A stretch of 64,000 nt of DNA from assembly GCA_019448385.1 (NCBI GenBank), contig JAGTXO010000016.1, positions 682,001-746,000 of the forward strand. The letters run 5' to 3'. Positions 1-64,000 of this stretch are shown one piece after another. Each line of letters starts with the position of its first letter. Position 1 is the stretch's first letter. This DNA is from Diacronema lutheri (lineage: Eukaryota; Haptophyta; Pavlovophyceae; Pavlovales; Pavlovaceae). Below the pieces are notes generated by a model, which saw nothing but the letters and a program-made list of their open reading frames with translations, was not told where the DNA came from and did no database searches. Made by a program: the position numbers and the translations under genes.

Positions 1-175
1 CCGCGCCGATCGCCGCGCCGACCGCCGCGCCGACCGCCGCGCCGACCGCCGCGCCGACCGCCGCGCCGACCGCCGCGCCGACCGCCGCGTCGACCGCCGC
101 GTCGACCGCCGCGTCGACCGCCGCGCCGACCGCCGCGCCGACCGCCGCGTCGACCGCCGCGTCGACCGCCGCGCC
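1..175 (+). repeat. 12-bp coding tandem repeat (APTA)n
   Basis: Unit is gccgcgccgacc with occasional c-to-t changes (cgccg to cgtcg). It is read in frame as Ala-Pro-Thr-Ala and enters from outside the window. Confidence 0.85.
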
Positions 176-3100
176 GGTGCCCGCGTACGAATGGTGCCTC
201 TGGTGCGCCATCGTTGACGCCCTATCAGAGGGCACGCTTGTGAGCGCGCTCGGCAGGGGTGCGCGTGGCAGTGAGGTGACGGCCGCGCGTCACGCGCTCC
301 TTTCCCTCGCCGCCGCGCCCCTGCGGTGGGCGGCGGCGGGGCGGCTGCGCGGCGCGGCGCGCGCCGACCGCGCGGTCGGTAAGGGCTGGTCGGCCGCGGG
401 CGGCGCAGCATCTGCCGCCGCGCCAACCGACGCCGCGCCAACCGACGCCGCGCCAACCGACGCCGCGCCAACCGACGCCGCGCCAACCGACGCCGCGCCA
501 ACCGACGCCGCGCCAACCGACGCCGCGCCAACCGACGCCGCGCCAACCGACGCGTCTTTGTGGAGCTGCGGCGTGGCCGGGTCGGGCGTGGAGGGCACGG
601 TCAACAATTCCGGACGCACGGCAAAGTCCGGGGTGGCTACGTCCGGCGTGGAGGGCACGGTCAACAATTCCGGACGCACGGCAAAGTCCGGGGTGGCTAC
701 GTCCGGCGTGGAGGCGCGCGTGCTGCGCAGTTGGCTTTCGTTGCTCGAGCGCTGTGCGCGCGCCGAGGCCACCGCGGACGCTCCGTTGGTGCCGCGTCGC
801 GCGGACGCGGGTGCAGCGGCTGGCGGCGGCAGCGGAGGGCTGCTTCCGCGCGGCGCTCGCGGCGGCAGCGAGCGCGGCGCGCGCGGCGCAGCGGCCGACA
901 GCCGCATCGGGGCCGGCGGCGGCGGCGGTGCGTTGTGCACCACGCTCATAGGTCACGCGGCAGATGTGATCGGCGCGACGTGCGCCGATGCGCCGGCAGC
1001 AGCCGCCGCCGCCTCGGCGGGGCAGCGCGCGCAGCGCGCGGCCGCGCGCGCCGCCGGCGCGCCCGCCGAGGCGCCCGCCGGCGCGCCCGCGCAGCTGCGT
1101 GCGCCGGTCGCCGGCGCGGCGGCGTTCGACTTGCTGGCGCTGCCGCCCGCGGCCTTCGTGCGCGCCGCCGAGCGCCTCGCGCGCGCCACGGCGGGCGGTG
1201 GCCTTGAGCTGCTCGCGCGCGCCGCGCTGCGGCTGTGCGGGTCCGGCGGGGATGGGGACGTGCAAAAAGGGCGGGAAACGGAGCAGGCGTGCGGGGATGC
1301 GGCGTGCAGTAACGGCGCCGGCGAAAACGATGGCGGCGTGGGTGCGGTCGGTGGAGGCGCCGGCTGCTTCGCCTTTGGCACGCCGCAGCGCCGGCTCGGC
1401 CAGACGCCGCTCCGGCGCGGCGCGATGGTGGTTGCGTCGGCCGCCGGCACCGCCGCGATCAACGCCGCCGGCACCGTCGCCGCCGTCACCGTCGCCGCCG
1501 ACGCCGACGCCGCCGACGCCGGCGGCGCACTTTGCGGCGGCGGCGCGCTGGCCGTGAGCATGAGCCAGCCACTTCCGTCCGTTGAGCGCGTTTGCGTGCC
1601 GCCATCGCCTTACTCGCAGCCCGTGCCGGGCGCGCGCGTGCGCCGTGCGCTGCTGCAGCCGCAGCCGTTTACGCCTGTGCCGTTTGCGCATGGCGGCGGG
1701 AGCGGCGGGAGCGGTGGCGGCGGCGGTGGAGGAGGCGGCGGCGGTGGCGGCGGCGGGGGCAGAGGCGGCGCGGCATTGGTCCGCATCGTTGCCGCCGCGC
1801 TCGAGATCGACGCGGCGGGCGCGGAGCCGGGCGCGCGTGCCGCAGCGCTCGCCGCGGCGGCGGCGCCTCTTTCGACGCCACGCGCGCTCGCTCGCGTGCG
1901 CTGGCTGCTGGACGCGCGGCGCGGCGGCGGGGACGTGACGACGCGCGTCGGGCAGCGGCGAGCGGCGCGGACGGCGGCGGAGGCGGAGGCGGAGGCAGAG
2001 GCGGAGGCGGAGGCGGAGACGGTGAGCGCGGCGGCGGACGTGCAGGATGGCACGGCGGCCGGGTGGGCGGATGGCGCCGCGCAGCGACCTTCGGCGGTCG
2101 AGCCACCCGCTTCCACGCCCGTCGCGGGCCGAGCGCCCGCCTCCGCGCCCGCCGCGGGCCGAGCGCCCGCCTCCGCGCCCGTCGCGGGCCGAGCGCCCGC
2201 CTCCGCGCCCGTCGCGGGCCGAGCGCCCGCCTCCGCGCCCGTCGCGGGCCGAGCGCCCGCCTCCGCGCCCGTCGCGGGCCGAGCGCCCGCCTCCGCGCCC
2301 GTCGCGGTTCAGGCGCCGACGGGCGCGCCCGCCGCGGTTCAGGCGCCGGCGGGCGCGCCCGCCTTTGCGCCACGCCAGCCGCGCGTGGTGACGCCGCCAT
2401 TCGCACACGTGCGCGCTGCCGCGCCCGCTGGCGCGTGTGCGGAACTACTCGCTGGGGGGGCGCCCGCACCTGCCGCCGTCGCTGCCGCCGCGCGCCTGCC
2501 TGTCGCGAGCGTCGACACGATGGAGTCCATCCGCCGCGCGGCGGTGCGCGCGGCGATGCGCGCGGAGAAAGCCCGCCCCCTCACCTCGCGGCTGGGTTCC
2601 ACACCGCTCCCGCCCGCTATTAACTGCCCCCGCGCGCAATCTGTGACGGGTGAGCGCACGGGTCGAACGATGGCTGTCGCGCTCCCGCCCGCGCCGGTCG
2701 TGCGGCCGCTTAGCGCCGGGCACACGTGCGGTTTCGGAGGCGTGGCCGCGTGCGGCGGCGCGTGCGGCGGCTCGCTCCGCGCGCGCGCGATCACGATGGC
2801 GGAGGCATCGCGTCCGCTGCACCTCGTGCCGCCCGTCGGCCATGCTGCTGCCTTTGCCCGTGCTGCGCGTGGCGGCGCGTCGGCGCGTGCGGGCGCGCGC
2901 GCGCGCTCGGGCGGCGCGCGCGCTGCGGTCTCGACGGTCGCCGCGGTCTCGCGCTCGGCGCACCTGGTTGACCACGACGTAAGTGCGCATGCAGTCCGCC
3001 GTGCCGCGCGGATGCGTGCACGCCGCGCGCGCTGCGCTGCTTCGCTGGGCGCGCGCTGCCCCTTTCCTGCCCTTTCTTGCCCTTTCCTGCCCTTTCCTGC

Positions 3101-5325
3101 CCTTTCCTGCCCTTTCCTGCCCTTTCCTGCCCTTTCCTGCCCTGCCCTGCCCTGCCCTGCCCTGCCCTGCCCTGCCCTGCCCTGCCCTGCCCTGCCCTGC
3201 CCTGCCCTGCCCTGCCCTGCCCTGCCCTGCCCTGCCCTGCCCTGCCCTGCCCTGCCCTGCCCTGCCCTGCCCTGCCCTGCCCTGCCCTGCCCTGCCCTGC
3301 CCTGCCCTGCCCTGCCCTGCCCTGCCCTGCCCTGCCCTGCCCTGCCCTGCTCTGCCCTTTCCTGCCCTTTCCTGCCCTTTCCTGCCCTTTCCTGCCCTTT
3401 CCTGCCCTTTCCTGCCCTTCCTGCCCTGCCCTGCCCTGCCATGCCCTGCCCTGCCCTGCCCTGCCCTGCCCTGCCCTGCCCTGCCCTGCCCTGCCCTGCC
3501 CTGCCCTGCCCTGCCCTGCCCTGCCCTGCCCTGCCCTGCCCTGCCCTGCCCTGCCCTGCCCTGCCCTGCCCTGCCCTGCCCTGCCCTGCCCTGCCCTGCC
3601 CTGCCCTGCCCTGCCCTGCCCTGCCCTGCCCTGCCCTGCCCTGCCCTGCCCTGCCCCTGCCCTGCTCTGCCCTTTCCTGCCCTTTCCTGCCCTTTCCTGC
3701 CCTTTCCTGCCCTTTCCTGCCCTTTCCTGCCCTTTCCTGCCCTGCCATGCCCTGCCCTGCCCTGCCCTGCCCTGCCCTGCCCTGCCCTGCCCTGCCCTGC
3801 CCTGCCCTGCCCTGCCCTGCCCTGCTCTGCCCTGCCCTGCCCTGCCCTGCCCTGCCCTGCGCTGCCCTTTCCTGCCCTTTCCTGCCCTTTCCTACCCTTT
3901 CCTGCCCTTTCCTGCCGTGCCCTGCTCTGCCCTGCCCTGCCCTGCCCTGCCCCTGCCCTCTCAGGCGAGCGTGCTCGCTTGCACGCGCCGCCTTTGGTCA
4001 CGCGCCGTCGCCGCCATGTGCGCCACCACCGCGCACTCGGCGCGCGCGTTGCCTTGCGTGGTGCAGAACACGCAGGACTTCATGCCCATCTTGGACGCAT
4101 CTCCGCCAAGAATAATTAAAAAGAGGTCGTCGGCTGCGCTCGACGACGAGGCGCGCTCGGGCACGCTCGAGGACGACGTCAAGGGCTATAGCGACGGCGG
4201 TGGCAGTGACGGTAGCGGCAACGGTGACGACGGCGGTGGCGATGACGACGGCGGTGGCGGTGACGACGGCGGTGACGGTGACGGCAGCGGTGGCGGTGAC
4301 GGCGGCGATCGCAGCGGTGCCTGCCCAAACGACGGCGGTGGCGGTGACGACGGCGGTGACGGTGACGGCAGCGGTGACGGTGACGGCAGCGGTGGCGGTG
4401 ACGGCGGCGATCGCAGCGGTGCCTGCCCAAACGACGGCCCAGGGGAAAGGGTACGCCGCCGCTGCGATGCCGCGCGGCCGCGTGCGCTGCGCGTGCGCGC
4501 GTGCGCGTCACCGCACACTTAAAACCTACATGGGGCGCGTGACGCCCTGTATATGTCGTTGCCGATGTGCCGCCCCTTCCCCCCCTCCCCGCCCCGCCCG
4601 CCTGCGCGCTTGGCCAGGGCGCGGCGATGCGCCCGCACGGCTCGTTCGCTCCAGCCTCCGATGCGGCACCCGCGTCCGTCGCCACGGTCACCGCGCGCGC
4701 GCGCGCGCACGCCCCCGCCGCCATGGATGGCGCGCACGGCGCTGTGTGGTCGGACGACGACGCGATGGCAACGAGCGCGGGGCAGGCCCTCGCCTCCTCT
4801 CGCGCGTGCGCACGGGGCGCGCAGCCACCGCCGGCAGCAGCGGACGCCGGCGCGTGCGCGGGGGCTGGCGCGGTCTGCGCCCACCCGGCCAAGCGACGCC
4901 TGGAGGGCCTGCAGGGCGCAGCCGGCGGCGAGGCGGAGCGGCGCGGCCGCGGCAGACAGCGCACGGCTCGGGCGCACGCGGGCAGTGAGGCGGGCGGCGA
5001 CTCGCCAGCGCCGGCGCTCGCCTCGCCCAGCCAGGCGCCGAGCGTGCAACCCGTTACGGCAGACGGCGCGTGTGCGGCGGACGCCCTGCTCGCTGCTCTG
5101 GGCGCGCTCGCCACATTGCCACCACCGCAGCTCGCCGCCGCGGTGCACGCCGCTGCCGCACGCCTCGGCGATTGGCCGGGTCGAGGCGCCGCATCCGCCG
5201 CGCACGCAGTCGCGCGCGCGCTCGGCTGCGCGCGCGGCGATGAGCGCGCAGGTGCCGACCAGCTCCGGTGCATGCGCCCATCCCCGGCGGCGCACATGCA
5301 CTTTATTGATCTGACTGACGATTAG
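1..5325 (+). CDS. Large Ala/Pro-rich repeat protein, 5' partial, three exons
   Basis: Not recognised as a known family. Exons are 3-2978 (frame open from the window edge), 3965-4450 and 4618-5325, giving at least 1,389 residues. Both introns are phase 0: GTAAGT at 2979 to a CTCTCAG acceptor at 3964, and GTACGC at 4451 to TTGGCCAG at 4617. There is no credible ATG near 177 (that codon is GTG), and the APTA repeat runs in from the left edge, so the start lies upstream. Exon 1 is low-complexity, with four different tandem repeats separated by Ala-rich helical stretches. Exon 2 is Asp/Gly-rich. The C-terminus, HFIDLTDD, resembles a SUMO-interacting motif (hydrophobic core plus acidic tail). It is convergent with the ABC transporter, 71 bases apart. 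A nuclear role is only a guess from the SIM-like tail. Confidence 0.6.
417..556 (+). repeat. 15-bp coding tandem repeat (APTDA)n
   Basis: About nine near-perfect copies of gccgcgccaaccgac keep the reading frame. It looks like a lengthened relative of the 12-bp unit at the left edge, with an inserted Asp codon. Confidence 0.85.
585..714 (+). repeat. 60-bp direct repeat in coding sequence
   Basis: Two full identical copies (585-644, 645-704) and the start of a third. Each encodes a 20-residue unit beginning GVEGTVNNSG. It is far less GC-rich and less Ala-rich than its surroundings, and the identity of the copies implies a recent duplication. Confidence 0.85.
2125..2306 (+). repeat. 30-bp coding tandem repeat (ASAPVAGRAP)n
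   Basis: About six in-frame copies of a 30-bp unit (gtcgcgggccgagcgcccgc and following bases), then degenerate copies to 2360. Confidence 0.8.
3060..3960 (+). repeat. Intronic (CCCTG)n / (CCCTTTCCTG)n satellite
   Basis: About 0.9 kb of alternating blocks: a 10-bp unit (ccctttcctg) and its 5-bp relative (ccctg), each block repeated several times. The array fills intron 1 of the first gene and ends directly in the acceptor tctcag at 3964. It is entirely pyrimidine plus G on the sense strand. All translated frames through it are repeat artefacts. Confidence 0.9.
4186..4440 (+). repeat. (GACGGC)-type coding repeat in exon 2
   Basis: Imperfect ggcggtgac / gacggc hexamer-nonamer repeats coding Asp/Gly/Ser, including a duplicated block of roughly 100 bp (near 4262-4336 and 4364-4438) that ends in GACPNDG both times. 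Confidence 0.75.
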
Positions 5326-5396
5326 CCCCCCTCTCTCCAGGCTGATTTCACCCCTCACGCGCGATCGTCATTCGTCTGTGTTCCGGAGAGGGACGC

Positions 5397-8300
5397 TCAC
5401 TGCACCTCGTCGTCGTCAACCTCGTGCACCGCCTGCGCGCGCTGAAGCAGCGAAGCGAACACGCCGCCGTCGATCTGTGCGAGCTCCGCAGGCGGGCCGC
5501 TCTCGACAACCTTGCCCGCAGCCATCACGAGCACGCGGTCCGCGCCGAGGATCGTGTGCAGCCGGTGCGCGATCGTGAGAGTCGTGCGGCCGGCACAATC
5601 GCGTTTAAGCGTTTCTTGGATGATTTGATCGGTACTGTGATCGATGGAAGCCGTTGCCTCGTCGAGAACGAGCACGCGCGACGAGCGGAGGAGTGCGCGG
5701 CCGAGGCAGAGCAGCTGGCGCTGCCCGACCGACAGGTTCAAACCGCCGCCCTCGACGGGCATCGCCAGACCTGAGCCGGAGTGCGCGCGCATCGTCCGGG
5801 AGTCCGGGGGTCCGGGGGGCGGTACGGCGCGTCAGCGCATGGCGACGGTGCGCGCGCGCGCGGGGTCAACGGCGCGAGAGCGCGCGCGCTCCGAGCGGCG
5901 CGGATGGCGGCGGGGTGCAGGCTGGATCGCACCGTGCTCGTTTGCCTCGACCACTTCAAAGAGCCGGCAGCGGCGAAGCGCGTCCCACACTGCGACGTCC
6001 GAATGTTCCGAGAAGGGGTCGAGGTTTGAACGCACTGTGCCTGAGAAGAGCACTGGGTCCTGCAGACACGGACAGGCACGGAGAATGACAGAGTCAGACA
6101 CAGCGCCAGAGGCAGACACAGCGCCAGAGGCAGACACAGAGGCAGACAGGCAGGCGATAGCGGCGGGCGAACAAGCGCGCAGCAGGCAGGCGCGCATGGC
6201 GGGGATGGCGAACGACCGTGAGCTGCGTTCTGCGGAGGCTGGGCTGCGCTGATGCGCATTGGGCTGAAGGGCGGGCTGGGCGGCGCTGATGCAGAACGCG
6301 GGCTGTGCTTATCATCGGCGCACGGGCTCTGCGCTCGCCTGCGGGATGATCGAAAGGGCGCTGCGCAACGCCTGCAAGTCGAGGGACGAGATGTCAATCC
6401 CGTCGATACGGATGCAGCCTGCACGGGCCGAGCGGGTACGGGCACGATGGCGGACGGGGACGGACGGGGTCAGGCGAGGCACAAGCCGCCAAGCGTGGCG
6501 CGCGCAGCGGCGCCCGCGCGCGCGCCACGCGCGACGTCGGCGCGCGGCGCAGCGCGGCGCGGCGCTTCGTGGCGCTGCGCCCTCCCGCCGCGGCGCACCG
6601 GCCGAAAGCGGCACGATGCGGTAGAGCGCGAGGAGGAGCGAAGTCTTGCCCGAGCCGGTGCGCCCAACGATCCCCACGTGCTCGCCCGCCTCGATCTGGC
6701 ACGAGAGCGAATGGAGGACAAGCGGCAGGTTTGGGCGGTACCGCATGCAGACGCCGTCAAGACTCAACCGGCCAGCGCTCGGCCAGCCGGACGGCGGCGC
6801 GAGCTGGAGCGCGGCGGGCGGCTGCTCGGCATCGAGGCGGCAGTAACTGTCGATCCGCTCGACAGCGACCATCTGCGTCTCGAGCGTCGTAAAGACGCGG
6901 ATCAGCCAATTCAAATAGTCCGTGAGTACGAGCGAGTAGGAGAGTGATAGGCCTGCCGTACCCGCGGACATGCGGCCGGCGTGCGCCTCGAAGACGCAAA
7001 GCAGCGCGGCGAGGCCGGTGAACGAGTTGCCCAGAAACTCGAGACGCACGCCAAGCCACCGGTTGATCGAGAAGGAGACAAAATAGGCGCGCAGGTTCGA
7101 ATCAAAGAGCGCGGCTGAGCGGTTGACGAATTCGGACCGTTTCTCGTACGCGCTGATCGTGCTCGCGCCGTGCAGGCTCTCGGCAAAGCCGGCGTAGATG
7201 GGCGACTTGGAGACCGAGTCGAGCCGCGTGATTTCACGGCTCGAGCAGCGGTACAGATGCGCGTAGTTCGCGTAGAGCAGCGCGATGGGCAGGAGCGCGA
7301 GGCCAACGTACGGTGCTGCGTACAGGACGATGGTCAAAATGCCCACAATATTGAAGAGGCACAAGAAGAGCTGCTGCGTCGTCGCACGCAGCTGCACGTC
7401 AACCACCTGCAAGTCGCCGGAGAAGCGGTTGAGGATCTGACCTATTGGCGTTGCCTCGAAGAAAGCCATGGGCGAGCGCATCACCGAGCCGAGCGCCGAC
7501 GCGTGCAGCCGCCTGCCCGCCTCGACGGACGCGAGCGCGACGACGAGCGCGCGCGCGTACACGGTCGCCGCCGCGCCCAGAGTCAGCGCCGAGTACACAG
7601 CCACGTAGTACTCGGCCGAGCGCGCGGCGGGCCCGCCCGCGCGCGCGCGCGCGCCCGCGCCCGCCCACACGGACAGCCATGCTGATGAGCCGAGCTGTAG
7701 GGCCTGTGACAGGGAGTAGAGGACGATGAGCGATCCGATCGCGCGCGCGCCAAGCGCGAGCAAGTAGAGCCGCCAGACGTGCAGCTTGACGCGCCCACGC
7801 TCACGCCCCTCCGCCGCGATGATGCGGCCGTGCGCCGGCGGACCGGGCGGCGGCGCGGGCGGCGCGCCCGCCGACGCGCCCACGGCCGCCACCGAGCCGT
7901 GCGCCCCGCCGTCCGCGGCGGGCGGTTGCTTGCGCGGCGAGCCGGCGGGCTCGGGCGGCGCGGCGCGCACGGGCGCGCGCGCGCTGCCGCCGTCGCCTTC
8001 ATCACCGGCCACCGCCGACGCGCCGCCGCCGTTGGCGCCAGCGCCTGCGCCGCCGCCGTTGGCGCGCGCGCCCGCGCTCGGCGCACCGGCCGCGGGCGCG
8101 CAGCCGCCGAGCCCGGCGGCGGCGGGCTCGATGTGGCCTGCCGCGACGAGCTGCGCAGGGCTGCCCTGCGCCTCGATCACGCCGTCGCGCATCAGCACGC
8201 CGCTGTGCGCGAGCCGAAGCCATTGTGTGTGGTGCGTCACGAGGATGATCGTCTTGTCCGCGAGGAGGCGGGACACACACTCGTTCACGATGTGCATGCC

Positions 8301-11042
8301 CACCTCCGCATCGACGGCGGAGAGCACGTCGTCGAGCAGGTAGACGTCTGCACGCGCGTAGCACGCGCGCGCAAGCGCGACGCGCGCCTTCTGCCCGCCC
8401 GACAGGTTGATGCCCCGCTCGCCAATCTCAGTCGAGTCGCCGGCGGGCAGAGAGGCGATGTCGGCGCCGAGCGCGCACGCCGCGACGACGGCGGCGTAGC
8501 GCTCGGCGTCAAAGGGCTCGCCGAAGAGCACGTTGTCGCGGAAGGACAGGTTCTGGATCCACGCCTCCTGCGCGCAAAAGGCCACGCGCCCGCGCACGGC
8601 GACGTGGCCCCGGACGAGAGGGATCTCATTGGTCAGCGCCGAGAGGAGCGACGACTTGCCCGAGCCGACGGGCCCGGCGACGATCGTCAGCGTGCGCGGG
8701 CGGACGCGCAGGTCGATGCCGCGCAGCGTCGGCGCGTGCGCGAGCGCCGCGCCGCCCGCGGACGCCTCGCGCGAGAGGGCAGACGCTGCGCTCGCAGGCG
8801 GCGCCGGCCCGTGCGCGCGCGCGCGCGCGCCCGTCGCGCTGCGCGCGACGGGCGGCCACGCGAAGTCGCACTCGTCGAGGATGAGCACCGGTTGCTCCCA
8901 CTCAGCGAGCGCGTCGCCATCCGCGCCGCTGTCCGCCGCGCCTGGTGCGCCGTCCGCGGCCTGCGCGCGCGCTGGCGGCGGTCGCGCGAGCGGCGCGCCG
9001 GCGCCGGGCGGCGGCGGCGGCGGCGGCGCCATGTAACGGTTGTACCCCTGCCTGCGTAGCTCGAGGGCACGTGCCCACTCGGCGTCAGTGGCGCAGCGGT
9101 ACTCGCTCACTTCGGGCGCGGCGAAGAAGTCACCGAGCCGCCTGCACACGACGAGCACGTCCACGACCCGTGTGATGGACGACGGGATCGCATTGAGCGG
9201 GAAGCGGAGCACATTAAAAAGTGAGAGCGACGTGAACGCCTTGGATGCGGTGAGCTCGTTGCCGAGGAGCACGTAGACGATGAACGTCGCGACCGTCACG
9301 AAGAGCGGGGTCGCGCCCCACAAGAAGGTGGAGAAGGCGCCGAGGATTGCGTTGCGCCGCACCTCCGCCAACTCCGCGTCGCGCAGACGGCCAACCGCCT
9401 GTGCGAACGATGGTTCCCACGCGAAGAACTTTAAAATCCGCATCCCCGAGACGACCTCGTTCGTAAATTTGACGCGCCGGTCGCGCGCCGCCATCGTCCG
9501 CTTCGTCAAGCTCATCTGCATCTTCGCCACCTTCGTGTTGAGCGGCATCAGCAGCGTTAGCACGAGCACGCCAGCGAGGCCCGCCGGCCCGACCTGCGCC
9601 CACAGCATCGCCGTTGCGAGGACCACCTGCACCCACGCGCTCCAGATGAGGTGCAAGTACGGAAAGGCGTCGCCGAGCTTCGCCGCGTCGATCTGCATGA
9701 ACGAGACGATCGCGCCCACGCCGAAGCGCGCCTTCGCTTCGTACGAGAGCGAAAGCGCTTTCCGGTAAACTGCCTGCCCGATCCCGGCGCGCGCGCGCAG
9801 CGAGAGGATGTACCCGCGCTGGAAGTACTGGCCGATGGCGAGGGACTGGATGGTCGCGCCGAGGAAGAGCACCGCCGTGTACCCGTACACCGTCTCGATC
9901 GGCTCGCTCGTCGACCCCTCGATAAAGGCGGTGATGCGCGCGATCATCAGCGGACCAATGAAAACCGCACCGTCGTTCACGAGCTTCAGCAGTCCGGTCG
10001 CGCAAAAGTAAAGTCCGTATGTCCGGAAGAGCGCGGCGAGGAAGGAGGGCGCGCCGCCGCGCGGCGTGCGCAGCTGCTGCTGCCGCCAGCTCGCCTCAAG
10101 CAGCCGTTGGTTGTGCACGGCCGAGCTGACGGCCGGCGTCGCGAAGAGGTCCGCGTGCTCGAGCGGCCGCGCCGCGCCGAGAACGAGCAGCACGTTGCAC
10201 CAGCGGAACGTGAGCCGGTCCCAGAAAGAGGCGACCTCGTCGCCCGCCAGGCGCGGCCGCGCCGCGACGCCCGCCGTCGGCGCCATCGTCGCCGCGCCGC
10301 CGGCCGGCGCGGGCGGGAGAGGGAAGGATGGCGGCGGCGGTGCGTGCGCGCCGCCACCGTCGCCTCCGCCGGCGGCCGGGCGCGTCCACGAGTCCATCTG
10401 GAAGAGGCCGCAGCCGCCGAGGAAGAGGGCTGGCACGTAGCTCGCCACGCGCAGCGCGAGCAGCACGCCGCGCGCGCGCGCGCGCGCCGAGCCCGAGTCG
10501 CGCGCGCCGCCGTCGCCAAGCGCCTCGAGCGCGAGCACGTCCGTGCGCAGCTGGAGCGTGCGCGGCAGCACGGCGAGGATCCACCAGAGGCGGAGCGAGC
10601 GGCACGGCTGCTTGTCCGACGCGGCCTCGCGGAACACGAGCCACGCGCACGCCGCCCACGACGCCGTCGTGCACGCCGCGCCGACGAGCGCGACGCGCCG
10701 CTCGGACGCGAGCGCCGTCCCAGCCGTGCTCGGCAGCGCGGCGTACGCAAGGACGGCAGCGGAGACGGCGGCAAGCGCGAGCGACGCCGCCTGCTCGGCG
10801 CGCTGCAGCGCGGGCACCGCCGCACGCTCTGGCTCGCCCTCGTCGCCCGCCGCAAAGTCGGCGAGCAGCGCCCGCCGGCGCGGGTCGGCGCCGCCGCCAA
10901 AGCGCGTCGAGAGCGAGCGCGCGCGGTGCACGCACACGGCGAGCACGAGCGCGAGAAAGACGGGCGCGAAGACCAGGTCGTGCACCCACTCGGGCACGTC
11001 CACGTAGCGCACGAACGAGCCCGACGCCGCGGCGAGCGACAT
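5397..11042 (-). CDS. ABCC (MRP)-type ABC transporter, full length
   Basis: ATP-driven exporter of organic anions or conjugates, in plasma or vacuolar membrane. Four exons: 11042-6599, 6418-6339, 6059-5933, 5770-5397, total 1,674 residues, frames 1-0-1. Start is the ATG at 11042 (MSLAAASG); upstream frame has only a GTG. Order: N-terminal TMD0, TMD1, NBD1 (Walker [10 protein letters not shown] near residue 787, LSGGQ, Walker [10 protein letters not shown]), TMD2, NBD2 (Walker [10 protein letters not shown] near 1459, [19 protein letters not shown], His loop IAHRLHT). Both NBDs look complete, although NBD1 has LLDD where NBD2 has LLDE-like DEATASID, usual for ABCC asymmetry. Introns 1 and 3 have GTGCG donors; intron 2 (6338-6060) is GC-AG between SIIPQ and DPVLF, exactly restoring the family consensus. 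Substrate cannot be told. Confidence 0.93.
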
Positions 11043-11152
11043 GCCTGGGTCTTGTCGGGAGTGCGATGCACGCCGAAGGGCAGGGACGCAATGGACCAAC
11101 TAGAAAGTCCGGCAAAAGGGCCGTCCGAAGAAGTTCCGACACCCGCACGAGG
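11043..11152. promoter_or_regulatory. Short divergent intergenic region, ABCC / RIO1
   Basis: 110 bases separate the two start codons, so both promoters and 5' leaders must fit or overlap here. I see no TATA element. The ATG at 11064 is in frame with RIO1 and is an alternative start that would shorten this gap. Confidence 0.5.
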
Positions 11153-11306
11153 ATGGGGGAGGAGCACGTGGAGGCGTTGGACGGCGTCGACCTGCGAGCG
11201 TTGTCGGCGGAGGCCGGCGCGGCGATGGTCGAGCTAGGTGGAGACGCTGGCGACGTGGAAGTGAGGGTACACGTGCATGACGACGACGGCGGTGACGGCG
11301 GCGGCT

Positions 11307-11346
<40 letters not shown>

Positions 11347-13321
11347 CGCGGCCGAGGCGGACGCCGCGCTGCGCGCGCTCGGCCCTGACGCGTTTGCGTC
11401 GTGGGCCGACGCGTCTGTGGGCGGTGGCGGCAGCGGCAGTGGTGGCGCGCGCGGCGCGCGCGCGCAGGCGCACGTGGGCGACGCGCACACGGGCACGTCG
11501 CACGTGGGCAGCGCGGCGGCCAACTCGATCCGCGCGTCGGAGAAAAAGGCCGAGGCGCACCGGCCGGTCGGGCTGAGCCGCGAGGGTCGCGCGACGAGCG
11601 AGGGCGTGCTCGACCCACGCACGCGCATGATCCTCTTCAAGCTGCTCTCTGGGGGCCAGCTCGCGTCGATCCATGGCTGCATCTCCACGGGCAAGGAGGC
11701 CAACGTCTACTATGCCCTCTCGCACGTGCTCGCGCCGCGCGCGGCGGGCGCCGAGCCGGCGGCGGCGCGCGAGGTGGCGGTCAAGGTGTTCAAGACATCG
11801 ATCATCGTGTTCCGCGACCGCGACAAGTACGTCTCGGGCGAGTTCCGCTTCCGCCATGGATACTGCCGTTCAAATCCGCGCAAGATGGTCCGGACATGGG
11901 CGGAGAAGGAGATGCGAAACTACCTGCGCATCCACGCCGCCGGGCTGCGCTGCCCCGAGCCGCTGCTGCTGCGCGGGCACGTGCTCCTCATGCAGTTCGT
12001 CGGCATTGACGGCCGCGCCGCGCCGCGCCTCAAGGACGCCGGACTGTCCGGTGCAAAGGCGCGCAGCGCGTACACCCAATGCGTCCTCATGATGCGACGG
12101 CTTTATCACGACTGTCGGCTCGTGCACGCGGACCTGTCCGAGTACAACCTGCTCTGGCTGCGCAACGAGCTATGGCTGATCGACGTGTCCCAGTCCGTCG
12201 AGCACGACCACCCCAACGCCCTCGCCTTTTTGCGCAAAGACTGCGCCAACGTGGTCGCGTGGGCGCGTAAGCATGGCGTCGCGCCCTGCCTCTCCGCGCG
12301 CGCGCTCTTCGAGTTCGTCACGGACACGCGGCTGCCGACGCACGGCTCGACGGGACCCGCGCCGTCGGTGCTCAGCGCGCCGCTCGACGCCGCCGCCGCC
12401 TCCGACGCCGCCAACGGCGCGGCCGGCGCGGCCGGTGGCCCGGCGGCCGCGCGCGCGGCCTCGGCGGTGGCCGACGCAGTCAGCGCGCAGATCGACGCGG
12501 CGCTCGACGCTCTCCACGCGCGCGCCGAAGAGGAGGAGGCGTGGCTCAACGACGACGACGGCGACGACGAGGTGGAGGAGGCGTTCGTGGGCGGCCGGCG
12601 CGGCGGCGACGACGACGGCGCCGACGGCGCCGACGGCGCCGACGCGCCGTCGGCCGACGGCGCAGCGGCCTGCGCGGGCGCGGGTGGCGCGCGCGCTCGC
12701 GCCGCGCTGCGCGCCGAGGCCGCCGTCTCGGCTGCGGTTTTCCAAACGGTGCATATTCCGCAGAACCTTCGGCAAATTTCTCGCAAGCAATACGAGCGTG
12801 ATGCGGCGCTCGCAGCGCAGGGCCGGCGTTCCGAGATGCTGTTTGGCGATGTTGTGCAGGCCGGGCCGCTGCCCGAGGCCGTCGCCGGCCTCGTCGGCGG
12901 CGGCGCGCTGCGCGCCGCCGTCGACGCTGGCGTGGGCAGCGCGGGCGAGGGCGGCGCGGGCGCGGGCGCTGCGGCCGGCGAGGAGCGCACGAGCAGCGCG
13001 GTTGAGGGCAGTGGCGACGAGGACGACGGCGGCGAGGGCAGTGGCGACGACGACGGCGACGAGGGCGGCGGCGAGGGCCGCGAGGCGCGCGCGCGCCGTG
13101 CGCTCCACCGGAATGAGGACCCGGACGCGCGGCGTGAGCGCAAACGGCTCGTCAAGGAGGCGCAGCGTGCGGCGCGCGCAGAGAAGCTGCCAAAGCACGT
13201 CAAGCGCAACCCGGCGGCCAAGGCGAAGAGCAAGGGGCGCGCGGCGGCGATGGCGGGGCATTTAAAAGGCGGCGGGAAGGCGCACGCCAAGGGCGGCGCG
13301 CTCGCGGTGCTCGTGGACTGA
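11153..13321 (+). CDS. RIOK1: RIO1-type atypical serine kinase
   Basis: Atypical kinase/ATPase acting in late 40S ribosomal subunit maturation. Single exon, 722 residues from the ATG at 11153 ([11 protein letters not shown]); a start at 11064 would add about 30 basic residues. The N-terminus has a run of about 13 Asp. The RIO domain follows: [13 protein letters not shown]-loop [20 protein letters not shown] with the ATP Lys, [12 protein letters not shown], hinge MQFVG, catalytic loop HADLSEYN, metal-binding [12 protein letters not shown]. Then an Ala-rich and acidic linker, and a basic C-terminal tail ([13 protein letters not shown]) typical of RIO1 nuclear/nucleolar shuttling. It is longer than yeast or human RIO1 because of acidic and Ala-rich inserts. 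The missing long linker seen in RIO3 and absence of the RIO2 winged helix favour RIO1. Confidence 0.93.
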
Positions 13322-13433
13322 GCGGCCGTCTGTTTGCTGCGTGCGACACTTGCAAGCGGGCCCTTTGCGCGCTCCGGAAGGGGGGCGCGCGTCGACATTC
13401 GACAGTCACTGCGCGCAACTAGTCGGAAAAGAG

Positions 13434-14468
13434 ATGCCGATGGTGAGGCACGATGGCGGCGTGGGTCATTCGGCGGAAGACGGAGTCTTCGTCTTCCTGC
13501 TCGCCGGCCAGTCGAATATGTCGGGGCGTGGAACGCTTCCGTCGCCCAGCGCCGCCGCTGCCTTTGCCGATCCGCGTATCCGCGTCTGGCGCGGGCCCGA
13601 TGGCTGGGCGCCCGCGGCGGACCCGCTGCACGCGGACAAGCCAACCGCCGGCGTCGGCCCGGGGCTCGCGTTCGCACGCGCCGTCCTGGCGCGACTGGGC
13701 GAGGGCGCAGAGATACGTCTGGTGCCTGCCGCGGTAGGTGGCAGCGAGATTGCGCGCTGGAGCCCGCGCGGCGGCGACCTATTCGACGCGGCGGCCGCCG
13801 CCGCGCGCGCGGCGCTCGCCGCGTCCGACGAGCGTGACGGCCTCGCGCGCTCCGACGAGCCTCCGAAGCTCGCGGGCATCCTGTGGCATCAGGGCGAGTC
13901 GGATGCGGTGAGCGCCGCGCTTGCGACCGCGTACGCCCCCGCGCTGCGCGAGCTCCTCGCCGCGCTGCCCGGCGCGTGCGGCTCGGCCGGGGCAGCCATC
14001 GTTCTCGGCGAGCTCGGGCTCGGCTTCCTCGACACGTCGCGCGGCGGCCGTTTCGAACACGCGCCGTCGGTGAACGGCGCGATCTGCGCTGTTGTGGCGG
14101 ATGCGGTGGCCACCGGCGCACGCGTCGGCCTCGTGAGCGCGCGCGGCCTCGTCGACCGTGGCGACCGTCTGCACTTCTCGTCGGGCTCAGCCGAGCTGCT
14201 CGGCGAGCGATACGCGCGCCGCTGGCTGCAGCTCGCGGTGCCGCGCGCCGTCGCCGGCGCGGGCGAGAACAATGCGGAAGGCGGATTGTTTGCGGATGGC
14301 AAGCTCGACCCGCCGCTCCTCTGCGCGTCGCCAGCCGCACTGGCGCTCGGCGGGCGCCGCCCCGAGTCCAACGTTGAGGGCGAGTCACACTCTTTTTTTG
14401 AATGTGATGCACAGTTGGGCGCTGGCGGCACCCGTCCGCCTCAGACCGAGGCGACGATGCTCAGCTAG
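13434..14468 (+). CDS. SASA/CE6-family carbohydrate esterase
   Basis: SGNH-like esterase that removes acetyl groups from sugars (sialate O-acetylesterase or acetylxylan esterase type). 344 residues from the first ATG (MPMVRHDG); upstream frame to 13341 only has GTG. Motifs: FLLAGQSNMSG holds the nucleophile Ser in block I, AVGGSEIARW gives the oxyanion Gly, WHQGESD is the family block, and DRLHFSSG carries the catalytic Asp/His pair. No clear signal peptide with this start. It is convergent with the epimerase-mutase gene, 41 bases apart, which may reflect a shared sugar theme or chance. Substrate not predictable. Confidence 0.85.
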   Translation: MPMVRHDGGVGHSAEDGVFVFLLAGQSNMSGRGTLPSPSAAAAFADPRIRVWRGPDGWAPAADPLHADKPTAGVGPGLAFARAVLARLGEGAEIRLVPAAVGGSEIARWSPRGGDLFDAAAAAARAALAASDERDGLARSDEPPKLAGILWHQGESDAVSAALATAYAPALRELLAALPGACGSAGAAIVLGELGLGFLDTSRGGRFEHAPSVNGAICAVVADAVATGARVGLVSARGLVDRGDRLHFSSGSAELLGERYARRWLQLAVPRAVAGAGENNAEGGLFADGKLDPPLLCASPAALALGGRRPESNVEGESHSFFECDAQLGAGGTRPPQTEATMLS

Positions 14469-14509
14469 CGCCGAGTGAGTGAGCGAGTGTGCTGCCGCGA
14501 TCAGCAGGC

Positions 14510-17500
14510 TCAGGGTGAAAGCTTGTCCGCCTCCTCGGCGGCGGTGCCCTTGCCGCCCGCCGCGACGGCGCCGGCTGCGGGCGCGGCGGCCGCTGCGCCG
14601 ACCGGCGCCGCAACCGCCGCGGGCGTCGCGGCGGCGGCAGTCGCAGTCTTGACGGCACTCGCGGTCGCGGCGACGGTAACGGCGGCGGTCGCGGCGTCGG
14701 TCGCGGCGGCAAGTACAGGCGCGAGATCTGGTGCGATCACGAGCTCGGGCTTGAGAGGCACGCTCTCGCCAAGGATCTGCGGCAGCAGGCCAACGAGCAG
14801 CCGCTCGGCGCCCTCGGCGCTCGCCGCCGACGCCGACGCGTCGACGGCCGCCTCGATCGCCGCCCACCGCTCGGCCGGCACGGCGCGCACGCGTTGCGCG
14901 CTCGCGGCGATCAGCTGCCAGCCGACGACGACCGGCGCACTCTCCGGGCACTGCGCGGCCGTGTCGAGGCCGAGCGCCGCCTTGTAAAGCGTGCAGAGCG
15001 CCGGCGTGAGCGGCACGGAGCCGGCGCCGACCGCGCCGCCCGCCTCGGCGACGGCGGCGAAGGCAAAGTCGGTGGCGCGCAGCCGCGCGCCGAGCGCGGC
15101 GGGCAGATGGCCGCCGAGCGCGCCGGGGCGCACGATGAGGAGGCGATCGGGCAGTCGTGCGTGGAAGGCGCGCGCGTGGTGCGCGATGGCGGACGCGTTC
15201 GTGCGCGCGGCGCCGTGCGGGATGCGATCGAGGTGGTGCAGGCCCTCGTACAGCATCTCGCCGGCGGGGCGCTTCACGTCGCCAACGCCGCAGCGCTCGT
15301 ACGAGTGCACGAAGAACTTGGTCCGGACGGGCGGCACGATCGCCTTGAACGCGGACGCCCACGCGTCCGACTCGCGGCAGTGCCACGCGACCGCCGACCA
15401 CGTGGGCAGCGGCTCGAGGTGGACGGGAGCGCGCGTGAAGTGCGTGTGTCGGCGCGGCGCGCCGTCGGGCCTTGGCCGCGCGGCCGCAAGCTCCTTAGCA
15501 GCGTCGACCGCACGGTTGTACGGGCGGTAGCGGTTGTTCACCTTGTTCGGCGTGTTGAAGGTGGCCTCGACGCCCTCGGCGTTCCCGCCAAAGAGCATCG
15601 CGTCAATCGCGTCAACGCCGAGCATGCACGAGTGATCCTGGTTGGCCACCTCGTACTTCCACGAGCCGAAGCGCCCGCGCGACCAGATGTGCGACTGGCG
15701 GAGCGCCGCGTCCGCTTTGTGCATATGCATGTTGCGCTCGACGTAGGGCACGGGGTAGCCGTATTCGAGTCGGTCCGCCCAGACACTCTCGATGCGCGCG
15801 TCGGCGGGCAGCATGGTGGAAAGGCGGAGGCCGTCAAGCACCTTCGCCTTGAGCTCGTCCATCGACTTTGGCACCGGCCGGTATCTGGCGCGCGTTGGGT
15901 GCGCGGTGGGTGCAAGGGCGGGAGGCGGCGCGGTTGGCGCGTGGCCGGTGGGTTGGCGCGTGGCCGTTGGCGCGGAACGGTGGCGCGTAACGGTGGCGCG
16001 TGGCGGTGGCGCGTAACGGTGCGCGGCGGCGCGTGGCGGTGGCGCTTCGCACTTTGACTCGGAGACTTCGACGAGCAGACTCCATTGCTCGAACGGTTTG
16101 GGCACGACATGCGGTGAAAAGTTGGATAAGACGGTGACACGGTAGAACGGGAAATCCTCCTCGGGAAAGTAGACCCAATGCACGCCGTTCAGAGAGGCTG
16201 GCGGCTGGCCCCAGATGCCCACGCCAACCAAATTGACGGTCTGGTGCTTGAACTTTTCGTCCGAATCTGCGAGCAGCGCACGGCGGGCGGGCGGGCGGGC
16301 GGGCAGGCGGGCAGGCGGGCGGGCGGGCAGGCGGGCAGGCGGGCAGGCGGGCAGGCGGGTAGGCGGGCAGGCGGGCGGGCAGGCGGGCGGGCCAGGCGGG
16401 CGGGCGGGCGGCGGCGGGCAGGCGGGCGGGCAGGCGTGGTGTTAGCGCGCGTGCGCGCACAGCCCGGCGTGAGGCGCGTCGCTTGGCCACGCGGCGGCGG
16501 CGGCGAGCGCGCGGCGACGGGCAGCGCGCGCTGCCTTGCCTGCAAACGCGGCCATCTCCGGATTGTCCGGGAAGGCGTGCTTCAGAAGCTGGTCGACGGG
16601 TACCTGCGCAAGGGGGGGGGGGGGGGGGGGGGGGGGGGATGGGTGGTTAGGGCAGGGGTTTGAGCAGGGCAGGGCAGGGCAGGGCAGGGCAGGGCAGGAA
16701 AGGGCAGGGCAGGGCAAGGCAGGGCTCTCACGGTGGAAAGAAGCGCGTCAAAGCCGAGCCGCGTGCCATCGCGCAGCTCGATCGACCGGTCCCCGCCCGG
16801 ACTGCCGCCCGGACTGGCCCCCGTCTGCGCGGGCGCATTTTCTGCGGGCGGTGGCGGTGGCGTGTCGCGGATCGCGACGAGCTCGGCATCGAGCTTGATG
16901 TTCTCCTTTGGCAGCCCGTCAAAGACCGCTTGCCAGATGTGTCCGGTACCGTTCATCGGATATCGGAACTGCGCGTTCGGACCCCATGCGGGCGCGTCCT
17001 TGCGGTTGATCACATTTGAAAGGATGTCGGCGAATTTGATCGTGGCGACGCGCTCGCCCACCCAGTTTGTGTTGAGCTGCTCGGGCGGGTGCGCCCACAC
17101 CTGCGCGCGCACGAGAGGGCGCAACGGATCGTAGGTGGGTGGGTGGGTGGGTAAGCCCGGGTGGGTGGGTGGGTGGGTGAGCCCGTGTGGTGGGTGGATG
17201 GGTTGGGAGGTGGGTGGGTAGGTGGGTGGGTGGGTGGGTGAGCCCCGAAGCCCGTGTGGGTGGGTGGGTAGGTGGTTGGATGGGTAGGTGGACGGGTAGG
17301 TGGGGAGAGGGGCGGGAAGAGCAGCAGAGAGAGGCGCGCGCGATGGCTGCGCCGGAGCTGCGGCTGCGCGCGCGGACGCCGCGCCGCGCCTTGAAATTGT
17401 ACGGCGCCATGAACGACTTTGTGAGCGCCTTGCCAAAGCCGTTGTGCAGCCACTCGAGGAAGTTGCGCGGGGGCGACGCCGCCGCCGCCGCGTCCGGCGG

Positions 17501-20500
17501 CTTGAGCGTCGCGAGGTCCGCGACGATCTCCGCCACCTCCGCCTCGGGCAGCCGCCACACGTTCGCCTGAATCGGGTAGCCCACCCACCGCTGCCGCATC
17601 CAGGCGGGAGACCAACGTTGGTGATAGAGCCACTCCTTCGGCTGAAATGCGCGCGGCGCGTGGCGCGTGGACGGCGACGGGAATGCACGGATGGATGGGG
17701 CGGGGAAAACGCACGTGTGACGCTTGTGACGCTCGTGACGCACGTGACGCAAGTGTAACGCTCGTGCGCGTGCGCGCGCCGCGCCGCGGCGGCGCGCGCG
17801 CGGCGCCGAGCAGCGGCCTCAGGCGGACGCGGGTGCGTGCGGCGGTCGGGTGAGTCGGGTGAGTCGGGTGAGTCGGGCGAGTCGGGTGAGTCGCGTAACT
17901 CGCCTGCAAGTATTCGTCAAGGAGCGCGTCGAAGAATTCAAAATGTGAGAAGAGGACGTGCACGCCAATGTCCCACGTGAAGCCCTTGGCGTCCGTAACG
18001 GACGTGGCGAGACCGCCCGCCTTGCTGCCCTTGTCGATGAGCTGCCAGTTTGTGTACCCGAGCTCCTTGAGGCGGTACGCTGCGCACAAGCCCGTCGGGC
18101 CCGCGCCGACGATCAAGATGCGCGGGTCGTCGCGCAGCGGCGGTGAAGTGTCCGTCTCGGCGGTGTACGCGGGGCCGGCGTAGGCGAGGGGGTCGATCAC
18201 GGACGCGTGGCCCTTGGGGTAGTTTGCGAGGCGCCAGTGCCAGGCGTGCGCGATGCCCTGCTCGAGCTGCGGGTACTTGGGCTCCCACCCCAACTCCGCC
18301 TTAATCTTGGCAGGGTCGGAGAAGAGCGTGTGCGGGTCGCCCGGCCGGGGCGGGCCCACCTCCGTGGGCACCGTTTTGCCCGACACGCTCTCGACGAGCT
18401 TGATCACCTTCTTCACCGTGTACCTAGCGCGCGGCCGCGCGCAGCGCGCGCTCGCCGCGCGAATGAGCTGGCGCGCCGCGCCCGCCGGCCGGCCGGCCGG
18501 CCGGCCGCGCGCGCGCGCCGCGCGCGAGGCCGCGCGCCGGCGCCGCGCGCCGGCCGGGCGCGGCGTACCCGCGGCCGACGCCGACGTTGTACACGAGGGG
18601 CGCGTCCGGGTCGAGGCGGTCAAGGGCGTCGAGGTGCGCCTGGACGAGGTCGGTCACGTGGATGTAATCGCGAACCGCCGTGCCGTCCTCTGTGGGGAAG
18701 GCGGCGCCCATGATGGTGAGCTTGGCGCGCAGGCCGAGAGCAGCGTCGATGGCGGCGTCAATGATGCGCGGGTAATCCCACTGCTCACGATGGACGAGGA
18801 CGGGGCCGAGGCGGCCGGCGGGGTCGGCGCCCATCACGTTGAAGTAGCGCAACGACGCGACGGCGAAGCGGCCGCCCTTGGCGCGCAGCACGCGCGACTT
18901 TGCGAGGATCGACTGCTCGGCGTGGAGCTTTGAGAGGCCGTACGGCGAGGTAGGCCGCTGGGGCGTCTCCTCGGTGATGGGGAACTCGGCGGGCTCGCCA
19001 AAGGTGGCGCACGACGAGGAGAAGATGAGCGAGCGCACGCTCGCCGCCTCCATCGCCTGCAGCAGCTGCAGCGTGCCGACCGTGATGTTCTGGAAGTACT
19101 TGTCCGGCGCGCGCATCGACTCGCCGACGTACGCGTTACCCGCGAAGTGGACGACGGCCTCGACGGAGCGCTCGCGCATGAGCGCGGCCATCGGGCCGGG
19201 CTCGGCGAGGTTCTGCGCGAGGCGAGGCGAGGCGCGGAGAGGCGGAGGGTGCGGCGCGGTCCGGTGCGGCGCGGTCCGGTGCGGCGCGGTCCGGTGCGGC
19301 GCGGTCGAGTGCGGTCCGGCGAGGCAAGGCGCGGTCCGGTGCGGTCCAGCGAGACGAGGCGCGGTCCGGTGCGGTCCGGCAAGGCGAGGCGCGGTCCGGT
19401 GCGGTCCGGCGAGGCGAGGCGCGGTCCGGCGCCGGAGAGGGGCGCGTGCGCTGAGCCGGACGCGCTGCGGGACGGTGCGGGCGGCGGGCGCGGTTGCAAA
19501 AGCGGTGCGGCCGGTGCGGGCGGCGGGCGCGGTTGCAAAAGCGGTGCGGCCGGTGCGCGCGGCGGGCGCGGTTGCAAAAGCGGTGCGGCCGGTGCGGGCG
19601 GCGGGCGCGGTTGCAAAAGCGGTGCGGCCGGTGCGGGCGGCGGGCGCGGTTGCAAAAGCGGTGCGGCCGGTGCGGGCGGCGGGCGCGGTTGCAAAAGCGG
19701 TGCGGCCGGTGCGGGCGGCGGGCGCGGTTGCAAAAGCGGTGCGGCCGGTGCGGGCGGCGGGCGCGGTTGCAAAAGCGGTGCGGCCGGTGCGGGCGGCGGG
19801 CGCGGTTGCAACAGCGGTGCGGCCGGTGCGCGCGGCGGGCGCGGTTGCAAAAGCGGTGCGGCCGGTGCGGGCGGCGGGCGCGGTTGCAAAAGCGGTGCGG
19901 GCGGTGCGGGCGGCGGGCGCGGTTGCAAAAGCGGTGCGGCCGGTGCGGGCGGCGGGCGCGGTTGCAAAAGCGGTGCGGCCGGTGCGGGCGGTGCGGGCGG
20001 TGCGGGCGGTGCGGGCGGCGGGCGCGGTTGCACGGGCGGTGCGGGCGGGCGGCGCAGGGCAGGGCAGGGCAGGGCAGGGCAGGGCAGGGCAGGGCAGGGC
20101 AGGGCAGGGCAGGGGCAGGGGCAGGGGCAGGGCAGGGGCAGGGCCGCGCGCAGGCCATCCCGCCCCCACAGCCTGGCAAATGGGCGTTGCAGCCAGGCCA
20201 TATCGCCCCCACAGCTGGCCCGCAGCCCTGCCCAGCCCTGCGCTTCGCGTGGCTGAAGGCCAGCCATGCGCAGCGTTCGTGTTCGCTTGGCGTGGCTGGC
20301 AAATGGGCGTTGCAACCCCACGAGCCGCCCTCCCGCCCGGCTTCCAGGCACGCATGCCGTCCGCCCCAGACCCCGCGGCGTGGGCGCACCTGCTTGACGA
20401 ATTGAAAATCGGCGTTTTTGGAGGCCTTGGCGAGCTCCTGCAGCCGGAGGACCGTGTCCCACGAGCTGCGGCTCATGTCGTCGACCGCCGTCACCTTGAA

Positions 20501-21217
20501 GCCGCCACGGTCGAGGAGGAGCAGAGCGAAATGCGAGCCGATAAAACCAGCCGCGCCGGTGATCAAAATCGACTTGGGCGATGCGGGCTGGATCGGGCGG
20601 GGCACGAAGATGGGGCGCGGTGGCGTTGGCACCGCCTTCGGCACACTGTGCTCGTCCGGCCCTTCCTCCGCGTCGTCGTGGTTGGACGCATCGCGGGCGG
20701 CGAGCAGGTTGTTCAGAGCCGTACGTCGGACATCGGACGGGCGCTTGCGCTTGAGCAAGCGGTGCGTGCTGACGAGCTCGCCCTGCGCGAGCTTGCGCTG
20801 CTCGCCGCCCGCGCCGCTCTCGTCCTCGTCATCGCCGTCGGGCGCCGCCACCTGCGAGCCGCCTTCGGGCACGCCCGCCGCGTCGTCGCGCGCGGCGAGC
20901 GCGGCGCCCGCGCCGAGCGCGCCAAACGCGCCGGACGTCGCGCTCTCCTTGGGGCAGTCGCACGGCGGCGCGACGAGCGCGGCGGCCGGCGGGCGCGCGC
21001 GGCCGAACGCGGTGAAGCCGAGTACGAGGATTATTCCCGCCATCAGCACGATCAGGTAGGACGTTGAGCGCGCGCCGGCGCCGCCGCCGCGCGCGGCCGG
21101 CGCGTGCATCGGTGGGCGACGCGCCTTTGGGTCCTCGGGCTCGGGCGAGCCGGGCGCGGCGCGCTCGGGGTCCATGCCGTACGCGGGAACGCCTGAGCGG
21201 TTGTACAGGTGCGACAT
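14510..21217 (-). CDS. Fusion: UDP-glucose 4-epimerase + UDP-galactopyranose mutase
   Basis: Eight exons: 21217-20390, 19212-18569, 18423-17904, 17641-17390, 17100-16732, 16603-16540, 16266-16053, 15884-14510; 1,421 residues. All seven junctions stay in frame. N-terminal signal anchor at about 54-71 (SYLIVLMAGIILVLGF) implies a type II Golgi/ER protein. Epimerase from about 215 to 555: TGAAGFIGSH NAD site, HFAGNAYVGES, SSSCATFGEP with YGLSK catalytic Tyr/Lys, LRYFNVMGADP, RDYIHVTDL. Mutase from about 592: FAD site VGAGPTG, GGLATS, DIGVHVLFSH, MAPYNFKVWAHP, WVGERVA, YFPEEDFPFYR, SRGRFGSWKYEV, NQDHSCMLGVDAID. Together they would convert UDP-glucose to UDP-galactofuranose. After residue about 1050 comes an unrecognised domain (AVAWHCRESDAW, FFVHSYERCG; loosely like DUF3431) and an Ala-rich tail. 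Introns 3, 4 and 6 are GC-AG. Confidence 0.88.
16281..16440 (-). repeat. (CCCGCCTGCCCG)n-like repeat in intron 6 of the fusion gene
   Basis: Imperfect 4- and 10-bp units (plus strand gggcgggc / aggcgggc) fill the 3' half of the GC-AG intron 16539-16267, up to 12 bases before the acceptor. On the sense strand it is C-rich. Confidence 0.85.
16612..16638 (-). repeat. Homopolymer: 27 C on the sense strand, intron 5
   Basis: Plus strand shows 27 G. In the transcript this is a run of 27 C placed 8 bases upstream of the acceptor TTGCGCAG at 16604, that is in the polypyrimidine-tract position. A (CCCTG)n block at about 16665-16727 precedes it. Confidence 0.9.
17134..17310 (-). repeat. (CCCA)n-type repeat in intron 4 of the fusion gene
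   Basis: Plus strand gggtgggtgggt blocks, sense strand CCCACCCA, interrupted by three short spacers with a shared word (cccgtgtggg / gagcccg). It occupies most of the GC-AG intron 17389-17101. Confidence 0.85.
17845..17902 (-). repeat. 9-bp repeat in intron 3 of the fusion gene
   Basis: About six copies of gtgagtcgg on the plus strand (sense CCGACTCAC) start right at the GC donor (GCGAGT at 17903). The first repeat unit overlaps the donor, so the repeat may have grown out of the splice site. Confidence 0.75.
19475..20035 (-). repeat. 39-bp minisatellite in intron 1 of the fusion gene
   Basis: About 14 head-to-tail copies of a 39-bp unit (plus strand ggtgcggccggtgcgggcgg followed by cgggcgcggttgcaaaagc), with single-base variants only. 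An 11-bp (ggtccggtgcg) family lies before it at 19255-19430 and (AGGGC)n after it. The intron 20389-19213 is 1,177 bases and almost wholly repeat. Long open frames through it in several phases are artefacts of the 39-bp (13-codon) unit. Confidence 0.93.
20052..20143 (-). repeat. (AGGGC)n, sense (CCCTG)n, intron 1 of the fusion gene
   Basis: Same pentamer as the satellite at 3060-3960, again on the pyrimidine-rich sense strand although this gene points the other way. Ends in (caggggc)n. Confidence 0.9.
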
Positions 21218-21393
21218 CCACTGTCCTCGCCACGGACAAGTCGGAGGCGTGCGCGCACAACGCGGCGCTCACCGAACCAGGTCTGCCCGGGTTCGACCTT
21301 CGACCCGACCCGGAAATTTACGCGCTCGTCCTCCATCGTGCAACCGCCGGTCAACCGCCGGAGCGGCTCGGCGAGAGCGCGACACGCGCCGCC
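21218..21393. promoter_or_regulatory. Divergent intergenic region, fusion gene / TXNDC9
   Basis: 176 bases between start codons. No obvious TATA box or repeat. The region is less GC-saturated than average around 21270-21320. Confidence 0.5.
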
Positions 21394-22354
21394 ATGAACC
21401 TCGGCGGGAAGACGGGCGCGATGAACCAGGCGGCGCTCGACAGCGCGTCGATGGGGATCACGCAGGACGCCGTCCTGCGCAACGTCAACCGCGATATCGA
21501 GCTTGCCGCCGCGCAGGAGGCGGCCGGGCAAGAGGTGACGGCCATCTCGCTGCCGCACACCGCCGAGGCGCTCGAGGAGGCGGCGGAGAAGCGGACGGAC
21601 ACACTTGCGGATGAGCTCGACGAGCTCGACGAGTTCGATGACGATCCCGCGCTGCGCGCGCTCGAGGCGCGCCGCATCGCCCAGATGAAGGCCGCGTGCG
21701 TGCGCGGCGTTTGCTCGCGCGCCGTCGCGCCGCGCAGCACGCGCGCCGTGCCGCTTCGCGCCGGTCGTGTCGCGCGCGCGCGCGCGCTCAAGCGCTGCGC
21801 GCTCGGCTGTGCGCGGCGCGCGCGCTCGCAGGGCGAGCAAAAAGTTGGCCAACCAGGCCAAGGGCCACGGCGAGCTGCGCGACATCGTCGAGGAGGAGTT
21901 TTTGGCCGAGTGCGTCAAGAGCGACCGCGTCGTCGTGCATTTCTACCACGCCGACTTTGAACGGTGCAAGATCATGGACAAGCACCTCAAGCTGCTCGCG
22001 CCCAAGTACACCGCGTGCAAGTTTGTCCGAATCGACGCCGAGAAGTGCCCGTTCTTCGTGCACCGGCTGCAGATCCGGACTCTGCCGACGGTCTTGGTCT
22101 TCCACGATGGCGTCAACAAGGACCGGCTCGTCGGCTTCGACGAGCTCGGCGGCGAGGACGACTTCGCCACGCGCACGCTCGAGCTGCGCCTGCACCAGGC
22201 CGGCGCGATCTACATCAAACCGTCAAAGTCCTCCGCCCAGAAGTCGGCCCTCGGCTTTGTGCACAGAGGCACATACTCCGACGACGACGACTCGGACGAT
22301 GGGCCGGCCGCGCTCGGCGCGCGAGGCGACGAGGACGGGAGCGACGACGACTGA
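21394..22354 (+). CDS. TXNDC9: TXNDC9/phosducin-like thioredoxin-domain protein
   Basis: Cytosolic co-factor of the CCT/TRiC chaperonin in tubulin and actin folding in animals and yeast (PLP1). Two exons, 21394-21695 and 21832-22354, 274 residues; intron phase 2 with donor GTGCGT and acceptor GCTCGCAG. The junction reads RIAQMKAA-ASKKLANQAKGHGELRDIV. Family marks: FDDDPALRALEARRIAQ, HGELRDIVEEEFL, VVVHFYHADFERCKIMDKHL (single Cys in place of the thioredoxin CxxC), LPTVLVFHDG, RLVGFDELGG. C-terminus is acidic (SDDDDSDD, EDGSDDD). The protein is somewhat longer than animal TXNDC9 because of N- and C-terminal extensions. Confidence 0.9.
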
Positions 22355-22473
22355 GGGTGGCAGGCCCGCGCGCGCGCCAGGCTCGGCCGCGACCACCCTT
22401 GGCCAGCGGTGCGTGCAGGCGGCCGGGCACGGTTTTTAAAAGGAAGCGGGAATCGCTGCCGCTCATCAGCTCA

Positions 22474-22499
22474 CCCCCCCCCCCCCCCCCCCCCCCCCC
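22474..22499 (+). repeat. Poly-C tract (26 C) between convergent genes
   Basis: Lies in the 174-base gap between the TXNDC9 stop and the stop of the ARM/IQ gene. It is flanked by tttttaaaa-like words (22434-22440, 22528-22535) that could serve as A/T-rich 3'-end signals. Nothing else seen in the gap. Confidence 0.85.
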
Positions 22500-22528
22500 A
22501 CTTTGAACACACCACGGGTGGGATGATT

Positions 22529-25500
22529 TTAAAAAGGGCGCGACGGCGACCATGGCGCCGCACCGTGGCCATCACGGCTGCCGTCACGGTCGCCGTCGGA
22601 CGCCATTGTGGCCGCGAGCAGCTCGGCGCACGTGACGGGGTCGCCCGCGCCGTCGTCAGCCCCCGCCGAGCTGGCGCGCAGCGGCCGCCGCAGCCCCGGC
22701 CGCGTGCCCGGCCGCGTGCCCGGCCGCGTGCTGCCGTACAAGGCGCCGGTGGCGCGCGCCGAGTCGCTCGGACTCGTGCCGTCGATCGTGCCGCCGAGCT
22801 TTTCAAAATCGGCGAGCGACAGCGCGAGGGCTTCCGCGCCAAAAATGCCGGCGCGCGCGCGCTGCATGCGGTCGTCGCCGGCCGCGCCGCTGACCGGCGC
22901 CTCCCATGCGACGATAGGCGGCGGCGGCGGCGTGCGCGCGAGGGGCGCGGCGAGCGCCCGCGCACCGGGCCGCCGCTTCGAAACGCGGGCGCTGTAGATC
23001 GCGGAGGCCTCCTGCCACGATGGCTGCGGCGACATGCTGAGCGGCGTCAGGCGCGCGCCCGCCCACGCGCCGCCGCCGCCCGCAGCCGCCGCGGCGCGCG
23101 CGTCCGCGGCGGTGGCCACCGTGTGCGCATCCGCGAGCGCCGCGAGGCGGTCCAGCGTGCCGACGCGCTCGATCGCCATCGCGCGCGAATTGGTGGCGCG
23201 CCCGGTCGCTGCGCGGCCGAGCAGCGCCGCGGCGCGCAGCGGCCCGCGCGCCTCGTCGCCGCGGCGGTCGCCGCCGTCGTCGGCCGATGCGGGCCGCTGC
23301 ACGTCGAGTCCGCTCGCGGACCGCGACGCGCGCGGCGGCGGCAGGGTCGAGCCCAACCCGCGCCCCGGCATGTCGCCATGCCCTGGGCCATGCCCTGGCG
23401 ACGTGCCTACGCGCGCGCCGCCCGCCCGTGGCGCGAATGGCACGCTGAGCAGGCTGTTGCCGGGCTTGCCGGGTAGCGTGAGCTGGGGCAGTAAGGTTGC
23501 CGTGCCATGCGCACGGCCGAGGCCGGCAGCGGCGGCCGCGTGCGGCTGCGGCAGGCGGTGCACGGTCGTGGTCGAGGTAGGCGCGAGTTCGTGCAGCGCG
23601 CACGAGTGCAGGCCATCGAGCTCGCGCGCCTGCGCGCACGCGGAGACGGGCAAAGGCACGGTGGAATAAAAAAAGGGGGGAAGACCATTTAAAAAGCGGC
23701 AAAAGGGGACACAGAGAGGGCGCGGCGGGGCGTCGCACAGCGGGTGAGCCGCGCGGCGCGCGCACGCGCAGCGCAGCGGCCGGGCGGCGGCGGCGGCGGT
23801 GGCGGCGGCGGCGGCGGCGGCGGTGGCGGCGGCAGCGTGCACCGCGTCCAGCGACCAGCGCGCGCGCGCGCGCGCGCGCGCGCGCGCGCACCGTCGCGAG
23901 GCGTTGACGGGAGGCGGACGCACGCAACGCCACACGCTCGCGCTCGCGCACACGCTCGCGCGCGTGCACGCCGCCGCCGGCGGCGGGTGGGCCGCCCCGC
24001 GCCGCCGCGCGCGCGGCGGCGACGGCGACAAGCGCGTCAGCCGAGAGTGCGCCGTTGTGCACACGCACGAGAGCGGGCGCACCACCGCGCCACAGTCCGG
24101 GCAGCTGCAGCCGGATCGGCGCGAGCGCGCGCCGGACCACGTGCCCTCGCCACGCCGCCTGAATCACGATGGCTGCCGCGTACCGCGCCGCGCGACGCTC
24201 GAGCGCCGCGTCGCGCGCGCGCGCCGACTCGACCGCCGCGCGCTCGGCGCGCTGCCGCAGCGCGGCGCGCCGGCCCTCCAGATCGGCGCGCAGCGCGCGG
24301 AGCTGCGCGAGCTCGTGCGACGGCTTGCCGCGCAGCGCGCCGAGCGGCCCGCCACCCACGCCGCCAGGGCCGTCGTTGGCGTAGGCGACGTCGACCCGTT
24401 TTCTGCGCGCGGCGAGCACGCGGGCACGCGCGCGACGTCGGGCGCGCGACGGTCGGGACGCGGCGAGCGAGCGGCGTGCGCGCGGCGTGCGCGCGGCGTG
24501 CGCGGCGCGCGGCGCGCGCACCTGAAGGGCTCGTGGACGAGGCGATAATTGCGCTCGGCGCGAAGCCGGCGCAGCTCGCGGCGCGCGGCGCGCCGACGCG
24601 CCCCGGCCTGGATCACGGCCGCCGCGCGCGCGCGCCTACGCGCGCGCGCGGCGGCGAGGCGCTCGCGCGCGCGGACGGCTATGCGGCGGCGTGCGGCGGC
24701 TTGGATGTGCGTGGCGGCGGCGAGGCGTGCGGCGCGCTCGGCCACGCGGCGGTGCCGCGCGACGACGGCGAGGCGGCGGCGCGCGGCCGTCTGGATCGTC
24801 ACGACCGCAACGCCGCGCCGCACGCCGCGCCGAGCGGCGCGCTGCACGGCGCGCGCGGCCGTGGCGCGCCGCAGTCGGCGCAGCTTCGCAGCGCGGCGCC
24901 CCGCGGCGGCGCGCCACGCCGCCTGCAGCGCTACCGCCGCGGCGAAGCGCTCGGCACCGTGCGCGGCGGTTCGCACGCGTGCGCCGCGCGCGCGCCACGC
25001 CGCCTGCGCGACAGTCGCGGCGCGGTCGCGCGCGGCGAGCTCGGCGCAATGCGCGGAGCGTGCGGCGGTGCCGCGCCATGCGGCGGCCAAGGCAGTCGCC
25101 GCGAACCGCGCCTCGTCAAGGCGCGCGCCCACGCTGGCGCGCGCGTGCGCGCCGCGCCACGCCGCCTGCGCGCGTGTCGCGGCACCGCGGCGCGCGGCCG
25201 CGCGCCGGTCGCGCGCAGCGCGCGCGAGCGCGCCGCGCGCCGCGGCGACGACGGCCGTCGCGGCGCGCGCGCGCGCGAATCGGCGCTCGCGCGCGGCGCG
25301 GCGCGCGGCGGCGCCGCGCGCAGCCGCCGCGAGTCGGCTCGCCGCGCGCGCGCGCGCCTCGCGCCCGGCCGCGTGCGCGCGACGGCCGGCGGCCGCGCGC
25401 CACGCGGCCGCGACCACCGTCGCCGCGCCGGCGCGCACCGCGGTTTCGCGCGCGTGCGCCGCGCGCGCGGCTGGGCCGCGCGCAAGGCGCGCCTGCAGCC

Positions 25501-28500
25501 GCGCCGCCGCGAGCGCGCGCCGGCGCGCCTCGCGCCGGCGCGCGAGCTCGCGCCGCGCGGCGCGCGCGCGCGCGGCAGCCTGCATAACCGTCGCTGCTGC
25601 GGCGTCGCGCGCGGCGCGCCGGCGCGTCGCCTCGCGCCGCGCGAGCAGCCCGCGCGCGGCGGCGGCGAGCGATGTCGCCGCGGCAAGCGCGGCGGCGCGC
25701 CGCAGCCGAGCCGCGCGCCCGCGCGCCGCCGCGGCGATCACCGCCTGCGCCGCGCCGCGCGCCACGGCGCGCCGCGCCGCGCGCGCGATCGTCGACGCGG
25801 CCACGCGACGGCGGACGGCGCCGAGCGCGGCGGCGCGGCGACCGGCGCGCGCGCGCGCGGCCGCCTGCAGTGCGGTCGCGGCGGCGGCGCGCCGCGCCGC
25901 CGCGTCCGCCGCGGCGCGCCGCGCGCGCACGCCGCGCCACGCCGCCTGCATCGCCGTCGCGGCCGTGGCGCTCTGCGCCGCCGACGCGGCGGCGGCCGCG
26001 CGCACCGCGCGCCGGCGCTCGGCCGCCGCGAGCGCCGTCGCCGCACGCGCGCGCCGCGCCGACTCGGCCGCCGCGCCGCCGCCCATCGCGTCGCGCACGT
26101 ACACGCCGCGCCAGCGCGCGCCCATAGCGACAGCCGCCGCGTGGCGCGCGGCGCGCCGCGCCGCGTACGCGCGGCGCGCGCGCAGCGCGCGCGCGTGCGC
26201 CCGCACGGCCGCCGCCGCGCGCGCGCGCGTCGCGGCGCGCGCGGCGGCGGCCGCGCGCGCGGCGTGTCCGCGCCACGCCGCTTGCAGCTGCGCGGCGGAC
26301 ACTTCGCGCGCGGCGGCGTCGGCGGCCGCAGCGGCACGCGCGGCCGCGCCGCGCCACGCCGCCTGCACCGCCGCCGCGCCGCGGCGTGCCGCCGCGCGCG
26401 CGGCCACGCCGTGCGCGCGGCGCGCGGCGAACGCGCGCGCGGCCGCCTGCACCTCCGTCGCGGCGGCGGCGCGCGCGCGCGCCTCGCGCGCGCGCCGTGC
26501 GGCCACGCGCGCGAGCAGCCCGCGCGCGAAACGCGAGATGCGAAGCGCGGCGCGCTCGCGCCGCGCGCCGACGCGCGCTGCGCGGCCGCGCACGCCCGCG
26601 GCGAGCGTGGTCGCGGCGCGAGCGCGCCGCCGCTCGACCCGTAGCGCACCGGCAACCAGCCGCGCCGCGCGCGCGCGCGCCGCGGCCTGGATAACCGTCG
26701 CGGCTGACGTGCGCGCGCGCGCCTTGGCGAGCGCGACGGCGAGCTCGCGCGCGGCGATGCCGCGCGCGACGGCCTGGATGCGCGCCGCGGCGCGCGCTCG
26801 CCGCCGCTCAACCCGCAGCGCGCCTGCCACACGCCGTGCGACGCGCGCGCGCGCGACGGCCTGAATGCGCGCCGCGGCGAGCGCGCGGCGCCGCTCACCG
26901 CGCGCGGCGCGCGCGACACGCCGTGCGGCCATTGCGCGAGCGGCCGCCGCGATCGTCGTAGCGCCCGCGCGCTCGCGACGCGCGCGTCGGCGGCGGCGCG
27001 CGTCGGCGCGGCCCACGCGACCGCGCTCGGCGGCGGCGAGCACGATGGCGGCGCGCTCGCGCCGCCTTGCGAGCGCGAGCTCGACGCGGCGCGCGGCGGC
27101 GGCGCGGCGGCCGAGCACGCCGCGCCAGCTCGCCTGCACCACGGTCGCCGCTGCGTGCCGCGCGGCGAGCTCGCGCGCCGCGCGCTTCGCCTCGAGGACC
27201 CGCTCGGCCTCGGCCTCGGCGCGGCGCGCGCGCGCGCGCGCCTCGGCCGCGCGTCGCGCCGCGCGCCGTCCGAGCACGCCACGCCATGCGCTTTGCAACT
27301 GGAGCGCGGCGGCACGCTTCGCGGCGAGCGCCGACTTGGCCTTGCGCAGCTCGGCCGCGCGCAGCCGCGCGCCGACCGCCGCGGCGGCGCGCTCGCGTCG
27401 CGCGCGCTCGACCGCCGCGCGCGCCGCGCGGCCGCGCGCCACGGCCTGGATCCGCGCCGCCGCGCCGTGCATGCGCGCGCGCACCACCGCGTCGGCCGAC
27501 GCAGCGGCGGCGGCAGCAACGCCAATCGCGAGGACTTTGGCCGCCGCCGCCTCGGCCGCAGCCACGCGCAGCGCGGCGTCGGCAGCGGCCTCGGCCGCCG
27601 CCTTGGCCGCCGCCTCGGTCGCCGCCGCGCGCGCCGCGCGCTCCACTTCGACCGCGCTCGACAGCGCAAGTACCTGCGCGCGCAGCGCGGCGAGCTGCGC
27701 GCCCGTGCGCGGCGTCGGCTGCGACGCGCCGTCGGCGAACGCGGCGGCGGGCGCGGCGGCGGGCGCGGCGGCGGGCGCGGCGGCAGCGGCGGGCGTGGCA
27801 TCGGTGGCGAGCGTGCTCGCCGTGGCGGGCGTGGCGTCGTCGGCGGCGACGGCGTCCGCGTCGGCGCCCGGCGCGGCGGCGAGCGCGTCGACGACGCCGA
27901 TGTCGGCGTGCGCGGCCCGCAGCGCGCGCGTGCCCGCCGCGCGCAGCCGGTCGCGCGCGCCGCGCGCTCGCGCCTGGATGCGCAACACGCCCGCCACCTG
28001 CGCGGCCGTGTACGCGTGGTCCGCCGCGCACGGCCAAGCGTGCATGCACGCCGGGCAACAGAGCGTTGGGGGCACCTCCGGCGCAGCCTCGCTCGCGCCG
28101 GCGCGCGGCGGCGCGCGGCGCGGCGGTGGCGCTGCGAACGCGACGGCGGCATGGCAGACGGGGCACGCCGTCGTGAACGTGGCGGCCGGCAGCGGCACGC
28201 CGAGCACCGCGACGCGCAGTGCAGCGATGGCCGTCGGCTCGGCGAGCAGCGCGGCGGGCGCTGCGGCGGCCGCGACGATGGGCGCTGCTGCGATGTGCGC
28301 ATCCACTGCCGGCAGCGTGGCGGCCGGCGCGCCGTCACCGGGGGCGCCTGCATCGTCGTCGGCGGCGGCGAGCGCGCCGACCGCGAGCAGGGCGCTCGCG
28401 TCCTCGACCGCTTCGCCGGGCGCGCCTGCATCGTCGTCGGCGACGGCGGTGAGCGCGCCGACCGCGGGAAGGGCGCTCGCGTCTGCGTCCGCTTCGCCGG

Positions 28501-31500
28501 GCGCACCTGCATCGTCGTCGGCGACGGCGGCGAGCTCGCCGACCGCGGGCAGGGCGCTCGCGTCCGCGTCCGTTTCGCCGGGCGCGCCTGCATCGTCGTC
28601 GGCGACGGCGGCGAGCTCGCCGACCGCGGGCAGGGCGCTCGCGTCCGCGTCCGCTTCGCCGGGCGCGCCTGCATCGTCGTCGGCGGCGGCGAGCGCGCCG
28701 ACCGCGAGCAGGGCGCTCGCGTCCGCGTCCGCCTCGCCGGGCGCGCCTGCATCGTCGTCGTCGACGGCGGCGAGCTCGCCGACCGCGGGCAGGGCGCTCG
28801 CGTCTGCGTCCGCCTCGCCGGGCGCGCCTGCATCGTCGTCGGCGACGGCGGCGAGCTCGCCGACCGCGGGCAGGGCGCTCGCGTCCTCGACCGCTTCGCC
28901 GGGCGCGCCTGCATCGTCGTCGGCGACGGCGGTGAGCGCGCCGACCGCGGGAAGGGCGCTCGCGTCTGCGTCCGCTTCGCCGGGCGCGCCTGCATCGTCG
29001 TCGTCGACGGCGGCGAGCTCGCCGACCGCGGGCAGGGCGCTCGCGTCTGCGTCCGCTTCGCCGGGCGCACCTGCATCGTCGTCGTAAGCGGCGAGCGCGC
29101 CGACCGCGGGCAGGGCGCTCGCGTCTGCGTCCACTTCGCCGGGCGCGCCTGCATCGTCGTCGTAAGCGGCGGCGAGCTCGCCGACCGCGGGCAGGGCGCT
29201 CGCGTCTGCGTCCGCTTCGCCGGGCGCGCCTGCATCGTCGTCGGCGACGGCGGCGAGCTCGCCAACCGCGGGCAGGGCGCTCGCGTCCGCGTCCGCCTCG
29301 CCGGGCGCGCTAACGTCATTCGCAACGGCGGGCGCGCGCGCATCACCGGCGACAGCAGCTTCGCGCGGCGCGCGCTGCTGCGCGACGCGGGAGCCCAGCG
29401 TGCGCGCGGCCAGGTCGCGGCGCGGCGCGCCGAGCCGCGCGCGGAAGCCGCGCACGAGCGCCTGGATCGCGACCACCGCCGCGACCGTGCGCACGCCGGC
29501 CGCGGACTCGAGGTTTCGTCTCGCCCCATCCGCCATCTCTGCAAGAAATGGCGACGCGGCGGCGCCGAGGCGGGCGAGGTCGCGCGAGGTGCCCTGCTCG
29601 TGCAAATAGGTGGCGACGCGCACGTCCGCCGCGACCGTCGTGTCGCTTAGGCAGTTCTGCACGACCGCCGTCGCGTACAGCAGGACCGTCTCGATGTCCG
29701 TCCTGAGCAGCGCCGTGCACACCTCAAAGCCACCGCCCCGCACGACGAGCGCCGCGCCGCCAAGGTCGGCGAGGTTTGCGAGGACGCACGCAGCGAGCAC
29801 GACGATCTCGTCGCGCTCGTCGCTATACGCCGCGTGTATGAGCGCCGTTACACCCTCGACGAGCTCGAGCGCCTCGGCCAGCTCGACCGCCGCGGCGTGC
29901 GCGGCGGGCGGCGCGATGGCGAGCAGGCTCGCGAGCTGCGTGAGCGCGCGCTCGCTGCTGGCGTCGGCGGCCGGCTCGGCATTTTTGGGCTGCAGCGCGA
30001 GCGCGAGGCGGCGGAACTCTGTGAGGAATTCCGACGATGGCGACAGTGGCGGCTGCTCGCGCGCGCTCGCGTCGGCGGCGGGCGCGGCCACCCGCTCACT
30101 TCCGTCCGTCCGCCCGTCGGCGGTAGTGGCGGCGATAGCGGCGGGGGCGGCGGCCTGCTGCTGCTGCGCGACGCGAGGCGCGCCCGACCCCCTGCGGTAC
30201 TCGATCGGCTCGAGCTCGAGGATCAGCCGCGCCTCCTCGTCCGTCGCGGGCGCGTCGGCCGCGAGCTCCGCGAGCATCGCCGCCACCGCCTCGGCGTCGC
30301 GCCGCGCGGCCGCCTCGTCGTCGTCGTCGTCGTCGCCCGCGTCCAGCGGCGGCGGCGTGGCGGCGACGGCGGCGACGGGCGCAGCGGCGGCACGCGACGG
30401 CGGCGGCGGCGAGCCGGTCGCGCCGACGCGTGCGGCCGCGCGCGCGCGCCGAGCCGCGCTTTCCCCTCTCGACCGGTTGCGCGAGAGGAGACCGCGCGCG
30501 TGCGCCTGCACGCGCACGAGCGCGCGCACCGCGATCGTGCCCACGGAGTGCGCGGCGTTGTGCGCCGCGCCCGCCGCGAGCTCGACGACGAGCTGCGAGG
30601 CAGACGGCTCGACCACGACCGCCGCGAGCTGCTCGGTCACGCGCGCGCGCACGACGTGGTCCGCCACGCGCAGGTCGGTGGACACGTCCACTTCTGACAG
30701 CGCGTTCTGCACGATGGCTGCCGCGTACATACGCACAGTCTCGTCCGATGCGCGGATCAGCCCGATCGCGAGCGCGAGCGCGCCCGAGTCGACGACGGCG
30801 CGCGCGCAGCCAATGTCCGCGATGTTTGCGAGGACGCACAGGCACATGGCGACCGTCACTGCGTACGCGCCGTCGTCGAGTGGCAGCCAGCGGATGAGGA
30901 GGTCGCCGTCGAGGCCAGCGCCGTCAAGCGCCGCCGACACCGCCTCCGCCGCCTCCGCCGCCGCCGCCGCCGAGTCGCCTGCCGGCGGCGTGCGCGACGC
31001 GCGCCGGCGCGTGCCCGGCGCGACGACGGGCGCGCAGCACGAGCGCGCCAGCGCGACGAGCGACACGCACATGCCCGTCGCGTTGATGACGGCGGCGGCG
31101 GCGGCCTCCTTACCAGGTGGCAGCTCGGCAAGCAGCATGGCGACACGTTCCGCCGCAGCTGCGCGGCTCGGCGCGCCGGCCGCGCGCGGACCGTCGCGCA
31201 GGAGTCGCGAATACGAGTGCAGCCGACCGCCAACCGATGTGCCTTGCCGCGCGAGCCAGCCGCGCGCCGCGGCCTGCATACGCACAATGCCGCCGAGCGC
31301 GTACGTGCCGTATGAGCCCTCAATGTTTGCGATCGCGCCCTCCGCCACTTGCCGCACGACCTCAAGCTCGGACGCGGCGAGCGGCGCGAGCGCGCCGAGC
31401 GCGCGCAACCGGCTGACGTAGTCGGCGATGCCCGCGTCCGCTGAGAGCTCGCCGTCGGACATGGTGTTCTGCACGGCGGCGGCGGCGTAGAGCTTGACGG

Positions 31501-32524
31501 ACTGGTCGTCGGCGGAGAGCAGCGTGACGCACAGCTCGAAGGCGCCCGTCTCGATGATGTGGCGCGCGCACCCGATGTCCGCGACGTTCGCCAGCACGCA
31601 CACGGCGAGCGAGACGGCGCCATCGTTGCCTTCTGTCCACGCCTCGGAAATGAGCTCGAGCAACGACTCGACAAGCGCCGACTCCTTGACGGCGAGCGCG
31701 GTCACGAACTCCTCCTCCTGCGAGATGTCCGTCACGAGCGCCGCCACCACGCCCGCCACCGCCTCGCGCTCGCCCAGGCTCGCGCCCGGCGCGCGCAGCC
31801 GGCGCGCGAGGAGGCGAAGCTGGATGTGTCGCGCGCGACGTCGCGAGATCGCGCCGCGCGCGCGCGCCTGCACGCGCGTCGCGGCGGCGTTCTGCGCGGC
31901 GAGGCGCCGAGCCTCGTGCTCGACGCGCGCGACGAACGCGCCCTCCAGCTCACGCGTGTCGATCAGCTCGCGCAGCGCCGCCGCGCTCGCGGCGGACGAC
32001 GCCTGCACGTTCACGAGCGCGCCGGTCGCGACGCGCTTCACGTCCGCGTCGTCCGTGCTCAGCAGGCTGGCGAGCGCGTGGACAGCGGGCGACTTGAGGA
32101 GCGCGTCGACGCACTCCGGGTCCGACAGCATGTTCTGCACGCCCGCCGCCGCGTAGTAGTGCAGCGACGACGACGGCGACTCGAGCATCGACAGGAGCAT
32201 GTCAAACGCGCCTGTCTGCTTCACCTGCGCCGCCGCGCCAATGTCGGCGAGGTTGACGATGATCGAGAGGGCAATGTACGCGATGCGTGGCTGCGCGTCG
32301 AGCTCGAGCCCCTTGAGCATCCCCACCAGCGCGGGCAAAAAGCCGTGCGCCTCCACCGACGCGAGCAGCTCGGGGATCTGCGCGTCGACCGCCGACGCGC
32401 TCAACCGTGCGACCGACTCGACGGACGCCTCGGTCTCGGCGGAGACCTCGCCGGTGCGCAGTTGGCGCGCGGCGGCCTCGATCCGACGGTCCACCGTCGT
32501 GCCGCGCGGCGACGCGTCCGCCAT
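22529..32524 (-). CDS. Giant armadillo-repeat and IQ-motif protein
   Basis: Probable calmodulin-binding scaffold, cytoskeletal by analogy. Three exons, 32524-24522, 24402-24069 and 23629-22529, about 3,145 residues; introns phase 2 and 0 (donors GTGCGC, GTGCGT), the second donor being the least certain. Start ATG at 32524 (MADASPRG). The N-terminal third has four ARM cassettes centred near residues 91, 311, 570 and 911, each with an ANxADxG...YAAAxVQN...SD pattern and followed by a single IQ. Then 27-residue acidic repeats (about 1071-1385), a CPVC...CCPAC possible zinc pair (about 1450-1498), and about 34 IQ-like units every 28 residues (about 1690-2660), often QAAWRG or QAAARGRAAR. One more IQ (IQAAWRGHVVR) lies in exon 2. 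Many units lack the Gln, so calmodulin binding may vary. The tail has PGTRPGTRPG and no known domain. Confidence 0.85.
24550..27470 (-). repeat. IQ-motif array, about 34 units of roughly 84 bp
   Basis: Degenerate tandem array in exon 1 of the giant gene. The antisense strand is open for nearly 1,000 codons in two frames because units are Ala/Arg codons (GCG, CGC), which are also sense codons on the other strand. Confidence 0.8.
28370..29310 (-). repeat. 75-81-bp coding repeat (DDDAGAPGE unit), about 13 copies
   Basis: Units encode variants of DDDAGAPGEADADASALPAV plus GELAAVA. Copies differ by few substitutions and by one- or two-codon length changes in the AA(V/Y)(A/D) linker, so the array is young. 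Located between the ARM half and the IQ array. Confidence 0.9.
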
Positions 32525-32982
32525 CGCGCACGCCTCCGCCCGCTCCGCCACGCACCGCTGCCTCGCCTCTGCCCCGGGAGAAACGTCCACGGTCCGCGTT
32601 TTCCCGTTATTAGCGTGCGCGTGTCGGAATGCCGGCCGTTGCGGCAATGCGGGACTGGGCGACCATCTCACCCGGGCGACGCGGGCCCAACGCGGGCTGA
32701 CGGGCGGGGACGCGCGGCTTGCGGGACGCACGCGGGAAGAATAAACTCCACCCTCTCCCCCTCCCCCTCCCCCGGGCCCGACCCACGTGATGCCATCCGG
32801 CATTCGCCGCCCCCTCCGCGTCCGCCTCGGCATCGCTCGACCCCGGACATCCGCTTTCGATGTCTGGAGCGAGCGCTTCCGGCGGTTCCTGCTGACGGTG
32901 CGGAGGCCCTGCACCGGCATATGCGTCTGCTGCTCTGCACGTGACTGTCACGGCTTTTTGGAGGGCATGCCTCTTATCCGAC
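32525..32982 (-). promoter_or_regulatory. 458-base gap upstream of the ARM/IQ gene
   Basis: Should hold the 3' end of the 2,243-residue gene and the promoter of the giant gene (same strand). It contains a c/t-rich run ctccccctccccctcccccg at 32753-32773. A plus-strand ATG frame at 32790-33023 exists, but its composition is not distinctive and it overlaps the next gene antisense, so I do not call it. Confidence 0.4.
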
Positions 32983-35884
32983 TCAAACTCCCCCCTCTGC
33001 GCCCGGCGGCAGCACGTCGATGAGCCCGAAGCGCGCGCACGCCTCAAGCTGCGGCACGACGTGCCTGTCCTTGGGACAGTCGTACACGCAACGAAGCCGG
33101 TCGCTTTCCGTAGTCACAAAGTCCGTCGCGGCGTCGAGTGGCGACCAGTGGTGTGTACGCTGTATGCGGTTGGGCAGCGCGCACAGTGCGAGCATCGCGG
33201 CGTTGCCGTTCAACGCGTGCACGGGGTACCCTACCGCCGTGTCGGCAGAGACTTGCGTGTCGTGGCGCGCGCTCTCGATCTGCGCGGAGAGCGCGTTGGA
33301 GAACTGGTGCAGCGCCTCGGGTAGCGAGTGCGTCTCGACGATGCCACGCAGCGCGAGGGTCGGCACCCACCGGCGGTGAGCGGCTGTGGCCCACAGCTGC
33401 GCGGCGACGCCATCAATAGATAAGGAGTTGAGGCCCCCAAATGCCTGCACGGCGGCGCGGCTCTCGGAGAGCGCTTGGAGCGCGCGCACGACCGCCTCGG
33501 CGGCCTGGCGCGAGACGGCGGCCTGCTCGGCCTTGAGGAGCTGCTCCGCCGCGGCGATCGCGCGGCGGAGCTTGACGTCGCCGCACGTCGAATGTGCCGA
33601 GCCGTTCGCGGCGGAGAAGAGGAGGAGGCGGCAGCGGAGCGAGCCGAGGCGCGACGCGTCGGCAGGCGGGCCCGTCGCGAGCGCGTGCTCGGCGGCGAAC
33701 GCGTTGGCGCAGCCTTGTGAGTACCCCGCCCACGCCCAGCCGGCGGTTGTGACGGCGCGCACGCACGCACACACGCGCGCCGAGTTGTACTCGAGGCCGC
33801 GCACCGAGCCCGTGTCGGCGCGCACAACGTGCACACCGCGCTGCGCCGTGAGCCGCTCGTACGTTGCCGCGAGCTCGTCGCCGCGCGCGCCTTGCGTGAT
33901 GACGCCCATCGCCGAGATGAGCGTCAAGTCCCACCGTACCGCACGCGGCGCGGGCGGGTCGACGAGCAGCCGAACGAGCGGGTCGGCGAGCGCCGCGTTC
34001 TGCGCCTCGTCGTCAAAGTAGAGCGCGCGCACCGCCATCTCGACGAGCGCCTGCTCGCGCTCCGTGCCGCGCGGCGCGTCGCCGCCGGCGGGCGGCGGCG
34101 TCGGCGGCGTCGGCGCCGGCGCGCGCGCGCCGGCTGCGGCCGCGGCGAGGCGGGCGAGGCGCGCGGCGGGCGTCGCGGCGGCGGCGGCGGCAGTGGCGGC
34201 GGCGGCGGCGTGCGCCTCGAGCGCCGCCGCGCCGTACGGCATCGCCTCGCCGCGCTCCGTCGCGCGGCGCGCGACGGCGGCGAGCCAGCGCGCCGCGCCG
34301 CCGCCATCGTCGCGTGACTGTACGGCTCGCACGACAGTGAGGACAGTGAGCGCCTCGACGTTACGCGCGAAGAATGCGCGCACCCACGGCGCGCCGAGCG
34401 CGCGCGGCCGCTCGCGCAGCAGCGCGCCCACCGCCGCGGCCGCGTGCAGGTAGGCGTCCGAGGCCGTCGCCCGCTGCGCGGGCCAGCCGCCGTCGCGTCG
34501 CGCCCACGCGCGCGCGGCCGCGCAACGCGCGCCGAGCGCGTCGGCCGTCTCGATCATCGCCGCGGCGAGCGTCTCGCGGCTCGGACGCAGCGACGGCGCG
34601 ACGCGCGCCACCGAGCGCGCGCCAATCCCGCCGCCGCTGGCCGCGCCCGCGCCTGCGCCGTGCGTGCGCGCGAGCGCGCCGCCGGCCGCGGCGACGGCGA
34701 CGGCGAGGCGGAGGAGCGGCGGCGCGCCCTCGTGTCGCGCGGGGCGCGCGCCAAAACCGGGGCGGTACGCGAGGTGCAGCCGCGCCTTGAGCGCCTCCCA
34801 CGGCCGCGCCGCGCGCGCGACGAGCTCGGCGGCGCGCGCCACCTCGTCGTAGTACGAGGCGTCGGCGTGCGCGCCGCCCGCCATGAAGTCGGCGCGGCGT
34901 GGCATCGGCACGCCCGTCGTGCGCGAGAGCTCGGCGGGCAGGTCGAGGCGGTGGCGCGGCGCGAAAGCCTCCTGCTCGAGCTCGAGCAGCGCGAAGAGCG
35001 CGCCCGCGAGCTGCCGAATCGACCCGCCGCCGAGCTCAGCAATGGCGGCGATGGCGTAGCTCGACGGGCCGCTCTCGCGATGCGCGGCGAGCGGAGCGGC
35101 GGGCTGCGCGCCCGGCGGCGTCGTGGGCTGCGCGCGCAGGAGCAGCTCGAGGAGGAGTCGTTGGTTCAGTTGCACGACGCGCCCTTGCCACGCCGACGAG
35201 AGGCCCGCGCGTAGCAGCAGCGCCACCTCCGCGGGCCCGAGCAACGCCGAGCCCCACTCGGCGCACAGCCGCGCGGCGACGTCGGCCGCGTCGCCGCCGC
35301 CGTCGTCGTCGTCGGCGCCGTCGCCGTCGGCCGCGCGCGGCGGCGGTGACGGCGGCGGTGGCGACGCGGCGGCTGCGCGGCGCGCGCGGCGCGTGGCGGG
35401 CGAGGTGGGCGGCGATGGCGGCGGGCTGGGCATCGCCGCCTCCATCGTGCGCGTCCCGCCTGACAGGCGCACGGCTGCGCCGAGATACGCCGCGATGCCC
35501 CACGCCTGCGGCACGCAGCTCACGCCGCCGAAACGCTCGCGCAGGCTGTCAACGCGCGCCTTCAGCTCAAGCGCGGCGACGAGGGACGCCCACGCGTCCG
35601 CGCAGAAGCCGGACGGCCGGCCCGCCGCGAGCAGCGCACGCAGCTGCGCGAGCGTGAGAAGCGGCGCGACGACCGCGAGGATGGGCGCGAGTCGCGCGGC
35701 CGAGCGGCCGCGCGCCGCGCCGCACGGCGGCCACGCGCGCGCGGCGGCGCCGGCGGCGAGCTCGCGCGACACGGCGGCGCGCGTCGCGGTCGACGGCCAG
35801 CCGCCCGCGCCCGCCGCCGCGCCGGCGGGCGGGAACGCGTCGCCAAACCAGCGCGCGCCGTCGCCGGGGACAGACGCGCCGCCG

Positions 35885-35929
<45 letters not shown>

Positions 35930-38900
35930 GCGTCGTCGGCGCGCGCGGCCTTCTCGCCGTCCACTGCCACCATCGCCGTCGTCTCGCCGCCGTCGGCGCC
36001 GTCGGCGCCGTCCGCCGCCTTGGCGCGGGCCGCACGCACCGTGCCCGCCACGCCGCGCTCGCCCGCGCCGCGCCGCTCGCCGCGCGCGGGCCCGCGCTCG
36101 AGGCCAAAAGCCTCGTACATCTCGAGGGCGCTCGGCACGCCACGGAGCCCCGCTGAGAATTCAGCGCGCAACTGCAAGGGCAGCTCGGGCTCGGCGGGCG
36201 GGCGTGGCGGCAGCGGCTCGGTCGGGCTCAGAAGCAGAGAGGCGAGGCGCACGCCGCGGTCGAGCTCAAAGGCCCACGCGTCCGCGAGCCGCGCGCCGAG
36301 CACGTCGGCGAGGAGCGCCTTGGTGGCGGGCACGTCGAGGCCGGCCGCGGCGTTGACGCGCTCGATGAGGCGCGCGATGGTCGGCGCGTGTCTGCCGTCG
36401 TCGCAGACGAGCGCGCACAGCGCCGCGGCCATCCGGTCGGAGGGGATCACGTGCAACGGCTGCTCGATCCGCTGCGCGCGCAGCACGCGCCGGAAGCGCT
36501 GCCAGCCGCGCACGCCCGCCGCGAGTAGGACACCGAGGCGGCCACCGCGCCCGCCCGCGAGCTCGCCGATGCGCAAGAGCCGCGCGGTGACGGCGGCCGA
36601 GTCGAGCAGCTGCGCGACGCGCCGCGGCTCCGACGGCGGGTCGAGCAGCGCGCGGAAGAAGGACGCGTCAAAGTGCGCGAGCTCGCCGCCCGACGTGACG
36701 CGCTCGCCGCCCGTGACGCTCAGCTCGCCGTCGGCAGACAGCGCGAGCTCCACCACGCCCGAGTGCAGCCCGGAGAGGAGCACCTCAACCGCCTCGCCTG
36801 CGCGCGCGTCGGCGAGCACCGGGCCGACGCCGGCGGGCAACGCCGCGCCGCCGCGCGCGGCGACGGCAGCGCGCCGCGCGTCGCGCGTCGCGACGTCGCA
36901 CGCGGCGCCGCGCGCGAGCGAGGCGAAGGCGTCACGCGGCGGCATCGCGACGGCGCCGTCCTGCGCCGTCGCAGCGGCGGCGTGCGGCCGAAGCCCGAGC
37001 GGCGAGCGCGGCGACGCGATACCGCCGTCGCCGTCGCCCGCGCCGCCCGTCGGCGCAAAGTCCCACTCCACCGACAGCTGCGCTAACGGCGCGCGCGTGG
37101 CGGTGCCGCACGCGTCGCCGTCGGCGTCGCCGTCGACGTCGTCGTTGTCGTCGCCGAGCTCGGCGGAGAGCGCGTGCACCGCCACGCGCGCGCCGGCGGC
37201 GGCATAGAGCTGCCGATCGGCGAGGATGGAGACGAGCGGCTCTGACAAGGTGAGCTCGCACCCGCTGCCCGCGCAGAGCCACGCGCGCACGCGCGGCCGC
37301 ACCGCGCCGCGCGCGCACGCCGCGGCCACGCCGCCGGCCGCGCGCACGCGTAGCCGCGCGGCCGCGCGGGCGCGGAGCACGTCGGCGGGCGCGATGCCGA
37401 GCTCGGGCAGGCCGCCAAGCACCGAGCGTACGGCGACCGCCGCGCGCGCGACGCGCGCGTCGAGCTCAAAGCTGAGCGGTTCGGCGGCGGCGCCGCCGTC
37501 CGTCGCTTCGGGGCCGTCGCCACCGCCGTCGCCGCCGCCGTCGCCACCACCGCGAACGCCGCGGCATCCGCCGCCACCGCGGACGCACAGCCACGCGCTG
37601 CCGCCGGCGAGGCGCGGCCACACGCGTAGCCGCGAGCCGCGCAGCGACGCGCCGCCGCCGCGCCGCGCGCTGCGGCCCGCGCGCACGTCCACACCGTTGA
37701 TCGCGATCGCGATCGCGATCGCTGGTAGCGCGTCGCCGGCGGCGTGCGCCGCATGGCCAAAGCCGCTTACAGAGCGCACGATGGCTGCCGCGCTCGCACC
37801 GCCGCGCATGAGTGGGTGCGAGTGTCGCAGCCGCACGCGCAGGCCGCACAGTCGCGCGTCGCCTTCGCCGATCGCCCACGACTGCGACAGCGCGACGGGC
37901 AGCGGGCGCGACAGGTCGACGCCGCGCGGCGCGCGCGCCGGCAACGCGGAGCGCCCGCCCGCCACCGCCGCCTCCGCCGCCTCCGCCGCCGCCTCCTCCG
38001 CGCCGCGCACGAGCTCCTCGAGCACGCACCGCGCGTCGGCCGGCGCGGCTGGCGCGCTGAGCGCGCGCGCCGGCAAGCCGAGGCGCAGGTGCCCCGAAAG
38101 CGCGAGGCGCGAGCGATGCGCGCTCCCGCGCGCGCCCGCCGCGCTGGCGGCGCCGACGGGCTGCTTCGCCTCCGACTCCACCTCCGCCTCCGCCTCCGCC
38201 CCCAACCCCGCCTCCGCCTCCGCCTCCGCCTCCGCCTCCGCCTCCGCCTCCGCCTCCGCCTCTGCCTGCCCGTCGTCGGTCTGCGGCTCGTCGTCGGGAA
38301 GCGCGGCGATCTCGAGCTTGTCGACGGCGATCTCGACCATGCTCTGCGTGAGCGCGAGCGAACACAGCGCCCTCAGCCTCCACGAGCCGAGGTCGCTGCC
38401 ACCATCGCCGTCGTCGTCGTCGTCGTCTTCGTCGTCGTCGTCGTCGTCGTCGCTGTTGCCGTCGCTGTCGTCGCCGACGCCGTCGTCGTCGTCATGTGCT
38501 TCAGCATTCACGCCGCCGTCGTTGGCGTCAGCCTCCGCCTCCGCCTCCGCCTCCGCCTCCGCCTCCGCCTCCGCCTCCGCCTCCGCCTCCGCCTCCGCCT
38601 CCGCCTCCGCCTCCGCCTCCGCCTCCGCCTCCGCCTCCGCCTCCGCCTCCGCCTCCGCCTCCGCCTCCGCCTCCGCCTCCGCCTCCGCCTCCGCCTCCGC
38701 CCCCGCCCCCGCCCCCGCCCCCGCCTCGCCTCGCGCGCCGCGCGGCCCCTCCGCGGCGGCACCGCCACCGCCGCCGTGCGCGCGCAGGTCGAGCCGGACT
38801 TCCGTCAAGTCCGGGAGGGTCAGCCGCAGCTGCACAGCTGGCGCACGGCCGCGCAACCGCACCTCGGCGCGGGCGGAAGAGAGGAGGGTGTGCGCGGCGC

Positions 38901-39714
38901 GCGCGAGGGCGCGCGAGGGCACCGCGCTGCGCAGCAGCCGCGTGCGCTCGCCGAACGGCGCGCTCGACAAGAGCGCGTCGAGGGACGCGAGCGGCGGCGG
39001 CAGAACAAAGTGCGGCAGACGCACCGACCAGAAGGGCACACAGAAAAGTCCGGCGCACAGCTCGAGGTAGCCGGACCAGGCGGGGGTGAGCGCGGCGTCC
39101 CAGCGCGCGGTGAACGCGCGCGCGCTCGTCAGGCGCACGCGCACCACGCCCGCCGCCTCGAGCCGCGCGAGCGCGCCGATCGCGAGCGCGAGCAGCGCGC
39201 CGAGCAGCGCGGCCGCCCAGCCGAGCCCGACGGACGCGAGGACGCGGCCGATGCGCTGGAGGGCGGTGCCATCGAGCAGCGCGTGCACGTTGAGCACGGC
39301 GGGCACCACGTTTGCCAGCGGTACCGCGCGCGAGAAGGCGAGCTGCCACGACGCGACACGCGCGTTGCGCGGCGCGCCGGCGCGCACGCGCGCGCCCGCG
39401 CCCGCCGCGAACGCCGGGTCGCCGGCGCGCAGTCGGAGGCGGACATTGGCGCCACCGATCGCGTCGGTGCGCAGCACGAGCGGCGGCCGGTGCGGGTCCT
39501 TGGAGAGCGGCACCGCCAGCTCGCCGAGCCGCAGCGTCGCCTCGACGCGCACGTCGAGCTGCGAGAGCAGCTCCGCGCTCACGTGCCGGTGAACGACGCT
39601 CAACCGGCCAGCGCGCAGCGCGAGCGGGCGGCCGTCGGCCGCGGCGCCCGCCTCCGCCGCCGTCGATGACGGCGATAGGCGCACGCGCACGACCGGCGTG
39701 CCGCGCGCCGACAT
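32983..39714 (-). CDS. 2,243-residue protein with poly-(EA) blocks and hydrolase-like C-terminus
   Basis: Function not recognised. Single exon from the ATG at 39714 (MSARGTPVVRV); the frame reaches 39816 but only with GTG. A hydrophobic stretch around residues 165-190 (GLGWAAALLGALLALAIGALA) suggests one membrane segment. Next come acidic low-complexity blocks: (EA)n, DDDDGVGDDSDGN, and a second (EA)n. The central part is Ala-rich with Pro/Arg loops. The last 280 residues look like an alpha/beta hydrolase: WAGYSQGCANAF (nucleophile elbow GxSxG, near 2000), then VYDCPKDRHVVP (possible Asp/His, near 2210), ending FGLIDVLPPGAEGGV. The C-terminal part is the best-conserved-looking region. A membrane-linked lipase or esterase is possible; not more can be said. 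Confidence 0.7.
38179..38275 (-). repeat. (GAGGCG)n coding repeat, short block
   Basis: Imperfect hexamer coding (EA)n, preceded by variants GLGAEAEAEVESEA. Same unit as the longer block at 38526-38715, about 250 bp away. Confidence 0.9.
38526..38715 (-). repeat. (GAGGCG)n coding repeat, about 30 units
   Basis: Plus strand (ctccgc)n; codes for an uninterrupted Glu-Ala run, then GAGAGAGAE by a g-for-a change (cccgcc). Near-perfect copies indicate recent slippage expansion. The other two sense frames would give poly-Arg/poly-Gly, so length changes must be multiples of three. Confidence 0.93.
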
Positions 39715-40067
39715 GCGCCGATTTGCGCCGAATTGCCGCTCGGGGCGGGGGTAGGCGTGGGGCGGGCGGGCGAGTTGAGATTTTCCATTTTTCAGAGAAT
39801 TTGGATTTTCGCCCACTCATCAGGTCGCGTGCTCTCAGGGCGGCGCCCTTCCGTCTTGGCGACGGCGCGCATCACGCGCTGCTGAGCGGAGGGCAGGCCT
39901 TCGCGTGCGCCGCCCGCGTGCCGCAGCGCACTGGGCCGAGCCGCTGCACCGGCCTACGCCGCTGCCGCTACGCGCACGGCCGCTCCTCCGCCGCCGCCGC
40001 ACGCGCACGTGCACGGCCCATCCGCGCACGAGCGCATCCGCGACCCGCCCGCACGTCGCGAGGCAGC
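39715..40067. promoter_or_regulatory. Divergent intergenic region with an A/T-rich island
   Basis: 353 bases between the 2,243-residue gene and the 328-residue gene. 39775-39820 is the most A/T-rich stretch for kilobases (gagattttccatttttcaga and neighbours) and lies about 60-105 bases upstream of the minus-strand ATG, so it is a plausible core promoter. I see no coding potential. Confidence 0.5.
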
Positions 40068-41526
40068 ATGGCCTCGCGCGGCTCGGCATTCGCCGCGCTG
40101 CAGGGGATGAGCGCCGAGGACCCCGCGGCAATCGAGGCCAAGTTGCGCAAGCAGGCGCGCAAGAAGGAGAAGGCCGCGCGTGAGGCCGCAAAGCCAGAGC
40201 CGCGCGTCGCCATCGACCTCAAGAGCTTCGCCGGCGCGCTCTCGTCGGGCAAGGCTTGGGGCGACGAGTCGGACGAGGATGACGACATCTTCTTGCGCAG
40301 GCCTCCGGTACGTCCACCCGCATGCCGCCGCGCACCCGCCGCCCGCGCGCCGCGCCGCGCCACGCCGCGCGCGGCGGCCGTGCGCTCTATCGCTCACACG
40401 CGCTGCGCCTCGCCGCGCCGCGCCGCGCCGCGCGCTTCGCGTTGGCGCGCCCGCGCGCAGGTGCTCGTGTCGTCGGCGGCCGCAGGTGCGGGCCCAGCCG
40501 GCGGCGAGGCCAACGGCGGCGCGCACGGCGCTGGCGCGTCGGCCGCTGCCAGCGGCCACGGCGCGGACGAGGGCGAGGATGCCGACGGCGACGAGGCGGA
40601 GAAGGAGGGCGAGGGTGAAGAGGATGAGGGCGAGGAGGACGAGCCCGTCGACACCGCCGCCGCGGCTGCCGCCGCGCGCGAGGCCGAGGCTTTGGCCGCG
40701 CGGATCGCCGCGGCCGCGCAGCGGCGCAAGGCGAAGGCTAAAGGTGAGAACGGCGGTGGCGACGTCGATGAGATTGCCGCGTTGCTCGCGTCTATCGAGG
40801 CGTCGGACGAGAAGGGCGAGGCGGCGACGGGCGGCGACGGTGGCGCCGCCGGCATGTCCGCCGCCGCCCTCAAGCGCGCGCGCAAGAAGGAGAAAGCAAA
40901 CGTGCGGCCGCGGCTGTTCCAGCGCGCCCGCCCGCGCCCACGCCCGTCTTGCGCGCGCGCAGCCGCGACCGTTACCCGCGACCGTTACCGTTTGCGTCGG
41001 CGCGGCCGCTGGCCGTCGCGGCCGGCCGTCGCGCGCGCGCGCGCGCGCGCGCGCGCTGCGCACCTGCTCCGCGCACGTCGCGCCGTGACGGGTGACGCCG
41101 TGACGGGTGACGCCGTGACGGGTGACGCCGTGACGGGTGAGCTCGTCGCTGACGCGGCCGCGACGGTGCGCGCATTGCCCTCGCGAACGCGCGCGCCGCC
41201 GTCCACGCCGCGCGCCGCAGGCCAAGTCCGACGTGGCGGGGGCTGTGGACAGCGCGGTGGCGAACGGCAGCGCGGACAAGTCGGCGGCTGAGGCGGACGA
41301 CGAGGCCGCGGCGGCCGGCGCGGACGGCGCGCCGGCCGCGGCCGCGGCCGCGCCCGTCGACATTAAGGCGCTGATGCGGCAGAAGGCGGCGGCGAAGGGC
41401 GGCGGCAAGAAGGGTGCGACGGACGGCGCCGCGCTCGCCGCGGCCGAGGCCGCCGCGCGCAAGGAGAAGGCGGCGGCCGCGAAGAAGAAGGACAAGAAGA
41501 AGAACTACAACCAGATGCCCGGCTAG
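40068..41526 (+). CDS. Ala/Glu/Lys-rich charged protein, three exons
   Basis: Not assigned to a family. Exons 40068-40307, 40461-40901 and 41221-41526; both introns phase 0 (GTACGT...GCGCAG; GTGCGG...CCGCAG), 328 residues. Start ATG 40068 (MASRGSAFAALQGMS). Sequence is likely alpha-helical and coiled-coil: KLRKQARKKEKAAREAAK, then DESDEDDDIFLRRPP, an acidic block EKEGEGEEDEGEEDE, AALKRARKKEKAN, and a C-terminus KKKDKKKNYNQMPG. Alternating acidic and basic blocks resemble small nuclear or ribosome-associated proteins. Intron 2 carries four copies of a 15-bp repeat (gccgtgacgggtgac, 41084-41140). Confidence 0.7.
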
Positions 41527-41653
41527 TTTCTTTTCTTTCACTGTCCCTTCCCCCTGCAGATGCGCGGATTTGACCCTCCCTAGTGCACACGCTGCGCGCG
41601 CCCCGAGATATGCCACTGCGGGCTGCAGCCCTCTAAACATGCCAAGTCATAAC

Positions 41654-41667
41654 TTAAGTCAAACCCA

Positions 41668-41716
<49 letters not shown>

Positions 41717-42382
41717 ATCGTCGGCGAACGCGGCCCGCTCAAGCTGCCGCTGCCCCGGCATCCGCGCCGCGAGCTCGAGCTGCGCGTGCACGAGCTCGTA
41801 GGTCTGTAGCATGAGCGCGCGCGCCGTCTCGGCCGTCCACTTGGCGGCGCGCGCGGCCGGCGCGGCGCGGTGGACCGTCTGCACGTCGACGGTGGTGCGC
41901 ACGAGCTCAAAGCGGCCACAGTGCTCGTGCACGACCGTGCCGACGAGCCGCCGCGGCTCGCTGCCCTCGGCCACCCGCCCCTCGAGCCCGACCATCTCGG
42001 TGTTGTCCGGCCGCACGATCCACTCGCCGGCCGTGAGCTCAAATGCCCACGGTGGCGCGCGCGCATGGGTGTCGGCGCGCCGCTGGGAGTGCGCAGCATC
42101 GTCACCGAGCAGCGGCTGGCCCTCGCTCGGCCGTCCGAGCGGCCGCGCGCCCGCCTCGCGCACGGTGAACGCGCCGTGCGTGCCCGAGTTCGGATAGACG
42201 AAATGGAAGACGGCCTCGAGGGGCTCGCTCGCCTCGACGTGGAGCAACAGCCACGCAGGCGACTGGCCGCACGTGTAGTTACCCGCCCAGATCGTGCCGA
42301 CGGGGAAGTACTCTGCGCGGCTCGCCGCCTCCAGCCCCGACAGGAGGGCCGAGGCGACGAGGCCAGCCGACATCGGCCCCAT
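41654..42382 (-). CDS. Protein with a conserved WAGNYTCGQ-type beta domain
   Basis: 242 residues from the ATG at 42382 (MGPMSAG). After an N-terminal helix, residues about 25-150 show a pattern I know from uncharacterised eukaryotic proteins: IWAGNYTCGQS, then AVFHFVYPNSGTHGAFTVREAG, then AGEWIVRPDNTEMVGLEGR, then LVGTVVHEHCGRFELVR. The two Cys (CGQ, HCGRF) are likely structural. The C-terminus is (DG)n from a slipping hexamer. Function unknown. Start codons of this gene and its plus-strand neighbour are only 43 bases apart. An ATG-less extension to 42703 overlaps the neighbour and is rejected. Confidence 0.65.
41668..41718 (-). repeat. (GACGGC)n coding repeat at a C-terminus
   Basis: Eight hexamers code for the (DG)n tail of the 242-residue protein, four codons before its stop. 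Confidence 0.9.
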
Positions 42383-42425
42383 CGTGCGCGCCCAACCTAC
42401 AGCGGGTGGACCTGGGAGGAGAAGA
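42383..42425. promoter_or_regulatory. 43-base divergent start-codon gap
   Basis: Far too short for two separate promoters plus leaders, so transcripts of the two genes probably overlap at their 5' ends or one true start lies further inside its gene. Confidence 0.5.
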
Positions 42426-45400
42426 ATGCCGCGCCCGCTCCGCGCGCTGTGCGCTGCGGTGGCGCTGACGAGCGGCACGCTCGTCGGCGCCGCGCTGCTC
42501 GCGCGTCCGTCGCGCGCGCGCGCGTCGCCGCCGCCCGCCGCGTTCGGCGACGGCGACGGCTCGGCGGCCGCGGCCGCGGCGCGCGCGAGCGCCGGAGGCG
42601 CGGCCGGTGGCGGCAGCAAGAGCCCCGAGCCGCGGCCGGCCGAGCCGAGCATCCCGCCGGACGTGCTGCAGTTCCTCTCGCTGTTCGCGTACCAGGCGCT
42701 CACGGTTGGTGGTTACCTCGTCGTCTTCGCGCTACTCCGCCGGCGCGCGCGCTGGCTCCCCCTGCTCGCGCCGCACCGGCCGGACGGGCCGATCGGCCGC
42801 GCGCGCGGCGTGTGCGCCTGGCTCGCGCGGATCGCGCGCACGCGCGACGACGAGCTGTGCGAGGCGGGTGGCGTCGACGGTGTGCTACACGTTCGCGCCG
42901 CGCGCGCGCACGCCCGGCTGAGCGCGTGGCTTTGCGTGACGTCGCTGCCCCTCATCGCCGCGTATGCGACCGCGCCGGGTGGAGATTTGAACGGCTTCTC
43001 GCGCCTCGCGATGTCCAACGTGCTCGCGGCCGAGGCGGCGGCGGCGCGCGCGGCCGGTGGTGCGACCGGGCACGAGCCGGCTGGGAATGCCGTCGGCTGG
43101 CGCGGCGACGGCTGGACGGCAGACTGGCGGCGTTGGGCGACGGTCGTCGCCGTGTGGGCCAACGCGCTGCTCGCGCTGCGCGCGGCGGACGCGCTCGACG
43201 CGCGGGTCGCGCGGCTGTCGGCGGAGTACGCGCGCGTGGCCGCGCCGCTGCACGCGTACGCGCTCGTTCTGCACGACCTGCCGCCGAGCGTTGGCGCGCG
43301 CGAGGTCGCCGCGCTGCTCCGCGCGGTCCTTGGCGCGGACGCTGTCGTCAGCTCGCATCTTGTCCGGCGCTTCTCCGCCGGACCGGACGCGCCGCGACCG
43401 TCCGGCGCGCGCAAGCTCGAGGCGGGCGCGCGCACGCTCGCCGCGTGCGTCGGCCTCGACCGGCTGCCGCTGCTCCGCCTCCTCCTCACCGGCAGGGGCG
43501 GTCTTCGCGAGGCGGTCAGCCGTTACGAGGCCGCGCTCGCCGCGCTCGCCGCGCGCGAGCGCAGCGCGGCGCCACCGGCGGGCGCGTGCGCCGCGGCCGT
43601 GTCGCGCTGGCTTGGCGAGGTGGGCGGCGGCGGCGACGGGCTCGCGCGAGCGCGCGCGCGCGCGGCCGACGCGCGTGCCGATGTGTGCGCGCTCGTCGCG
43701 GCGGCGCTGAAGGCGGAGGCGGACGAAACTTGCGCGCACGCGCCGTGCTCTGCACGGCGGCGTGCCGCGCGGGCGGTGGGTGCAGAGCACGGCGGCGGCG
43801 AGGCGGCGTGGCGCGGCGCGAGCGCGGCGGGCGGCGACGGCGACGGCGACGGCGACGGCGGCGTTGACGGCGACGACGAAGATGGCAATGACGGCGGCGG
43901 CGGCGACGTGGATGGCACGGATGCCGACGCGCGCGCCGCCGCCGCCGCGGCCGCGGCCGCCTCGGCCGCGGCGGCCGTGGACGCGGCGGACGCCGACGCC
44001 GACGCGGACGCCGCGGACGCGGCGCGGCTGTTCGACGTGGCGAGCTGCGCGGCGGCGGGCAGCGCCGCGCGCAGCGTCGGCGCGCCGTCGCGCGCGCGCG
44101 CGCCGGCGTTGCTCGGCGCCGAGCGCGCGCTGGCCGCGCCGCCCGCCGGCGCGCGCGGCGTCGGCGCCGGTGCCGGCGCGGGCGATGGCGACGATGGCGG
44201 TCGTGGCGGCGGTGTCGACGCGTTGCGCGATGCGACTGAGCCGAGCCGTAGCGTGATCGTCGTGCTCAACTCCCTCGCGCGCGCGTGCGTTGTCGCGACG
44301 GCGCCGCTCGTCGTGAACGGCGGGCGGGTGGGCGGCGACGACGCCGACGGCGATCGCGTCGGCGCGCCGCGCGCGAACGAGTACGTGGTGCTCGCGCGGC
44401 GGCGGGCGGTGGCGGACGGCATGCTCGCCGTCTCCACGCGCTCGCGAGCCGGCTGCGCGCTGCTGCTGCGCGGCGCGCGCGCGTGGCGCGCGGCGCCGCT
44501 CGGCGAGCCGCGCGACGTGCTGTGGCGCGCGCTCGAGGAGCTGCCGCAGGCGCACGTGCGCGCGCGGCGCGCGGCGCTGCTCGGCGCGGCCAAGGCGGGC
44601 GCGTTCGCGACGTGGTCCGTGCTCGTCGGCGGCCTCGCCGCGGGCGTGCAGCTGCTGCTCGCGCAGCTCGCGCACGCGCCCGTCGCGTGGCTGCGCGTCG
44701 GCGCGACGGCGCTTGCCGGGATCGCGCCCGTCATTATTAATAACGGGCTACTCGTGCTGATGGCGCCCTTACTCGCCGACCTGGCCGAGCGGTACGGTGG
44801 GCTATGGCGGCGGTCGGCGCTCGCAGAGGCCGTGCAGCGCGATTATCTTTGGTTTCTGCGCACCGTTGGCTTCGCGGCGCCATTGCTGGCAAGTTCAGTC
44901 GCGTCTTCCCTCCTCGAGCTCTCACGCTCGCCCTCGTCGCTGCTCGGGCTGCTCGCGAGCAACGTGCCCGCGTCCGCCTCCTTCTTCCTCTCGTACGTCC
45001 TCCTGCGCGCGGCGTACGCGGCGAGCGAGGCGCTCGGCGTCGTGCGCGTGCTGCTGTGCGCGCTGCGCGTGGGCGTCGCCGGTTGCGACGTCGAGCGCGC
45101 GCGCGCGGCCGAGCCGCCGCCGAGTCGGCGCGAGGTGGCGGCGGCGTGGGGCGGGTTTGCGCACCTCGTGATGGTCACGTACGCGCCCATCGCGCCCGTG
45201 CTCGCCCCCGTCGCGCTGCTCTACTTTTGCGCGGCGGGCGCTGGCGCGACCCTTGCAACGGCGGCGGTGGAGCGGTCCGAGTTTGAATCGGGCGGGAGGC
45301 TCGCGCGGCTGCAGGCGGCGCAGGCGGCGGACAACGTCGCGATCGCCGCGTTCGTGCAGGCCGCGACGCTCGCGCTTGCCGGCGGCCAGTCCGCGACGGG

Positions 45401-46031
45401 CGTCGGCCCGTTCTGTGCAATTACCCCCCTCGCGCTTCTCGTCGTCCACTACCGCGGCCGCATCGCGCAGCGGCAGGCGACGGGCCTCTTCGGCGCGGCG
45501 CGCGGCGTGCTGCCGCTCGCCGACGCGGCAGCGGTCGACGACGCGCGCCCAAAGGCGCAGCTGCGCGAGCAGCTGCTCGCCCTTGGTCGCGAGCGGCGCG
45601 CGTGGGCGCCGCCGTGCGCGCCGCAGTTGGTCGCTCGCCAGCGCGCGCCGGGCGCGGCGCCGCCGCCGCTGCAGCCGGGCGGCGTCTCGTTTGGCCGCGG
45701 CGCGTCGTTGGGCGGCGGTGGTGGCGGCGGCGACCTCGAGGCCGGCGCGTCGGCGCCGCCACCGCCGCTGCCGCTCGCGCGCCGCACGTCGACGGGCTCG
45801 GTCGCGTCGCTGCAGACGGCGGCAGAGGATTTGATGCCGGCGTTCGAGGTCGGCGCCGACTCGGCGGGCGGCGAGGCGGCGCGCGCGCGCCGGGTGGCGA
45901 GTGGCGTGGGTGCCGGCGGCGCGCAGCTCGAGGGCGGCGCCGAGGCGCGGCTCGAGGCGCTGCTCGCGTGGCAGCGCCGGTACGACGCGCCCGACGCGAC
46001 GGCGTACGTGCCGCCCCACGCCGAGGGCTGA
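42426..46031 (+). CDS. OSCA/CSC1-type (TMEM63 family) mechanosensitive cation channel
   Basis: Putative hyperosmolality- or stretch-gated calcium-permeable channel. Single exon, 1,201 residues, ATG at 42426 (MPRPLRALCAAVALTSG). N-terminal hydrophobic segments about 1-30 and 80-105, two more near 160-185 and 235-260; then a long cytosolic loop with low-complexity (DGDGDG, poly-Ala) inserts; then the 7-TM core: LLGAAKAGAFATWSVLVGG, AGIAPVIINNGLLVLMAPL, NVPASASFFLSYVLLRAAYAA, VTYAPIAPVLAPVALLYFC, ATLALAGG and FCAITPLALLVVHY. The P.I-N and YAPIAPV segments are hallmarks of the RSN1_7TM domain. The loop and C-terminal tail are much longer than in plant OSCA1 (near 770 residues). Membrane: plasma or endomembrane. 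Confidence 0.78.
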   Translation: MPRPLRALCAAVALTSGTLVGAALLARPSRARASPPPAAFGDGDGSAAAAAARASAGGAAGGGSKSPEPRPAEPSIPPDVLQFLSLFAYQALTVGGYLVVFALLRRRARWLPLLAPHRPDGPIGRARGVCAWLARIARTRDDELCEAGGVDGVLHVRAARAHARLSAWLCVTSLPLIAAYATAPGGDLNGFSRLAMSNVLAAEAAAARAAGGATGHEPAGNAVGWRGDGWTADWRRWATVVAVWANALLALRAADALDARVARLSAEYARVAAPLHAYALVLHDLPPSVGAREVAALLRAVLGADAVVSSHLVRRFSAGPDAPRPSGARKLEAGARTLAACVGLDRLPLLRLLLTGRGGLREAVSRYEAALAALAARERSAAPPAGACAAAVSRWLGEVGGGGDGLARARARAADARADVCALVAAALKAEADETCAHAPCSARRRAARAVGAEHGGGEAAWRGASAAGGDGDGDGDGGVDGDDEDGNDGGGGDVDGTDADARAAAAAAAAASAAAAVDAADADADADAADAARLFDVASCAAAGSAARSVGAPSRARAPALLGAERALAAPPAGARGVGAGAGAGDGDDGGRGGGVDALRDATEPSRSVIVVLNSLARACVVATAPLVVNGGRVGGDDADGDRVGAPRANEYVVLARRRAVADGMLAVSTRSRAGCALLLRGARAWRAAPLGEPRDVLWRALEELPQAHVRARRAALLGAAKAGAFATWSVLVGGLAAGVQLLLAQLAHAPVAWLRVGATALAGIAPVIINNGLLVLMAPLLADLAERYGGLWRRSALAEAVQRDYLWFLRTVGFAAPLLASSVASSLLELSRSPSSLLGLLASNVPASASFFLSYVLLRAAYAASEALGVVRVLLCALRVGVAGCDVERARAAEPPPSRREVAAAWGGFAHLVMVTYAPIAPVLAPVALLYFCAAGAGATLATAAVERSEFESGGRLARLQAAQAADNVAIAAFVQAATLALAGGQSATGVGPFCAITPLALLVVHYRGRIAQRQATGLFGAARGVLPLADAAAVDDARPKAQLREQLLALGRERRAWAPPCAPQLVARQRAPGAAPPPLQPGGVSFGRGASLGGGGGGGDLEAGASAPPPPLPLARRTSTGSVASLQTAAEDLMPAFEVGADSAGGEAARARRVASGVGAGGAQLEGGAEARLEALLAWQRRYDAPDATAYVPPHAEG

Positions 46032-46717
46032 TCTGCCGAAGCGCGCGAGCACGCCCGAGCTGAGCGCGTGGGGCGCGGCAGAGAAGTTCCTGCATGGCGC
46101 GCATGAGAAGCGCGGCACATAGGCAGGGACAAACGAGAGCACAAGCTGACAGTGAATTGACGCCGGGAGGGAGCGCGGCAGCCGCGAGGAGGCTAGGTCA
46201 AGTCCGCCGCGCGGACGAAGCTGTCGCTCGGCGGCGCCAAGCTGCCGAAAGCGCGCGCGCACGCATTAAGCCTCGAGGCTCGTGCAGCGGCTTCAGCCCG
46301 CTCAGCTTGCAATCATCGAGCGCGCGCAATGTGGCGGAGTTCACGACTGGCGTGGATTCGGCGCGCACGTCGTCAGCGGCGGCGCGCGGCACGTGGCGCG
46401 CACGACATGCCTAGGACAGCAGTCGCGCTCTCCAGCTCGGTAGCGTACCAATCGGGCTGCGTTCAGGGGAAGCTCTGCCTGCGAGCGAGCACGCGGGTAC
46501 ATTGCTGCACAAGGATGGGCTGAAGCGCGCCCGCGTTGGGCGCAGCTCGCCACGCCGTCTCGTCGCGTGCATGCGCACAGTGGACGCCGTGATGGATTCT
46601 GGTGCCGCACGCGATTGCGCGAATGGGTTGGTGAGAGTTTTGAATATCAGAACACGTGGCCCGAACACGAGCCACGAGGGCAAACTCGTTACGACTCCGA
46701 ACGTTCCGATTGATGGA
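46032..46717 (+). other. 686-base region before the GNAT gene
   Basis: No confident gene. Composition here is closer to balanced than elsewhere (for example 46600-46720). The GNAT frame stays open upstream with ATGs at 46571 and 46592, so part of it may be a leader, an N-terminal extension or an upstream exon. No repeat or RNA gene seen. Confidence 0.5.
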
Positions 46718-47368
46718 ATGCGAGCCGCGCCGCTGTTGCTGCTCGTCGCCGCGTGCTCGCTGCCGGCCGACGGCAATGTCCAGCGCCGGCTCGCCAAGGG
46801 TCGGGACGCGAACAGGCTGCTCTTGACTGCCGGCCGGCTCGTCTCGCGGCTGCACCCGGCCATCGCTGCGCTCGAGGAGTCGGACGGCTTTGCGGCCGAT
46901 CGGCCGCCGCGGTTTGTCGCGCACGCGCAGGTGACAGACGAGGGCTCGGGGCTATGCGTGCTGCAGTGGGCGCCCGCGCATGAAAGTGAGCGGGCCGACG
47001 GTGAGCACCTCACCGTCGGCACGCTCACTTTCACGCTCAACTCGACCAACCCGGTCGTCGTCTCGCTCGAGGAGCAGTTAGGCGCGTGCGGGTGCGAGCT
47101 GAACAATGTCAACGTGATGGACTCGTTTCGCGGGCACGGCGGCGGTGCGATGCTTACCGAGCGAATGCTCGTGGACCTGCGCGCGCGGCGCGTCGACTTT
47201 GTTTATTTGCACCGGCTCGACCGGCTGGGCAACGGCGGGCTACGTCGGTGGTACGAGCGGATCGGCTTTTGCGACGTGCGCGACGTGCTGCCCGAGCGCG
47301 TGCTCGCGCACGCGATCACGGAGAGTGGAAGCTTCATGATCGGGCTCGTGAACGAGCTGTTCGCCTAG
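46718..47368 (+). CDS. GNAT-family N-acetyltransferase with N-terminal signal peptide
   Basis: Acetyl-CoA-dependent acyltransferase, possibly secretory or organellar. 216 residues from the ATG at 46718, chosen because MRAAPLLLLVAACSLPADG is a good signal peptide; starts at 46571 or 46592 would add 42-49 residues and bury it. The GNAT core is C-terminal: LTFTLNSTNPVVVSLEEQ, NNVNVMDSFRGHGGGAML (motif A, R-x-x-G-x-G type acetyl-CoA loop), LHRLDRLGNGGLRRWYERIGF (motif B with the typical YERIGF). Substrate unknown. It is convergent with the next gene, 13 bases apart. Confidence 0.75.
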   Translation: MRAAPLLLLVAACSLPADGNVQRRLAKGRDANRLLLTAGRLVSRLHPAIAALEESDGFAADRPPRFVAHAQVTDEGSGLCVLQWAPAHESERADGEHLTVGTLTFTLNSTNPVVVSLEEQLGACGCELNNVNVMDSFRGHGGGAMLTERMLVDLRARRVDFVYLHRLDRLGNGGLRRWYERIGFCDVRDVLPERVLAHAITESGSFMIGLVNELFA

Positions 47369-47381
47369 CAGTTCTTCGGTT

Positions 47382-47966
47382 TCATGCACGGCGCGGTCCG
47401 GGCTGGCCCTGTGGGCGCGCGGCGAGGTGTGGGAGCTCGAGGAGCCTATGGTGTTCGGCGAGGGCGACGACTGCGACGGCGACGCCGACGCCGACGGCGA
47501 CGGCGATGACTGCGAGGGCGGTGACGGCGGTGGCGACGACGGTGGCGGGCGTGACGGCGGCGGCGGGCGCGGCGGCGGCGCTCGCGCCCGCACCCCCGCC
47601 CGCAGAGCTGCCGGCGCCAGTGCCGTTGGCGGCAGCGCGCGCAGGCCGAAGCGCGGCCGGCGTTGACGCAGGGGTGGCCGGCCCGCTCCAACCGCCGTTT
47701 GGATTGCGGACGCTCGCTACGGCTCGTCGGCGCGCGTCATCTGCGCCGGCGGCCACGGCGCCGACCGCCTGGCCTCGTCTCAGGCAGCCCGCCCGCTCCT
47801 CGCCGTCTCCCACGCTGCCGCAGCTTCGCTGCGCGTCATGGTCCCGCGCTCGCAAATCGAGGAGCTCTCTCACGAGGACGTCCTTTCGAATGGCACGACA
47901 GGGCTTGACCCTATATGCTGACCCGTCGGAAAGCGTCGTTAGTATATAAACAGTCGTGGGTTGCAT
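47382..47966 (-). CDS. Possible tail-anchored small protein
   Basis: 194 residues from an ATG at 47966 (MQPTTVYILTTLSDGSAY). The N-terminal 50 residues are not biased to Ala/Arg as antisense shadows are here (VKPCRAIRKDVLVRELLDLR). A Gly/Ala linker is followed by one long hydrophobic segment near the C-terminus (ATAVTALAVIAVAVGVGVAV), then HHRLLELPHL. This layout suits a tail anchor, but the hydrophobic stretch coincides with a slipping gtcgcc hexamer (47460-47530), so it could be fortuitous. No family recognised. Confidence 0.4.
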   Translation of the reverse strand: MQPTTVYILTTLSDGSAYRVKPCRAIRKDVLVRELLDLRARDHDAQRSCGSVGDGEERAGCLRRGQAVGAVAAGADDARRRAVASVRNPNGGWSGPATPASTPAALRPARAAANGTGAGSSAGGGAGASAAAAPAAAVTPATVVATAVTALAVIAVAVGVGVAVAVVALAEHHRLLELPHLAARPQGQPGPRRA

Positions 47967-48018
47967 GCATATGCACCGCGTGCACGGTGAACGTGGGTCG
48001 TCAAAAAGGGAGGGAGAG

Positions 48019-48020
<2 letters not shown>

Positions 48021-48057
<37 letters not shown>
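48021..48057 (+). repeat. Poly-C tract (37 C), intergenic
   Basis: Lies in the 245-base gap between the LtrA stop and the 194-residue ORF. On the LtrA strand it is 37 G. Nothing else seen in this gap. Confidence 0.9.
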
Positions 48058-48059
<2 letters not shown>

Positions 48060-48211
48060 GCCATGGTACATGGTGTGAGCATGAAACGGTGCCGCCGCAC
48101 TCTGGGCGGCGCGCCGCGCGCGCGCGCCACAAGAAGGGCGCAAGGCCGCCGCCGCGCCTCCCGCCGTCGCTGCAACGACGGGAGGGATCGGCAAGCGCGC
48201 GTCGGAAGGAA

Positions 48212-51120
48212 TCACATGTCGGTCTGCGCGCCGACGGCGTCGGCCTCGTCCTCGTCCATCTCCTCGTCGTCCGAGCCCGACTCCTCGTCGAGCCGCGCCT
48301 CGCGCGCGCGTGCGAGGTTCTGGGCGCGCGCGCTCGACGTCGGCCAGCGGCCGGGCTGCTGCGGCCCAAAGCCGAGACGAGCAGGCGCGGCCGCAGCGGC
48401 GCCGTCCGCCGCGCGCGGCGCGGTGGCGGCGGCGGGCTGCGCGCACGCGCCGCCAGCGCCCGTCGCGCCCTGATCCGCGGCCGGTGCGGCCGCGGCGCGC
48501 CCCTCCTCGACCGCGCGGCCGAGCGCCGAGAGGGCGGTCGCCGCGCGCACGGCGTGGGCGAGCCGGCGCGCGCGCCGGTCGGCCGCCTCGTGCTCGTCGA
48601 TGTAGGACCACAGCTCGGCCTCGGCGTGCGGACTCTTCTCCAACTTGACGCAGATCGCGCCGCCACCTGCGAGGAGGAGGCCAAAGAGGAGGTAGTGGTA
48701 CCCCTCCGCCGACGGTGGGAAGACGTACATGAGGAGCGATGCGAGCGCGAGGAGGAGCTTGATCGCGCCGAGCGCCTGCCTGCGCGGCGCGCCGGGCGAC
48801 TTGCGGTACAGCTCCCAGCCCGGGTGCAAAACCTTCTGGAAGGCGATCACAACGATGGAGAAGGCGGACGAGGTGCAGAAGAGCTGTGCGTATTTCGATG
48901 GCGGCGGCTTGGCCGTGTACGGCTGCAGCACGGCCACGGAGACGCCGAGCGCGATCAGGCCGACGGCGAGCAGATAGTGCGAAACGTTCCACAGCACGCC
49001 GCGCTGCGCCGACCGGCGGATCGCGTGGTGGTGGCGCGCGCCGTGGCCCGTCGGGTTGGCAGTGTAGTAGAGGTACATGACCGACGAGAGGATTAAAAAA
49101 GCGCTCGCAAAGCCGACGGCGCCCTTGACCACCTCGATCCAGCACTCGCGCCCGCACTGCAGCTCGGCCACCGCGTCGGTGTCGGCTCCGTCATCGCCCT
49201 TCGCCGACGCGCCGCCCGCGTACGCATCGGTCTTGTCGAGGCGCACCGTCGTGTAGTACTCGAGTGTGATCGGCGAGGTGGCGAGGATGATCTGCAGCAC
49301 GCCCTCGCCGAGCATCAGCATGATCAGCTCGCCGCGACGCATGAGGAAGTATTCGACCTGCGAACGGGCGGGCGGGCGGGCGGGCGGGCGGGAATGGGGC
49401 ACACGGGGCGTGGGCTCAGGCGCGGGGACGAGCGAAAGCATAGCGCCGAGTGGGGCGGACGGGGTAGGACGAGCGGAGGCATGGCGCCAAGTGGGGCGGA
49501 CGGGGTAGGACGAGCGGAGGCATGGCGACAAGTGGGGCGGACGGGGTAGGACGAGCGGAGGCATGGCGACAAGTGGGGTGGACGGGGTAGGACGAGCGGA
49601 GGCATGGCGACAAGTGGGGCGGACGGAGTCGGACGAGCGAAAGCATGGCGACAAGTGGGGTGGACGGGGTAGGACGAGCGGAGGCATGGCGCCGAGTGGG
49701 GCGGACGGGGTAGGACGAGCGGAGGCATGGCGACAAGTGGGGCGGACGGGGTAGGACGAGCGGAGGCATGGCGACAAGTGGGGCGGACGGGGTAGGACGA
49801 GCGGAGGCATGGCGCCGAGTGGGGCGGACGGGGTAGGACGAGCGGAGGCATGACGCCGAGTGGGGCGGACGGGGTAGGACGAGCGGAGGCATGGCGCCGA
49901 GTGGGGCGGACGGGGTCGAAGGCGCGACGCCAACGCGCCGCGCAGAGGTGCGCATCGCCGTGCGCACGCGCGCGCACGCGCGCGCGCACGTGGATTGGCA
50001 CGGCGGAGATACGGTTGCTCCAACCGACAAATACGGGGACGAATAGGAAGAGCATATTCATCAGCCAAGCGCACAGCAGCAGCGCAAACATGCCGTTGGC
50101 CGTGCGCAGCGCGAAGCCGCCGCAAAGCACGACGATCTCGAGCACCATCCGCCAGCAGAACTCGATCCGCGTCCGCCGCTGCGGCGTGTCGATCTCCACC
50201 TTGACGACGATCTCGACGCGCCGCGCGAGGTGCACGAGCCGCGCGCCGATCGTCGTCGCGAGGAAGGCGTACATGTTGACGCGCTCGAAGCGGCCGAGGT
50301 TGGCGACGATGTTGTGCTGCGAGGCGGCGGTGAGCACGCCCTCGATCGCGTCGAGCACGCGGTGCGCCGGCGAGCGCGCGTCGTAGCGCGCGCGGTACGC
50401 GGTGAGGTGCGACCACGACGTGAGCGTCGTCAGGCCCATGGCGACAAGGCCGAGCGGGCCCTCGAGCCGCGTGAGGTTCGCCTTGAGGAAGAGGCCCTTG
50501 CGGAAGGCCGCGCCCACCATGATGAGGTCGTAGTAGAGGTCCTGCCACTCGGCGTGCTTGGCGTGCTGCACCTCGCCCCACTGAAGGAGGCGCTTTGCCG
50601 GAAAGTACCAGCCGAGGCTCGCAAGCCGGTTGAGCTCGTCGCGCGACTTTTGCTCGCGCAGCCTCGCCTCTTCGTGCATGCGGTGCTCGGCCTCGCGCGC
50701 GGCCGCCTGGCTGTCTTGGTTGTCCGGCGACGGCGGCATCTGATCCACCCGGTTCGAGAGCGCGCGCGAGAGCGAGAAGGAGCTCGTCACCGAGCCGGTG
50801 CGCGAGCGCGCCATCGCCCCCTTGAGAGCCGAAGGTCGGCGCTGGAACGCCTCGCCGACGGCCGCCTCGAGAGCACCCACCACCGCGGGCGACGGCCGCG
50901 CGTTGACGGCCGGCTCGGGCGGCGAGCGCGGCTCGGGCGGGAGCGCAGACGCGGGCGCGGGCGGCGGTGGCTGCGCGGGCGGCGCGGCCGGCGGCGCGCG
51001 CGGCCGCTCAGGCGGCGCGCTCGACGCCGGCGGCGCGATGTGCCCGTGAAGCGGCACAAGCGGCGGCAGGCGCGCGGGCGGCTGCGTCGGCCGCTCGGGC
51101 AGGCTCCCGGCCGGCTGCAT
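48212..51120 (-). CDS. LtrA (low-temperature-requirement A) family membrane protein
   Basis: Multi-pass membrane protein of unknown biochemical role. Two exons, 51120-49990 and 49357-48212, 758 residues; intron phase 0, donor GTGCGC, acceptor TTCGCAG. Start ATG 51120 (MQPAGSLPERP); the 51141 codon is GTG. A Pro-rich cytosolic N-terminus of about 180 residues leads into EWQDLYYDLIMVGAAF (LtrA E..xDL hallmark), several TM helices (VLEIVVLCGGFALRT, MFALLLCAWLMNMLFLFVPVF), and after the intron VEYFLMRRGELIMLMLGEGVL (the family's RxGE...LGE motif). Five further TM helices follow, then an acidic tail (DEESGSDDEEMDEDEAD). The exon join HV-EYFLMRRGE is natural for the family. Confidence 0.85.
49440..49915 (-). 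repeat. 41-bp minisatellite in the LtrA intron
   Basis: About 11.5 head-to-tail copies, period 41 (for example ggggtaggacgagcggaggc at 49461, 49502, 49543), with two alternating variants (gccgag or gacaag before tggggcgg). Followed toward the acceptor by (gggc)n at 49367-49392. Sense strand is C/T-rich. The unit contains an ATG in sense and no stop in two frames, creating artefact ORFs. Confidence 0.93.
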
Positions 51121-52295
51121 CGGGCCGTCGATGGGCACCACGACGCGTCGGGTCGTGGATTAGATGCGGGCATCCGGATCGACAATCAACTGAATCAAGG
51201 GGCAGAAAATGGCGGTTCCCGCCATTGGGCCATTTGGCATTTGCTTTGGATGAGCGGGGCGTGGTGTGGGTAACCCTCGTGTCTGTGCTGGGGCGCGCTG
51301 CTCGACGTGGGCGGCGAGGCTCGCGCGCGAGGCTTGCGACGCGTCGCTTGTACCCGGAGCGATCGAGGATGGCCGGGCGCGCGCGGCCACGTGTTCAGTG
51401 CTTCGGCCTGCTGCTGCTGGGCCACGCATCGGCCGGCGCGCTCTCGCTCGAGGGCAAGAACCTCGACATGGCGCGCGAGCGCGAGTGGAAGAGCCGGCGC
51501 GCGCATGCGAGAGCGCCGATACGTCGATGCTGCGGCTCGTCGGCGACTTAGAGCGGGAGCGTCGCACTCGGCGCGCGCTTCGGGTGCTGCGCAATGATGT
51601 CCGCCTCGGCGCGCGCGAGCGCAGGTCGAGCGCGAGCTCGGCTGGCTTGACAAGCCCTGCACGCGCCTACCGCGCGAGCTACGGCTGCACGCTCGTGAGC
51701 GCGCCCGTGCGCATTCGCAGCAGCCCAAGCCGCCGGTGGTCGTCGGCAACGCCGGCGCTCGGCGAGCGTGCGCACGGCGCCACCGTGCGGCATGTCGGCG
51801 CGCAGCAGTTGCGCGAGCAGGGACGAGCCACTCTTGATCGCGCCAGCCTTGAGCGCGCAAAACTGCGATGTGATCGTCTCGAGCGGCAGATGCGCCAGCG
51901 GCGCCGGCGCCGGCTGATGCCCCGCCCGCGCAGCGCGCGTGCCGCCGCCGCAATTGAGCGCCGTTTCGCACCTGCGGCGCAAGTCGGCAATTAACAGCGC
52001 CAAGCGCGCACGCTGTGGCGGCGGGCGGCTTCGAGCCTGACATCCGCCGTGTGACCGAGCAACGTGAGGCGAACGCCCTGGGCGTGAAACCAAGGTTCGC
52101 ATGCCAGTGAGAATCTAGCCGATGTTTTTGAGCTGCAGAATCACAGGCACGGACAGCAAGCGACGAACGTGTGCGCGCCCATGCTTGCATTGACGGATGG
52201 GCCCCGAGCAGCCGCCCGCGCTCGCACCGGCCCTCCAAGCACACGGACAAAGCTTCGCGCCCGACGCTAGTGCCGCCGCGCAAACATGCGCGTGG
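51121..52295. other. 1.2-kb region with only weak coding candidates
   Basis: Two weak signals compete. Plus strand from the ATG at 51370: MAGRARPRVQCFGLLLLGH and a following LSLEGKNLDMAREREWK read like a signal peptide plus helix, with a possible later exon at 51632 (ERELGWLDKPCTRLPRELR after gagcgcag). Minus strand from the ATG at 52102 to 51548: 184 residues including LPLETITSQFCALKAGAIKS. Neither has a recognised domain, and they overlap antisense, so at most one is real. No repeats or RNA genes seen. Confidence 0.25.
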
Positions 52296-53359
52296 CTATT
52301 CGTCGTACTCGTCGGAGAACTCGGCGTAGCTGAGCGTGCCGCTCTTGTCGTGGTCGGCGCTCGCCATCTCCTGCTGCAGTTCGGTCATGTCGATCACGTG
52401 GCTACCGGCGAGAAAGACGCCGTGCAACTCGTCGAGGTCGATCTGACCGTCGTGGTTGAGGTCGAAGAGCGCGGGGTCCGGCCCGGCATCGTGGCCCTCG
52501 TCCGTGCCACCCTCTTCGGCGAGCTGCGCGGCGACGAATTCCGCTGTGCTCACAAACCCGTCGCCGTCCGCATCAACATTTGCGAAGACGAGCGCGACGA
52601 TTGTGTCGGGCATCGGGCTGCCGTTCGCCGCGTTGAGCAGCGCCGCGTACTCCTGCGCGCGGGCGGCCGCCGCGCGCGTGCGCAAGCTCGCGTGAGCGCG
52701 CAAACGCGGATGCATGTGGGAACGCGGGCGCGGATGCGGCGAGCGCACATGGTGTGGGCAGCCGCGCGTCGCACCTGCAGGTCGAGGACGCCGTCGTGAT
52801 TGGCGTCAAAGTTGCCGACAAACATATGCGCGACCTTCATGCTCGGCTCGGGCGAGTGCGTGAAACGAAGCCACTCCGCCCAGGAAAGCGTCGAATCATC
52901 GCCGTCAAGATGGACAAACTTGGTTGCCTCGGCGCACTGCTCGAGCGTGAGGACGCCCGCGTACTTGGCGTGCAGCTCCTGGTGCGTCGTCGCAGTGCGT
53001 CGCTCGGACGGCCCGTCGGCGCGCCAGCCGCGCGCGCCAACGTGGCGCGCGCGCCAGCGTGCGCGCGCGCGGGCACATACCTGCGCTGTGACAAGCTTGT
53101 TGCCGTCCATGTCCGACTCGCCAAAATCGGCATGGTCTTCAACGTCGGCGGCCTTCTCGATCGCGCCGAGCCGCTGCTCAAGGCCAAGCGGGTCGGCCTT
53201 GCGCGCGCGGACGGCGGAGGCGACCGCGCGCACGGAGGCGGCACGCGCGCGCTGTGATGGCGGACGGGTAGGCTCGCGCACTAGCGCGAGGAGCATGAGG
53301 GCAGCCACACATGCGCACGCGGCGAGCCCAATGAGCGCGCGCGAGGTGAATGCCCTCAT
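52296..53359 (-). CDS. Six-EF-hand calcium-binding protein with signal anchor
   Basis: Calcium sensor or buffer, likely in the secretory pathway (CREC/calumenin-like layout). Exons 53359-53081, 52978-52775, 52652-52296; 279 residues; both introns phase 0 (GTATGT, GTGCGA). Start chosen at 53359 because MRAFTSRALIGLAACACVAALMLLAL is a signal sequence or anchor; in-frame ATGs at 53404 and 53470 exist. EF loops in order: DMDGNKLVTAQE, a degenerate DGDDSTLSWAEW, DANHDGVLDLQE, DADGDGFVSTAE, DLNHDGQIDLDE, DHDKSGTLSYAE. The C-terminus SDEYDE lacks a KDEL-type signal. Introns 1 and 2 fall between loop positions 11 and 12 of EF loops 1 and 3. Confidence 0.87.
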
Positions 53360-53780
53360 CTTCCCCCACGAACGGTGGAAGTGCCGGGAAAGCGTTGCAG
53401 CCATATTGTGCACCGAACTAGGCCAAACCCAAAGAAGCAATGATCTTAAGAATGAAAGCAGATCCATCACAGAGGTGACTTAGGCGCAAGAAGTAAACGG
53501 CCCTTACCTCAGGCACAATGTTGTAGACTCCCGCGCATCCAGGGCACCAGCGCGCGAGCGGCGTGACGGTGCAGGCCCAACGGCCCGCCCGCACCTAGCC
53601 ACCGCGTATCGCCGCCCGCGCGCCCCTGCCCCCGCGGTCGGCGTCTGCATCAGCAGCCGCGCACGCGCTCCCAGAGGCCCAGAGGCCGACGGCAAGCATC
53701 GCCGTCACAGAGCCACTGTCAGCAGTCAGCCACGCCACCAAGCCGCCCGCCGCCGCCGCAGAGCCGCCGCCCGCCCCCAG
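53360..53780. other. 421-base region 5' of the EF-hand gene
   Basis: Promoter or leader of the EF-hand gene, with an A-rich patch around 53430-53465 (aagaatgaaagcagatccat). The right part (from about 53690) is a Pro-coding, C-rich plus-strand frame that may belong to the exon-like frame at 53781. Confidence 0.4.
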
Positions 53781-54046
53781 CAAACCGCCCCCCAAAGAAA
53801 TCACGTCGTCCCCTCTCCCCGCCCCCCCAAACTTCGCCCTCCAAACTTGAGACTGACCTGTACGGCGTCAAGGACGGCAAGCAGTGGGCGCTCCTCGCAC
53901 GGCGGCTGGAGCAAGCGGCGGGCACCGGCGGCAGCTCCGACGTCGTCGACCTGTCAGACATTGAAGCGACGAGATGGAATGAAGATGTTTACTTCCGGGC
54001 GAACGCCCGGGCAAACTCCGGGGCGAGCTTTGGCGAAACTTCGCCG

Positions 54047-54047
<1 letters not shown>
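53781..54047 (+). CDS. Orphan exon-like frame, no start codon
   Basis: A plus-strand frame without ATG, GTG or TTG reads like real protein: KKSRRPLSPPPQTSPSKLET, DLYGVKDGKQWALLARRLEQ, DVVDLSDIEATRWNEDVYFR. Its composition (Trp, Tyr, Asp, Ile) differs from local antisense noise. A possible acceptor, ccgcccccag, ends at 53780. It runs to the poly-C at 54048, beyond which ctaccctag (54093-54101) could be another acceptor. No family recognised. It may be an internal exon of a small gene or a gene fragment; an 80-codon minus ORF overlaps it but looks like noise. Confidence 0.3.

Positions 54048-54079
<32 letters not shown>
54048..54079 (+). repeat. Poly-C tract (32 C)
   Basis: Follows the orphan exon-like frame and precedes the 3' end of the next minus-strand gene. 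It is followed by cacccccgcccctaccctag, so in plus orientation it sits in a polypyrimidine-tract position. Confidence 0.9.
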
Positions 54080-54107
54080 ACCCCCGCCCCTACCCTAGGG
54101 CGAACAG

Positions 54108-57100
54108 CTATAAGACCGTGACGCCCATGGCGAATCGCCGGCGCAGGAGGGGCGCGCGGTCGAGCTGCGCGGCCGCGCCGCGCGCGTCGCGCGCGCCGCG
54201 CTCGTCGCCAATCGACGCGCGCTCGTGCGTAGGCGCGGCGCCCGTGCGCAGCGGCGCCAGCAGATGGCCGCGCAGCGCAGCCTCCCCCTCGCGCGCGCCG
54301 GCGCGCGACGCGAGCGGGAGGGGCACAAAGCGGCCGCCGCGCTTGTTGAAGCGCGCGCCGAGGCGCACGGCCCGCTGCAGCGCAAGGAGCAGCAGCGGGT
54401 CGGTGGACATCATGCGCACGAAGAGCGGCGCCTCCGCCTCCGCCCTGCATACGCCGTCGCCGTCGCCTGCGTGCGTCGGCGCCTCGTCGCGCTCGTCGCG
54501 CTTGTCGCTCCCCGGCGTCGGCGCCAGCCCCGTCGGTGCGGCACACGGCGCGGCGCGGCGTTCGACCTCGCGACGCACGATGGCGGCGCGCACGATGGCG
54601 GTGTACGCGCGCACCGACTCGTTGAGCGCCGCCGGCGGGCCGAGCTCGGCCGCGGCGAGCAGCGCGGCCTCCTCGAGCGCCGCCGCCTTGGCCGCGTCCG
54701 CCGCGCAGCCGCCCGCCGCGCCGGCGGCGAGCGGCGGCGGCGGCTCGGCGGCGGCGTACATGACGGCAAACGCGTCGAACGCCTCCAGCACGCGCAGCTC
54801 GGCCGCGCGCTCGAGCGGCGCGGCGCGCGCGTCGGCCGCGTGCGCGCACGCGGGCGGGAGGAGGACGAGATCGACGGCGGCGCGCGGTCGGCCGAGCGCG
54901 GCCCACGCGTGCAGCAGCACGGCACAGCGGAGGGACTCGGCGGCGGACGGGCCGGCAAGGAGCACGAGACGGTCGCATAGGCCGAGCGCGGCGAGCTCGT
55001 GCGCGAGCCGCTCGGCGGGGAGCAACGAGATGTCGAGGCTCAATTCGGATGCCCACAGCAGCGGCGCACCGCCGTTGCCGCCCGCTGCGCCCGCCGCCCA
55101 GCGCGCGAGCGCGGCGAGCTTGAGCTCGGCTGCGTCGCGCCGCGCGTGCAGCAAAAAGTGGACGGGCGTGCGCGCCGACGACGCGGCCGCCGCGGCGGCC
55201 AGCGCGAGCGCCTCGCGCTCGGCCGGCGCGCCGGCGGCGGCGCCCCACGCCGCGGCGAGGCGCGCGCGCGTGCGCGCGTGCGCGCCGAGTGGTTTAAAAA
55301 GCGCCGCGGCCTCGGCGACGACGCGCGCGGGCGACGGCGCATGCACGAGCAGCAGCCCGAGCAGCGGCGCGAGCGACGCGAGGCCGCACGCGCGCTCCGA
55401 CAAGGCGTTCAACCCGCCGGCGGCGCTGTGCGGCGCGCGCCCGTCGGCGAGGGTCGCGCGCGAGATGGCAAGCGCGGCGCGCGTGCGTGTGGCCGGGCGG
55501 AGGAGAAGCGCGCATAGCGCCGCCTTGCCCGCCGTGCGTAGCAGTGTCGACAGCACGACGATCCACCCGCCGCCGCCGTCGGCCGCCCAGCCTGCGCGCG
55601 CGCGGTGTGTGCGCGCGTGGCGCGGTGACGGGCGCTCAGCGCACGGGCCCCCATCCGGCTGGTTTTAAAAAGGCCAACCACCTCGGTGGTGGCATGTCGA
55701 GGTGGTGGCCTGTCGAGGTGGTGGCATGTCGAGGTGGTGGCCGGGCGCTCAGCGCGCGCGCGCGGCGCAGGCTGGGCGGTGCGCGCGGTATGCGCGGCCA
55801 GTGGGCCAGTGGGCGGTGGTGGCGGGCGCGGCCAGTGGGCCAGTGGGCGGTGGTGGCGAGCGCGCTCAGCTCACCGATGAGGAGCGCGCGGTGGGCGCAG
55901 ACGCCAACGATCTCGGCGCCGCTCGCGAGCGCGGCTGTTGAGCAGAGCGCAACGCCCAACTCGCGCGGCTGCCTCCAGTGTGAGCGGACGCCGGCAACGA
56001 GGCGCGCGAGCGAGGCGAGCAGCGCTGGGATGACGAGACCGAGGAGCCAAGCGCGACGTGCGCCGCCATCGTGCACGCCGCCATCGTGCACGCCGCCATC
56101 GTGCACGCCCGCCGAGCGCGGCGCGCGCGCGAGGACGGCGCACGCGGCGACGAGCGCGGCGGCGTGCACGGCGCCGAGCGACAGCGCGGCGGCGCGCGCG
56201 AGTGGCAGAAACTGCGCGGCGGGCTGGATGGCGAGCAGGACGGCGGTGACGCCTGCGCCATTCAGCATGGCGCACGCGTCGGAGATGACGACCAATGATG
56301 GCTGCGCCCTCGAGCCGCCCTCCGCCGAGAGCGCGTCGTGCACGCGCAGCTGGCCGAGCGCGCCAGCGGCGAACACGCAAAGTCCGATGACGCCAAGCAC
56401 GGCGCACGCCCTCCAGTGCAACGCCGCGGCGTGCGCGAGCGCGCGCTCAAACGTGCGGACGAGGCGCGCAACGCGCACGCGCGCACGCGCGCCGCCGAGG
56501 CGGCGCGGCGAGATCTCGTCGGCGTCGAGCTCATCGGCGGCGTTGTTGAGGCCGTCGGCATCGACGTCGTCAGCGTCGCCAGCGTCGTCGTCGCCGGCGT
56601 TGTCGTTGTCGTCAGACGCGGCCGATAAGACGGCGCGGTCATTGGCCGACGGCGTGTTGCGCGCGCGAGCGAAGGCCGGCGGCGCGGCCGCGTCGTCGAG
56701 CGCGGCCGCGTCGTCGTCCGTCGAGCGCGGCGATCCGAGCGGGCACCGGCCGTCGTCGCCGCCCGCCTTGGCGGCGCGCGGCTCGGCGCTCGACGCCGCG
56801 TCGCCGTCGCCGTCGTCCGCGCCGCGCGCGCCGTCGAGCGGAGCGGCTCCGGGCGGAGCGCGCGTGGCTCCGCCCGGAGCGCGCACGCGCGCGCCGGCGA
56901 ACGCGCGCGGCGCGCCAGGCGCCACCGTCGCCTCCGACTCGGAGGAGGCGACTGAGAGCAGCGCGCAAGTGCGCGCGGACGCGACCGATCGCGAGTCGAG
57001 GCCGTGCGTTGCGTCACCGCAAGCGTCACCGCAAGCGTCACCGCAAGCGTCACCGCAAGCGTCACCGCCGCACAGCGCGCCGGCGGTGACCGGGAATGTT

Positions 57101-58755
57101 CGCGGCGAGCCGCCGAAGGGAACGCCGCCCGCACCGCCGCCGCCGTGGCCGCCAAACAGGCCAAGCCCGAGGCCGCGCGAGACGAGCTCGAGCCGAGCCG
57201 CCGACGCCGCGGCCGGCACGCACCCCGCGAACGCGCGCCGCGCGAGCGCGGGCCGGACGGCTGCGTCGGCCGCGGCCGTGTCGGCATCGGCGGCCGCGTC
57301 AACGCGCGGGCCGGGCGCCGTGGACGGCGCGCTGGCGCCGGCGGCGGGCGGCGCGGCGCCCCCGTCCGACTCGGCGCCAAGATCGAGCGCCGGAGGTAAC
57401 GCAGCGCGGCGCGCGGCCAGCGGCTGCCGCGCGTGCGCGTGGATGCGGCGCTGTGCGGCCGCGCCCGCGGCGGCGGCGAGCAAGGGCGGCGACGGCTGCG
57501 GCACGCACGCACGCGCGGCACTTTGGTCGCCATCCGCCGCAGCCGACGCCGCCGACGCCGCCGACGGCGGCGCCGGCGCGCCGGCGTTGCCGTAGAGCGC
57601 GCACACGGCCGCGCCGATCGTGCTCGCGCCGGCGTGACGCTTGGGCGCGGCAGCGCGCGCGTCGTAGGCGAGCAGGATTGCGTGGTGGTAGCAATCTCGG
57701 ATCACGCGCTGGAGCACGTCGGCGGGCAGCCGATGGCGCGGCGCGAGGAAGAGGCGATGGCGGCGGTCGACCATCGCCGACTCTGCGGCGGGCAGCGCGT
57801 GCGCGCACGATGGCAGGAGGAGCAGAAGGCATGACGCGCCGGCTGGTGAGAGGTAGCGCGTGAGTTGCGCGTCGGCGGGCATGGCGTCGGCGTCGTCGGC
57901 GGGCGTGGCGTCGGCGCTGAGGCGTTGGAATGACGCCGCCTGCCCGGCCGCGAGCGCGCGCAGCAGCGGCTCGCGCGAGCGCGCGGCGAAGGAGCGCGCG
58001 AGCTGGAGCGGGATAGGCGGCACGGATGCGCGCGACACAACGGCGAGGGCAGGGCCACGCGCGCCGGCGGCGGCGGCGGCGGCGGACGACGGCGACGGCG
58101 CGTCGGGCGCGAGGCACGTGGCGTAGACGAATGCGGCGGCCGCAGGGTCCTCCGCGTTCGCCGGCGCGCTTTCGTCAGCGACCCAGCCGCCGCCGTGCCG
58201 CCGCGCGCCACCGCTCAGCACGAGCTCGCGCACCTTTGCGCGGCACAGGTCCGGCGCGGCGCGGAGGAGCGCGCACACGTCGGTGAGCGCGGAGAGGCAG
58301 ACGAGCGTAAGCGAATGGTCGGCCGCGCCGCGCAGCAGCGCGACGAGCAGCGTCTGCCCGCTTGCGAAGCCCGCGTCCGCGCCACGCGCGCCGACGCCCT
58401 CGGCGCTGAGCGCAGCCGCGAGCGCGGCCGCGCGGGCGCACGCGCCGTCGGCAAGGTGCGCGTCGACCGCACGAACGAACGCGTCGGTGCCAACGGCGAC
58501 GGGCACGTCGGTCACGCCGAGCTGCGCGAGCACGCACCGCGCTAGCGCCGCACTGGCCTCGGCGCGTGGCGCGCCGCGCGCGCCCGTTGCGACGACCGCG
58601 GCGAGGCGGAGCTGCCGCTGGGAGTGGAGCACCGCGGCGACAAGCAGCGCGTGCAGGTCATCGACGGAGGCGGCCGGACTGCACACGAGCACCACACCGC
58701 CGTCCGAGCGCGCCGGCTGGCGTCGCCGGAGCGCCGCGCCGATTGCGCCGAGCAT
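54108..58755 (-). CDS. Degenerate nucleoside hydrolase-like protein fused to membrane segments
   Basis: Two exons, 58755-55875 and 55591-54108, 1,454 residues; intron phase 1 with donor GTGAGC and acceptor GCGCGCAG, joining RALLIG to GWAADGGGGWIVVLS. Neither half alone makes a start-to-stop gene: the second has no ATG at its head. Residues about 15-260 follow the inosine-uridine nucleoside hydrolase fold: VVLVCSPAASVDDLHALL (in place of DTDPGxDDAxAL), VVATGARG, LAQLGVTDVPVAVGTDAFV, LTLVCLSALTDVCALLRAAP (GPLTN-like), VRELVLSGGA. The metal-site Asp pair DxD is lost and only DD remains, so catalysis is doubtful. After Ala/acidic linkers there are TM helices ([48 protein letters not shown]). Exon 2 codes an unrecognised Ala/Leu-rich domain ending AMGVTVL. 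Confidence 0.65.
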
Positions 58756-58952
58756 GATTGCAAGCGTGTCCAAAGCTGGCCCTTCCAACGCTGGGCCAAC
58801 AGGGAGAGAATCCACCCGAAGGGACGAATTCGGAATTCTGCAGAGTTCTCCGCGCTTCCTTCCCGCCACCCTGGTAAGTACTGACTGACTGACACGCGCG
58901 TGTGGGTTTTTTTCGACTGTCGGAGTCGCATCAGCGAGCCGGCCCGACTGAC

Positions 58953-61253
58953 TCACACGCGCGCCACCGCGAGCGCCACCTCCGCCGCCGGCTCCGGCGC
59001 CGGCGCGCGCCGGAGCGCGGCGAGGCACGCGCCGAGCGACGCGGCGGGCGGCGGCGGCAACCGCTCGTCGGGCACCGAGGCATCGACGAACACGTCGTCG
59101 GCGCCGAACGGCTCACCCGTGTAGTGCGGGTTGATCGCGTTGAGCAGCAGCGCGCGCGCGCCCGCGCCCGTGCCGAGCAGCCAGCGCGGTGCGAGGACGA
59201 CAAGGCGGAGCGGTTCGACGAGCCGCGCGGGCACGAACAGGAAGAAGAGAAGGATGATCCGCGCGTCGACGACACGGACCGTGTCCCAGAGCCCGTCAAA
59301 GTACACGTTGGCGCCGTCATCCGTGCGCGCGATCACCCGCTCGCGCGCGCGCTCGCCACTCCCCGAGAAAAGCGCCGCCGCCATCGTGACGAGGAGCTTG
59401 ATCTCCACAAATAGGAACCAACCGGCCCAGCCGTGGTAACGGCCGGCGCGGAGCATTCGCGCGCGCGCGCCCGCGCGGCGGAGCAGCGCGGGCGGCGCGA
59501 GGGCGAGCGCGAGGCTCGCCGCCTCCGCGACCGCCCACGTGCCGAGCGCGGGCACGAGCGCCCAGTTGACGATGGGCTGGGCATCCTCGAAGGAGAAAGT
59601 CGTGGTGTACGGGATCGGGGCGGCGTCGAGGAAATCGTCGGTGATCGCGCTGCACGCGATGAGCGCGAGCGCGAAGAAGGCCACGTCCGCGCCCAGAATC
59701 GACGCGTGCCGCACGCGCTCGAGCCTGCGCACGACCGTTACAGGCCGTTCGCCAACGGCGTACAGACGCCATACTGGCCGGTCGGCGCGCCGGTTGAGGT
59801 GCAGCGCGAGCTTGGCGGCGGCGTGGACGGAGGCGACGCCGAGCGCGAGGTCGCACTCCGCGCCCGCGCCCAGCTCGAGCAGCAGCCGCATCGGCAGCCG
59901 CGCGCCCGCCCACTCGCGCGCCGGCGCGCCGTTGGCGCCGGCGGTGGCGGCGGTGGCGGCGGCGGCGGCGGTGGCGGCGGCCGGCGCGGCGCGGCCGCCG
60001 GCGGCGGGCAGCGCGTCGGCGGCGGCGGGTGCGTTGGCGGGGAGCGAGGCGAGCAGCGCGACGGCCCACGCCGCGCCGCCCTCCGTTGCCGCCTCGCGCA
60101 GCAGCGCGCCGAGCGTGCGCGCTCCCGACTCGGTGAACGCGGCCTTGCCCACGCGCGCGCGCAGCGCCTGGACGAGCACCACGGCCCAGAAGGCGGTGGG
60201 CGCGTCGGTGGCGCGCTCGTGCTTCTTGCCCATGAGCTCGGCGACGATCAGCCGGTCGCACGGCTCGTAGCACGGCATCTCGTACGGCGCGATCTCGGCG
60301 AGCGCCGCGGCGGCGTTGCGACGGTCGGCGGCGAGCGCGTGCCGCAGCTGGTGGACGGTGGCCGCCTCGCGCAGCGCGACGGCGTATTTGGCGAGGAAGA
60401 TGGCGCGCACGCCGAGCGGGCCGGCGATGAGCGGAAGCAGCAGCGCGCTCAGCTTGAGCGTGTTCAGCACGCCGTCCTCCGCCGCGCGCGCCGGCCCGCC
60501 GGACGGTACGGGGCGGGAGAGGTATGAGTCCGGGCGCGCGCCTATGGCGGCCGACGTGAGCGCGGCGAGGGCGAGGGCGACGTAGACGGCGAGGAGCGTG
60601 AGCAGGTCGAGGGCGCGGACGAGGCGCGGCCGCGCGGAGAAGGACGACGGCATCTGCGCGAGCGGGTCCGCCCACAGCAGCCGCGAGCGCACGCCGGCGC
60701 CGACGCCGCGCAGCAGCGCCGCGCGGTGCGCGCGCGATGCGTAGTGCAGCTTGCCGTCGCGCAGCGCGGTGCGCAGCTCGTAGCGCGTCCACAGCCGGCA
60801 GAGGTACTGCGAGACCCCGCGGTGCGGCCGCTCCGTGCACCCGCCGTCGCCCACCACGACGATCGCCGCCGCGTGCGCGAGCGACTCGCGGAGCGACGCG
60901 AGGAAGGTCTCGTGCACGTACACCTCGCCGGCCTGCAGGCCGCACACGACGTCAAGCCAGGCGTGGGTGCAGCCGAGGGATTCGGCGGTGTCGCAGGCCG
61001 CGAGCACGTCCGCCGGTGAGAGCCGCTGCTCGCCCAGGCCGAGCTCCACCTGCCGGTACGAGACGAGCGCGAACGACGGCGCCGAGTCGAACGCGCATGT
61101 CTCGGTGCGCAGGCCAGCGACGCGCCCACGCGCGGCGCGGAGGCTGGCGATGGGCACGAGGCGCACATGGCTCGCGAGTGCGCCGGCCGCCGGCGTGCCC
61201 GTCGGCCCGGCCGCCAGCGCGAGCGGCCTCGTCGCGATCAACTTTGGGCGCAT
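58953..61253 (-). CDS. Multi-pass membrane protein with HET-like N-terminal domain
   Basis: Single exon, 766 residues, ATG at 61253 (MRPKLIATRPLAL). Residues about 55-180 resemble the heterokaryon-incompatibility (HET) domain: APSFALVSYRQVELG, LGCTHAWLDVVCGLQAGE, AHAAAIVVVGDGG, SQYLCRLWTRYELRTAL (compare the usual YVSYxW, WID-x-CIDQ, A..vvv, R.W..qE). TM helices follow near 220-245 and 265-290, then at 540-560, 590-620, 650-670 and 690-710. No kinase or enzyme motif seen. Function unknown; HET domains are TIR-related and act in fungal self-recognition, but transfer of that role here is only inference. Lies 197 bases upstream of the hydrolase-like gene on the same strand. Confidence 0.6.
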   Translation of the reverse strand: MRPKLIATRPLALAAGPTGTPAAGALASHVRLVPIASLRAARGRVAGLRTETCAFDSAPSFALVSYRQVELGLGEQRLSPADVLAACDTAESLGCTHAWLDVVCGLQAGEVYVHETFLASLRESLAHAAAIVVVGDGGCTERPHRGVSQYLCRLWTRYELRTALRDGKLHYASRAHRAALLRGVGAGVRSRLLWADPLAQMPSSFSARPRLVRALDLLTLLAVYVALALAALTSAAIGARPDSYLSRPVPSGGPARAAEDGVLNTLKLSALLLPLIAGPLGVRAIFLAKYAVALREAATVHQLRHALAADRRNAAAALAEIAPYEMPCYEPCDRLIVAELMGKKHERATDAPTAFWAVVLVQALRARVGKAAFTESGARTLGALLREAATEGGAAWAVALLASLPANAPAAADALPAAGGRAAPAAATAAAAATAATAGANGAPAREWAGARLPMRLLLELGAGAECDLALGVASVHAAAKLALHLNRRADRPVWRLYAVGERPVTVVRRLERVRHASILGADVAFFALALIACSAITDDFLDAAPIPYTTTFSFEDAQPIVNWALVPALGTWAVAEAASLALALAPPALLRRAGARARMLRAGRYHGWAGWFLFVEIKLLVTMAAALFSGSGERARERVIARTDDGANVYFDGLWDTVRVVDARIILLFFLFVPARLVEPLRLVVLAPRWLLGTGAGARALLLNAINPHYTGEPFGADDVFVDASVPDERLPPPPAASLGACLAALRRAPAPEPAAEVALAVARV

Positions 61254-61404
61254 CGTCGTGATGAGACCGCTCGCGCAAAGGGCCGCTGTGCCGCCACGCT
61301 CGCTCGATAACGGCCCCTCGGCGGGCGCTGGGCCGTGTCGAGGCGGCGGAGCCTAGCGCTCGGGCGGCGAGCGCTGGCGGGGCTGCGAAGCGCGCGCAGC
61401 GAGG
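61254..61404. promoter_or_regulatory. Divergent intergenic region, HET-like gene / ZC2HC gene
   Basis: 151 bases between the two ATGs. No TATA box, repeat or other motif seen. Confidence 0.45.
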
Positions 61405-61546
61405 ATGCCGCGCGGCTGGAAGAGCTGCCCTTTCTGCGGCCGCGAGTACGGCTCGTCGAGCTTCACGATCCACGTCGAGCGCTGCGCGATGCGGCCAGAC
61501 GAGGCGACGCTGCGCCGGCAGCTCGCCGCGGCCGCGAAGGCGCGGT

Positions 61547-61579
<33 letters not shown>

Positions 61580-63378
61580 GCGCGCGTGCGGGCGGCTCGC
61601 ACGATGAGTACCGGCCCGCCGCGCGTGGCGTAGCCGCCGGCAGCGCCGGCCGCGTCACGGCGGACGAGCTCGCCGAGTTTGCGGCGGGCGCTGCGGGCGG
61701 CACGCCGATCGGCTACGTGCCGTGCGCGTGCTGCGGGCGGACGTTCGCGCCAGACCGCGTGGGCGTGCACGAGCGCATCTGCGCAAAGCTCGCCGCGAAG
61801 AGCCGCAAGCGCGGCACCTTCGACTCGACGCGCCAGCGGATGCACGCCGACGACAGCGGCCTGCGCCCGTCCGCGCGCGGCCCGCGCGCGCGCGCCGGCG
61901 CGCGCGCCGCGCCGGCGGGCGCGCGCGCGCCGCAGCCGGCGGGGCCCGCGCACTGGCATTCCAACTGGCGGAGCAAGCACGCCGAGTTCATGCAGATCGT
62001 CCGATCGGCGCGCCCGGCCGCCGGCGCCGCTGAGCCCACGCGCGGCGCGGGCGGCGCGCGCGCGCGCGGGGCCGCGCCGCGCGCCGCCAGCCGCCCGCCG
62101 GCGCGACCCGCTGCTCGAGGCGACGCGCAGCCGCGCGCGTTTGCGACGCAGCGCGCGCCGACCGCGCCCGCGGGCGGCGCGCGCGCCGCGCTCGCGCGCG
62201 CCGGCGGCGGAGGGTGGGCAGGCGGTGATGGCCGTGACGGTGGCGGTGACGGTGGCGAGTGGGCAGGCGGTGACGGCGGTTACGGCGGTTACGGCGGCGG
62301 CGGGTGCGACGGCGCGCCGCGCGCGCCAGCGCCGCGCGTCGCCTCGGCGTCCGCCGCGCTCGGCGTTGCGCGCGGCGCGCGGCTGGGTGCGAGGGCGGAC
62401 TGGGACTCAGGCGGGGACGGCGCACAGTCGACGGCGGGCGCGCGCTCAACCGCGGGCACGCGCGCGGGCGCGCACGATGGCGGGCGGAGCGGCGGCGGTG
62501 GCGCGTGCGGCGGCGACTGGCCGGGCGATGGCGGCGGCTGCGGCGGCGGCGCGGCGCGTTCGGCGCCGCCGCCGACGCCGCCGCAGCCGCACGGCCGCCG
62601 CGCAGCGCAGCGAGGCCGTGGCGTGGAGGGGGCGCGTGACGCGCGCTCGAGCGGTGGTCGCGTCGGCGGCGGCGGCGGCTCCTCGTTCGGTGGCGGCGGC
62701 GGCGTCGGCGGCGACGGCGGCGTCTTCAACGGCAACGCGCGCAGGGCGTCGGCCGACGTGCGCGTGCGTTTTACCGACAGCACGCGCGGCGGGCTCGGCG
62801 CCGCGAGCGGCCTGAGCTGGGCAGGCGGCAGCCGACCGCCATTGCCCGCGGACCGTCCAATGCGCAGGCCAGCCACCAGCGGCGGCGGCGCGTGCGCCGG
62901 TGGCGGCGGCGGCGGCGCGACGGGCAGGCCGGCGCGATGCGTGGCGGGCGGCGCGCGTGGCGGTGGCGCCTGCGCGTGGGGCGGCGGGATCGGCTCGGGC
63001 AACCGCACGAGCGACAATAACCCCCTGCTCGGCTTCGGCTATGGCGCGGGCGGCAGCGCGTACGGTACGAACGCGGGGCCCTCCGTCTTCCGCGCGCGCG
63101 CGCCCGCCGCCGGCGCGCCGGGCGGCGGCGCGAGCGCGGCGCGCGCGGACGGAGCTGGCGGTTGGGCGGCGGCGGCGGCGCGTGGCGGCGGCGGTGGTGT
63201 GGACGCGCCGCGGCTCGCCGCGCACGCGGCCAGCGCGGCGAACGCGGCTCGCCGCCGTGCGGTCGGCCTCGGCGCGTGCGGGTGCGGCGGTAGCGGGGGC
63301 GGCGGCTTTTCGGGGATCGCGTGCGGCAATCGTACGTCGGCGGACAATCCGTTATTCGGAGCCTATCGAGGGCCGTGA
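61405..63378 (+). CDS. ZC2HC-type double zinc-finger protein
   Basis: 657 residues, single exon, ATG at 61405 (MPRGWKSCPFCGREYG). Two C-x2-C-x11-H-x3-C fingers, near residues 8-27 (CPFCGREYGSSSF...HVERC) and 111-130 (CACCGRTFAP...HERIC), followed by KRGTFDSTRQR, the conserved patch after finger 2 in the ZC2HC1 family, whose members are linked to cilia in animals (function not settled). The same WRSKHAEFMQ stretch follows. The rest is Gly/Arg/Ala-rich and probably disordered, with a repeated motif near the end: GNRTSDNNPLLGFG and GNRTSADNPLFGAY, the latter forming the extreme C-terminus. Confidence 0.8.
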
Positions 63379-63414
63379 CGGTCGGCAAATGTCACCGTCA
63401 CCGTCACTCGTCAC

Positions 63415-64000
63415 TCACAGCTCGGCAGCCTCAGTGCGCATTTTGACGAAACGGTGCAACGACTCGCGCAACTCTTGACTACGCGACGGCCGCTCGGCGT
63501 CCGCATCTGCCGCGCCCGCCCGGCCCTCGCCCGCCTCGCCCATCGCGCAGAGCAGCCGCTGCGCGAGCGCGAGGGCAGCGGCCGTGCCGTACAGCTCCTC
63601 CTCGACGATGGCGAAGTTGGCGCCGCTCGCATAGTCGCCCGTCGCCGCGCACGCTGCCGCGAGCTCGGCGGGTGTCTGGCGCACGGCCTTGAAGAGGGCG
63701 GGCCAGCGCTCGGGCCGGCTCGCGCGCGCCGCGCGCACCACGAGCGACGCGAACCGCGCGGCGGCGGCGCGGCCGTCGTCCGGCGGGGGCGGCGCGCGCG
63801 CGTCGCGTGCCTTGCCGTCCGGCGCGCGCGCGTCGCGTGCCTTGCCGTCCGGCGCGCGCGCGTCGCGCAACGACGACGAGGCCGCCACGGCGGCCGCGCG
63901 CACCAGCGCCAGCGCGGCCGCGAGCGGCACCTCGGTCGCGCGCCCGCGCCGATTTGTTTGCTTTGTTTTGGAATTCCCATTCGTGTCATCCGGCGCGCGT
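63415..64000 (-). CDS. 3' end of a gene cut by the window, possibly RIC1-like
   Basis: The minus frame is open from the right edge (DDTNGNSKTKQTNRRGRATE, then VPLAAALALVRAA) to a stop at 63415, 195 residues visible with no start. A 10-residue repeat RDARAPDGKA (30 bp, about two and a half copies) lies near 63790-63880. The last 110 residues, ALFKAVRQTPAELAAACAAT then GDYASGANFAIVEEELYG then ALALAQRLLCAMGEA, resemble the C-terminal helical region of RIC1, the Rab6 exchange-factor subunit (LF..VG.P..LFE.CL...L.TAASYL). This is a weak match by eye. Stop is 36 bases from the ZC2HC stop. Confidence 0.45.
   Translation of the reverse strand, partial: RAPDDTNGNSKTKQTNRRGRATEVPLAAALALVRAAAVAASSSLRDARAPDGKARDARAPDGKARDARAPPPPDDGRAAAARFASLVVRAARASRPERWPALFKAVRQTPAELAAACAATGDYASGANFAIVEEELYGTAAALALAQRLLCAMGEAGEGRAGAADADAERPSRSQELRESLHRFVKMRTEAAEL

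What the first reader, a model, noticed from the sequence alone, without database searches (positions are those of the whole stretch)
14510..21217. One polypeptide joins UDP-glucose 4-epimerase and UDP-galactopyranose mutase behind a membrane anchor
Seen: in-frame exon joins give a signal anchor, then a full short-chain epimerase, then a eukaryotic-type FAD mutase. Known: these enzymes catalyse consecutive steps (UDP-Glc to UDP-Galp to UDP-Galf) and are normally separate soluble proteins. Inference: the fusion channels UDP-galactofuranose production at the Golgi/ER face. I know of no described enzyme with this architecture.
Basis: partly seen in the sequence, partly recalled or inferred. Interest (0 to 1): 0.85.

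Follow-up and report, generated by a model that had tools for sequence, protein, structure and literature searches.

The report
Three-enzyme galactofuranose fusion in algae
A marine alga, like two named haptophyte relatives, seems to carry out successive steps of making (and perhaps attaching) an unusual form of the sugar galactose with a single membrane-tethered protein, where fungi are described as using separate enzymes and a transporter.

Summary
The fusion is real. On the minus strand, eight exons (21217-14510) join in frame into one 1421-residue protein: N-terminal membrane anchor, 4-epimerase, eukaryotic-type UDP-galactopyranose mutase (UGM). The epimerase-mutase junction lies inside one exon, and the same joint stands in relatives named as Emiliania huxleyi and Prymnesium parvum and in an MMETSP transcript. 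The genome fits Diacronema lutheri; this is the only UGM locus found in it.

Two corrections: the epimerase groups with plant UDP-arabinose 4-epimerases, not with the bacterial GalE rows or the alga's other GalE genes; and anchor, sequon and cysteine patterns favour the Golgi lumen over the cytosolic face. Most likely it makes UDP-galactofuranose inside the Golgi. Whether the third domain transfers the sugar is open, because motifs typical of DUF3431 are gone.

The parts
20390..21217 (-). Exon 1: start codon, N-terminal tail, anchor, stem, start of epimerase (aa 1-276)
21002..21058 (-). Predicted membrane anchor, aa 54-72, after a basic N-terminal tail; two Cys (86, 88) follow in the stem
   Evidence: hydropathy 2.37. 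Of nine long epimerase-UGM relatives tested (P0002-P0004, P0006-P0011), seven have a window of 1.7 or more ahead of the epimerase; P0002 and P0008, which start 34 and 44 residues before the motif, do not
18569..19212 (-). Exon 2: epimerase core, SSSC...YxxxK motif
17904..18423 (-). Exon 3: epimerase C-terminus, linker and UGM FAD-binding start in one uninterrupted exon
18189..20581 (-). 4-epimerase domain (aa 213-569), interrupted by introns 1 and 2
   Evidence: TIGR01179 galE E 5.3e-102; tree
17390..17641 (-). Exon 4: UGM
16732..17100 (-). Exon 5: UGM (R765 = AfUGM R182)
16540..16603 (-). Exon 6: UGM
16053..16266 (-). Exon 7: UGM (Y925 = AfUGM Y317, R935 = AfUGM R327)
15521..18131 (-). Eukaryotic-type UDP-galactopyranose mutase domain (about aa 589-1085), interrupted by introns 3 to 7
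   Evidence: 380 bits to T. cruzi UGM; 14 of 15 mapped AfUGM residues identical
14510..15884 (-). Exon 8: UGM end, third domain, low-complexity Ala-rich tail, stop codon
14711..15412 (-). Third domain (aa 1122-1355): divergent DUF3431-like domain with predicted GT-A fold; Cys 1133, 1162, 1261 and 1276 invariant in the 23 rows aligned
   Evidence: P0010 was left out of those rows, its C-terminus ends differently and lacks the last two Cys

Best explanation
A Golgi type II membrane protein of haptophytes that joins, in order, a 4-epimerase related to plant UDP-arabinose 4-epimerases, a eukaryotic-type UDP-galactopyranose mutase and a GT-A-fold domain related to DUF3431. Shown by sequence: the single reading frame, the domain order, its conservation in relatives and the retained active-site residues. 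Inferred: the anchor places the enzyme domains in the Golgi lumen; UDP-glucose (or imported UDP-galactose) becomes UDP-Galp and then UDP-Galf on the spot; no UDP-Galf transporter is then needed; the third domain binds the donor or acceptor, or transfers Galf.
For: One open frame across the epimerase-UGM joint. Fusion kept in relatives at 54-62% identity, 79% in the nearest, a metagenomic one. galE equivalog above cut-off. UGM: 14 of 15 mapped AfUGM residues identical (residue roles as listed in PMC3624792, passages, except W315, which is recalled). UGM found only in this locus in the genome. Lumen: the epimerase groups with plant UDP-arabinose 4-epimerases (support 100/98), of which Arabidopsis MUR4 is Golgi-localised (title in a reference list); an N-[IV]-T sequon at one column in 22 of 22 rows of that group and 0 of 7 other rows; four Cys invariant in the 23 aligned third domains (P0010 left out); N-terminal anchors also in P0020-P0023, which have other domain orders or another epimerase. 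A fungal DUF3431 protein is predicted to be anchored with its C-terminus outside (PMC5519750, passage). Third domain: GT-A fold; DUF3431 relative. DUF3431 stands fused to UGM in 73 of 120 proteins tested, three of them bacterial-type. beta-D-Galf is reported in the haptophyte product prymnesin-1 (PMC7278926, passage).
Against: UGM needs reduced flavin and T. cruzi UGM takes electrons best from NADPH (PMC3624792, passage); NADPH supply in a Golgi lumen is doubtful (recalled). In Aspergillus UDP-Galf is made in the cytoplasm (PMC4630932, passages). Flanking charges say little: the N-flank is more basic than the C-flank by 1 only in this protein. P0002 and P0008 show no anchor. The third domain lost the GRE motif (117 of 119 canonical DUF3431 segments, 0 of 20 here). 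The D. lutheri third domain alone does not match DUF3431 (E 8.7; no Pfam hit to it). Foldseek TM-scores are low (below 0.4 by query length in the 50 rows listed). P0010 lacks two of the four Cys. No biochemical or localisation data.
Confidence: 0.6

Rival explanations
1. Pentose version: the epimerase domain turns UDP-xylose into UDP-arabinopyranose and the mutase domain makes UDP-arabinofuranose, so the product is an arabinofuranose donor.
For: The epimerase domain sits with plant UDP-arabinose 4-epimerases (support 100/98), at 42.5-45.9% identity to the seven rows with plant names, against 35.0-40.0% for the alga's GalE at C7 and the three bacterial rows. No RGP-type UDP-arabinopyranose mutase (PF03214) was found in the genome. 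That some bacterial UGMs accept UDP-arabinopyranose is recalled, not looked up.
Against: The galE equivalog cut-off is passed. P0244, outside the group, is 42.2% identical too. The Galp-contact residues R182 and N457 of AfUGM are kept (contacts as in PMC3624792). One plant UGE group works on both UDP-Glc and UDP-Xyl (PMC3220709, passage), so clade does not fix substrate. DUF3431-UGM fusions occur without this epimerase.
Confidence: 0.15
2. Only a donor-making enzyme: the third domain is a dead GT-A remnant used for folding, dimerising or holding the acceptor.
For: GRE motif in 0 of 20 third domains of the haptophyte type against 117 of 119 canonical segments; A.Y.E 0 of 20 against 103 of 119; NPEE 0 of 20 against 108 of 119; D.D anywhere in only 4 of 20.
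Against: Residues C, Y, E, C, H, H, C, C, G are invariant over the 23 rows aligned, with identity to the first row as low as 19%, which suggests constraint; the domain accompanies the mutase in three domain arrangements.
Confidence: 0.4
3. Cytosol-facing: the anchor holds the enzymes on the cytosolic side and UDP-Galf is still carried inside by a transporter.
For: NADPH is at hand in the cytosol (recalled); the Aspergillus route runs there (PMC4630932); flanking charges are nearly balanced.
Against: Sequon, cysteine and clade evidence.
Confidence: 0.2
4. Gene-model artefact: two neighbouring genes read as one.
For: One listed Pavlovales sp. protein (P0156) covers only the epimerase.
Against: P0156 itself runs through the linker to DDPR, the start of UGM, before its model departs. 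Junction inside exon 3. Single-ORF relatives, one from an MMETSP transcript.
Confidence: 0.02

Closest known systems
Aspergillus Galf route (UgeA, UgmA, UgtA/B transporters, Gfs transferases; PMC4630932, passages)
   Same: Same successive steps: 4-epimerase, mutase, transferase
   Different: Separate proteins, UDP-Galf made in the cytosol, then a transporter; that Gfs is not a DUF3431-type protein is recalled
Eukaryotic UGM (A. fumigatus, T. cruzi)
   Same: 336-380 bits to the solved eukaryotic UGM chains, 14 of 15 mapped residues
   Different: Solved chains are UGM alone; here anchored and fused, with histidine loop G-V-H instead of G-G-H
Plant UDP-arabinose 4-epimerase / MUR4 (UXE)
   Same: Anchor plus 4-epimerase in P0170; same clade; same sequon
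   Different: No mutase or GT-A domain attached in the rows I read (P0170, P0190)
UGM-DUF3431 proteins of corals and starfish (for example P0057 Desmophyllum pertusum, P0082 Acanthaster planci)
   Same: UGM followed by a DUF3431 domain
   Different: No epimerase; canonical DUF3431 motifs; another UGM clade
P0020-P0023 (metagenomic and EukProt)
   Same: Anchor, same UGM clade (support 100/100), same Cys-type third domain
   Different: Another kind of epimerase, placed last (P0020-P0022) or first (P0023); galE 54.1 and 84.0 bits against a cut-off of 262 in the two tested, P0022 and P0023
RmlC/D fusion of Prymnesium parvum (PMC6556577, passages)
   Same: Fused nucleotide-sugar enzymes spread across haptophytes, with activity shown
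   Different: Rhamnose pathway, other enzyme families

Membership tests
UDP-glucose 4-epimerase GalE (TIGR01179) | Score above the equivalog cut-off | tested here: met
   341.1 against 262.3 bits
UDP-glucose 4-epimerase GalE (TIGR01179) | NAD-binding GxxGxxG and S...YxxxK catalytic residues | tested here: met
   TGAAGFIG, SSSCATFG, PYGLSK (the role of the motifs is recalled)
UDP-glucose 4-epimerase GalE (TIGR01179) | Acts on UDP-Glc/UDP-Gal | not testable with these tools
   needs an assay
Golgi UXE/MUR4 group | Clusters with plant UDP-arabinose 4-epimerases | tested here: met
   support 100/98, 29 rows
Golgi UXE/MUR4 group | N-terminal anchor | tested here: met
   aa 54-72, hydropathy only
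Golgi UXE/MUR4 group | Acts on UDP-Xyl | not testable with these tools
   needs an assay
Eukaryotic-type UGM | Sequence match to solved eukaryotic UGMs | tested here: met
   E 1.5e-112 to 4dsg
Eukaryotic-type UGM | Substrate and FAD residues | tested here: met
   14 of 15 identical
Eukaryotic-type UGM | Two glycines in the histidine loop (said to be unique to eukaryotic UGMs, PMC3624792) | tested here: not met
   G-V-H here and in all 11 rows of its clade; G-G-H in 21 of the 24 other rows. So: works like, and is nearest to, eukaryotic UGM, with this departure
Pfam DUF3431 (PF11913) | Gathering score | tested here: not met
   no match in D. lutheri; ortholog P0003 24.9 against 25, P0006 17.0
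Pfam DUF3431 (PF11913) | Profile similarity | tested here: met
   hhalign 94.8%, E 4.9e-8, reversed control 0.1%
Pfam DUF3431 (PF11913) | Conserved GRE motif | tested here: not met
   0 of 20 against 117 of 119; so: relative of, not member of, DUF3431
GT-A fold glycosyltransferases | GT-A fold | tested here: met
GT-A fold glycosyltransferases | DxD metal-binding motif | tested here: inconclusive
   D.D anywhere in 4 of 20 rows; that some GT-A families lack it is recalled

The most novel reading that the evidence does not exclude
DUF3431 is an unrecognised family of galactofuranosyltransferases, and the haptophyte protein is a complete lumenal assembly line: one chain takes UDP-glucose to UDP-galactofuranose and attaches the sugar, so that no UDP-Galf transporter is needed.
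Probability: 0.27. Interest if true: 0.85.

Novelty: new variant of a known kind. Interest (0 to 1): 0.62.

Why it matters
It would be a Galf route unlike the fungal one: in the Golgi lumen, on one chain. It gives a concrete candidate function (galactofuranosyl transfer) to DUF3431, which stands fused to two different kinds of UGM, and a candidate donor enzyme for Galf in haptophytes, where a Galf-bearing natural product is reported. It also predicts galactofuranose in haptophyte glycans in general, which can be checked directly.

Tried and rejected
Bacterial gene neighbourhoods as support for a UGM-DUF3431 link: of 74 UGM loci from genome contigs, only 2 (L069, L077) also hold a DUF3431 ORF, searched with an HMM made from just two sequences. 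Weak, so not used as support.

Viral contigs: P0022 gave no relative; the haptophyte-type alignment gave two loci matching the UGM part (L093, L094). Phage records: 288 records matched, none over 80% of the protein; the 10 rows listed match the epimerase part.

That the best stand-alone hits are UDP-arabinose epimerases may be a length effect (candidates must reach a minimum length, which ordinary GalE proteins miss). I therefore used the tree; P0023 was dropped before it, and L095 fills only 47% of its columns. Its bacterial rows are three unannotated stretches from the phage collection, probably bacterial in origin.

P0149-P0155 look like stand-alone epimerases; the six of seven that I read break off or carry what look like unspliced introns, so I did not count them as separate genes. 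The full-length model was not used for domain contacts. Distances between the invariant cysteines could not be measured: no coordinates were at hand. L077 was dropped from the UGM tree because its ORF was not recovered. P0010 and P0024-P0026 were left out of the third-domain alignment. A check for RNA families in 13000-22600 gave none.

Full report
What is there. The window lies in a 43.49 Mb, 103-contig assembly, which fits Diacronema lutheri NIVA-4/92 (43.503 Mb, 103 contigs, 73.25% GC; PMC8379373, passages), a pavlovalean haptophyte. On the minus strand eight exons from 21217 to 14510 join in frame to 1421 residues. Introns 3, 4 and 6 begin with GC; the frame is supported all the same, since orthologs keep register across the junctions apart from loop gaps at junctions 6 and 7.

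Domains. Residues 54-72 are a hydrophobic anchor. Residues 213-569 are a 4-epimerase (galE equivalog, 341 bits; best solved relative 8wxk, 229.5 bits). Residues 589-1085 are a eukaryotic-type UGM (380 bits to T. cruzi UGM). Of 15 residues mapped from A. fumigatus UGM, 14 are the same, among them H63, R182, Y317, R327, Y419, Y453 and N457; the exception is G62, a valine here. These residues are listed as contacts in PMC3624792 (passages), except W315, which is recalled. That paper calls the two glycines of the histidine loop unique to eukaryotic UGMs; in the clade of this protein all 11 rows read G-V-H, while 21 of the 24 other rows read G-G-H.

Why DUF3431 next to UGM is telling. A search from the DUF3431 part of P0026 gave 220 proteins, 120 listed. 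Of the 120 listed, 73 carry a UGM domain, among them proteins named as Desmophyllum, Oculina and Acanthaster. Three of the 73 (P0094, P0101, P0130) carry the bacterial-type mutase PF03275. The same partner joined to two kinds of mutase suggests a shared job, plausibly use of UDP-Galf. The length limits of that search favour fused proteins, so 73 of 120 is not a rate; the other 47 carry DUF3431 without UGM. Against this, the motifs of DUF3431 are gone in the haptophyte type: GRE in 117 of 119 canonical segments, 0 of 20 here. What is kept instead, in the 23 rows aligned, is four cysteines, a Y-E pair, two histidines and a glycine. P0010, left out of those rows, ends differently and lacks the last two cysteines.

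Which epimerase, and where. In a tree of 29 rows the fused epimerase falls in a group of 22 with plant UDP-arabinose 4-epimerases (100/98), apart from 7 rows that include the alga's two other GalE genes and three bacterial ones. MUR4 of Arabidopsis is a Golgi UDP-xylose 4-epimerase (Burget 2003, seen as a title in the reference list of PMC6019018). All 22 rows of the group have an N-[IV]-T sequon at one column, and none of the 7 others has. With the N-terminal anchor (also in seven of nine long relatives tested) and the invariant cysteines this favours the Golgi lumen. A fungal DUF3431 protein is likewise predicted to be anchored with a large part of it outside the cell (PMC5519750, passage). 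The flanking charges are too even to decide.

How it most likely works. In Aspergillus four steps are listed: epimerase, mutase, transport of UDP-Galf from the cytosol, Golgi transferase (PMC4630932, passages). Here the epimerase and mutase, and perhaps the transferase, stand on one chain that seems to lie in the Golgi lumen, so the transporter for UDP-Galf would be needless. Shown: chain, order, conservation, active-site residues. Inferred: location, substrate, channelling, transfer. The weak points are the need for reduced flavin in the lumen and the lost DUF3431 motifs.

Spread and origin. Of 26 hits, 15 carry epimerase then UGM as here, 4 are shorter pieces of the same protein, P0020-P0022 have UGM, third domain, then another kind of epimerase, P0023 has another epimerase first, P0024 has an anchored UGM alone, P0025 has UGM, GT90 and DUF3431, and P0026 has UGM and DUF3431. 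Pavlovales sp. CCMP2436 (P0156) has a gene model that departs just at the start of UGM. In the UGM tree the fused rows and P0020-P0024 form one clade (100/100), apart from corals, bacteria and viral contigs. So the anchored UGM with this kind of third domain may be older than the addition of the haptophyte epimerase; the different epimerases in P0020-P0023 suggest that epimerases were added more than once.

Literature. Ten searches listed no paper on an epimerase-UGM fusion; only open-licence papers were searched, and several lists were capped (30 of 926, 15 of 186, 10 of 50). Three papers mention DUF3431; I looked into two. One reports a salt-induced fungal DUF3431 gene that was picked for salt tolerance (PMC4212599, passages), the other a membrane-anchored DUF3431 protein beside celA (PMC5519750, passages); neither set of passages gives an enzyme activity. 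A review states beta-D-Galf in prymnesin-1 (PMC7278926, passage). A haptophyte precedent for fused nucleotide-sugar enzymes is RmlC/D, found across the Haptophyta and shown active (PMC6556577, passages).

Verdict. It is a new variant of a known kind: known enzyme families in a combination that I found nowhere described, with an extra domain that may be a transferase.

Noticed in passing
window 13266-14468, + strand: A SASA-type carbohydrate esterase gene (PF03629, E 9e-43) faces the fusion tail to tail, about 40 bases apart.
   Followed up: partly
window 21016-22354, + strand: A thioredoxin/phosducin-like gene (only 21689-22351 was tested), probably in two exons, lies head to head with the fusion gene and may share its promoter.
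   Followed up: partly
window 10214-13321, + strand: RIO1-type kinase gene (PF01163, E 3.8e-62).
   Followed up: no
window 19473-19991: Intron 1 holds a 39-base minisatellite, 13.3 copies, 98% matches.
   Followed up: no
window introns starting at 17903, 17389 and 16539 (- strand): Three of the seven introns start with GC instead of GT.
   Followed up: partly
protein P0094: A 1130-residue protein on a 719,641-base contig joins a GT41-like domain, a bacterial-type UGM and DUF3431; a giant-virus origin is my guess.
   Followed up: partly
proteins P0057, P0058, P0082, P0093: Corals and the starfish Acanthaster carry UGM-DUF3431 fusions, which hints at galactofuranose in these animals.
   Followed up: no
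G000:C47:128351-128902 (L091): The genome has a further DUF3431 match outside this locus (E 9.5e-16).
   Followed up: no
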